Below, piece after piece: positions 1-38,627 of a stretch of 38,627 nucleotides of DNA. Numbering within the stretch: the first letter of the stretch is position 1; every line of letters starts with the position of its first letter. The position numbers and the translations under genes were made by a program. The DNA comes from an uncultured Kiritimatiellota bacterium (GTDB taxonomy: Bacteria > Verrucomicrobiota > Kiritimatiellia > RFP12 > DVOR01), in the NCBI GenBank assembly GCA_944389545.1, contig CALXMT010000024.1, forward strand, positions 1-38,627, written 5' to 3'. A model generated the notes under the pieces. The model was not told the origin of the DNA, did not search any database, and saw only the letters and a list, made by a program, of their open reading frames with translations.

Positions 1-21
1 TATCGATCATGTGTAACACTC

Positions 22-1070
22 CACGCGGAGTGTACCATAAAAACACCTCTATCCACTAAAATTGGAGTAGAGCCAAACACTTGCATTCTCCACGAACGCT
101 TTCAATGTCCCACAATTTAGCGTTCCTGTCAACCCCACATCGCGTGATGGACACAAAAAGGGCGGGAACCAGACCGGAAGTCTCCTCCGACGAATCCAAT
201 AGAAGCGAACGGCCGACCAGTGGGTTTCTCGCCCTTAACGCCATCAGTGTCCAACAACCCGCCCCATGCGTCAACCTTACGACCTCGCCAGGCATTCACA
301 CCTCTGTGCCAAAACATCGCAATGACAGACGCTGAACCATCCCAGATTTCCTCTCAGGGACGATCCGTGCCTATAAAACAACGGACTGACCCGCCGCTCA
401 CGAGATGGTTCAGCGTCTGGCAATACTGTCGCACAACCCGAGAGGAAAGTCAACCATGCTAACCACTACTAGACCAATCCGGTACACACGCCACAACCGC
501 CTCGATGAATTCCTCTACATCCACACCATCCATGTGTCAGACATAAAAAGAGCGGATTGCACCCCGGAGGTGACCTCGCGCGACCCCAATGGGGACAACG
601 TTACAACCGGGGGACAATCCGCCCTTCGTGATTTCAATGTCCCACAATTTGACGTTCCTGTCAACCCCACGCCACATAACGAGTACAAAAAGGGCGGATG
701 CGAGTCCGGAAGTAACCTCGCGCGACCCTGAATGAACATCGCGCCGACCGGAGCGCATCACGCCCTTGACAACATCAGTGTCCCATAATCCGATACGTAC
801 GTCAACCCTGAGCACGGCAAATCCGCAATAACAGACGCGGACTGCGTCCCGGATTTCATATCGAGCCGATCCAAAGTCAAAGCGACAATGTAGTAGCCTT
901 CACCTCCGAGACGCAACCCGCGTCTACCCATACTGTCGCAAAATTCGGGGAAGAGTGTCAACACTGAATGAAACGGCGTTGGGAGTACTGAAAGTGGGAG
1001 ACGCGCCGGCTTTCACTTCATGGCCCGACCGTGAAACGGTTCGCTCCAGCCTCACCGACGCGTCTCCACG
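22..1070. repeat. Array of diverged long-hairpin units with conserved linkers
   Basis: This gene-free stretch holds six clear hairpins and a probable partial one at the left edge (about 22-93). Paired arms are 158-177 with 213-236, 326-345 with 401-420, 549-567 with 607-626, 690-709 with 748-767, 832-852 with 906-925, and 994-1010 with 1049-1068. Arm sequences differ between units (for example AGAGCGGATTG with CAATCCGCCCT, versus CAGACGCTGAACC with GGTTCAGCGTCTG) but remain complementary. Just inside the 5' arm each loop has a similar segment, roughly CGG-A-N-N-T, then CTC, then CGAYCC. Between hairpins a ~40-nt linker recurs with TGTCSCACAA followed by GTCAACC (95-136, 237-278, 420-458, 627-668, 768-810, 926-966). 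Short ORFs here overlap one another on both strands and resemble no protein. Function is unknown. Positions 1071-1317 show nothing recognisable beyond an AT-rich patch near 1180. Confidence 0.75.
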
Positions 1071-1317
1071 AGAAAAGGACAAATCCCCGCCTCTGGAAAT
1101 AAGGTAACATATGCCATCAACGAATTCAAATTCATCCAATCCTTTCTGTCCTTTATCGGCTTGGAGGGCCGTGCATGTCTATTATATATAAGGTAAGGGG
1201 TGGATGGCGAAGACGGCGAAAGGAAACAAAGCCATCAAGGAATCTATAACCCGAATTACCCCGCTTTTCGGCGAAGATTCTGTCTTCTAGACGGCACAGT
1301 GGGGAGGACCTCATGGC

Positions 1318-1465
1318 CCCTTAAATGGTCCTTTCTGAGACCCTATAGTGGTCCGAGGTCAACCACTATAGTGGTCGAGGGTGAGACCCTATAGTGGTCG
1401 GAGGCGAAACCCTTAAGGGTCCGCGAAAGACCCTTTTGGGGGACGATTGGAGACCCTTTGAGGGG
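1318..1465. repeat. Phased array of short palindromes (family R6)
   Basis: Six short palindromes recur every 22-23 bp, beginning near 1339, 1361, 1385, 1407, 1429 and 1452. The clearest are GACCCTATAGTGGTC, ACCACTATAGTGGT and ACCCTTAAGGGT. They lie directly upstream of the LolC promoter. A matching array in the opposite orientation occurs at 18466-18580, and a fragment sharing CCTTCTGAGACCC lies at 12213-12252. Confidence 0.75.
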
Positions 1466-1506
1466 GTGTTTGGATTCGCCTGTTTCTGTGAGGCGGGTGC
1501 TTATGG

Positions 1507-1512
1507 TATACT
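1507..1512 (+). promoter_or_regulatory. -10 box of the LolC-type gene (possible leaderless start)
   Basis: TATACT lies only 6 bp before the ATG at 1519, with no ribosome binding site between. Transcription starting about 7 bp after the box would begin at or beside the start codon. No convincing -35 box is visible. Confidence 0.5.
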
Positions 1513-1518
1513 GTCGGC

Positions 1519-2757
1519 ATGTTTCCGTTCTTCTTAGCGCTTAAGTATCTTCGGCCCAAGCGTGGCATCGCCTCCGTCGTGACCCTTCTGTCGGTCTTCG
1601 GGGTGACCATCGGCGTGGCCATCGTGATCATTGTCCGGGCGGTCTTCACCGGCTTCGGCGACACGTGGGAAAACAAGATTCTCGCCTTTCAGCCCCATCT
1701 TATGGTGCAGGCGACGAACGGTCCCGTCATCGGCCATGAGGCGGCGGTCAGCGAACAGTTGGAGCAACTGCCCGGGGTGAAGGTCGCCTCGCCGAACATC
1801 GCCACGCGCGTCTTGGTGGAGTATGACCGTCATCTGTTGGCGCCCATTCTGTTGGGCGTGGATGCCGAGCGCGCCCAGCGTTCGCTCCCCATCCAAATAG
1901 ACCAAGGCTCCTTTGACCTGACAGGCGACAGCGTAGTCATCGGGGTCGACCTGGCTCGGAGTCTGGGCGCGCGCCTCGGCGACGAGCTGGAGGTCTATTC
2001 GCCGATGAACCTGGTCAAGGAAGACGAGATTTATCTCCCCGAGCGCCTCATTGTCTCGGGCATCTTCCGCACGGGCCAGGCGGATTATGACCTCAACTAT
2101 CTCTTTGTCTCCCTGCCTGTTGGGCGCGACCTGGCCGGCCTTGCGCGCGGCGCCAACGCCATCAGCCTGCGCGTGGAAGACCCGCAGGCGCTCCGTCCGG
2201 GACAAGGGCTCGTGGCCGATATCCAACACGAGGTCGACCGCATCTACGGCCCCGGCCAGTGCACGGTGAGCACGTGGCAGCAACTGGACAGCATGATCTT
2301 CAACGCCGTGGCCACCGAGAAAAACATGATGACGCTCTTGCTCATCTTCATCAGCGTGGTGGCCGTCTTCTGCGTGGTCAACACCATCATCGTCATCACC
2401 GTGCAGAAGACGAACGAAATCGGCCTGCTCAAGTCCTTGGGTTTCTCAACGGGCCAGCTCACGGCCACCTTCGTCCTCTACGGTTGGATCCAGTGCGTCA
2501 TCGGCGTGGCGCTGGGCATCGGCCTGGCCTTCCTGATTCTCCACAACCTCCAGAACCTGGTGGATCTGCTGGCACGCTTCGGCATGGACGTCTTCCCCAA
2601 GGAGGTCTACGGACTGGATGCCCTGCCGTGGCGCGTTGTGCCGCTGGAGATTGTCCAAGTCATCGTGCTGGTGGTGGGCTTCTGCGCGCTGGCCTCCTTC
2701 CTGCCGGCCTGGCGCGCCGCCGCCATGAACCCCGTCGACGCCCTGCGCAAGGAATGA
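1519..2757 (+). CDS. LolC/LolE-type lipoprotein-releasing ABC transporter permease
   Basis: Inner-membrane permease of the LolCDE/MacB (FtsX) family; the family releases outer-membrane lipoproteins from the inner membrane to LolA. The 412-residue protein has an N-terminal membrane helix at about 15-40, a long periplasmic MacB-like domain at about 45-260, and three C-terminal helices at about 268-295, 310-345 and 375-400, ending in the typical AAAMNPVDALRKE tail. Length fits LolC/E. The ATPase gene overlaps its end, so the two form an operon. Only one permease gene is present, so the complex may be a homodimer, as in LolF-type systems, or a second permease lies elsewhere. The start is the first ATG after a close -10 box; no ribosome binding site is seen. 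Confidence 0.9.
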   Translation: MFPFFLALKYLRPKRGIASVVTLLSVFGVTIGVAIVIIVRAVFTGFGDTWENKILAFQPHLMVQATNGPVIGHEAAVSEQLEQLPGVKVASPNIATRVLVEYDRHLLAPILLGVDAERAQRSLPIQIDQGSFDLTGDSVVIGVDLARSLGARLGDELEVYSPMNLVKEDEIYLPERLIVSGIFRTGQADYDLNYLFVSLPVGRDLAGLARGANAISLRVEDPQALRPGQGLVADIQHEVDRIYGPGQCTVSTWQQLDSMIFNAVATEKNMMTLLLIFISVVAVFCVVNTIIVITVQKTNEIGLLKSLGFSTGQLTATFVLYGWIQCVIGVALGIGLAFLILHNLQNLVDLLARFGMDVFPKEVYGLDALPWRVVPLEIVQVIVLVVGFCALASFLPAWRAAAMNPVDALRKE

Positions 2758-3443
2758 GTCCCATGAACACACCCATCCTCACCGCCACCGACCTCCATAA
2801 GTCCTACACGCTCCACGGTAAACGTCTGGAGATTCTGCGCGGGGCGGACCTCGCCGTGGAGCCGGGAGAGACCCTCGCCATCGTCGGCAAGAGCGGCGCC
2901 GGCAAGTCCACCCTCCTGCACGTGCTCGGCGGGTTGGACCGCCCTGACCGCGGCGCCGTGACCGTGGCGGGGCAGAGTCTCTACGCCATCTCCTCGCGCC
3001 GGCGCACCCGTCTGCGTGCCGCCTCCGTTGGCTTCGTCTTCCAGGCCTACCACCTGCTCCCCGAGATGGACATCACCGAGAACGTGATGCTCCCGGCCAT
3101 GGCCTTGGGCCGCCTCTCCCGCCGCGCCATGCGCGAGCGCGCCGAGGCCCTGCTGGCCGCCGTCGGCCTGGCGGACCGTCTGCGCCACACGCCCCTGGAA
3201 CTCTCCGGCGGCGAGCAGCAACGCGCCGCCATCGCCCGCGCCCTCATGAACGAGCCTGCGCTCATCCTCGCTGACGAACCCACGGGCAACCTCGACGCCG
3301 GAACCGGCGCCCAGGTGCTCGACCTGCTCTTCGACCTCACCGCCAAGCGCAGCGCCACACTCGTCATGATCACCCACAGTCCGGAGACTGCGGCGCGCTG
3401 CGCCCGCACCCTGCGACTGGCAGACGGCATCCTCTCGCCGTGA
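2754..3443 (+). CDS. lolD: LolD-type ABC transporter ATP-binding protein
   Basis: ATPase subunit partnering the upstream permease. From the ATG at 2763 the protein has 226 residues; an in-frame ATG at 2754 overlapping the permease stop would add three. Visible motifs are Walker A GKSGAGKST (about 43-51), signature LSGGEQQRAAIARAL (about 147-161), Walker B LILADEPTGNLD (about 168-179) and the H-loop in ITHS. These are typical of the LolD/MacB/FtsE family. Overlap with the permease implies translational coupling. The pairing supports LolD over FtsE or a MacB ATPase domain. Confidence 0.9.
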   Translation: MSPMNTPILTATDLHKSYTLHGKRLEILRGADLAVEPGETLAIVGKSGAGKSTLLHVLGGLDRPDRGAVTVAGQSLYAISSRRRTRLRAASVGFVFQAYHLLPEMDITENVMLPAMALGRLSRRAMRERAEALLAAVGLADRLRHTPLELSGGEQQRAAIARALMNEPALILADEPTGNLDAGTGAQVLDLLFDLTAKRSATLVMITHSPETAARCARTLRLADGILSP

Positions 3444-3629
3444 TGGGAAGGGGCGGCTTGCGCCGCCCCGGAGAACGGAAAACAGAGAACGGAGAACAGA
3501 ACGCCCCTGCGGGGCGACGGGCGAAGCCGCTGTGCGAAGCGGCGAAGCCGCAGAACGCCCGATGGAGCCCGGGCGTTTCGCGCCCCCTGCGTCTTTGCGG
3601 TTCCAGGGTTCTTCCCTGACGATATTGCC
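3444..3629. repeat. Intergenic repeat mosaic: modules R3 and R4
   Basis: The gap starts with R3: a hairpin GGGGCGGC-TTGC-GCCGCCCC, then GGAGAACGGA-like purine repeats and a second hairpin CGCCCC-TGC-GGGGCG. It continues with R4 in minus orientation, which contains GCGGCGAAGCCGC and ends in GCGTCTTTGCGGTTCC. The same modules recur at 17983-18190, 24340-24460, 27482-27545, 29207-29310, 32958-33030, 34262-34340 and 36907-37130. No gene is visible. Confidence 0.7.
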
Positions 3630-3658
3630 ATGACGGCGCCCCAAAACAATGCTATACT
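3630..3658 (+). promoter_or_regulatory. Promoter of the alpha-2-macroglobulin-like gene
   Basis: ATGACG, a 17-bp spacer and TATACT at 3653-3658, preceded by an extended-10 TGC. AGGAGG at 3668-3673 sets the ATG at 3679. Confidence 0.55.
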
Positions 3659-3678
3659 AGGGTCGTCAGGAGGTTCCT

Positions 3679-6600
3679 ATGAGACGGTTTACCCTTTGTG
3701 TGCTTTTGGCGGTGCTCGTCGCGACGGCGCGGGCGGATTGGCAGACGTTCCTGCGCGACGAGCCCACGACGCAGAAGCGCGACGACCGCGTCTTCACCAC
3801 CCTCGACCGGCTCTTCAAGGCCGAACGCGAGGCGTCCGAGGCCGACCGCCCCTACCTGTGGCTCTACACGACGCTGATGTTGGAGCGGGCGCAGTACCAA
3901 TTCCGGGACGGCGAGGACGAGGGCGTGCCCGACCCCGCCAAGGGCGCTTGCCAAGGTTGGAGCTACACCCAGGCGTTGGCCCTCCTCGAAGCCCGCGCAA
4001 AGGAGGCGCTCGGCCGGTTGGACCTCTATGCGCGGACGCCCGCGACGCCCTTCCTCTCCGCCACGCGCCGCGCCCCTGACGCCTACGACACCTCCGCCCT
4101 CGCGGTGCTCTGGCAGAACATCCTCTGTGATTTGGGCCAGGAGCGTTTCCCCGAGGCCCGTGAACAGGTTCTGAAGGCCGCCGAAACCGCGGGAGATGAT
4201 GTGCTGGTCGGGACGCTCCGCGTCGTTGCCATCAATGACCTGCCCTTCGAGCAACGCAACGCCGCCCTGGAGGCCCTCGACAAAGAACGCGTCTGGCCTG
4301 CCGATGTCCGCGCCCTCATCCTCAAGGAGCGCGCCGAGAACCTGCGCGAAGACGACCAAGCCACCGAACGCCTCACCCTCTTGATGGATGCGCGCGACCT
4401 CGCCGCCGACCACGCCCTCAAGGCGAACCTTCAGCGTGAAATCGAGGTGATGCGCAAGATCGAGGTACAATTCCAAGAGGTGCCCGAATTGGTGCCGCCC
4501 AACAAGTCCTTCGACGTGCAGGTGCGCTGCCTCAACGCCAAGCGCTTCGCCATCCAAATCGACGACGGCGAATGGGTTGAGCACGACCTGCCCGAGGCCA
4601 AGCCCTATGTCTGGGCCGAGGCGACCGTCCCCTTCCCCGCCCTCGCGCCCGGCGAACACACCCTCCGCCTCCGCGTGCCGCAACGTTTCAGCGAACTGGT
4701 GCAACGTTCAGCGACGACGACCATCACCGCCTCGCCCTTCACCGCCGCCCGCGTGCACAACGCCCCCTACACCGTCTTCGTGGCCGACAGTGAGACCGGC
4801 GTGCCCCTCTCCGGCGCCGCCGTCACCCTCACGCCCAAGCAGGGCGAGCCGTCCACGCAGACCACCGACGCGCTCGGCCTGGCCACCTTCCCCGACCTCA
4901 GCCTACCGCCCTACGACAACACGCTCTCCGCCGCCGTCACCTGGCAGGGCCAGACCATCACCATCTCGGACTACGCCTCCACCCCCGGCGAGCCCGACGC
5001 CACGCCCTTCTTCACCCTCAACGCCGACCGCGGCCTCTACCGACCCGGCGAGACCGTCCGCTTCCAAATCATCTGCCTCCGCCGCGACCCCGCCACCGGC
5101 GCCGTCCGCCCCGACCCGAGCCTCTCCGCGCCCCTCGTCATCAAGGGCTACCCCCACAGCGGCACGGCCCGCGCCCTCGCGACCTTCGACCTCAAGCCCA
5201 ACGCCGCCGGCTCCTTCGCCGGCGAGCTCAAGATTCCCGAGGACTTCACCGGCACCCTCCATGCCGAGGTGGAGGCCTGGCGCGCCTCCGACTATATGGG
5301 GCAGGTGATTGCGTTCAAGGCCCCCGCCTTCACCGTTGAGCTCCGCCGCGCCAACGTCGGCGACCCTGTGACCGAGCCCGTCCGCTTCGCCGGCACGGCC
5401 ATCGACCTCACCGGCACGCCGCTATCCGGCGCCTCCGTCACCTGGAAGGTCCGTGCCGCGCTCGAGCCCATCGAGGGCACGGCCACCGTCGGCGCCGATG
5501 GCACCTTCGCCTTCGAGGCCCTCCTGCCCATACGCGACTGCGGCCAATTCGTCAGCGCCGAGGTCGCCGTCCTCAACGCCAACGGCGAGCGCCAGGACGC
5601 CACCTGCGGCTTCTGGCTGCCGCAATACGGCTTCGAGGTCGCCATTGCGCCCGACGACTGGGCCGTCGCCGACGCGCCCTTCGACGTCACGCTCTCCGCC
5701 GAACGCGCCGTCTCGGGCACCCTCACCGTCCGCCGCGACGATGCGGAGGAGATTCTCAAGTCCCTCGACTTCACCCTGCGCCAGACCGAGCCCGGCAAGG
5801 CCGAGGCCACCCTGCCGCTCGCCCTCCCCGGCGGCAGCTTCACCCTCATGACCGTCTCCGGCGCCGTCACCAACGCCACCGGCGCCATCGTCGTGCCGCG
5901 CGACGGCGACCTCTCCGTCTTCCCCAAGTCCTGGCGCGCCACGGGCGCCCTCCTGCGCACCAAGCAATCCACCGACAAACCCCTGAAGGTCGGCGACACG
6001 CTCGAGGGCTTCGCCTCCACCCTCGGCAAGGGACCCAAGTTCCTCGCCGTCACTACGCGCAACGGCCTGCGCAGCGTCATCCCCCTGACCGGTCCCTTCT
6101 TCAAGTTGCCCCTCGAGGCCGACCTCGCCCCGAACTTCTCCCTCACGGTCTATGGCTTCGAGGGCGCGCGCCTCCGCTCCTCCGACTTGACCTACGACGT
6201 CGAGCCGCCGCCGGACCTGAAGGTCGAGGCCACACGCTTCGCCGAGACCGTCCGCCCCGGCTCGAAACAGACCTGGGAAATCACCGTGGACGACCCCGAC
6301 GCCGAGCTCCTCGTCACCTGCTACGACAAGGCCCTTGACGAGATCCGCCCCTACGTCTGGACCACCCTCGCCGCCCGCTTCCCCACCTATCTCAACGCGT
6401 GGAACCTCACACGCGATTGGTTCTGGCCCTACTGGCTCACCGCAAGGGAACCACTACCCTGGGACTTCTGCGCGCCCGGCCGCGAGCACCGCGTGCCGAT
6501 GTTCCGTTGGCCTTCTGAAGAGGAAGAGGAAAGCGTCACGGAAGGCCTCTACGGAGCCCGCTTCCTCGGAGATTGGGCCGCCGCGCCCAAGGCCGCCAAC

Positions 6601-8556
6601 GTCGCGCTAGAACCCCCGCCCATCGAGGAGAGTGCGGCCATACGCGCCAAGTCCGTCGGTGCCGGCGCCGGCGCCCCCACCCCGCCGCCGCGCATACGCA
6701 CCGACTTCGCCAAGACCGCGCTCTGGGCGCCGCAGAAGCGTCTGGAGGGCGGCAAGGCCATCTTCACCTTCACCCTGCCCGACACCCTCACCACCTGGAA
6801 GCTCATGGCCTTCGCCTTCACCCCCGACGGCCGCAGCGGCACCCTCACGCGCGACTGCCAGGCCCGCCTGGACGTCATGCTCCAGCCCTACCTCCCCCGC
6901 GTCCTGCGCGTGGGCGACCGCCTCACCCTCAACGTCCGCCTCGCCAACACCACCGATAAGCCCCTCGACACCTGGGCCACCCTCAACCGCGGCGAACGCA
7001 AGCCCGTCTCGCTCCCGCCCAAGGGCGCCGCGACCGTGAGCTGGGACATCGCCGCGCAGGCCGTCCCCGGCACGCAGACCTTCGAGTTCGCCACCGAGGG
7101 CGACGCCGTCCGCCTCGACCTCCCCGTGCTCGACAACCGCGTCCGCGTGGAGGATGTCTATCCCCTCACGCTGGTGGACTCCGAGCCCACGACCGTCGAC
7201 GTCCTCGAGCCCACCGCCTTCCAAGACCTCACCGTGCGGTGGGACCACACCCCCGCCAAGGCCGTCGCCGAGAGCCTCGCCCAGGTGCCCAACTGGCCCT
7301 ACGAGAGCAGCGACCAACTCTTCGCCAACCTCGCCGCGAGCCTCCTGCTCCGCGAGATGAAGGCCCCGCTTGCCAACGCCGACGCCCGGGAGGAGAGCTG
7401 GCTCAACCGCCTCCTCGCCGCCAAGCGCGGCGACCTCTGGCCGTGGTTCCCCGGCGGTCCCGAGGACGCCTACGCCACCGCCGAAATCTGCCTGGGCACG
7501 GCCCGCCTCCATCGCCTCGGACTCGCGCCAAAGGTGCTTGAGGACTCCGTGATCGCCACCCTCAAGGCCAAGCCCAAGACCCTCTCCTTCGCCGCCTGGG
7601 CCTACACCCGCAGCGCCTTCCTCGACGTCTGGCCGTTGGAGGAAGACCTCACCGATTCCCTCCTCCTGGCCTACCGCGAGGCCAAGAGCGTGCAGGAACG
7701 TCGCCTCCTGGCCGTCGCCGCCAAGCGCCTCAACGTCAAGACCGTCGCCGACGCCGGCCTCAAGGACGTCGCCGACGCCATCAACGCCTCCAAGACCTGG
7801 GGCGTGTGGTGGCCGCAGGAACGCCTTTGGTGGATCTGGTGGGGCACGCCCATCGAGAGCCACGTCCTCGGGTTGGAGACCCTCTTGGAGAATGGCCGCG
7901 CCGAGGACGCCCAGGCCGCCGCCCGTTGGCTCCTCCAGCACCGCCGCCTCAACGGCTGGGGCAACACCCGCGCCACCCTCGCTGCCGCCTTCGGCCTCCG
8001 CCTGGTCGGTACCCCCGAGACCGCCGTCGGCCCCGAGCCCACCCTGCGCCGCGCCAGCGAAAAGCGCCCCGGCCTCCGCCGCATCACCTATGCCCGCGAG
8101 CAGCCCGGCCTCAGCTTCGGTAGCATCGTCGCCTCCTACACCCTGCCGCTCGACCAAGTGCCCGCCCCCGCGGTCGGCGAGGACGCCGCGCTCACCCTCA
8201 CCCGTTCCTACTCCCCGGCCCAACCCAAGGTCGGCGACACCGTTGTCGTCACCCTGCGCATCACCGCCGCCCAGCCCATGAGCCACGCCTGGCTCCGCGA
8301 CGAGCGTCCCGCCAACACCGAGCCGCTCCACCAGCTCCCCGCCTGGGACTGGCAGACCGGCGCCTACGCCATCCCCGGCGACGTCGGCACGGACTTCTTC
8401 ATCGGTAACCTCCCCCGTGGCGTCACCACCATCCAATACAAGCTCAAGGCCACCCACGCCGGCGCCTGTGTTCCCGGCCTCGCCACCCTCACCCTCACCC
8501 ACGCCCCGGACTTCGCCGCCCGCACCGCCGCCGAACCTCTCACTGTTACGCCTTGA
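3679..8556 (+). CDS. Secreted alpha-2-macroglobulin-like protein lacking the thioester
   Basis: A 1625-residue bacterial alpha-2-macroglobulin family protein, the family that traps proteases in the periplasm or at the surface. A signal peptide ending near ATARA (residue 20) has no lipobox, so the protein is probably periplasmic or secreted. Repeated beta-sandwich macroglobulin domains span about 250-950; an acidic and proline-rich bait-like stretch at about 955-1003 precedes the hallmark IRTDFAKTALWAP (1004-1016). An alpha-helical thioester-type domain follows. At the site where active members have YGCxEQ, this protein reads Y1208-E-S-S-D-Q1213, so the Cys is Ser1210 and the Glu is Asp1212; no thioester can form. 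It thus resembles the YfaS-type branch. AGGAGG lies 5 bp before the ATG. It stands alone, without the pbpC often linked to the thioester-bearing type. Confidence 0.9.
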   Translation: MRRFTLCVLLAVLVATARADWQTFLRDEPTTQKRDDRVFTTLDRLFKAEREASEADRPYLWLYTTLMLERAQYQFRDGEDEGVPDPAKGACQGWSYTQALALLEARAKEALGRLDLYARTPATPFLSATRRAPDAYDTSALAVLWQNILCDLGQERFPEAREQVLKAAETAGDDVLVGTLRVVAINDLPFEQRNAALEALDKERVWPADVRALILKERAENLREDDQATERLTLLMDARDLAADHALKANLQREIEVMRKIEVQFQEVPELVPPNKSFDVQVRCLNAKRFAIQIDDGEWVEHDLPEAKPYVWAEATVPFPALAPGEHTLRLRVPQRFSELVQRSATTTITASPFTAARVHNAPYTVFVADSETGVPLSGAAVTLTPKQGEPSTQTTDALGLATFPDLSLPPYDNTLSAAVTWQGQTITISDYASTPGEPDATPFFTLNADRGLYRPGETVRFQIICLRRDPATGAVRPDPSLSAPLVIKGYPHSGTARALATFDLKPNAAGSFAGELKIPEDFTGTLHAEVEAWRASDYMGQVIAFKAPAFTVELRRANVGDPVTEPVRFAGTAIDLTGTPLSGASVTWKVRAALEPIEGTATVGADGTFAFEALLPIRDCGQFVSAEVAVLNANGERQDATCGFWLPQYGFEVAIAPDDWAVADAPFDVTLSAERAVSGTLTVRRDDAEEILKSLDFTLRQTEPGKAEATLPLALPGGSFTLMTVSGAVTNATGAIVVPRDGDLSVFPKSWRATGALLRTKQSTDKPLKVGDTLEGFASTLGKGPKFLAVTTRNGLRSVIPLTGPFFKLPLEADLAPNFSLTVYGFEGARLRSSDLTYDVEPPPDLKVEATRFAETVRPGSKQTWEITVDDPDAELLVTCYDKALDEIRPYVWTTLAARFPTYLNAWNLTRDWFWPYWLTAREPLPWDFCAPGREHRVPMFRWPSEEEEESVTEGLYGARFLGDWAAAPKAANVALEPPPIEESAAIRAKSVGAGAGAPTPPPRIRTDFAKTALWAPQKRLEGGKAIFTFTLPDTLTTWKLMAFAFTPDGRSGTLTRDCQARLDVMLQPYLPRVLRVGDRLTLNVRLANTTDKPLDTWATLNRGERKPVSLPPKGAATVSWDIAAQAVPGTQTFEFATEGDAVRLDLPVLDNRVRVEDVYPLTLVDSEPTTVDVLEPTAFQDLTVRWDHTPAKAVAESLAQVPNWPYESSDQLFANLAASLLLREMKAPLANADAREESWLNRLLAAKRGDLWPWFPGGPEDAYATAEICLGTARLHRLGLAPKVLEDSVIATLKAKPKTLSFAAWAYTRSAFLDVWPLEEDLTDSLLLAYREAKSVQERRLLAVAAKRLNVKTVADAGLKDVADAINASKTWGVWWPQERLWWIWWGTPIESHVLGLETLLENGRAEDAQAAARWLLQHRRLNGWGNTRATLAAAFGLRLVGTPETAVGPEPTLRRASEKRPGLRRITYAREQPGLSFGSIVASYTLPLDQVPAPAVGEDAALTLTRSYSPAQPKVGDTVVVTLRITAAQPMSHAWLRDERPANTEPLHQLPAWDWQTGAYAIPGDVGTDFFIGNLPRGVTTIQYKLKATHAGACVPGLATLTLTHAPDFAARTAAEPLTVTP

Positions 8557-8561
8557 TTGAA

Positions 8562-8775
8562 CCGCAAAAACGCAAATCTTGCAGGAAAGGTGGGGCGCTA
8601 ACACCGGGCGCACATCCGTGCGCCCTCCCGCACCCCACTTTCCTGCGCCAAAAGGACTTCCAGCGATGGTCCAAGCGCGAAGACGATGGGCGGGAGGGAG
8701 CGATCAGCGGGCGTTCAGCCCGCAAAGCGACCGGCGTTAGCCCATCCGTCTTCGCGCGCACTGGCGTTTTTGCGG
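8562..8775. repeat. Nested palindromic element with three-way-junction layout
   Basis: Outer arms CCGCAAAAACGC (8562-8573) and GCGTTTTTGCGG (8764-8775) are perfectly complementary. Inside lie two further hairpins. The first spans 8581-8646, with an 18-nt arm starting GCAGGAAAGG and an apical GGGCGCAC-ATCC-GTGCGCCC. The second spans 8675-8757, with arms starting GCGCGAAGACG and ending CGTCTTCGCGC and an internal GCGGGC-GTTCA-GCCCGC. It begins 5 bp after the upstream stop codon. Whether it acts as RNA or DNA is unknown. Confidence 0.65.
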
Positions 8776-8903
8776 GAAAAGGAGGCTTTTCGATTTCCCC
8801 GGACACCATTGATGAGAGACCTGTAAGGGCGTGGGGCAAAGCCCCACCCCAAAAACCAAACTTCCAAACCTCCAAGCTTCCAAACTTCCATCGCGTTCGC
8901 ATT
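8776..8903. repeat. Repeat remnants including an R5 octamer tract
   Basis: The stretch contains a segment similar to the ends of R1/R4 (TTTCCCCGGACACCATTGATG near 8798-8814), a hairpin GTGGGGC-AA-AGCCCCAC near 8831-8846, and a tract of CTTCCAAA/CCTCCAAA-type octamers at 8856-8891 (R5). Other R5 tracts are at 24517-24556, 29157-29190, 29361-29408 and 34190-34226. Confidence 0.6.
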
Positions 8904-8952
8904 CTTGGCGCGGATATGTTAGGATAATGGCACAGTTGCGAAAGGAGTCCCC

Positions 8953-10419
8953 ATGAAGCACGCACTCTTACTCACCCTCTTGTTCGGCGCGGCCTGCGCC
9001 CAAGCCGCCGTCTCCGCCATCGACGTCAAGCCCACCGGCAACCCCGCCATCAAGGGCCGCAAGGACGTCCCCATCGCCACCGTCACCTTCTCCGCCGCGC
9101 AGGACGCGCAGGCCGAAAAGCTCCGCCTGGACATCCGCGGCACGAACCCCAGCGACGTCGTCTGCTTCTCGCTCGGACAGTCGGAGTGCGCCCGCGTGGA
9201 GAACGACGCAGCCACCTTCACCGTCCCCGTCAAGAAGGGCCAAAACTCCTTCAGCCTCTACGCCGAACTCTCCGACACCGCCTCCGTCGGCCGCCCCTTG
9301 CGCATTGACGGCAAGCGCGTCCGCGTGGCCAGCGTCGTCACCAAGCCCGCACAGGAAATCGTCGACCAGCGCCTCCCCAACGGCAAGCTCCGCGCCTCCA
9401 AAAACTTCCGTATCCCCGGCATCGTCATGACGCCCAAAGGCACCCTCGTGGCCGTCTTCGACATCCGCTACAAACACGCCGGCGACCTCCCCGCGGACAT
9501 CACGGTCGGCGTCAGCACCTCCAAGGACGGCGGCGACACCTGGAGCCCCATCCGCACCGCCATCGACTACAAGAACCTCCCCGGCGGCAACGGCATCGGC
9601 GACCCCGCCATCCTCGTTGACCCCTCCAACAGCCGCGTCTGGGTCATCGCCCTGCGCGCCCCCAAGTCCGGCCACCCCATCTTTAAGTCCAAGACCGGCA
9701 CCATCGACCCCGCCCAGTGCGGCCAGCTCTTCGTCGCCTACTCCGACGACGAGGGCGAAACCTGGTCCGAGCCCCGCAACATCACCCCCGAGGTCAAGCG
9801 CCTCGACGACCCCGACACCGCGAACTGGGGCTGCATCTTCCAGGGCCCCGGCGCCGGCATCGCCCTCAAGGACGGCACCCTCGTCTTCCCCGCCCAAATC
9901 TGGGGCAACGACGGCAAGGCCCCCCACCACGGAGCCCTCATCTACTCCACCGATCACGGCAAGACCTGGACCTCCTCCAAGCAGTCGCCCTTCGGCGGCT
10001 CCGAGAGCACCGTCGTCCAGCTCGCCGATGGCTCCCTCCTCCTCAACACCCGCGAAGGCGGCGGCCCCAAGACCCGCGTCACCGCCCGCACCACCGACCT
10101 CGGCCAGACCTGGCAGAAGGTCGAGACCTCGCCCCTCCGTCAGCCCGGCAACCTCTGCCAGGCCGCCATGCTCCGCGTCGGCAACACCCTTGTCTTCTCC
10201 AACCCCAATTCCGGCAAGCGCGACACCATGACCCTGCGCAAGTCCACCGACAACGGCAAGACCTGGTCCAAGGGCATCATCTATGACCCCCGCGCCTGCG
10301 CCGGCTACTCCACCCTCTGCCCCATGCGCCAGCGCGGCCAGGACTTCGTCGGCGTCCTCTACGAGGGCCAGAGCGACTACCACTACTTCCAGCGCATCCC
10401 CCTCAACGAAATCCAGTGA
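8953..10419 (+). CDS. Exo-alpha-sialidase (GH33) with BNR-associated N-terminal domain
   Basis: Secreted sialidase cleaving terminal sialic acid from glycans. The 488-residue protein starts with a signal peptide ending near CAQA (about 18) and an N-terminal beta domain (about 20-135) like the BNR-associated domain of Bacteroides and Akkermansia sialidases. The catalytic propeller follows: FRIP at 152-155 (Arg153 of the Arg triad), five Asp boxes (about 188-197, 262-271, 331-339, 379-387, 430-438) such as SKDGGDTW and SDDEGETW, and the likely nucleophile Tyr452 in GYSTL. AAAGGAG precedes the ATG. The next gene starts inside its stop codon. No sialic acid transport or catabolic genes are in view, so the fate of the released sugar is unknown. 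No lipobox is seen. Confidence 0.93.
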   Translation: MKHALLLTLLFGAACAQAAVSAIDVKPTGNPAIKGRKDVPIATVTFSAAQDAQAEKLRLDIRGTNPSDVVCFSLGQSECARVENDAATFTVPVKKGQNSFSLYAELSDTASVGRPLRIDGKRVRVASVVTKPAQEIVDQRLPNGKLRASKNFRIPGIVMTPKGTLVAVFDIRYKHAGDLPADITVGVSTSKDGGDTWSPIRTAIDYKNLPGGNGIGDPAILVDPSNSRVWVIALRAPKSGHPIFKSKTGTIDPAQCGQLFVAYSDDEGETWSEPRNITPEVKRLDDPDTANWGCIFQGPGAGIALKDGTLVFPAQIWGNDGKAPHHGALIYSTDHGKTWTSSKQSPFGGSESTVVQLADGSLLLNTREGGGPKTRVTARTTDLGQTWQKVETSPLRQPGNLCQAAMLRVGNTLVFSNPNSGKRDTMTLRKSTDNGKTWSKGIIYDPRACAGYSTLCPMRQRGQDFVGVLYEGQSDYHYFQRIPLNEIQ

Positions 10420-11006
10420 TCGCCCCCGACACCCCCGCGCGGGACGCGCCCTTCACCGCCCTGGACTTCGAGACCACCGGCGTGGTGAAGGGCTTTTCGT
10501 CCCTTCCTTGGCAGCTCGGCGCCGTCTCCCTCCAAGGCGGCCGCATCGAGGTACGTTTCGACACCTATCTCCGCGTCCCCGAGAATTACCCCTTCTCCAA
10601 GCACGCGCCCGGCGAACATCGCGCCAACCGCGCCGCCATCGCCGCCGCGCCCGAGGCGCTTGACGTCTGGTCGCGTCTCCACCCCCTCCTCGTCGCCACC
10701 GTCCCCGTCGCCCACAACATCGCCGCCGAACGCACTATCCTCACCCGCCTCGCCCCCCTGACCCACTATCCCCTCTGGGTCGACACCCTCCGCCTCGTCC
10801 GTCAGGCCTACCCCACCCTGCCTAGCCACGCACTGGAGCGCCTCATCCCCGCACTCGGACTCCAGCCCGCCCTCGACGCCCTCATCCCCGGCCGTGCCCC
10901 CCACGACGCGCTCTACGATGCCGCCGCCTGCGCCCTCCTCCTCCGCCACCTCCTCTCCCTCCCCGGCTGGGACGCCCTCACCCTGGCCGACCTCGCCTCC
11001 CCGTGA
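10416..11006 (+). CDS. DnaQ-like DEDDh 3'-5' exonuclease
   Basis: A 196-residue RNase T/DnaQ-fold nuclease. Motif I is DFETTG (about 14-19), motif II falls near AHNIAAERTIL (about 101-111), and motif III HDALYDA (about 163-169) has the His-x4-Asp spacing of the DEDDh subfamily. The start is a GTG that overlaps the TGA of the sialidase gene (GTGA), indicating translational coupling. It could be a free-standing proofreading-type or oligonucleotide exonuclease. The sialidase gives no clue to its role; co-transcription looks incidental. Confidence 0.85.
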   Translation: MIAPDTPARDAPFTALDFETTGVVKGFSSLPWQLGAVSLQGGRIEVRFDTYLRVPENYPFSKHAPGEHRANRAAIAAAPEALDVWSRLHPLLVATVPVAHNIAAERTILTRLAPLTHYPLWVDTLRLVRQAYPTLPSHALERLIPALGLQPALDALIPGRAPHDALYDAAACALLLRHLLSLPGWDALTLADLASP

Positions 11007-11007
11007 C

Positions 11008-11673
11008 ATGACGCAACGCCCAATTGACCTCCGCCAAGCCCTGTTGCGCGTCCTCACCCTCGCGCTGGGCCTCGCCGTCACCCTCCTCTTCTGCCTCTCC
11101 AACCTCCCCGCGGAGACGCCCGCCCCACCGCCGGCCGACCCCTTCTCGGCGTTGCTCCTCTCCCAAGCCGTCGGGCTCCCGCTCCTCTTCCTGCCCACTG
11201 TCCCCTGGCTTCTCGCCGGCGGACGCGCCCGTCTCCGCAACGTCTTCGCCTGGCGTACGCCGGACGCCCCACCCTTCGGCCTGCGCGTCTTCATCGGCCA
11301 CGCCGTCTGCTTGATTGCCGGGGCCTGGGCCCTTGTTGCCGTTGCCGCCGATGGTGCCACCCAAAGCGCCGTCAGCCTGGTCGGCGCCCTCACCCCGCTC
11401 CAGACCCTCGCCCTGCTCCCCTTCGTCTGCGGACTCGGCCCTCTGGCTGAGGAACTCCTCTATCGCGGCGCACTCTTCGACGCCCTAGGCCACCGCGCCG
11501 CACCCTGGGCCACCGCGGTCCTCTTCGCACTCGCCCACGGCCCCAACGCCTTCTTCTTTCCCCTCTTCTTCGTCGGCCTCTGGCTCGGCTTTCTGACCCA
11601 ACGTCAAGGCACCCTCCTGCCCGCCATCGCCCTTCACGCCGCCTTCAACCTCCCCACCTTGCTCCTCGCCTAA
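11008..11673 (+). CDS. CPBP-family intramembrane metalloprotease
   Basis: A 221-residue polytopic membrane protein of the Rce1/CPBP (Abi) family. Motif 1 is E148-E149-L-L-Y-R153-G, motif 2 has His177 in FALAHG, and motif 3 has His210 and Asn214 in HAAFN. These form the family's zinc or glutamate catalytic site. About six hydrophobic helices are visible between residues 15 and 221. The ATG lies 1 bp after the exonuclease stop, so it is in the same transcript. Substrates of bacterial members are mostly unknown; none is suggested here. Confidence 0.88.
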   Translation: MTQRPIDLRQALLRVLTLALGLAVTLLFCLSNLPAETPAPPPADPFSALLLSQAVGLPLLFLPTVPWLLAGGRARLRNVFAWRTPDAPPFGLRVFIGHAVCLIAGAWALVAVAADGATQSAVSLVGALTPLQTLALLPFVCGLGPLAEELLYRGALFDALGHRAAPWATAVLFALAHGPNAFFFPLFFVGLWLGFLTQRQGTLLPAIALHAAFNLPTLLLA

Positions 11674-11694
11674 GTGCTCCTACTAAGACTATCC

Positions 11695-12189
11695 ATGATG
11701 AAACGCTTCTTCCTCTTCCCGCTTGCGTTGATGGTCCTTGCCCTGACCGCATGCAACGAAGTCCCGCCGGAACGGAATCTGCTCCTCCAGGCGGAACGCG
11801 GCAACCCCAACGCGCAATATTGCCTCGGCTCGCTCTATGAACACGGCCAAGGCATGCCCCAATCCCACCAAGAAGCCGTCAAGTGGTACCGAAAAGCCGC
11901 CGATCAGGGCAATCCCGATGCGCAATTCAGCCTCGCGCTCGCCTACATGTTCGGCCAAGGTACAACCCAATCCTATGAAGAGGCCGTCAAGTGGTTCCGC
12001 AAAGCCGCCGACCAAGGCAACCCCGCCGCCCAGTTCAATCTCGCCATCGCCTACGCCGGCGGCACCGGCGTCCCCCAATCCGACGAAGAGGCCACCAAGT
12101 GGCTCCAAAAGGCCGCAGACCAAGACTTCGCCCCCGCAAAAGAAATCCTCTCCCGCCTCCGCCAACTCCCCCACTCCCCGCACCCCTGA
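11695..12189 (+). CDS. Sel1-repeat lipoprotein
   Basis: A 164-residue lipoprotein with a short signal peptide ending in the lipobox LTAC, so Cys20 is the likely lipidated residue. Three Sel1-like helical repeats follow, each with NAQYxLGxxYxxGQG-like and EAVKWYRKAADQGN-like segments, at about 37-72, 73-108 and 109-144. Such repeats bind proteins and often act in envelope signalling or stability. The start is placed at the tandem ATGs (11695 or 11698); an upstream GTG at 11674 would push the hydrophobic segment away from the N-terminus. It is the last gene of the forward run beginning with the sialidase. Confidence 0.85.
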   Translation: MMKRFFLFPLALMVLALTACNEVPPERNLLLQAERGNPNAQYCLGSLYEHGQGMPQSHQEAVKWYRKAADQGNPDAQFSLALAYMFGQGTTQSYEEAVKWFRKAADQGNPAAQFNLAIAYAGGTGVPQSDEEATKWLQKAADQDFAPAKEILSRLRQLPHSPHP

Positions 12190-12212
12190 CGCCCCCTCCC
12201 CAGGACTCTCTC

Positions 12213-12252
12213 CCACCCCTCAAAAGGTCCCTTCTGAGACCCTTTACGGAGG
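12213..12252 (+). repeat. R6 fragment
   Basis: CCCCTCAAAAGGTCCC followed by TTCTGAGACCC matches the outer end of the palindrome arrays at 1318-1345 and, reversed, 18545-18580. The phased palindromes themselves are missing here. Confidence 0.5.
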
Positions 12253-12256
12253 GGTG

Positions 12257-12293
12257 TAAAAAGTTGGGCGCCGTGCTTGCGGCACGGTGCCCG
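12257..12293 (-). terminator. Rho-independent terminator of the GH105 gene
   Basis: On the minus strand GGGCACCGTGC, loop, GCACGGCGCCC is followed by AACTTTTT, about 60 bp past the GH105 stop codon. Confidence 0.65.
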
Positions 12294-12354
12294 GGATGAT
12301 TCGCAAAGCGATTGCTTGTTAGGCCGCGTCTTCGCGGCGGATGTGAGGGGCATT

Positions 12355-13491
12355 TTATTGGGCGGCGGGGGCGAGGGCGTGGACCTGCGTGCCGGCCTGG
12401 AGGAAGGCGCCGACGCCGTAGACTTCGGTCATATCCTTGCTCACGTGCTTGGGGTCTTGGCCGATGGGCTGGACCCAGCCGAGTTTGCCGTGGGGCTGGA
12501 TGGCGGCGACGAGTGCGGCCCAGCCCTTCTCGATGGCGGGCAGGGTGGCGGCGCGGTCAAGCAGGCCGGCGTTCACGCCCCAGGCCAGGCCGTAGACGAT
12601 GAAGCCGGTGCCGCTGGTCTCGGGTGAGGGGTAGCTCTCGGGGTCCAACAGGCTGGCGTGCCAGTAGCCATCGGGGCACTGTAACTCGATGAGGCGGGCG
12701 GCCAGTTCCTTGAAGAGGGCTTCATAGTAGGGGCGGTTGGGCGCGTCCGCGGGGAGGATGCGTAGGAGGTTGGCCAGGCCGGCGAGGCACCACCCGTTGC
12801 CGCGGCCCCAGAAGACCTTCTCGCCGTTGGCCTCGCGGTGGGCAAAGCCGTTCTCGGGGGCGTCTGGGAAGTAGCGGCTGTCACGGTAGAAGAGGCGCGC
12901 CTCCTTGTCGTAGAGGTAGTCGACGGTGGCGCGGAACTCCGCGTCCATGAACTCCATGTAGCGTTTGTCGCCGGTGAGGGCGGCGAGCTGGGCGAAGACC
13001 TGCGGGGCCATGTAAAGCGCGTCGCACCAGCTCCAGCGCTCGAGGGCAGACCATTTGTGGAGGTCCAGCGAGACCTTGGAGGGATTGGCGAGGATGGAAT
13101 CGATGCGCTTCTTGGTGGGGTTGAGACGCCCGGGCATGCCGAAGCGCTCATAGAGGCGGAGCCAGGCCTGGCAGACGGTCAAGTCATCGGCGTGGGAGTT
13201 GTTGCCGCGGCGGGTGGCGGGCTGCCAGCGGCATCCCGCGCCGATGCCGTCGACCCAACGGATGAAGGACATGTCTTTCTCCGTGCGTTCGGCCAGTTCA
13301 CCCCAGTCGAGCATACCTTGATAGAGGGCGCCGTTGGTCCAAGCGGTTGGGCCAAGGCCGGATTGGGGCTGGTGCACCACCTGCCATTCCGCCACGCGGC
13401 GCAGGTCGCTGCGAATGTCCGCCTGGGTGGGGAGTTCGGCCAGGGCAACCGCCGCGGCGAAGAGGGCAACCATCGTCAAGAGTTGTTTCAT
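12355..13491 (-). CDS. Secreted unsaturated rhamnogalacturonyl/glucuronyl hydrolase (GH105/GH88)
   Basis: A 378-residue (alpha/alpha)6-barrel enzyme of the YteR/YesR type, removing the unsaturated uronic acid left by polysaccharide lyases on pectic or similar glycans. A signal peptide ends near AVALA (about 18), so it acts outside the cytoplasm. Family motifs are WSWCDALYMAP with the likely catalytic Asp157, HADD (100-103), FYRDSRYFPD (about 201-210), FWGRGNGW (227-234) and ETSGTGFIVYGLAWG. The start is the ATG at 13491, where the signal peptide begins; a longer reading frame upstream lacks support. It has its own promoter behind the pgk terminator. No lyase is adjacent. Confidence 0.9.
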   Translation of the reverse strand: MKQLLTMVALFAAAVALAELPTQADIRSDLRRVAEWQVVHQPQSGLGPTAWTNGALYQGMLDWGELAERTEKDMSFIRWVDGIGAGCRWQPATRRGNNSHADDLTVCQAWLRLYERFGMPGRLNPTKKRIDSILANPSKVSLDLHKWSALERWSWCDALYMAPQVFAQLAALTGDKRYMEFMDAEFRATVDYLYDKEARLFYRDSRYFPDAPENGFAHREANGEKVFWGRGNGWCLAGLANLLRILPADAPNRPYYEALFKELAARLIELQCPDGYWHASLLDPESYPSPETSGTGFIVYGLAWGVNAGLLDRAATLPAIEKGWAALVAAIQPHGKLGWVQPIGQDPKHVSKDMTEVYGVGAFLQAGTQVHALAPAAQ

Positions 13492-13521
13492 GGGGTGTCC
13501 TTTCAGCGTCAAACCACCCTC

Positions 13522-13551
13522 ATCATACCCAAAAAGCCCCAGCCTTGGCAA
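13522..13551 (-). promoter_or_regulatory. Promoter of the GH105 gene
   Basis: On the minus strand, TTGCCA, an 18-bp spacer and TATGAT, about 30 bp upstream of the start codon. It partly overlaps the end of the pgk terminator. Confidence 0.6.
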
Positions 13552-13553
13552 AT

Positions 13554-13583
13554 AAAAAGGCGGCCCCACGCGGGGTCGCCTTT
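13554..13583 (-). terminator. Rho-independent terminator of pgk
   Basis: On the minus strand AAAGGCGACCCC, GCG loop, and a matching GGGG-GCCTTT arm running into TTTTT, 20 bp past the pgk stop. Confidence 0.75.
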
Positions 13584-13603
13584 GATTGGTCGCAGGGTGC
13601 GCC

Positions 13604-14854
13604 TTACTTATCGGTGAGCGCCGCGACGCCGGGAAGGACCTTGCCTTCGAGGTACTCGAGGGAGGCGCCGCCGCCGGTGGAGATGTGGCTCATCTTGTCG
13701 GCCAGGCCAGACTTCTTCACGGCGCTGACGGAGTCGCCGCCGCCGATGATGGAGATGCCGCCGTTGGCCTTGACCTGGGCGACGGCCTCGCAGACGCCGA
13801 AGGTGCCCTTGGAGAAGGCGGGCATCTCGAAGCAGCCCATCGGGCCGTTCCAGACGACGGTCTTGGCGCCCTTGAGGGCCTCGGAGAAGAGCTTGACGGA
13901 CTCAGGGCCGATGTCCAGGCCCATCCAGCCGTCGGGCACCTCGGTGACGACCTGGGTGTTGGCCTCAGGGTCGAACTTGTCAGCCGCGATGTTGTCCACG
14001 GGCAGGAGGAACTTCACGCCGCGCTCCTTGGCCAGGGCGAGCATGTCGTTGGCGTAGCCGAGCTGATCGTCCTCGCAGAGGGAGTTGCCGATTTTCTTGC
14101 CCTGGGCCTTGAGGAAGGTGTAGGCCATGCCGCCGCCAATGATCAGCGTGTCGACCTTGGTGAGGAGATTCTTCACCACGGCCAGCTTGTCGGAGACCTT
14201 GGCGCCGCCGAGGATGGCGACGAAGGGGCGGACCGGGTTCTCGACCGCGGAGCCGAGGTACTGGATTTCCTTCTCCAGCAGAAAGCCGGAGACAGCGACG
14301 GGGGCGTACTTGGCGATGACGGCGGTGGAGGCGTGGGCACGGTGGGCGGCGCCGAAGGCGTCGTTGCAGTAGATGTCGCCGTAGGAAGCGAGCACCTTGG
14401 CCATCTCCTCGCACTTGGCCTTGAGCTCGGCCTTGGCGGCCTTGTATTGCTCATCGGTCATGTCGTCGGTCTTCTTGACCTTGGCGGTCTCTTCCTTGTA
14501 GAAGCGGGTGTTCTCAAGCATCAGCACTTCGCCGGGCTTGAGGGCGGCGGCCTGGTCGGCGGCCTTGAGGCAGTCGGGCGCGAAGGCCACGGGCTTGTTC
14601 AAGCACTTGGAGAGGTACTCAGCGACGGGCTTGAGCGAGAACTCGGGCTCGTAGCCCTTGCCCTTCGGACGGCCCAGGTGGCTCATCAGCACCAGCGAGC
14701 CGCCATTGTCGAGCACGTACTTGATGGAGGCCAGGGCGCCCTGGATGCGGGTGTCGTCCTTGATGACGCCATCCTTCATGGGCACGTTGAAATCCACGCG
14801 CATGACCACACGCTTGCCAGCGAGGTCCACGTCACGCAATGTCTTCTTGTTCAT
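13604..14854 (-). CDS. pgk: Phosphoglycerate kinase
   Basis: Glycolytic enzyme transferring phosphate between 1,3-bisphosphoglycerate and ADP in the cytoplasm. The 416-residue protein has the N-terminal RVDFNVP substrate motif (about 19-25), SHLGRP (about 58-63), HRAHAS near 155, the GGAKVSDK region and the C-terminal GGGASLE nucleotide region, all typical of PGK. It is about 20 residues longer than many bacterial forms because of a lysine- and glutamate-rich insertion after [10 protein letters not shown] (about 115-145) before the conserved NDAFG. It has its own promoter and terminator, so it appears monocistronic; gap is not adjacent. GGAAGGA precedes the ATG. Confidence 0.97.
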
Positions 14855-14892
14855 GTTCTGTCCTTCCCTGTTGTGGGGTGAAAAGCGTTTCT

Positions 14893-14921
14893 ATTGTAAC
14901 ACATCCCCGCCCCCGTGTCCC
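14893..14921 (-). promoter_or_regulatory. Promoter of pgk
   Basis: On the minus strand, GGGACA, a 17-bp spacer and TACAAT, about 40 bp upstream of the pgk ATG. Confidence 0.55.
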
Positions 14922-14954
14922 TTCTTTTTCGCAATCCCCGATGCCGCGCCCCAA

Positions 14955-15050
14955 TTTTCCACGAAAACACGAAGGGACGCAAGGGCCTGGACACTTCACC
15001 GTTCGGCGCATCGCGCCTCACTACCGTGCCCAACCCTTGCGTCTCTATAG
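14955..15050 (-). repeat. R2 hairpin repeat, copy a
   Basis: An R2 element lying between pgk and ispF. In minus orientation it reads AACGCAAGGG, GGGCAC, an unpaired GGTAGTGA, a 13-nt slot GGCGC-GAT-GCGCC, GTGTCC in place of the pairing GTGCCC, then CCCTTGCGT and an end near TTCGTGGAAAA. Other copies are at 24631-24723, 27558-27660 and 32831-32935. Confidence 0.7.
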
Positions 15051-15089
15051 GTCCTCTGGAAACATCGTGGACAATAAGGCCGTAGAGAC

Positions 15090-15566
15090 TCACGCGAGCG
15101 GGAGGACGGTGGCGGTGGCGAGGGCGGAGATGCCTTCGCGGCGGCCGATGGCGCCGAGGCCTTCGACGGTCGTGGCTTTGACGGAGACCGCGCCCACGTC
15201 CACGTTCATCGCGGCGGCGAGGCGTTCGCGCATGGCGGGGAGGTGGGGCATCAGCTTGGGGCGCTCGGCCAGGACGGTGGCATCGACGTTGCCCACGCGC
15301 CACCCTTGGTCGGAGAGGCGCGCGACGACGGCGCGCAGGAGGGCGATGCTGTCGGCGCCGGCCCACTTGGGGTCGGTGTCGGGGAAGTGCTGGCCGATGT
15401 CGCCATCGGCGATGGCCCCGAGCAGGGCGTCCATGATGGCGTGCGTCAGCACGTCGGCGTCGGAGTGGCCCAACAGGCCGGTCTCGTGCGGAATGTCCAC
15501 CCCGCCCAGGATGAGCTTGCGCCCTTCCACCAGGCGGTGCGTGTCAAACCCAATGCCCATGCGCAT
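15090..15566 (-). CDS. ispF: 2-C-methyl-D-erythritol 2,4-cyclodiphosphate synthase
   Basis: MEP-pathway enzyme making the cyclic diphosphate precursor of isoprenoids in the cytoplasm. The 158-residue length is normal. Metal and active-site residues fall at the positions known for the E. coli enzyme: Asp8 and His10 in GFDTHR, His34 and Ser35 in GHSDADV, His42, and Asp56 in [19 protein letters not shown] near the C-terminus is also conserved. AAAGGAGG precedes the ATG, and the gene starts 25 bp after ettA, so it is the last gene of that operon. The usual partner ispD is not here. Confidence 0.96.
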
Positions 15567-15591
15567 GGCGGCCTCCTTTCGTTTCCGGCCC

Positions 15592-17247
15592 TCAGTGGTG
15601 GACGGGGCGGAACTTGATGCGGTGGGGGCGGTCGGCGTCGTCGCCGAGCTCCTTGCGGCGCATCTCGTGGTAATCGGAATAGGAGCCCTCGAACCAACGC
15701 ACCTTGGAGTCGCCCTCGAAGGCGAGGATGTGGGTAGCGATACGGTCGAGGAACCAACGGTCGTGGCTCACGACCACGGCGCAACCGCCGAAGTCCTGGA
15801 TACCCTCTTCGAGGGAGCGCAGGGTGCCGACGTCGAGGTCGTTGGTGGGCTCGTCGAGAAGCAGGAGGTTGCCGCCGGAACGGAGGAGTTTGGCCAGGTG
15901 CACGCGATTGCGCTCGCCGCCGGAGAGGACGCCGACCTTCTTCTGCTGGTCGGTGCCGCGGAGGTTGAAGCGCGAGCAGTAGGCACGACCGTTCATGAGG
16001 CCCTTGCCGGCCAGGTTCACGAAGTCGCCGCCACCGGTGATCTCCTCGTAGACGGTGTGGTTGGGGTCGAGCGCCTCGCGAGACTGGTCGACATAGCTGA
16101 GCACGACGGTCTCGCCGATGCGGAGTTCGCCGGAGGTGGGCTTGAGCTGGCCGGTGATGAGCTTGAAGAGAGTCGTCTTGCCCGCGCCGTTCGCGCCGAT
16201 CACGCCCACGATGCCGCCGCGCGGCAGGTCGAAGTTCACATGCTCGAAGAGGATACGGTCGCCGAAGGCCATGCAGAGGTCGGTGGCGCGGACGACCAGA
16301 TTGCCCAGGCGCGGACCCGGCGGAATCTGAATCTTGAGCTCCTCCTCACGGGTGTCGACCTGCTTGGAGACGAGTTCCTCGTAGCGGGCCAGACGGGCCT
16401 TGCCCTTGGCGCGGCGGCCGGAGGGGTTGGTGTGGATCCACTCGAGTTCCTGCTGAATCATCTTGCGACGGCTCTCAGCCTGCTTGGCCTGGGCGACCAT
16501 CATGGCCTGCTTCTGCTCCAGCCACTGCTCGTAGTTCCCTTTATAAGGATAGGTACGCCCGGCGTCCATCTCCAGGATCCACTCGGTGACGTTGTTGAGG
16601 AAGTAACGGTCGTGCGTCACCACGATGAGCGTGCCCTTGAACTTCTTCAGGAAGGCCTCAATCCAGGCCACCGACTCCGCGTCCAAGTGGTTGGTCGGCT
16701 CGTCGAGCAGGAGCACGTCCGGATTGGAGATGAGCAGGCGGCACATCGCCACGCGGCGCTTCTCACCGCCGGAAAGCTTCCCCGCCAACGCATCCGGGTC
16801 CGGGCAGCGCAGGGCCTCCATTGCCAGTTCCACCTGGTGCTCCAAATTCCACAGGTCGTTGGCGTCGATGATTTCCTGCAGGCGCGCCATCTCCTCCTCC
16901 GCGCCGGGCTCGTCCAGGCGGCAGCAGAGGTCCTCATACTTCTCGAGCATGGCCTGAGCGCCGGCCACGCCCTCCATGACGCACTCCTGCACGGTCTTCT
17001 CCGGGTCGAGCTCCGGCTCCTGCGGCAGATAGCCCACCTTCACGCCCTTGGCCACCTGGCACGTGCCCATGTAATCCTTGTCCAGGCCCGCCAAGATCTT
17101 GAGGAGCGAGGACTTGCCCGCGCCGTTCGCGCCGATCACGCCAATGTGCGCCCCATGGAAAAAGGCCAGGTTCACGTCATCCAGGATGACCTTCTTCTCA
17201 TGGTGCTTGGTGACGTTCTGCAGGTTAAAGACATACTCGCCGGCCAC
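15592..17247 (-). CDS. ettA: Energy-dependent translational throttle protein EttA (ABC-F)
   Basis: Ribosome-bound ABC-F ATPase that gates early translation elongation according to energy status. The 551-residue protein has two ABC domains and no membrane segments: Walker [10 protein letters not shown] (about 38-46) and GANGAGKTT (about 351-359), signatures [15 protein letters not shown] and [15 protein letters not shown], and Walker [12 protein letters not shown] and [11 protein letters not shown]. Length and the [13 protein letters not shown] opening match EttA rather than Uup or YheS. The start is a GTG with AAAGGAGG upstream. It lies 12 bp after the phosphoesterase gene and 25 bp before ispF, on the same transcript. 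Confidence 0.93.
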
Positions 17248-17259
17248 GCTGGCCTCCTT

Positions 17260-17955
17260 TCATGCGAAGGGAATGAACTGATGGTACAAGAAAACGAAAT
17301 CCCCCACCCCATAATCCACGTGGTAATGCCCCACATACCACCGATGGAACGCAAGCCGCCCCCGAATCGACTCCAGCCACTGCTCCGTCGACCAATCGAT
17401 GGCACCAAAACGCTGCTCCCACGCCGCTTTGCGGCCCGGCGGCAACATCCCCTCCGGGCACGTGTGCGAGAGCACCGCATCCACCCGCCACCCCGCAGCC
17501 TCCAACGCCGCCTCCACGCGCGCCTTGATGGCGTCCGAGGGTTGCTCGTCCTCGAACCACGCCCAATGGTTGAGCAACCGCTGGAACTTGTCCGCGGAAT
17601 AGGCCCCGCCGATGACCAACGTCCGCTGTCCCCCAAGGTCATAAATCGCGCCATCCACAGGGAAAAGCTGATTCGGATAACGCGGGTCCACCCACACCTC
17701 GCCGCCGAAGGCCGCGCACCGTTCATAGCCGCGCACCCGCTCCGGACGTGCCTCGTGATTGCCATGTACGCAAAAGAAGGTAATGGGATACTGCGCCAAA
17801 TGCTGCTTCAGGGCCGTCGCCCGAGCGTCCCCATAATAATTGATCCCGGCGTCCCCCAAGACAATCAATGTATCTGCACGCGACGTTCCCTCGCGACGGC
17901 AAAACGCCGCCACCTCCTCAAATTCGCCATGCTTGTCCCCGGTCACCCAGATCAT
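17260..17955 (-). CDS. Metallophosphoesterase (calcineurin-like)
   Basis: A 231-residue cytosolic phosphoesterase-fold protein. It opens MIWVTGDKHGEF, the first metal-binding motif (usually GDxHG), followed by VLGDAGINYYG, VHGNHEARPE and later SHTCPEG and GHYHVD, which together supply the two-metal site. The substrate is not evident. The start chosen is the ATG at 17955, where homology begins; the open frame further upstream runs through intergenic repeats. TATAAT lies 6 bp before this ATG with no ribosome binding site, so the mRNA may be leaderless. It is first in an operon with ettA and ispF. Confidence 0.85.
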   Translation of the reverse strand: MIWVTGDKHGEFEEVAAFCRREGTSRADTLIVLGDAGINYYGDARATALKQHLAQYPITFFCVHGNHEARPERVRGYERCAAFGGEVWVDPRYPNQLFPVDGAIYDLGGQRTLVIGGAYSADKFQRLLNHWAWFEDEQPSDAIKARVEAALEAAGWRVDAVLSHTCPEGMLPPGRKAAWEQRFGAIDWSTEQWLESIRGRLAFHRWYVGHYHVDYGVGDFVFLYHQFIPFA

Positions 17956-17961
17956 GCCCTC

Positions 17962-17967
17962 ATTATA
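17962..17967 (-). promoter_or_regulatory. -10 box of the phosphoesterase-ettA-ispF operon
   Basis: TATAAT on the minus strand, preceded by TGC, ends 6 bp before the ATG. The -35 region falls in repeat R3 and is weak. Confidence 0.5.
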
Positions 17968-17982
17968 GCAAAGCCTCCAAGA

Positions 17983-18190
17983 GGGCGGCTTACGCCGCCC
18001 CGGAAAACGGAGAACAGAGAACAGAACGCCCCTGCGGGGCGACGGGTGGGATTCCCGAGAAACCGATAAAGCGCGAAACGGAGAACGGCGATCGCGATCA
18101 GCGGCGAAGTCACAGAGCGGCCGATGAAGCCCGAAGCGGCTCGCGCCCACTTGCGCCTTTGCGGTTCCCAATCTTTTCCCCGGACACTAT
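17983..18190. repeat. Intergenic repeat mosaic: R3 and R4
   Basis: R3 (AGGGCGGC-TTAC-GCCGCCCC, purine repeats, CGCCCC-TGC-GGGGCG) is followed by a decayed R4 in minus orientation that ends in TTGCGGTTCCC and a GGACACTATTGCTG end segment. Here the GCGGC slot stem has lost its partner (GCGGCGAAGTCAC). Confidence 0.65.
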
Positions 18191-18208
18191 TGCTGTCAAG
18201 CGAAGAGC

Positions 18209-18244
18209 AAAAAAAGCGCGGACGAGGTTGGGGCTCGTCCGCGC
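18209..18244 (-). terminator. Strong rho-independent terminator of an unassigned minus-strand transcript
   Basis: On the minus strand GCGCGGACGAG, a 7-nt loop and CTCGTCCGCGC form a perfect 11-bp stem followed by seven T. The nearest upstream minus-strand gene (Na/Pi cotransporter) already has a terminator at 18604-18630, so this one probably ends a separate short transcript. Confidence 0.75.
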
Positions 18245-18465
18245 CAGGGTGACACACAATGATGAAACGCAATCAAAAGGAGCTTTCTCGCAGAGAGAAT
18301 CCTGCCTTTTACTTTGTCTTACGAATGAACGATGCAAATGTGACAGGGAAATGCAAAAATTTTCACGCCTCTGTCATTTTTCTTCGTATTTGCCGTTGTT
18401 TCCAGTCTTCGCCTTACCGTGAACGATGAAGCGATCAAGGGGGCGGAGAGGGAGGCTAAAGGGTG
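18245..18465 (-). ncRNA. Candidate small RNA gene ending at the 18209-18244 terminator
   Basis: This ~220-bp stretch is clearly more AT-rich than its surroundings, has no convincing ORF or dispersed repeat, and ends on the minus strand at a strong terminator. It contains an internal inverted repeat TGACAG with CTGTCA around 18341-18376, flanked by T and A runs. No known RNA family (tmRNA, SRP, RNase P, 6S) could be recognised by eye, and no confident promoter was found. The call rests on context and composition only. Confidence 0.35.
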
Positions 18466-18580
18466 TTTTCTGGACCACTAAGGGTTTCGACCTCGACCAC
18501 TATAGGGTCTCGACCCCGACCCCTATAGTGGTTGACCGCGGACCCCTATAGGGTCTCAGAAAGGGCCCTTTAAGGGGCGT
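18466..18580. repeat. Phased array of short palindromes (family R6), second copy
   Basis: Palindromic motifs begin at 18473, 18495, 18518 and 18541, a 22-23-bp spacing equal to that of the array at 1318-1465. Examples are GACCACTATAGGGTC and GACCCCTATAGTGGT. The array ends with GGGTCTCAGAAAGGGCCC, the reverse of the start of the first array. Confidence 0.7.
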
Positions 18581-18603
18581 TTTCGGAGGCGGGGAGGAGG
18601 TAC

Positions 18604-18630
18604 AAAAAAGCCGCCGGGGACCGGCGACTT
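18604..18630 (-). terminator. Terminator of the Na/Pi cotransporter gene
   Basis: On the minus strand GTCGCCGG, TCC loop and CCGGCGGC are followed by TTTTTT, 24 bp past the stop codon. Confidence 0.7.
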
Positions 18631-18653
18631 GGAGAGGGAGATGGAGGTGGAAA

Positions 18654-20387
18654 TCAACGGGCCTCGTCGAGCATGGCCTCACCGATGTTGAGGCAGTCCT
18701 CTTTGAGGCGACGGTAGATATTGAGAACGTCGAGGACGATGACGACGCAGAGGGGGTCGATGGTGGGGTCGTGCTCGGCAAGACGGCGCATCTGGTCTTT
18801 GCGGATTTCCTTGACGCGGGCGGAGATGCCGGCGGCGTCGGGGTACATGTCAGCGAGAACGTCGGAGGCGTAGGCCTTGCCTTGGCGGAAGGATTCGGTG
18901 ACGGTGGCGGCGAAGGCGGCGCAGAGGTCGTGGAGGCCGAGGAGGGCCTGGCGGCCACGGTCGGAGAGTTTCATCTGGCTGCGACGGATGCGGATGAATT
19001 GCTTAAGGAGGGCGGCGACCTCGTCAGAGACAGACTCGTATTCATCGGCGACGCGCAGAAGCATACGGGAGCGGTAGGCGACGTCGGCGGGGAGATTGGT
19101 GGACATGATCTGGCCGAGGAAGGCGGAGACTTCGTGCTGGATGACGTCGAGTTCCTCTTCGCGGTGGAAGATGTCGTTTTCGAGGGTTTCGTTGGTCTTG
19201 CCGGCGAGAACGAGGCGGAAGTCGTCGAGGAGCTGCCCGCAACGGTCGGCCATGTGCTCGACCTCTTTGCGGGCCTGCTCGACGGCGACGACGGGGGCGA
19301 CCTTGAGGGGGTTGAGAAGGGCGAGGCGGGGGAGCTCGCGAACCTTGGGATCAGGGATGATGTGCTCAATGAGCCAGGCGTAGGGGCGGGTGAAGGGGAG
19401 GAAGATGCAGGTATTGATGGCGTTGAAGGCGGTGTGGACGCCGGCGACGGCGAAGGTGAGCTGCTCGGGGCCCATCGTGTCGATATGGAAGACACGGACG
19501 GCAATGGGGAGGACCAAGGGGAAGAGGGGCGCCATGATGAGGACGCCGATGACGTTGAAGAGGGAGTGGGCGAGGGCGGCGCGGCGGGCGTTGGTGGGGG
19601 CCTTGAGAGCGGCGAGCCAGGCGGTGACGGTGGTGCCGATGTTCATGCCAAGGACCAGACAGGCGGCGGTGTTGAAGTCGATGGCGCCATTGGCCACGAG
19701 GATGATGGCGATACCGGTGGTGGCGGAGGAGCTCTGAACGATGGCCGTGGCGACGGCGCCGACGAGGATGCACTTGAGCATGCCAATGACGGAGAAGGCG
19801 CCGTCCGCGCCGGTGGCGGAGAAGAGGGCCATGGCGTTGCGCATGCCCTGGGATTCGGAGATGGGCGAGAGGGCGCCGCTCATGAGCTCGAGGCCAAAGA
19901 AGATGAGGCCCAAGCCCAAGAGGATGAGGCCGATAAATTTCCAGCGCTCGCGGGTGGCGAAGAGGTAGAGGATGGCGGCGACGCCGATGATGGACATGAT
20001 GGCGGTGATGCCGACCTTCGGGAAGACGGCCACCAACCACGCGGTGACAGTGGTACCGATGTTCGCGCCGATGATCACGTTGATGGCCTGCAGGAGCGTC
20101 ATGATGCCGCTGGTCACCATGCCCACCACCATGACGGTGGTGACGGAGGAGCTCTGGATAATGGCGGTGACGATGGTACCCGTGGCGACACCGGCGAAGC
20201 GGTTGGTGGTGGCGGCAGCCACGACCTTGCGCATACGCGGCCCGGCGACGCCTTGGAGGCCCTCGGAGATTTGTTGCATCCCCAGCAGGAAGATGCCCAA
20301 GCCGCCGATGAGACAGGCAACGATGGCGGCGGCGCCTGCGCCCTCAATGACGGTAAATTGCTCAATGGCGGCCAGAAGGGTGTCCAT
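18654..20387 (-). CDS. Na/Pi cotransporter (NptA/PNaS family) with PhoU-like tail
   Basis: Sodium-dependent phosphate transporter of the inner membrane, 577 residues. Two inverted membrane repeats carry the family signature QSSS, at Gln78 (QSSSVTT) and Gln218 (QSSSATT), each near GANIGTTVTAW or GMNIGTTVTAW. About eight or nine hydrophobic segments lie within residues 20-360. The C-terminal ~200 residues (about 375-577) are charged and helical like PhoU domains, which occur in many bacterial members and probably regulate transport. AGGAGA precedes the ATG. It sits behind the terminator of the thioredoxin-LysM pair, so it is probably transcribed on its own. Confidence 0.93.
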   Translation of the reverse strand: MDTLLAAIEQFTVIEGAGAAAIVACLIGGLGIFLLGMQQISEGLQGVAGPRMRKVVAAATTNRFAGVATGTIVTAIIQSSSVTTVMVVGMVTSGIMTLLQAINVIIGANIGTTVTAWLVAVFPKVGITAIMSIIGVAAILYLFATRERWKFIGLILLGLGLIFFGLELMSGALSPISESQGMRNAMALFSATGADGAFSVIGMLKCILVGAVATAIVQSSSATTGIAIILVANGAIDFNTAACLVLGMNIGTTVTAWLAALKAPTNARRAALAHSLFNVIGVLIMAPLFPLVLPIAVRVFHIDTMGPEQLTFAVAGVHTAFNAINTCIFLPFTRPYAWLIEHIIPDPKVRELPRLALLNPLKVAPVVAVEQARKEVEHMADRCGQLLDDFRLVLAGKTNETLENDIFHREEELDVIQHEVSAFLGQIMSTNLPADVAYRSRMLLRVADEYESVSDEVAALLKQFIRIRRSQMKLSDRGRQALLGLHDLCAAFAATVTESFRQGKAYASDVLADMYPDAAGISARVKEIRKDQMRRLAEHDPTIDPLCVVIVLDVLNIYRRLKEDCLNIGEAMLDEAR

Positions 20388-20436
20388 ACTAATCTCCTGC
20401 TAACGAAATCCTAACGTTAAGGGCGAAATGAAGCAC

Positions 20437-20476
20437 AAAAAAAGAGGGCGGGGCGGTCTGGCCGCCTCGCCCGCTT
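20437..20476 (-). terminator. Terminator of the thioredoxin-LysM operon
   Basis: On the minus strand GGGCGAGGCGG, CCAGA loop and CCGCCCCGCCC are followed by TCTTTTTTT, immediately past the LysM gene. Weak T-richness on the other strand as well. Confidence 0.8.
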
Positions 20477-20482
20477 TTATCC

Positions 20483-21022
20483 TCAAGGGTCGGGAATGAA
20501 GAGTTTCTGCCCGACCTGGAGTTTGGAGGGGTCGGTGATCTTGTTGGCCCGCATAATGGTGCGGACGGGCACGCCATAGGCCTGGGCGATGGCCGAAAGG
20601 GTCTGCCCGGACTCGACCACATGGCTGTAGCCGGAACCGCGCGACTGGGCGGCAGCGGCCTTGGCGGCGGCTTCGGCGGCCTTGGCCTGACGCTCGGAGA
20701 GCTTGGCCATACGACCGGAAAGGTCATTGACAATCTCACCGCGCATGGCCTCTTGCGAGGAACGCAGGGCCGCGAGGTCGGCTCGCAGGGCCGCGACCTC
20801 ATCCTTGGTGGCGAGGTCGGAGTCGCCGGCGCCGCGCTCGATGGCGGCAAGACGGGTGGAGAGGTTGTTTTGGCGCTGCTCGACGGCGTCAATGCGCGCG
20901 GCGAGACGCTGAACGGAGAGATGAAGCTCGCGGAGGACCTGCTGTTGCTGGGCCACGGCGCGCTGGGCCAAGCCGGGCGCCGCGACAAGCAAGGCCAGTG
21001 TCAGAAGGAGCGCGCCTTTCAC
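20483..21022 (-). CDS. Periplasmic coiled-coil protein with C-terminal LysM domain
   Basis: A 179-residue exported protein. A signal peptide ends near PGLAQ (about 20); residues 25-120 are a heptad-rich coiled coil (IDAVEQRQNNLSTRLAAIE and following), then an Ala-rich linker; residues about 131-179 form one LysM domain (YSHVVESGQTLSAIA to LQVGQKLFIPDP), which binds peptidoglycan. The start is a GTG overlapping the thioredoxin stop (GTGA), so the two are translationally coupled. The layout recalls envelope organisers, but no catalytic domain is present and the exact role is unknown. Confidence 0.85.
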   Translation of the reverse strand: MKGALLLTLALLVAAPGLAQRAVAQQQQVLRELHLSVQRLAARIDAVEQRQNNLSTRLAAIERGAGDSDLATKDEVAALRADLAALRSSQEAMRGEIVNDLSGRMAKLSERQAKAAEAAAKAAAAQSRGSGYSHVVESGQTLSAIAQAYGVPVRTIMRANKITDPSKLQVGQKLFIPDP

Positions 21023-21342
21023 AGCGCGGCCTGCTCAAGCTTCTGGACGAGGACGTCGGCGCGGGTGACACCGACCATGCGGTCGATGGGCTGGCCGTCC
21101 TTGAAGAGAATGATTGTGGGGATAGTCTGCACCTGGAACTTGACGGCGAGCGCGGGGACTTGGTCGATGTCCACCTTGCCCACGCGCACCTTGCCGGCGA
21201 GGTCGGCGGGGAGCTCCATCTTGTCCAGGATTGCACCCTGCATCTTGCAGGGGCCGCACCAAGTGGCCCAGAAGTCGACCAGCGCGACGCCGGAAGCGGT
21301 GGCGGCCTCGAAGGCCTGTTCGTCAAAATGCTCAACGTTCAT
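21019..21342 (-). CDS. trxA: Thioredoxin
   Basis: A 107-residue cytosolic thioredoxin with the redox motif W28-C29-G-P-C32, Asp23 in VDFWA, and the cis-proline motif TIPT. Length and absence of a signal peptide fit TrxA. The start is the ATG at 21342, where homology begins; the frame extends upstream through the promoter region. TATAAT lies about 34 bp upstream. It is the first gene of a two-gene operon with the LysM protein. Confidence 0.92.
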   Translation of the reverse strand: MNVEHFDEQAFEAATASGVALVDFWATWCGPCKMQGAILDKMELPADLAGKVRVGKVDIDQVPALAVKFQVQTIPTIILFKDGQPIDRMVGVTRADVLVQKLEQAAL

Positions 21343-21359
21343 GGTTGGTTCCTCACGTG

Positions 21360-21438
21360 ATGGTGAAACGCCTCCATTATAACACAGCGGCGCGGCGTGT
21401 GCTATCATAATAGACACGAACTTGCAACGGGAGCGTCC
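21360..21438. promoter_or_regulatory. Divergent promoter region between trxA and the TRIC-like gene
   Basis: On the minus strand TATAAT (21376-21381) faces trxA. On the plus strand TATCAT/CATAAT (21403-21411) faces the channel gene, whose GGGAG lies before the ATG at 21439. The -35 boxes are weak; the two promoters must overlap. Confidence 0.45.
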
Positions 21439-22143
21439 ATGGAACTCACCTTCCTTACCGAGCATCGCGATGCCATCATTCTGGCGTTGGACCTTTTCGG
21501 CACGGCCGTCTTCGCGGTCACCGGCGCCTTGCGCGGGTGGCGGAGCCGGTTGGATTTCTTTGGCGTGATTGTGCTGGCGTGCGCAGTGGGTATCGGCGGC
21601 GGCCTGATGCGCGATGCGCTCATCGGCGCGACGCCGGCGGCGGCCTTCCAGGACAGCCGTTATCTGATCATCTGCGCGCTGGTGGGCGGCGTTTCCTTCT
21701 ATGTAGCACCGCGCCTGAACGACCGCTGGAATGTGATTCCGGTGCTCGACGCGTTGGGTCTGGGCGTCTTCACGGCGATCGGGTGCGAGAAGGCGGCGAT
21801 GTATGAGTGCCAGTGGGTGGCGGTGGTATTATGCGGCGTGATGACGGCGGTGGGCGGCGGCGTCATCCGCGACGTGCTGGCGATGCGCATCCCGGCGGTG
21901 CTGCGGAGCGACTTCTACGCCACGGCCTCGGTGCTCGGCGGCGGACTCTTCCTGGCCATGCGCAAGTGGATGCCGGAATCGGACCTGGCCTACTTCTGGC
22001 GCTTCCTGGCGGTCTCGGCCTTCGTGCTTCTGGTGCGGTTGGTCGCGATGCGCTTCAAGTTCCGCCTGCCCGAGGCGCACACCGTCCCGGCACGCCAGCG
22101 CTGGCACCTCAAATACCCCAGATTGCGCCTGCCGAAAGAATGA
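21439..22143 (+). CDS. TRIC/UPF0126-family membrane channel protein
   Basis: A 234-residue polytopic membrane protein with the duplicated three-helix layout of the UPF0126/YicG family, now known as bacterial trimeric intracellular cation channels. The two repeat signatures are GGGLMRDALIG (about 53-63) and GGGVIRDVLA (about 138-147). About seven hydrophobic segments are visible. Some members are annotated as glycine transporters; the sequence does not distinguish these. The ATG at 21439 follows GGGAG; the open frame upstream lies in the divergent promoter. Confidence 0.88.
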   Translation: MELTFLTEHRDAIILALDLFGTAVFAVTGALRGWRSRLDFFGVIVLACAVGIGGGLMRDALIGATPAAAFQDSRYLIICALVGGVSFYVAPRLNDRWNVIPVLDALGLGVFTAIGCEKAAMYECQWVAVVLCGVMTAVGGGVIRDVLAMRIPAVLRSDFYATASVLGGGLFLAMRKWMPESDLAYFWRFLAVSAFVLLVRLVAMRFKFRLPEAHTVPARQRWHLKYPRLRLPKE

Positions 22144-22147
22144 CCCC

Positions 22148-22176
22148 TTGACGTGGACGCGCAAGTGTGGTATTCT
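22148..22176 (+). promoter_or_regulatory. Promoter of rpmE
   Basis: TTGACG, a 17-bp spacer and TATTCT, giving a leader of about 28 nt before the ATG at 22212. Confidence 0.65.
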
Positions 22177-22211
22177 TGCGTGACTTTTTGTGATTGAAAG
22201 GCTTTGCGACC

Positions 22212-22412
22212 ATGAAGAAGGATATCCACCCGAAGTACGAGGACGCGACGATCACCTGCGCCTGCGGGAACGTCATCCACACCCGTTCCACCGTCAAGGC
22301 TATGACCTGCAACGTCTGCTCCGCCTGCCACCCGTACTACACGGGCAAGAAGACGGTGATGGACACCGAGGGCCGCATCGACAAGTTCATGCAGCGCTAC
22401 GGCAAGAAGTAA
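22212..22412 (+). CDS. rpmE: Ribosomal protein bL31 (zinc-binding type)
   Basis: A 66-residue 50S subunit protein beginning MKKDIHPKY. Cysteines 16, 18, 36 and 39 (CAC and CSAC around the conserved [14 protein letters not shown]) mark the C+ zinc-binding form, which in other bacteria is expressed when zinc is sufficient. The ATG at 22212 gives the normal family start; a TTG further upstream is not supported. The gene is closely followed by a terminator and prfA, a common pairing. Confidence 0.95.
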
Positions 22413-22429
22413 GCCGCGGCCAGCCCCGC

Positions 22430-22468
22430 AAAAAGACCGGCCGGGCCTATGGCCTCGCCGGCCTTTTT
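22430..22468 (+). terminator. Rho-independent terminator after rpmE
   Basis: AAAAAG, a GC-rich hairpin with CCGGC and GGCC paired to GGCC and GCCGG around a TAT loop, then CTTTTT. It may work in both directions. It separates rpmE from prfA only partly, because prfA begins 17 bp later with no visible promoter of its own. Confidence 0.75.
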
Positions 22469-22484
22469 GTCAAATCGCCCCGCC

Positions 22485-23567
22485 ATGCCCCTGATCGACC
22501 GTGAGCAAATCGCCGCGCGCCTGGCCGCGCTTCCCCAAGTGGAGGCGGCCTTGGCCGACCCTGCCGTCGCGGCGGACCGCGCCCGGTGCAAGACCGAACT
22601 GCGCAAGCTGACGGCCCTGCGCCGACTCGCGGCGGCCTCTGAGGAATATTTCCGTCTGCAGGACGACGCCGAGGCCGCCCGCGCCATGGCGGCGGACCCG
22701 GAGATGGCGGAATTGGCCCAAGAGGAGCTCGAACGCGTCGCGGCGGAGACCCCGGAAGCCGAGAAGCGTCTGCTCCATGCCCTCCTGCCGGAAGACCCGC
22801 TGGACGCACGCGACGCGATGGTCGAAATCCGCGCCGGCACGGGCGGCGAGGAGGCCGCGCTCTTCGCCGGGGACCTCTATAGAATGTATGCGCGCTGGGT
22901 GGAGGCGCATGGATTCTCCATCACGGTGATGGACCAATCGCCCAGCGAGTTGGGTGGTTTCAAGGAGATTGTCCTCTCCGTCTCGGGCGGGGAGCGACCC
23001 TATGGGCGGCTCCGCTTCGAGAGCGGCGGACACCGCGTCCAACGCGTCCCGGTGACCGAGTCGCAGGGGCGCATCCACACCTCGGCGGCCACCGTCATCG
23101 TCCTGCCCGCGGCCGACGCGGAGGACGGCCTGGAGATTCCGGAGAGCGAGCTGCGCATCGACATCTTCTGCGCGGGCGGCCACGGCGGCCAAGGCGTCAA
23201 CACCACCTACTCCGCCGTGCGCATCACGCACCTGCCCACGGGCCTTGTGGCGCAGTGCCAGGACGAGCGCAGCCAGCACCGCAACAAAGAGAAGGCCCTC
23301 GCCGTCCTCAAGGCCCGCATCCTCGATGCCCGCCGCCAGGCCGCCGAGGCCGCCGCCGGCGCCACCCGCCTGACGCTCCGCGGCTCGGGCGACCGTTCCC
23401 AGCGCATCCGCACCTACAACTTCCCGCAAAACCGCTTGACCGACCACCGCATCGGCCTCACGCTCTACGCCCTCGACCGTGTGATGGAGGGCGACCTGGA
23501 CCCCGTCTTGGGGCCATTGGAGGCCGCCGACCTCGAACAGCGTATCCACGCCGCACTTGGAGATTGA
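22485..23567 (+). CDS. prfA: Peptide chain release factor 1
   Basis: Class I release factor recognising UAA and UAG on the ribosome. The 360-residue length matches RF1 when started at the ATG at 22485; a possible upstream ATG at 22449 lies inside the terminator hairpin. The RF1-type codon-reading tripeptide is P189-V190-T191 in RVPVTE, rather than RF2's SPF. The hydrolysis motif is G234-G235-Q236 in GGHGGQGVNTTYSAVRIT, followed by HLPTG. The residue after GGQ is Gly rather than the usual His or Val. No prmC/hemK methylase gene follows; the next gene starts 1 bp downstream. Confidence 0.95.
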   Translation: MPLIDREQIAARLAALPQVEAALADPAVAADRARCKTELRKLTALRRLAAASEEYFRLQDDAEAARAMAADPEMAELAQEELERVAAETPEAEKRLLHALLPEDPLDARDAMVEIRAGTGGEEAALFAGDLYRMYARWVEAHGFSITVMDQSPSELGGFKEIVLSVSGGERPYGRLRFESGGHRVQRVPVTESQGRIHTSAATVIVLPAADAEDGLEIPESELRIDIFCAGGHGGQGVNTTYSAVRITHLPTGLVAQCQDERSQHRNKEKALAVLKARILDARRQAAEAAAGATRLTLRGSGDRSQRIRTYNFPQNRLTDHRIGLTLYALDRVMEGDLDPVLGPLEAADLEQRIHAALGD

Positions 23568-23568
23568 C

Positions 23569-24315
23569 ATGGGTTGTCTCGGGAGTATCCTCCAATTCTT
23601 CTTTTGGCTCATCGTGGTCAACTTCGCGTGGAACTTCCTCATCGCGCCGCTTGTCGGCGCCAAGCCCTCCCCGCAACGCACCGCCACCAACAAGACCCGT
23701 TTCTTGCGCCTGCTCATGCCGCTCTTGGCCAAGATTGCCAAGGCCGACGGCCGTGTCAGCGAGCATGAGATCGACCGAGTGGAGTCCATCTTCCGTACGC
23801 TTGAGCTCTCCCCCGAGGAGCGCCGCTACGCCGCGCAAATCTTCTCCGAAAGCAAAGACACGCCGGAGGAGTTCGACGCCGCGGCCGCCGCGTTCGCCAT
23901 GAACGTCTCCTCCTTTGAGCTCCGCACCATCACCTTCCAGTTTCTCGTTCTGGTCGCCAGCGCCGACGGCACCGTGTCCGCTGCCGAGCGCGCCATGCTC
24001 ATCCGCGCCGCCACGCGCTTCCGTATTCCGCCCCAACTGGCCGAGCAAATCTTCGCGCAGATGGCCGGCTCCCGCGCCCGCGGCGGCGCCCGCCCGTCCC
24101 GCCCGGAGGCCCCCTCCCGCGCCCAAGACCTCGCGCTCCTCGGCCTCCCCGCGAACGCCTCGGACGACGACATCCGCAAGGCCTACCGCAAGAAGGTCAA
24201 GGAACTCCACCCCGACCGTCTCCAGGCCCAAGGGCTCCCCGAGGCCATGCTCAAGCAGGCCTCTGAGCGCATGGCCGCCATCAACGCCGCCTACGCTCGC
24301 CTCATCGATAAGTAA
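23569..24315 (+). CDS. djlA: DjlA-like membrane-anchored TerB/DnaJ co-chaperone
   Basis: A 248-residue protein with an N-terminal membrane helix (about 6-30, FFFWLIVVNFAWNFLIAPL), a TerB-like helical domain (about 40-160, with KADGRVSEHEID and SADGTVSAAER metal-loop motifs), an Arg/Pro linker, and a C-terminal J domain (about 185-248) with the HPD tripeptide in KELHPDRL that stimulates DnaK. This order matches DjlA. The ATG at 23569 lies 1 bp after the prfA stop, so the two are probably co-transcribed. Confidence 0.88.
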   Translation: MGCLGSILQFFFWLIVVNFAWNFLIAPLVGAKPSPQRTATNKTRFLRLLMPLLAKIAKADGRVSEHEIDRVESIFRTLELSPEERRYAAQIFSESKDTPEEFDAAAAAFAMNVSSFELRTITFQFLVLVASADGTVSAAERAMLIRAATRFRIPPQLAEQIFAQMAGSRARGGARPSRPEAPSRAQDLALLGLPANASDDDIRKAYRKKVKELHPDRLQAQGLPEAMLKQASERMAAINAAYARLIDK

Positions 24316-24363
24316 GGTCCCCGCTTAACCGCAAAGACGCTAGGGGCGGCTTGCGCCGCCCCG

Positions 24364-24457
24364 GAGAACGGAGCGTGCAGCGGCGAAGCCGCAAACCTTC
24401 CACGGCCACAGAGAACGGAGCGTGCAGGCGCAGAGCGCCAAACCTTCCACGGCCACA
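24364..24457. repeat. 47-bp tandem duplication with swapped hairpin core
   Basis: Units 24364-24410 and 24411-24457 are identical over the first 16 and last 18 nt. The 13-nt centre differs: GCGGC-GAA-GCCGC in the first and GGCGC-AGA-GCGCC in the second. Both centres are perfect 5-bp stems with 3-nt loops. A related copy at about 37047-37092 on the minus strand has GGCGC-GAA-GCGCC. Confidence 0.8.
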
Positions 24458-24630
24458 GAACGCGCGGCAAGCACGTGACAGAGAGGTTGAGGGAGGAGTG
24501 ACAAAGACCCTTCCAATCAAACCAAGCCTCCAAACATCTACGCTTCCAACCTCCCGACGGTGAAGCCGCCTTGTTCTAGTGGTCCTAGTTATCTTATCAC
24601 GCCGCCTGAGATGACTTTGCAGGAAATCAC

Positions 24631-24723
24631 AGAAACGCAAGGGATGGGCACGGTAGAGAGGCGCGGAGCGCCGAACGGTGAAGGGCCCAGGCCCTTGCGT
24701 TCCTTTTGTGTCTTCGTGGAAAT
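24631..24723 (+). repeat. R2 hairpin repeat, copy b
   Basis: Outer stem ACGCAAGGG with CCCTTGCGT and slot GGCGC-GGA-GCGCC. The second stem is mispaired in this copy (GGGCAC against GGGCCC). Confidence 0.7.
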
Positions 24724-24780
24724 GAAGTCATCAAACACAAGCGCAACACTTCCCTGACACGCCCTAAACAAGGGGTGTGC

Positions 24781-24786
24781 TATACT
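24781..24786 (+). promoter_or_regulatory. -10 box of the OlsF-like gene (possible leaderless start)
   Basis: TATACT with preceding TGTGC lies 7 bp before the ATG at 24794, with no ribosome binding site. An imperfect inverted repeat, CACGCCC with GGGGTGTG (24758-24779), sits just upstream and could be an operator. Confidence 0.45.
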
Positions 24787-24793
24787 TTGCGGC

Positions 24794-26620
24794 ATGCCAA
24801 AAGGCCAAAAACTCTATGCTTTGCCGTGGCGGGCCGTCCGCCAGCCTTTCCTGAGATGGGTCCTGCGTTTGACCCACCCCTGGATTGAACGCGCACTTGG
24901 GCTCCGTCGCCTGAACGCCTTCTACGAGCGCGCCCTCGACCGCACAAGCGAGGCCACCTTCCCCGCACGCATCCTCGCGGAAATGGGCGTGGGCACCCAG
25001 ACCTCAGCCGAGGACTTTGAGCGCATCCCCACCGAAGGCAGTCTCTTGGTCGTGGCCAACCACCCCTTCGGCGCAATGGAGGGCCTCGCCCTGCTGGAGC
25101 TCATCCGCCGCCGCCGGAGCGACGTGAAGATCATGGCCAACTATATCCTCGGTCGCATCCCGGAGTTGCGCGACGACTTCTTCTTCGTCGACCCCTTCGG
25201 CCGCCGCAGTTCCGTGTCGCGCAACATCAACACCCTCCGCCAGGCCCTCAACTGGCTCCGCGACGGCAAGGTCCTCATCGTCTTCCCCGCCGGCGAGGTC
25301 GCCAGTTTCGCCCCGCATGCCTTCCGCGTCCGCGACCCCGCCTGGCAGCCCTCGCTCATGGCTCTGGCCCGCCGCGCCAACGTCAAGCGCTTCCTCCCGG
25401 TCTACATCCCCGGCACGGCCTCGCTCCTCTTCCACCTGGTGGGCAAAATCCATCCCCGTCTGCGCACCATCCTGTTGCCTCGCGAGATGCTCCGCCTGCG
25501 CCGCCGCACCCTCACCCTCCGCGTCGGCTCCCCGCTCTCGGGCGAGACCCTCTTCCGCCGCTTCCCGGAAGACGTTGACGCCCTCCGCTACCTCCGCTTC
25601 CGCACCTTCCTCCTCGCCGGCCGCGTCGACACCTCGCGCTTCGAGCGCCAGATGCGCCGACTGACCCTTGACGACACCACCCGCGAAAACGTCCCCATCA
25701 TCCCGCCCGTTCCCCCGGACGACCTCGCCGCCGAGCTCCGTTCCCTTCCCCCCGAGGCCCACCTCTGCGCCGTCGACGCCTACGACATCTACGCCGCCCA
25801 GGGGCGAGACATCCCCGTCACCCTCCGCGAAATCGGCCGCCTCCGCGAAATCACCTTCCGCGCCGCCGGCGAAGGCACCGGCCGCGACCTCGACACCGAC
25901 GACTTCGACGACGCCTACCACCAGATCATCCTCTGGCAACGCGACAAACGCGAAATCGTCGGCTGCTACCGCCTCGCCCTTTCCGACGTCATCACCGAGA
26001 CCGCCGGCCTCACCGCCCTCTATACGCGCACCCTCTTCCGCTTCGACGAACGTTTCCTCGGCCACCTCCCCGGCGCCGCCGTCGAACTCGGCCGCTCCTT
26101 CGTCCGCCCGGAATACCAGCGCGCCTTCGCCCCCCTCCTCCTCCTTTGGCGCGGCGTCCTCGCCTTCCTCGCCAAGCACCCGCGCTACACCGTCCTCTTC
26201 GGCCCCGTCAGCATTTCGCACGACTTTCGCGCCGCCTCCCGCGACATCCTCTTGGCCTACCTCCGCGCACGGTGCTTCGACCGCGGCCTCGCCAAGTGGG
26301 TTTCCCCCCGCCTTCCCCCCAAGCGCCAACACTTCGTGGAATGGCGCAGCCCCGAATACGCTGACTTCATCGCCTCCGAGACCGACGTCAACGACGCCCT
26401 CGCCGAAATCGAGGAAGGCCGCCGCGAGATGCCCGTCCTCATCCGCCAGTACCTCAAGCTCGGCGGCAAGATTATCGCTTTCAACGTCGACCCCGATTTT
26501 GGTACAGTAGTGGATGGCCTCATCATCCTCAACCTCCTTGACGCCCCCAAGCGCGACATCGCCCGCTACATGGGCAAGGAGTTGTACGAGGCCTACGTCA
26601 ACGCCGCCCGCAAAGGATAA
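24794..26620 (+). CDS. OlsF-like bifunctional aminolipid synthase (PlsC-type plus OlsB-type acyltransferases)
   Basis: A 608-residue fusion. Residues about 60-275 form a lysophospholipid acyltransferase (PlsC) domain with NHPFGAMEG (His90 and the acidic Glu95) and the FPAGEV motif (164-169). Residues about 315-600 form an OlsB-type acyl-ACP N-acyltransferase domain of the GNAT fold, with the diagnostic EITFRAAGEGTGRDLDTDDFD stretch (from about 352) and IILWQ. In OlsF, the C-terminal half N-acylates an amino acid and the N-terminal half O-acylates the product, giving ornithine lipids; Bacteroides-type GlsB/GlsA make glycine lipids by the same chemistry. The amino acid used here cannot be read from the sequence. 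It probably acts at the inner membrane. rmlD follows 3 bp later. Confidence 0.82.
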   Translation: MPKGQKLYALPWRAVRQPFLRWVLRLTHPWIERALGLRRLNAFYERALDRTSEATFPARILAEMGVGTQTSAEDFERIPTEGSLLVVANHPFGAMEGLALLELIRRRRSDVKIMANYILGRIPELRDDFFFVDPFGRRSSVSRNINTLRQALNWLRDGKVLIVFPAGEVASFAPHAFRVRDPAWQPSLMALARRANVKRFLPVYIPGTASLLFHLVGKIHPRLRTILLPREMLRLRRRTLTLRVGSPLSGETLFRRFPEDVDALRYLRFRTFLLAGRVDTSRFERQMRRLTLDDTTRENVPIIPPVPPDDLAAELRSLPPEAHLCAVDAYDIYAAQGRDIPVTLREIGRLREITFRAAGEGTGRDLDTDDFDDAYHQIILWQRDKREIVGCYRLALSDVITETAGLTALYTRTLFRFDERFLGHLPGAAVELGRSFVRPEYQRAFAPLLLLWRGVLAFLAKHPRYTVLFGPVSISHDFRAASRDILLAYLRARCFDRGLAKWVSPRLPPKRQHFVEWRSPEYADFIASETDVNDALAEIEEGRREMPVLIRQYLKLGGKIIAFNVDPDFGTVVDGLIILNLLDAPKRDIARYMGKELYEAYVNAARKG

Positions 26621-26623
26621 GCC

Positions 26624-27481
26624 ATGCGCATTCTCATCACCGGCGGCCGGGGCATGCTCGGTCGCACGCTTGTTCGTCATTGGCAAGACAGCCACGACCT
26701 CCTTGTCGCCGACCTCCCCGAGGTCGACATCACCCGCCCCGACTCCCTTGCCGCCGTCTTTGACGCCTTCCGCCCTCAGCTCGTCGTCCACTGCGCCGCC
26801 ATGACCAACGTCGACGCCTGCGAGAGCGACCGCGACCGCGCCTACCTCCTCAACGCCCAGGGCACCGCCAACGTCGCCCAGTCCGCCGCACACGCCGGCG
26901 CACGCCTCTTCGCCATCTCCACCGACTACGTCTTCTCCGGCGACCGCCCCGGCGACCGCGACGAAGGCGACCCCACCGCCCCCAACACCGTCTACGGCGC
27001 CACCAAACTCGCCGGCGAAGACGCCGTCCGCGCCCTCTGCCCCGACCACGTCATCGCCCGCATCGCCTGGCTCTACGGCGCCGGCGGCCCCAGCTTCGTC
27101 CACACCATGGTCCGCCTCGCCAAGGAAGACCCCACCCGCACCCTCAAAGTCGTGGACGACCAATTCGGCAACCCGACCTCCACCGACGCCGTCGCCGACG
27201 CTCTCACCGCCTTCATCGCGCGCCCAGACCTCCGCGGCACCTTCCACCTCACCTGCGAAGGCGTCATCTCCTGGTGCGGCTTCACGCGCGAGATTCTCCG
27301 CCTCGCCGGCTTCCCCCAGGTCAACGTCACCCCCTGCACCACCGAGGAATTCCCCCGTCCCGCGCCGCGCCCCAACTTCTCCGCCCTCTCCAAGGCCAAA
27401 CTCGCCGCCAACAATCTCCCCTCCATGCCTCCTTGGCAAGACGCCCTCGCCCGCTTCATCGCCGCCGAATGGCCCCAATAA
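26624..27481 (+). CDS. rfbD: dTDP-4-dehydrorhamnose reductase
   Basis: Last enzyme of dTDP-L-rhamnose synthesis (RmlD). The 285-residue short-chain dehydrogenase fold has the N-terminal NAD(P)-binding ITGGRGMLGR (4-13), VNCAAMT-like VVHCAAMTNVDACE, STDYVFSG and the catalytic Y-x3-K in YGATKLAGE. The family's FGNPTSTDAVA substrate segment is also present. The ATG is 3 bp after the upstream stop, so the pair is co-transcribed. The other rhamnose genes rfbA, rfbB and rfbC are not in the window, and the pairing with a lipid synthase may only reflect a shared envelope theme. Confidence 0.93.
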   Translation: MRILITGGRGMLGRTLVRHWQDSHDLLVADLPEVDITRPDSLAAVFDAFRPQLVVHCAAMTNVDACESDRDRAYLLNAQGTANVAQSAAHAGARLFAISTDYVFSGDRPGDRDEGDPTAPNTVYGATKLAGEDAVRALCPDHVIARIAWLYGAGGPSFVHTMVRLAKEDPTRTLKVVDDQFGNPTSTDAVADALTAFIARPDLRGTFHLTCEGVISWCGFTREILRLAGFPQVNVTPCTTEEFPRPAPRPNFSALSKAKLAANNLPSMPPWQDALARFIAAEWPQ

Positions 27482-27672
27482 GGGGCGGCTCAAGCCGCCC
27501 CGGAGAACGGAGAACAGAGAACGGAGCGCCCCTACGGGGCGACGGGCGAGGACGCTTTTCAGGAAAACATAAAAACGCAAGGGATGGGCACGGTAGTGAG
27601 GCCCGCAGGGCCGAACGGTGAAGTGCCCAAGCCCTTGCGTTGCTTTGTGTCTTCGTGGAAAACAGCCGCCCC
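27482..27672. repeat. Intergenic repeat mosaic: R3 then R2 copy c
   Basis: R3 (GGGGCGGC-TCAA-GCCGCCCC and CGCCCC-TAC-GGGGCG) runs from 27482 to about 27545. R2 copy c spans 27558-27660; its slot is GGCCC-GCA-GGGCC, a compensatory base-pair swap relative to the GGCGC/GCGCC of the other copies. The block lies between convergent genes. Confidence 0.75.
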
Positions 27673-29136
27673 TCAATCTGCGGTTCCTCCACGCTGCATC
27701 TGCCAGACGCGGAGGACTTCGCGGGCGATGGGGAGGGCCGATTGCGCGCCGAAGCCCCCATGCTCCACCAGCACCGTCACCACGATTTCCGGCTTCTCCG
27801 CGGGCGCGAAACACGTGAACCACGCATGGTCCCGCCCAGACGTCTCCGCCGTCCCCGTCTTCCCGCAAATCTCCAGTCCCGGCAACGCCACGCCGCGCGA
27901 CGTCCCCCGCTCCACCGAGCGCCGCATCAAGTGCCGCACCAGTTCCGCCACGTCCGCCGGCCACACCCGCCGCGGCGTCTCGTCCACCCCTGGCCCCACG
28001 TGCGGCGGCGCCAAAACGCCACCGTTCGCGATAGCCGCCGTCAATGCCGCCACATGCATCGGCGTCAAGAGCAACTCCCCTTGACCAAAGCCCACATAGG
28101 CCAACTGATTCGGCCGTTGCGACAAGTCCGGCACCTGTCCCGCCGCCGTCTCCATGGCCCGCTCCCCGCACGCCGCCAGGGTGAACCCATCCTCCAACCC
28201 CGCCTTCTGCGCCGCCGTGCGAAAGGCCGCCCACCCGCACGCCCGCGCCGCCTTCGCAAACCAGATGTTCGAGCTCTCCGCGAAGGCCGTCCCCAAGTCC
28301 AACCGAGCCTCGTCCGCCGCGTGCTTGTGCGTGTCGCGAATCCGCGGCGTATTGGCCGCCGCCGCCCACCCCGCCGCCGGGCAATCATAGGGCCGCGCCT
28401 TCCCCTGTTGCACCGCCAACGCCGCCACAAAGGCCTTGAAGACCGACCCCGGCGGATAGAGTCCCTGCGTCGCCCGATTGAAGAGCGGCGCATTCCGTCC
28501 ATCCCGCATCGCCGCCGCCAAATCCGCCTCTTCCGCGGAGGGACTCGACACCAAGGCCAAGATCTCCCCCGTACGCGGGTCCAACGCCACCACCGCCCCC
28601 TTGCGCCCGGCCAGTTGCTCAAACGCCACCCGCTGCAACCGCGCGTCAATCGTCAGCCGCACATCCTCCGACGTCCCCCGCCGCAAGAAATCCCTCGGCC
28701 CCTCCGGCATCGTGAAACCGCACAGCCGCGCGTCATAGACCCGCTCCGCCCCACTCAATCCATACGCCCGCGATGAATAGCCCACCACGTGCAACCCCGC
28801 CGGCCCCAACGTCGTGGTGTGTCCCCACCGCTTCCCCGGAATCGCCGCCGCCAAGACCGCCCCATGGCGGTCCAACAATCGTCCGCGCCCCTCCGAGGCC
28901 CACGCCACCGCCGCCGGCCGCGTGTCATAGCGCCGCAGAAACTTCTGGAAACCGATCGACCCCGCCCCGCTCAGTTGCCACACCGCCTGATGCGCCAACA
29001 GCGCCAGAAACGCCACCGCGAAACACGCCGGCAACCCCCATCCGCGCCATCCCTTCCCCCGCGTTGGGCACGCCAACACCCCCGCCGCGCAAAGCGCCAG
29101 CAGGGCCAAAAAGACCAGATGTGAAATCGGTGCCAT
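27673..29136 (-). CDS. Class B penicillin-binding protein (PbpA/PBP2-like transpeptidase)
   Basis: Monofunctional peptidoglycan transpeptidase, 487 residues. Two hydrophobic segments (about 4-24 and 33-54) precede a short linker domain. The transpeptidase domain has S231-V-F-K234 in YPPGSVFKAF, S288-S-N290, and K426-T-G428-T. The protein is shorter than typical MrdA or FtsI (about 580-630) because its N-terminal dimerisation region is small, resembling actinobacterial PbpA in size. The ATG at 29136 is chosen because TATAAT lies 7 bp upstream; another ATG at 29145 would overlap the -10 box. No ribosome binding site is seen. No RodA/FtsW partner is adjacent. Confidence 0.88.
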   Translation of the reverse strand: MAPISHLVFLALLALCAAGVLACPTRGKGWRGWGLPACFAVAFLALLAHQAVWQLSGAGSIGFQKFLRRYDTRPAAVAWASEGRGRLLDRHGAVLAAAIPGKRWGHTTTLGPAGLHVVGYSSRAYGLSGAERVYDARLCGFTMPEGPRDFLRRGTSEDVRLTIDARLQRVAFEQLAGRKGAVVALDPRTGEILALVSSPSAEEADLAAAMRDGRNAPLFNRATQGLYPPGSVFKAFVAALAVQQGKARPYDCPAAGWAAAANTPRIRDTHKHAADEARLDLGTAFAESSNIWFAKAARACGWAAFRTAAQKAGLEDGFTLAACGERAMETAAGQVPDLSQRPNQLAYVGFGQGELLLTPMHVAALTAAIANGGVLAPPHVGPGVDETPRRVWPADVAELVRHLMRRSVERGTSRGVALPGLEICGKTGTAETSGRDHAWFTCFAPAEKPEIVVTVLVEHGGFGAQSALPIAREVLRVWQMQRGGTAD

Positions 29137-29143
29137 GCCCCAC

Positions 29144-29149
29144 ATTATA
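29144..29149 (-). promoter_or_regulatory. -10 box of the PBP gene (possible leaderless start)
   Basis: TATAAT on the minus strand ends 7 bp before the chosen ATG; no ribosome binding site lies between. Confidence 0.5.
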
Positions 29150-29156
29150 GTATAAG

Positions 29157-29520
29157 GAAGCTTAGAAGTTTGGAGGTTTGGAAGTTTGGCAATACTGTCC
29201 GGGAAAATAGGAACCGCAAAGACGCAACAAGGGGCGCGAACCGTCTCGGGCTCCGTCGGGCGCTCTGCGGCTTCGCCGCTGACCGCGCCCGCCACCCTCC
29301 GATTCGCGCCGTGTGGCCTCTTCTAAAAAAGAAAGATCGGGGTGTGGGGCGGAGCCCCACCAACAAACCAAACTTCTAAGCCTCCAAACCTCTAAACTTT
29401 CCAATTCTCCATTGAGCGCCCCTTCAGGGGCGCGATAGCGTGGAAATCCCAAGGGCGGCGCGACCAACGGGAGCGATGGAGCCCGCCGGGTTTCCACGCC
29501 AAATCGTCTTCGCGGTAAAA
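29157..29520. repeat. Intergenic repeat mosaic: R5, R4, R5, R1
   Basis: R5 octamers (29157-29190) are followed by an R4 copy in plus orientation (29207-29310, with GCGGC-TTC-GCCGC), a hairpin GTGGGGC-GG-AGCCCCAC (about 29343-29359) leading into a second R5 tract (29361-29408), and an R1 copy in minus orientation (29434-29520). Nothing here looks coding. A weak TATGAT near 29562 could serve speA. Confidence 0.7.
29434..29520 (-). repeat. R1 repeat, copy 1
   Basis: An ~87-bp element bounded by inverted GCGTGGAAA and TTTCCACGC about 62 bp apart, with a CCGCGAAGACG-like outer edge. It is nearly identical to 34091-34177 and 38541-38627 in the opposite orientation. Confidence 0.85.
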
Positions 29521-29618
29521 CCTCCCCGGGCATTCCAGGCAGAATGGGAGGCGGCGGAATATGGTATGATATGGGGCAAGAGCGAGGGGAAAGGCCCGTC
29601 GCGATATGGAGAACGAAG

Positions 29619-31553
29619 ATGGCCAAAGGCGCGACGGATGCGTTGACCGGTTGGAATGCGGTGAAGAGCGCAGAACTCTATGGCGTGGACGCCTGGGGGC
29701 GGGATTATTTCGGGGTCTCCCTGGATGGTTTCGCGACGGTTCGGCTGAACCACAACGGCAAGCCGGTGGACGTGAAGTTCTCACAAATCGTGCAGGAACT
29801 GCGTGAGCGCGGGATGAGCCTGCCGGTGTTGCTCCGCTTCAGCGACATCTTGGCGGACCGCATCCGCGTGATCAACGAGACCTTCGCGAAGGCCATCAAG
29901 TCCTACAATTACAAGGGCGTCTATCGCGGCGTCTATCCCATCAAGGTCAACCAGCAACAGCAGGCGGTGCAGGACGTGGTGCGCTTCGGGCGGCCCTGGC
30001 ACCACGGGCTGGAGGCCGGTTCGAAGGCCGAACTCATCGCGGCATTGGCCTATATGCAGGACCCCGAGGCCTACATCGTCTGCAACGGCTACAAGGATGA
30101 GGAGTTCGTGCGCCTGGCGCTGGGCTCGTTGAAGATGGGCCTGCAGACGATGTTGGTGCTCGAGAGCCTGGAAGAGCTGGACATCATCCTGCGCGTGGCC
30201 GAGGAGATGGACGTGAAGCCGCGCATCGGCCTCCGCGTGAAGCTGAGCAGCAAAGTGGGCGGCAAGTGGAGCGAGAGCGGCGGCGACCGCTCGGTCTTCG
30301 GCCTGACGGCGGGACAAATCATCACGGCCGTGGACCGTCTGCGCGAGGCGGGGCGACTGGACTGCCTGGAGATGTTGCACTACCACCTGGGCTCGCAGGT
30401 GCCGAACATCCGCGAAATCCGCGACACCATCAAGGAGGCTTCGCGCTTCTACGTGGGGCTGGTGAAGGAAGGCGCGCCGATGGGCGTCTTCGACATCGGC
30501 GGCGGTCTGGCCATCGACTATGACGGCAGCCACACGAACTTTGAGAGCAGCGCCAACTACGACATCTCGGAGTATTGCGCGGACGTGGTGGAAGGCATCA
30601 TGCTGGCGTGCGACCACGCGAACGTCCCCCACCCCACCATCATCAGCGAGTCCGGCCGCGCCCTCATCGGCTACTACTCGGTGCTCCTCATCGACGTGCT
30701 GGGCACGACAACCTTCGAGACGGAGGTGCCCGAGCACGACCCCGTGCTGGAAGATACGCCCCTGCCCGACTGCATTGTCAACCTCCTGGACGTCTCCAAG
30801 AACCTGCGCACCAAGAACCTGCCGGAGTATTTCAACGACGCGCTCTACTACCGCGAGGAAATCCAGAAAGCCTTCAAGCAGGGCCAGGTGACCCTGCGCC
30901 AGCACGCCGCGGCCGACCGCGTCTTCTGGTCCATCCTCACGCGCATTCGCGCCGAGGTCCCCAAGTTGAAATACGTGCCCGAGGACCTGCTGGGCCTGGA
31001 CGAGGCAATGGCGGACATCTACTACTGCAACTTCTCCGTCTTCCAGTCCCTGCCCGATGCCTGGGCCATCGACCAGCTCTTCCCCATCATGCCCATCTCG
31101 CGCCTTTGCGAGAAGCCCACCCGCAGCGCCCACCTCTCCGACATCACCTGCGACTGCGACGGCCAGATCGACAAGTTCATCGACCTGCACGACGTCAAAC
31201 ACGCCCTGCCCCTCCACCAAGTTCAGGACGGCGACGACTACATCCTCGGCGCCTTCCTCGTCGGCGCCTACCAGGAGACCCTGGGCGACCTGCACAACCT
31301 CTTCGGCGACACCAACATCCTCTCCGTCTCCATCGACGAGGACGGCGACATCGACTTCACCGACGAAGTGGAGGGCGACACCGTCGAGGAAGTCCTCTCC
31401 TACGTGGAATACGACACCTCCGACCTCGTCTCCCGCTTCCGCCGCCTGACCGACGCCGCCGTGAAGGCCAAGCGCATCACCCCCGCCGAGCGCCGCCGCA
31501 TCCTCACCACCTACGCCAACGGCCTGCGCGGCTACACCTATTTCGAGCTCTGA
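29619..31553 (+). CDS. speA: Biosynthetic arginine decarboxylase
   Basis: PLP enzyme converting arginine to agmatine, the first step of a putrescine/spermidine route. The 644-residue length fits SpeA. PLP-binding Lys109 lies in YPIKVNQQQ; the barrel also has GLEAGSKAEL, HYHLGSQ, a GGGLAIDYDGS phosphate-binding motif and SESGRA. The C-terminal half carries the family's helical insertion and CDCDGQIDKFI active-site segment. The start at 29619 follows GGAGAACGAAG; an earlier in-frame ATG at 29544 would add residues translated from repeat-derived DNA. Agmatine-processing genes are absent here. The next gene starts 2 bp after the stop. Confidence 0.96.
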   Translation: MAKGATDALTGWNAVKSAELYGVDAWGRDYFGVSLDGFATVRLNHNGKPVDVKFSQIVQELRERGMSLPVLLRFSDILADRIRVINETFAKAIKSYNYKGVYRGVYPIKVNQQQQAVQDVVRFGRPWHHGLEAGSKAELIAALAYMQDPEAYIVCNGYKDEEFVRLALGSLKMGLQTMLVLESLEELDIILRVAEEMDVKPRIGLRVKLSSKVGGKWSESGGDRSVFGLTAGQIITAVDRLREAGRLDCLEMLHYHLGSQVPNIREIRDTIKEASRFYVGLVKEGAPMGVFDIGGGLAIDYDGSHTNFESSANYDISEYCADVVEGIMLACDHANVPHPTIISESGRALIGYYSVLLIDVLGTTTFETEVPEHDPVLEDTPLPDCIVNLLDVSKNLRTKNLPEYFNDALYYREEIQKAFKQGQVTLRQHAAADRVFWSILTRIRAEVPKLKYVPEDLLGLDEAMADIYYCNFSVFQSLPDAWAIDQLFPIMPISRLCEKPTRSAHLSDITCDCDGQIDKFIDLHDVKHALPLHQVQDGDDYILGAFLVGAYQETLGDLHNLFGDTNILSVSIDEDGDIDFTDEVEGDTVEEVLSYVEYDTSDLVSRFRRLTDAAVKAKRITPAERRRILTTYANGLRGYTYFEL

Positions 31554-31555
31554 CC

Positions 31556-32728
31556 ATGAGCGTCTACGACAGCGCCTACTTCGACCGCCCCCTCGGTCGC
31601 GACCGTTCCGACAGCATCAAATGGACCCAGTTCGGCCCCGACGTCATCCCCCTCTGGATTGCGGACATGGACTTCCCCGCCTGCGACGAAATCGTCCAGG
31701 CCCTGACCGACCGCGCCAAAGAGGGGTGCTACGGCTACGCCCGCGACTCGCAGGCCGCCATCCAGGCGATGATCGATTACCACCGCCGCCTCTACGGTTG
31801 GGAGATTGACCCCGACTGGGTGGTGCCGCAGCCTGGCGTCGTCACCGCGCTCAACCTCTTCTGCCGCCTCCTCCGCGATATGCGGCCCGACCGCTCCGAC
31901 GTCTTCATCAACGAGCCGGTCTACCACCACTTCATGTCCGCCGCGCAGCTCCAGCACGTCCGCGAACGCCGCCTGGCGCTCCGCCCCTTCGGCGAACCGC
32001 TCCCGGAGAATCTGGAGTCCATCGACGCGCGCGGCGCCGGCGGCTGGATGCTCTGCAACCCGCAGAACCCCCTCGGCCACCTCTGGACGCGCGCCGAACT
32101 CACCCGCATCCTTGACTACGCCGCCGCCAACGACCTCCTCGTCGCCTCCGACGAGATCCACGGCGGCCTGGTCCTCGACGCGCCCAACACCTACCTGCCG
32201 CTCCTCTCCCTGGCCCGCTCCGACGCCGAGCGCCGCCGCCTCATCGCCTTCTTCGCCCCCAGCAAAACCTGGAACGTCCCCGGCCTGGGCTGCGCCTTCG
32301 CCATCGTCCCCGACCCCACCCTCCGCGAACACTTCACCCGCAACTACGACCAACTCATCCCCGCGGTCAACCTCTTCGGATGGGTCGGCGCCGAGGCCGC
32401 CTATCGCTACGGCGAGCCGTGGCGCCTGGCCATGTTGGCCTACCTCCGCCGCAACCGCGACCTCCTCGAGGCCTTCGCCGCCAAACACGGCCTGCCGCTC
32501 TGCAAACTGGAGGCCACCTACCTCGGCTTCCTCGATTGCCGCGCCCTCTTGCCCAAACTCGGCGGCGAAAGCCCCCGCGACTTCTTCCTCCGCGAGGCCA
32601 AGGTCGCCCTCCACGATGGCGCCATCTTCGGCTCCCCCGGCTGGGTCCGCATCAACATCGCCACCCACACCGACCTCCTCCGCGAGGCCCTCGAACGCCT
32701 CTCCGCCGCCCTCGCGCGCCTGGGCTAA
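31556..32728 (+). CDS. PatB/MalY-type PLP aminotransferase (putative cystathionine beta-lyase)
   Basis: A 390-residue fold-type I PLP enzyme of the MalY/PatB subgroup. It opens with the family-typical IKWTQFGPDVIPLWIADMDFP, has NPQNPLG (about 168-174), SDEIHG with Asp199 that contacts the PLP ring, and the Schiff-base Lys237 in APSKTWNVPG. MalY/PatB members are C-S beta-lyases that cleave cystathionine, so a role in methionine or cysteine metabolism is likely; aminotransferase activity cannot be excluded. It starts 2 bp after speA and should share its transcript; a functional link is not obvious. Confidence 0.87.
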   Translation: MSVYDSAYFDRPLGRDRSDSIKWTQFGPDVIPLWIADMDFPACDEIVQALTDRAKEGCYGYARDSQAAIQAMIDYHRRLYGWEIDPDWVVPQPGVVTALNLFCRLLRDMRPDRSDVFINEPVYHHFMSAAQLQHVRERRLALRPFGEPLPENLESIDARGAGGWMLCNPQNPLGHLWTRAELTRILDYAAANDLLVASDEIHGGLVLDAPNTYLPLLSLARSDAERRRLIAFFAPSKTWNVPGLGCAFAIVPDPTLREHFTRNYDQLIPAVNLFGWVGAEAAYRYGEPWRLAMLAYLRRNRDLLEAFAAKHGLPLCKLEATYLGFLDCRALLPKLGGESPRDFFLREAKVALHDGAIFGSPGWVRINIATHTDLLREALERLSAALARLG

Positions 32729-32740
32729 AAAACAGCCTCA

Positions 32741-32784
32741 TTACGCACAAGCGGCGACATCCCCATGCCGCCGCTTGTGCGTAA
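32741..32784. other. Perfect 16-bp inverted repeat downstream of the PatB-like gene
   Basis: TTACGCACAAGCGGCG and its exact complement flank a 12-nt loop, beginning 12 bp after the stop codon. No T tract follows on the plus strand, and on the minus strand TTTTTT comes about 8 nt later, so it is an imperfect terminator in either direction. Confidence 0.6.
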
Positions 32785-32830
32785 GACGTTCCTGCATCTC
32801 CTTCTTTGTATCTCCTATGGCGTGAAGCTT

Positions 32831-33047
32831 CCCAGAAAACGAGAGAAACGCAAGGGATGGGCACGGTAGTGAGGCGCAACGCGCCGAACGGTGAAGTGCC
32901 CAGGCCCTTGCGTTCCTTTTGTGTCTTCGTGGGAAACATCCCCGGAAGACGATCAATCCGTCGCCCCGCAGGGGCGTTCCGTTCTCCGTTCTCCGTTCTC
33001 TGTTCTCCGGGGCGGCACAAGCCGCCCCCTGTGTCTTCGTGGAAAAC
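32831..33047. repeat. Intergenic repeat mosaic: R2 copy d and R3
   Basis: R2 copy d (32831-32935) has outer stem ACGCAAGGG with CCCTTGCGT, second stem GGGCAC with GTGCCC, and slot GGCGC-AAC-GCGCC. R3 follows in minus orientation (about 32958-33030), then a TGTGTCTTCGTGGAAAA segment running to the end of the hydrolase gene. The block lies between convergent genes. Confidence 0.75.
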
Positions 33048-34013
33048 TCAGCCGAGGTGCTTGCGGAGGAAGGCCTCGATCTTGTCGAAGGGGATGACGT
33101 CAAGATTGTCGTAAAGGTCGGTGTGGACGGCGCCGGGGATGAGGAGGAGCTCCTTGTTGTCGCCCTTCAGACGCTTGAAGGTGTCCTTGCCGAAGTAGCA
33201 GGAGTGGGCCTTGTCGCCATGGACGATGAGGACGGCGTTGCGGATTTCCTCGACAAAGGTGAGGATGGGCTGATTGAGGACGGAAAGGGTGGAGGTGACG
33301 TTCCAGCCTTCGTTGGAGTTCAGCGAGCGGGGATGGTAACCGCGCGGCGTCTTGTAGTAGGCATAGTAGTCCTTCACGAACCAAGGCGCATCCTCGGGGA
33401 GCGGGTCGACCACGCCGCCGGCCCGAGCGAAGACGCCGGTGGCGAAGTCCTTGGTGCGCTGGGCGCAGAGGGCCTCGCGCATGGCCTGGCGGGCATCGGC
33501 GCTGTCGGTCTGATCGAAGTAACCCTTGGCGGTGACGCGGCTCATGTCGTACATCGTGCAGGCGACGGTGGCCTTGACGCGAGTGTCGAGGGCGGCGGCG
33601 TTGAGGGCCAGGCCGCCCCAGCCGCAGATGCCAAGGATGGCGACGCGATCGGGATCGACGGCGGAGTTGGTGACGAGGAAGTCGACCGCCGCCATGAAGT
33701 CATCGGTGTTCACGTCGGGCGAGGCCACGTTGCGGGCGGGGCCGCCGCTCTCACCGGTGAAGGAGGGGTCAAAGGCAAGGGTCAGAAAGCCGCGCTCGGC
33801 GAGGGTCTGCGCGTAGAGGCCGGAGGCCTGTTCCTTCACGGCGCCGAAGGGCCCGCTCACGGCCACGGCGGGCAGAGGGCCGGCGACGCCTTTGGGCGTG
33901 TAGAGGTCGGCGGCCAACTCAATCCCAAACCGGTTAAGGAACGAGACTTTGCGGTGGTCCACCTTGTCACTCTTCGGGAACGTCTTGTCCCACTTCTCGG
34001 TCATCGACAGCAT
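33048..34013 (-). CDS. Alpha/beta hydrolase, dienelactone hydrolase-like (Cys nucleophile)
   Basis: A 321-residue cytosolic alpha/beta hydrolase with no signal peptide. The nucleophile elbow reads G-I-C130-G-W-G-G, so the nucleophile is Cys rather than Ser, as in dienelactone hydrolases. A strand motif FDPSFTGESGG precedes it; HGDKAHS probably holds the acid region, and PGAVHTDLYD the catalytic His. It resembles the YcjY-like group often annotated as dienelactone hydrolase or acetylxylan esterase; the substrate is unknown. AAAGGAG precedes the ATG at 34013. It is a single-gene unit. Confidence 0.85.
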   Translation of the reverse strand: MLSMTEKWDKTFPKSDKVDHRKVSFLNRFGIELAADLYTPKGVAGPLPAVAVSGPFGAVKEQASGLYAQTLAERGFLTLAFDPSFTGESGGPARNVASPDVNTDDFMAAVDFLVTNSAVDPDRVAILGICGWGGLALNAAALDTRVKATVACTMYDMSRVTAKGYFDQTDSADARQAMREALCAQRTKDFATGVFARAGGVVDPLPEDAPWFVKDYYAYYKTPRGYHPRSLNSNEGWNVTSTLSVLNQPILTFVEEIRNAVLIVHGDKAHSCYFGKDTFKRLKGDNKELLLIPGAVHTDLYDNLDVIPFDKIEAFLRKHLG

Positions 34014-34090
34014 AGAAGACTCCTTTCAATAAAGAATGCCTACAGTATACACGCTGAAGTTTACTCCAGGTCAATAGTATCCGGGGAAAG

Positions 34091-34177
34091 TTTTTCCGCA
34101 AAGACGGTTTGGCGTGGAAACCCTGCGGACTCCATCGCACCCGTTGGTCGCGCCGTCCTTGGGATTTCCACGCTATC
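34091..34177 (+). repeat. R1 repeat, copy 2
   Basis: Starts TTTTTCCGCAAAGACGG and ends TTTCCACGCTATCGC, with internal GCGTGGAAA/TTTCCACGC inverted ends. It differs from the copy at 38541-38627 at only a few positions. Confidence 0.85.
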
Positions 34178-34189
34178 GCACTTGAAATG

Positions 34190-34400
34190 AAAGTTTGGAA
34201 GTTTGGAGGCTTGGAAGTTTGGTTTTATCGGTGGGACTTCTCCACTCCTCCCTCAACCTCTCTGTCGCGCGCTTGCCGCGCGTTCTGTTCTCCGTTCTCT
34301 GTTCTCCGTTCTCCGGGGCGGCGCAAGCCGCCCCTAGCGTCTTTGCGGTTCCCATTTCCCGACCACTACTGCTATTCTTTGGGGTGGCATAAGCCGCCCT
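34190..34400. repeat. Intergenic repeat mosaic: R5, R7, R3
   Basis: All modules are in minus orientation: R5 octamers (34190-34226), R7 (34226-34290, matching 24458-24516) and R3 (34262-34340). A decayed R3-like hairpin GGGGTGG-CATAAG-CCGCCCT (34381-34400) overlaps the likely -35 region of the UvrA-like gene. Confidence 0.65.
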
Positions 34401-34404
34401 GTGC

Positions 34405-34410
34405 TACAAT
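34405..34410 (+). promoter_or_regulatory. -10 box of the UvrA-like gene
   Basis: TACAAT preceded by TGC, 19 bp before the ATG at 34430, with AAAGGAG between. The -35 region lies in a repeat-derived hairpin and is weak. Confidence 0.45.
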
Positions 34411-34429
34411 AAGCGGCAAAGGAGCACAA

Positions 34430-36892
34430 ATGGTCGAGACGATGGAAATCCGCGGGGCACGCGTTCACAACCTTAAGAACATCGATGTCTCGGTGCCGTT
34501 GGGGAAGATTGTCGCCGTGGCGGGAGTCTCCGGCAGCGGCAAGAGCTCGCTTGCCCTCGGCGTCCTCTACGCGGAGGGGTCGCGACGTTACCTCGAGGCC
34601 CTCTCCACCTACACCCGGCGCCGTCTGACCCAGGCCACCCGCGCCGAAGTCGACGAGGCCCTCCACGTTCCTGCCGCACTGGCCCTGCGCCAACGCCCCG
34701 GCATCCCGGGCATCCGCTCCACCTTCGGCACGGGCACGGAGCTGCTCAACAGCCTGCGCCTGATGTTCTCGCGCCTGGCCGAGCACCGTTGCCCCAACGG
34801 CCACGCCGTGCCCCCCTCGCTGGACGTCGCCGCCGAGCGTCCGCTCGTCTGCCCCACGTGCGGCGTCACCTTCCAGCCGCCGGGCGCCGAAGACCTCGCC
34901 TTCAACAGCGGCGGCGCCTGTCCCCGTTGCCAGGGCACCGGCCAAATCCGCACGGTCGACCGCGCCGCCCTCGTCCCCGACGAGAGCCTCACCATCGACC
35001 AAGGCGCCGTCGCCCCTTGGAACTCCCTCATGTGGTCGCTGATGACCGACGTCTGCCGCGCCATGGGCGTGCGCACCGACGTCCCCTTCCGCGACCTCAC
35101 CCCCGAGGAAAAGGCCATCGTCTACGACGGCCCCGCCGAGAAGAAGCACATCCTCTACCGCTCCAAGAAGGGCAACGACTTCGCCGAGCTCGACTTCACC
35201 TACTTCTCCGCCGTCCGCACCGTCGAGAACGCCCTCGCCAAGGTCAAGGACGAATCGGGCATGAAGCGCGTTGAGCGTTTCCTCAAGGTCGAGCCCTGCC
35301 CCGACTGCGGCGGCACGCGCCTCTCCCCCGCCGCCCGCGCCCCGCGCATCGCCGGCAAGAACCTCGCCGAGGTCTGCACCCTCCCCCTCACCGACCTCTG
35401 CGCGTGGGTCGACGCCGTGCCCGACACCCTGCCGCCGACCATGCGCCCCATGGCCGCGCGCATCTGCGAGGCCTTCCGCGACGCCGCCCGCCGCCTCCTC
35501 GACCTCGGCTTGGGCTATCTCGCGCCCGACCGCGCCGCCGCCACCCTCTCCACCGGCGAACGCCAGCGCATGCAGCTCGCCCGCGCCGTCCGCAACCGCA
35601 CCACCGGCGTCCTCTACGTCCTCGACGAACCCTCCATCGGCCTCCACCCCGCCAACATCGATGGCCTCGTCGGCGTCATGCGCGACCTCGTGGCCGACGG
35701 CAACTCCGTCGTCCTCGTGGACCACGACGCCCAGATCCTTCGCCAAGCCGATTGGCTCATCGAGCTCGGTCCCGGCGCGGGCGCCAACGGCGGCACTGTC
35801 ATCGCCCAGGGCCCCCTCCGCCAAGCCGCCGCCGACCCCGCCAGCCGCATCGGCCCCTTCATCCTCGGCGACGACGCCGTCGCCAAACGCCCCCGCCCCA
35901 CCCCCGACCACGTCTTCGACCACGGCGCCATCCGCCTCCAGACCGGCCCCCTCCACACCGTCAAACCCCTCGATGTCTCCATCCCCAAGGGCCGCCTCAC
36001 CGCCGTCACCGGCGTCTCCGGCTCCGGCAAGACCACCCTCATCCTCGAAAGCCTCGTCCCCGCTCTCCAGTCCGCCCTCGCCGGCCGCCCCCTCCCCCTG
36101 CACGTCCGCGCCCTCGACGCCCCCGGCATCACCCAAGCCAAACTCATCGACGCCACCCCCATCGGCCTCAACGTCCGCTCCACCCTCGCCACCTACGCCA
36201 ACCTCCACGACGACCTCCGCAAGCGCTTCGCCCAGACCCCCGAGGCCAAGGCCGCCCACCTCAAGGCCGGCGACTTCTCCTACAACACCGGCTCTCTCCG
36301 TTGCCCAACCTGCGACGGCACCGGCCAAATCTCCCTCGACGTCCAATTCCTCCCCGATGTCGACATCCCCTGTCCCACCTGCCGCGGCTCCCGCTACGCC
36401 CCCGCCGCCGACCAGGCCCGCCTCCACGGCCACACCCTCCCCCAACTCATGGCCATGGATGTCGAGACCGCCCTCGGTGCCCTCAGCGCCATCAAGCCCC
36501 TCCGCCAACGCCTCGAGACCCTCCGCGACCTCGGCCTGGGCTACCTCACCCTCGGCGAAGCCACCCCCAACCTCTCCGGCGGCGAGGCCCAGCGCCTCAA
36601 ACTCGCCGAGGAGATGGGCCGCCCCCAAGGCGACGCCCTCTTCGTCTTCGACGAGCCCACCATCGGCCTCCACCCCCTCGATGTCCGCACCCTCCTCAAC
36701 GTCTTCCAAGCCCTTCTCGACCGCGGCGCCACCCTTGTCGTCATCGAGCACGACCTCGACCTCATCCGCAACGCCGACTACATCCTCGACCTCGGCCCCG
36801 GCGGCGGCGAACAGGGCGGCCGCCTCGTGGCCGCCGGTACCCCCGAGCAGATTCGCGCCAACCCCGCCTCCCTCACCGGCCGTTACCTCTGA
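34430..36892 (+). CDS. UvrA-like ABC ATPase lacking the UvrB-binding domain
   Basis: An 820-residue UvrA paralogue (UvrA is about 940). Two Walker A motifs GVSGSGKSS (about 33-41) and GVSGSGKTT (about 527-535), signatures LSTGERQR (373-380) and LSGGEAQR (715-722), and several zinc-finger Cys pairs (CPTC, CPRC, CPDC, CPTC, CPTC) are visible. In UvrA a ~110-residue UvrB-binding domain separates the first Cys pair from the region before FNSPFGACP; here CPNG is joined to CPTCG by about 18 residues, so that domain is absent. It therefore resembles UvrA2/class III proteins, which can bind DNA and are often linked to tolerance of DNA-binding drugs, rather than core excision repair. The start follows AAAGGAG; the frame upstream is repeat DNA. 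Confidence 0.88.
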   Translation: MVETMEIRGARVHNLKNIDVSVPLGKIVAVAGVSGSGKSSLALGVLYAEGSRRYLEALSTYTRRRLTQATRAEVDEALHVPAALALRQRPGIPGIRSTFGTGTELLNSLRLMFSRLAEHRCPNGHAVPPSLDVAAERPLVCPTCGVTFQPPGAEDLAFNSGGACPRCQGTGQIRTVDRAALVPDESLTIDQGAVAPWNSLMWSLMTDVCRAMGVRTDVPFRDLTPEEKAIVYDGPAEKKHILYRSKKGNDFAELDFTYFSAVRTVENALAKVKDESGMKRVERFLKVEPCPDCGGTRLSPAARAPRIAGKNLAEVCTLPLTDLCAWVDAVPDTLPPTMRPMAARICEAFRDAARRLLDLGLGYLAPDRAAATLSTGERQRMQLARAVRNRTTGVLYVLDEPSIGLHPANIDGLVGVMRDLVADGNSVVLVDHDAQILRQADWLIELGPGAGANGGTVIAQGPLRQAAADPASRIGPFILGDDAVAKRPRPTPDHVFDHGAIRLQTGPLHTVKPLDVSIPKGRLTAVTGVSGSGKTTLILESLVPALQSALAGRPLPLHVRALDAPGITQAKLIDATPIGLNVRSTLATYANLHDDLRKRFAQTPEAKAAHLKAGDFSYNTGSLRCPTCDGTGQISLDVQFLPDVDIPCPTCRGSRYAPAADQARLHGHTLPQLMAMDVETALGALSAIKPLRQRLETLRDLGLGYLTLGEATPNLSGGEAQRLKLAEEMGRPQGDALFVFDEPTIGLHPLDVRTLLNVFQALLDRGATLVVIEHDLDLIRNADYILDLGPGGGEQGGRLVAAGTPEQIRANPASLTGRYL

Positions 36893-37150
36893 GCCGATGC
36901 GAAGGTGGAACCGCGAAGACGCAAGGGGAGCGCGAACCGTTTCGGGCTCCATCGGTCGCTCTGCGGCTTCGCCGCTGATCGCGACCGCCGCCCTCCGTTT
37001 CGCGCCTTGTCGGTTTCCCAGGAATTCCACGCGTCGCCCCGCAGGGGCGCTCCGTGGCCGTGGAAGGTTTGGCGCTTCGCGCCTGCACGCTCTGTTTTCC
37101 GTTCTCTGGGGCGGCGAAAGCCGCCCCTCTGTGTCTTCGTGGAAAATCCC
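36893..37150. repeat. Intergenic repeat mosaic: R4 and R3 with a slot-bearing unit
   Basis: R4 in plus orientation (36907-37015, with GCGGC-TTC-GCCGC) is followed by R3 in minus orientation. Within R3 lies the unit with slot GGCGC-TTC-GCGCC (37071-37083), flanked by the same sequences as the tandem at 24364-24457. It ends in CTTCGTGGAAAA, as R2 does. Confidence 0.7.
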
Positions 37151-37170
37151 ACCGTCCGTCGAAAACGCGC

Positions 37171-37200
37171 TTGACCAAGCAGGCCTGCCTTTGCTAAGAT
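37171..37200 (+). promoter_or_regulatory. Promoter of the pseudopilin gene
   Basis: TTGACC, an 18-bp spacer and TAAGAT, leaving a ~48-nt leader with AAAAGGAG before the ATG at 37255. Confidence 0.6.
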
Positions 37201-37254
37201 TCATGATGTGCGAGGGCAGTTCGGCCCGAACCAATTGACAAAAGGAGTACTGAC

Positions 37255-37995
37255 ATGAAAGTCACCCGTAAACAAGGCTTCACGCTGATCGAGTTGCTCG
37301 TCGTCATCGTGATTATCGGTATCCTGGCCGGCGCCCTCTTCGGCCCCATCACCGGCGCGTTGGCCTCCGCCCGCCGTTCCGGCATGGCCCAGACCGGTCG
37401 CCAGATCGTCCAAGCCATCATCACCGCGGATTCGCAGGGCATCTATCGCGGCTACGCGTGGCCCTCCGATGCCGCCGGTCGCTATTCCGGCACCAAGCCC
37501 TCCAACGGCCCGAATATGTACCAGGCCTTCTCCACCACCGAGGCTTACTTCACCGAAGCGCTCTACATGGCCCAGACCGATGCCCAGCAGCGCGAGCGCA
37601 AAAAAGTCTTGAAGGAAATCGAGCCTTCTGACTTGGTCGCGGATGGGTACATCGAGGCCACCGGCACCACCATCAACGAAGAAAACTGCGCGTGGATCAT
37701 CGCCAAGAACGTCCGTCAGGCCGCCGGCAACACCCCCGTGCTGATCTCCCGCAACTTCAACAGCAACAACCTCGTCAACACGGCTGGCGATGACACCTCC
37801 GCGGACTACTCCACCCTGCTGACGACCGATGAGCCCTTCGGCCAGGATGGTTGCGTCGTGGTCTACAAGGACGGCTCCTGCAGGGACTTCGATGGCGGCT
37901 CCGTCATCATGCGCGACCTGGTCTCCGGCATGGGTTCCGGCAAGCTCTCCGACATCAAGCAGGGCGACGACACCTTCGCGTTCCTTGACAACTAA
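37255..37995 (+). CDS. Type II secretion/type IV pilin-like pseudopilin
   Basis: A 246-residue protein with a class III prepilin leader: MKVTRKQG8, cleavage before Phe9, then FTLIELLVVIVIIGILAGALFGP, with the conserved Glu at mature position 5. The rest is a soluble domain of about 210 residues; VVVYKDGSCRDF near the C-terminus resembles the final strand of PVC-type pseudopilins. The prepilin peptidase PilD would be needed for processing. No secretion or pilus assembly genes are nearby. Such orphan pseudopilins are often present in many copies in Planctomycetes, Lentisphaerae and Kiritimatiellae, mostly of unknown function. It has its own promoter and terminator. Confidence 0.9.
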   Translation: MKVTRKQGFTLIELLVVIVIIGILAGALFGPITGALASARRSGMAQTGRQIVQAIITADSQGIYRGYAWPSDAAGRYSGTKPSNGPNMYQAFSTTEAYFTEALYMAQTDAQQRERKKVLKEIEPSDLVADGYIEATGTTINEENCAWIIAKNVRQAAGNTPVLISRNFNSNNLVNTAGDDTSADYSTLLTTDEPFGQDGCVVVYKDGSCRDFDGGSVIMRDLVSGMGSGKLSDIKQGDDTFAFLDN

Positions 37996-38019
37996 GGATC
38001 GTTGCGACCTCGCACAAGA

Positions 38020-38053
38020 GCGGCCTCCGGTTTCGGGGGCCGCATCTTTTTTT
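38020..38053 (+). terminator. Rho-independent terminator of the pseudopilin gene
   Basis: GCGGCCTCC, a short loop and GGGGGCCGC are followed by ATCTTTTTTT, 25 bp past the stop. Confidence 0.8.
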
Positions 38054-38085
38054 GCATAGGGCCGTAAACAGGGGACAAAAAAGTA

Positions 38086-38115
38086 TTGCCTCTATGCGTG
38101 TACCTATAGTACAAT
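38086..38115 (+). promoter_or_regulatory. Promoter of the CsoR/FrmR gene
   Basis: TTGCCT, an 18-bp spacer and TACAAT. A small inverted repeat GTAC-CTATA-GTAC overlaps the -10 box and could serve an autoregulator. Confidence 0.6.
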
Positions 38116-38131
38116 AATGGCATTGGTTGGG

Positions 38132-38150
38132 CACCGGGATGCTCCCGGTG
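38132..38150 (+). promoter_or_regulatory. Hairpin in the leader of the CsoR/FrmR gene
   Basis: CACCGGGA-TGC-TCCCGGTG is a perfect 8-bp stem with a 3-nt loop in the 5' leader, about 33 bp before the start codon. It has no T tract. Confidence 0.5.
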
Positions 38151-38183
38151 AAACCTAAAAACAAACAGAAAAGGCACAAGAAC

Positions 38184-38474
38184 ATGATGAAGGAAGAGTC
38201 TACCGATTTGGATCTTGAGGCGATTCATCGTCGTCTCAACAAAATCATCGGGCAATGCAACGGCATCAGCCGCATGATTGACCGTAAGGCCGCTTGCGCG
38301 GACATCATTCTCCAGGTCAGCGCCGCCAAGAGCGCGCTCCACCGCGTGGGGCAACTCCTCTTGGTCAACCACCTGAAGGAGTGCGCGCGCGAGGGCGTCG
38401 AGAAGAATGATGCCGAGCTGATCATTCGTCGCGAGGCCAAGGCCGTTGATTACTTCTGCCGTCTGGAGGACTGA
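38184..38474 (+). CDS. CsoR/RcnR/FrmR-family transcriptional repressor
   Basis: A 96-residue all-helical DUF156 repressor. Family residues Cys38, His63 and Cys67 (in KAACADI and NHLKEC) give the C-H-C ligand set used for copper(I) in CsoR; the N-terminal half RRLNKIIGQCNGISRMI matches the DNA-binding helix region. Members sense copper, nickel, persulfide or formaldehyde and usually control an efflux pump or detoxifying enzyme beside them. No target gene lies in the window on either side, so the ligand is uncertain. The start is ATG at 38184, or 38187; a possible upstream ATG at 38127 would place the leader hairpin in the coding region. Its own promoter and terminator are visible. Confidence 0.88.
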   Translation: MMKEESTDLDLEAIHRRLNKIIGQCNGISRMIDRKAACADIILQVSAAKSALHRVGQLLLVNHLKECAREGVEKNDAELIIRREAKAVDYFCRLED

Positions 38475-38495
38475 TTCTCCCCCGGCATTTCGCGT

Positions 38496-38530
38496 AAAGG
38501 GCAGGCCCCCCGGCCTGCCCTTTGGTTTTC
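38496..38530 (+). terminator. Rho-independent terminator of the CsoR/FrmR gene
   Basis: AAAGGGCAGGCC, CCC loop and GGCCTGCCCTTT are followed by GGTTTTC, 22 bp past the stop. Confidence 0.7.
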
Positions 38531-38540
38531 TGCCTGTGAG

Positions 38541-38627
38541 TTTTTCCGCAAAGACGGTCTTGCGTGGAAACCCTGCGGGCTCCATCGCTCCCGTTGGTCG
38601 CGCCGCCCTTGGGATTTCCACGCTATC
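38541..38627 (+). repeat. R1 repeat, copy 3 (reaches window end)
   Basis: TTTTTCCGCAAAGACGG to TTTCCACGCTATC, almost identical to 34091-34177. It may continue past the window edge. Confidence 0.85.

What the first reader, a model, noticed from the sequence alone, without database searches (positions are those of the whole stretch)
22..1070. Uncharacterised array of long hairpins with covarying arms and a conserved linker
Six clear units share an architecture rather than a sequence: a ~20-bp stem whose arms are rewritten from unit to unit yet stay complementary, a loop of about 35-60 nt with a conserved CTC...CGAYCC patch, and a ~40-nt linker with TGTCSCACAA and GTCAACC. Compensatory change on this scale suggests selection on a folded RNA or single-stranded DNA. 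Integron attC sites are the closest known analogue in form, but the GTTRRRY/RYYYAAC boxes are missing. Alternatives are a repeated structured RNA, single-strand recombinase sites, or a satellite of a mobile element.
Basis: seen in the sequence. Interest (0 to 1): 0.75.

Follow-up and report, generated by a model that had tools for sequence, protein, structure and literature searches.

The report
Array of promoter-hairpin small RNA genes
The repeats look like a row of tiny genes on the opposite strand, each a promoter plus a long RNA hairpin, and their relatives sit antisense at the ends of RNase-like modules in giant phage 'polyvalent' toxin genes of two unrelated bacterial phyla, so they may be RNA brakes or antidotes to those toxins.

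Summary
In detail: window ~95-1070 carries U1 (truncated) and U2-U7, hairpins with covarying arms (11 of 17 pairs changed on both sides, 0/500 shuffles; folding z about -4 to -6 for U3-U6, U2 not significant). The reading changes. The 'conserved linker' is, on the minus strand, a sigma-70-type promoter (TTGAC-N17-TGnGAYAsT); the hairpin starts a few bases after the -10 box, and U2, U4 and U5 end in a T-run. Each unit looks like a minimal hairpin sRNA gene. The same promoter-plus-hairpin occurs antisense inside giant polyvalent-protein genes, 90-230 nt after LPD3 or MuF_C domains: 20/23 modules in the genus (Candidatus Spyradenecus), 16/20 in another family, against 11-14% of control windows. 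Three Helicobacter prophage mosaic genes carry an equivalent antisense -10 box (16 antisense, 0 sense), mostly after LPD3/PBECR RNase-like domains, in two reading frames. A review lists two antisense RNAs at H. pylori HP1116; H. pylori phages I checked lack the exact motif. Window units are orphan copies: the coding frame is often broken while promoter and hairpin survive. Transcription in this organism and function are untested. I favour an antisense or antitoxin-like hairpin RNA; attC-like, RPE-like and plain-decay readings fit less well.

The parts
104..132 (-). U1: promoter TTGACAGGAACGCTAAATTGTGGGACATT; the family hairpin downstream is replaced by other sequence (insertion-element end?), with a different short hairpin and T-run further on
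246..274 (-). U2 promoter TTGACG-17-GACACT
155..236 (-). U2 hairpin (arms 217-236 and 158-177) with T5 tail (155-159)
   Evidence: folding z not significant
425..453 (-). U3 promoter TTGACT-17-GACAGT
326..419 (-). U3 hairpin (arms 401-419 and 326-344)
   Evidence: z -5.0
636..664 (-). U4 promoter TTGACA-17-GACATT
545..627 (-). U4 hairpin (arms 607-627 and 547-567) with T5 tail (545-549); 85% identical DNA to the in-gene copy G008:C44
   Evidence: z -5.7
777..805 (-). U5 promoter TTGACG-17-GACACT
687..767 (-). U5 hairpin (arms 748-767 and 690-709) with T5 tail (687-691)
   Evidence: z -4.2
932..961 (-). U6 promoter TTGACA-18-GACAGT
832..926 (-). U6 hairpin (arms 906-926 and 832-852)
   Evidence: z -5.7
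994..1069 (-). U7: hairpin (arms 1046-1069 and 994-1010) without a recognisable promoter, probably decayed
   Evidence: z -3.5
519..668 (+). Plus-strand reading of U4: intact frame homologous to the linker of polyvalent protein G000:C45 (44% aa identity); other units carry stops or frameshifts

Best explanation
Each unit is a small non-coding RNA gene on the minus strand: a sigma-70-type promoter fires a transcript that folds from its first bases into a long hairpin and, in several units, ends at a T-run. These genes descend from the same element that lies antisense in the linker behind RNase-like modules (LPD3, MuF_C; PBECR in Helicobacter phages) of giant phage/mobile-element polyvalent proteins. 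In the gene the RNA is antisense to the module's linker and the end of its coding region and most likely restrains the module (antisense silencing of its mRNA, or an RNA antitoxin for the RNase). The window array is a bank of orphan copies that may act in trans against incoming polyvalent effectors. Shown by sequence analysis: promoter-like boxes, hairpin, covariation, antisense location, module linkage, broken plus-strand frame in part of the array. Inferred: transcription in this organism, repression or antitoxin activity, and the trans role.
For: Covariation and fold z-scores. Conserved -35 and -10 with fixed 17-nt spacing and a variable spacer; pattern hits about 46 in 17 genus genomes, reversed-pattern control 0. 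Found independently of the motif: 20/23 LPD3/MuF_C modules in the genus (p~1e-16, modules not independent) and 16/20 LPD3 modules in another family (p~1e-10) have an antisense promoter in the 260 nt after the domain; controls 11% and 14%, sense strand 2/23 and 2/20. Nine genus ORFs: 18 antisense against 3 sense promoters. Hairpin right after the promoter is enriched in both families. Linker residues differ between families yet the -10 codons keep a rare wobble A in the second family (xTA 11% of I/V/L codons, NCA 13%). Three Helicobacter prophage mosaic genes: TGTGGTA[TG]AAT 16 antisense, 0 sense, in two reading frames, mostly just after LPD3/PBECR domains and not after the ParB or ART domains. 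PMC8322730 lists HPnc5970 and HPnc6000 as antisense RNAs of Hp1116, citing Sharma et al. 2010. In U3, U5 and U6 the plus-strand frame is broken while promoter and hairpin persist.
Against: No transcript data for this organism. Total folding energy of in-gene hairpins outside the window family is not below background; only the stem-position score is enriched. U2 does not fold better than shuffles and the C52 copy has a weak stem. T-runs are absent in U3, U6 and the C45 and G008:C44 copies, and a roughly 40-nt loop is unusual for an intrinsic terminator. The generic sigma-70 scan of the window did not list these promoters because their -10 boxes deviate from TATAAT. H. pylori phages 1961P, KHP30 and FrMEG235U lack the exact extended -10 motif in their mosaic genes. 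Helicobacter hairpin enrichment is weak (p=0.012). That LPD3 is an RNase is not shown: its model was poor and its profile does not match MuF_C. No antisense promoter was seen behind the PBECR3 and PBECR5 domains of the PVC genes.
Confidence: 0.6

Rival explanations
1. The array is merely decayed coding DNA: duplicated remnants of LPD3-linker segments from a dead polyvalent gene, with palindromy inherited from the gene and no present function.
For: Units are homologous to coding linkers; several loci hold truncated LPD3 ends; MAG contig ends and insertion-element contact suggest an unstable region.
Against: Between duplicates U3 and U6 all pairs are kept with 7 two-sided changes, 0 of 20,000 independent-drift simulations; promoter boxes and their 17-18 nt spacing are kept in U1-U6 although frames are broken.
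Confidence: 0.2
2. A mobile palindromic element (like Rickettsia palindromic elements) that inserts in frame into genes and between them.
For: Copies occur inside ORFs, in an array and once between genes (G011:C8); palindrome with variable arms.
Against: In-gene copies are not scattered but sit at one place, behind LPD3/MuF_C modules, in one reading phase in the PVC genomes; no empty site could be shown because the neighbourhoods are not syntenic.
Confidence: 0.08
3. Single-strand DNA recombination sites (integron attC-like or module-shuffling sites) in the linkers of mosaic polyvalent genes; the hairpin acts as folded DNA.
For: Variable covarying arms resemble attC in form; polyvalent modules are reshuffled (PMC5512222); one phase in the PVC genomes would keep frames after exchange.
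Against: No attC boxes in the alignment; the most constant part is a promoter, not a recombinase box; Helicobacter copies are in two phases.
Confidence: 0.08

Closest known systems
Antisense RNAs HPnc5970 and HPnc6000 of H. pylori HP1116 (jhp1044-type mosaic gene), listed in PMC8322730
   Same: Antisense transcripts in a gene of the same mosaic polyvalent type as the Helicobacter genes tested here
   Different: Positions relative to domains and hairpins were not described in what I read; no arrays; H. pylori phages tested lack the exact motif
Cis-antisense hairpin RNAs such as RNA-OUT of IS10 and type I antitoxin RNAs (own knowledge)
   Same: Strong promoter opposite a mobile-element or toxin gene, short stable hairpin RNA
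   Different: Here the RNA gene lies in interdomain linkers of multi-module proteins and also as orphan tandem arrays
Type III toxin-antitoxin RNA antitoxins (ToxI; own knowledge)
   Same: RNase toxin paired with a folded RNA encoded at its gene; repeats
   Different: ToxI is on the same strand upstream of ToxN and is a short pseudoknot repeat; here antisense, long hairpin, no ToxN-like gene tested
Integron attC sites (own knowledge)
   Same: Covarying palindromic arms with conserved structure, arrays
   Different: No R/L boxes, conserved promoter instead
Polyvalent proteins, LPD3, MuF-C and PBECR domains (Iyer et al. 2017, PMC5512222)
   Same: The host genes of the in-gene copies
   Different: The paper has no mention of antisense elements or promoters (text search: 0 occurrences)

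Membership tests
Small RNA gene with its own promoter | Promoter directly upstream of a conserved structured RNA | tested here: met
   by sequence only
Small RNA gene with its own promoter | Transcript detected | not testable with these tools
   No RNA data for this genus; indirect support from H. pylori asRNAs
Rho-independent terminated sRNA | Stem followed by T-run | tested here: inconclusive
   T5 in U2, U4, U5; absent in U3, U6
Cis-antisense RNA of a toxin-like gene | Element lies on the strand opposite the gene | tested here: met
   20/23 genus modules and 16/20 outgroup modules; Helicobacter 16:0. The window array itself is orphan
Cis-antisense RNA of a toxin-like gene | RNA represses the gene | not testable with these tools
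   needs experiment
Integron attC site | GTTRRRY / RYYYAAC boxes at the stem base | tested here: not met
   not present in the alignment of nine units
Integron attC site | Nearby integron integrase | not tested
   no dedicated integrase search was run
Type III TA | ToxN-type toxin gene directly downstream on the same strand | not tested
   no toxin search next to the array was run; in-gene copies lie antisense instead
Rickettsia palindromic element-like | Insertion at unrelated sites with an empty site elsewhere | tested here: inconclusive
   in-gene copies cluster behind LPD3/MuF_C; no syntenic empty site
Any Rfam family | Match at gathering score | tested here: not met
   0 matches in the window

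The most novel reading that the evidence does not exclude
A previously undescribed RNA-based control or immunity system: RNase-like modules of phage polyvalent effectors carry their own antisense hairpin RNA gene in the linker behind them, in at least two phyla, and bacteria keep tandem banks of orphan copies that neutralise incoming effectors.
Probability: 0.3. Interest if true: 0.92.

Novelty: new variant of a known kind. Interest (0 to 1): 0.72.

Why it matters
Polyvalent proteins are widespread phage and plasmid weapons whose regulation is, as far as I searched, not described. A conserved antisense promoter and hairpin behind their RNase-like modules, seen in Kiritimatiellota/Lentisphaerota and in Helicobacter prophages, would give them a common control element and an immediately testable hypothesis (antisense silencing or RNA antitoxin). 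Orphan arrays would be a new form of RNA-based immunity or addiction escape. It also warns that conserved interdomain linkers can hide opposite-strand RNA genes.

Tried and rejected
Rfam: no match. tRNA: none. Phage DNA similarity of the array: none. Viral contigs with linker or LPD3 queries: none. Weak CM hits outside the genus mostly lack the loop and promoter motifs and were treated as chance. Near-identity of the G003 array was rejected as conservation evidence because the flank is equally identical to about 2,050. Empty-site comparison failed for lack of synteny. Total folding energy does not separate in-gene elements from GC-rich background. A protein-only explanation (conserved processing peptide 'T[IV]xxPQxGxxVNP') was considered: rejected as sole cause because the nucleotides are kept while residues change and because Helicobacter uses two frames. 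LPD3 structure prediction had too low confidence to use; LPD3 against MuF_C profile no match. H. pylori phages do not show the exact motif.

Full report
What is there. The window is contig C24 of a 2.5-Mb MAG (G000); relatives in the same genus include a record titled Candidatus Spyradenecus faecavium. At window 95-1070 lie units U1-U7. U1-U3 and U4-U6 are offset by about 531 nt, with 72-80% identity in the matching stretches, so part of the array is a tandem duplication. Five units are complete; U1 is cut on the left, and U7 has a hairpin but no promoter. In sister genome G003 the same array starts only at window position 652, next to an IS30-like transposase remnant; identity there stays near 100% to about position 2050, so it gives no conservation evidence.

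Structure. On the minus strand the units fold into long hairpins. On the nine-sequence alignment A3, 88% of cells pair, 11 of 17 pairs show changes on both sides, none of 500 shuffles reaches the observed covariation, and sliding the partner by 1-3 columns drops the measures sharply. Duplicates U3 and U6 pair 16/16 and 17/17 with seven compensated pairs. Folding z-scores are -5.0, -5.7, -4.2, -5.7 and -3.5 for U3-U7; U2 is not significant. A model without U3 and U6 found U6 at E=4.8e-6 and an intergenic copy in G011 at 1.9e-8 with a different lower stem but the same loop.

The linker is a promoter. Read on the minus strand, GTCAACC and TGTCSCACAA become TTGAC and TGnGAYAsT with a 17-nt spacer (18 in U6), followed within a few bases by the hairpin; U2, U4 and U5 end in TTTTT. 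The pattern occurs about 46 times in 17 genus genomes with zero hits of the reversed pattern. An exact, longer core pattern in 84,980 species hit only six loci, which match genomes of this genus.

Relatives in genes. The best DNA relatives lie antisense inside large ORFs. These ORFs are polyvalent proteins: ART-PolyVal, LPD3, MuF_C, PBECR3, PBECR5, zeta toxin. The element sits directly behind LPD3 or MuF_C. To avoid circularity I searched for the domains first: LPD3 and MuF_C by Pfam HMM in the genus and LPD3 in another family of the order. In the 260 nt after the domain an antisense sigma-70-like promoter scores at least 9 in 20/23 and 16/20 modules; random windows 11% and 14%; sense strand 2/23 and 2/20 (binomial p about 1e-16 and 1e-10, optimistic because modules are related). 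The spacer is nearly always 17. A hairpin begins 3-14 nt after the -10 more often than at control positions: p=6e-8 in the genus, 9e-6 without the window family, 9e-7 in the second set. A plain minimum-energy comparison did not separate them, so the in-gene hairpin evidence outside the window family is moderate.

DNA or protein constraint? In the genus the coding strand reads T[IV]xxPQxGxxVNP in one phase; in the second family the linker reads e.g. RISKILESVK. Residues differ but the promoter nucleotides recur; the codons under the -10 box carry wobble A although xTA is 11% of I/V/L codons and NCA 13% of NCN there (the promoter scan itself selects such codons, so this is supporting, not independent, evidence).

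Second phylum. LPD3 relatives were found in Helicobacter prophage mosaic (HP1116/jhp1044-like) genes. In three such genes TGTGGTA[TG]AAT occurs 16 times antisense and never sense (confirmed). In L217 the four sites follow LPD3, LPD3, PBECR2 and PBECR1, and none follows the ParB domain; in L215 sites follow PBECR3, apparently a second PBECR3, LPD3 and PBECR2, one extra site lies near the second, and none follows ART. The motif is used in two reading frames, which argues for DNA-level selection. Hairpin enrichment there is weak (p=0.012). A review table lists HPnc5970 and HPnc6000 as antisense RNAs of Hp1116, citing Sharma et al. 2010. H. pylori phages 1961P, KHP30 and FrMEG235U lack the exact motif; near variants such as TGTGGTAGGAT occur behind a PBECR1 module.

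The array as orphans. Window units U3, U5 and U6 have stops or frameshifts in the plus-strand frame, while U2, U4 and the C52 copy stay open. Promoters persist in U1-U6 and hairpins in U2-U7. Other tandem groups exist at G000:C58 (three promoters about 220 nt apart) and G003:C16 (three), most of whose units are 79-91% identical to in-gene elements of other genomes. Some array loci keep only the C-terminal end of LPD3. G000 itself has no LPD3 or MuF_C hit.

Mechanism. Most likely the minus strand makes a hairpin RNA of roughly 70-100 nt. In polyvalent genes it would silence or counteract the RNase-like module; as orphan copies it could act in trans. Identification as promoter-hairpin RNA genes linked to these modules is well supported by sequence; regulation, antitoxin activity and immunity are hypotheses.

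Noticed in passing
window 1317-1475: Short tandem repeats of about 23 nt (ACCCTATAGTGGTC-type) upstream of the MacB/FtsX gene; similar sequence recurs at window 18457-18578 and in G003.
   Followed up: no
window 1-95; L013 around 10170: Insertion-element-like end (ACACTTGCATTCTCCACG) next to the array; in G003 an IS30-like transposase remnant abuts it and the array is shorter, suggesting an IS-linked deletion.
   Followed up: partly
L113 (G000:C58) 537-1004 and L114 (G003:C16) 1635-2056: Two further tandem groups of promoter-hairpin elements carrying truncated LPD3 ends.
   Followed up: partly
L030 (G011:C8) 1490-1636: Solitary intergenic copy with a new lower stem, flanked by 11-12 nt direct repeats AGGGGCCGTCAA; could be a target duplication, no empty site found.
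   Followed up: partly
L217, L215, L218 (Helicobacter prophages): Repeated antisense extended -10 boxes behind PBECR/LPD3 modules of mosaic genes.
   Followed up: yes
L122, L113, L118, L052: A second hairpin, in some with a T-run (GAGCGAG...CTCGCTC-TTTTT), encoded antisense to the last beta-hairpin of LPD3 (YSLELLEL).
   Followed up: no
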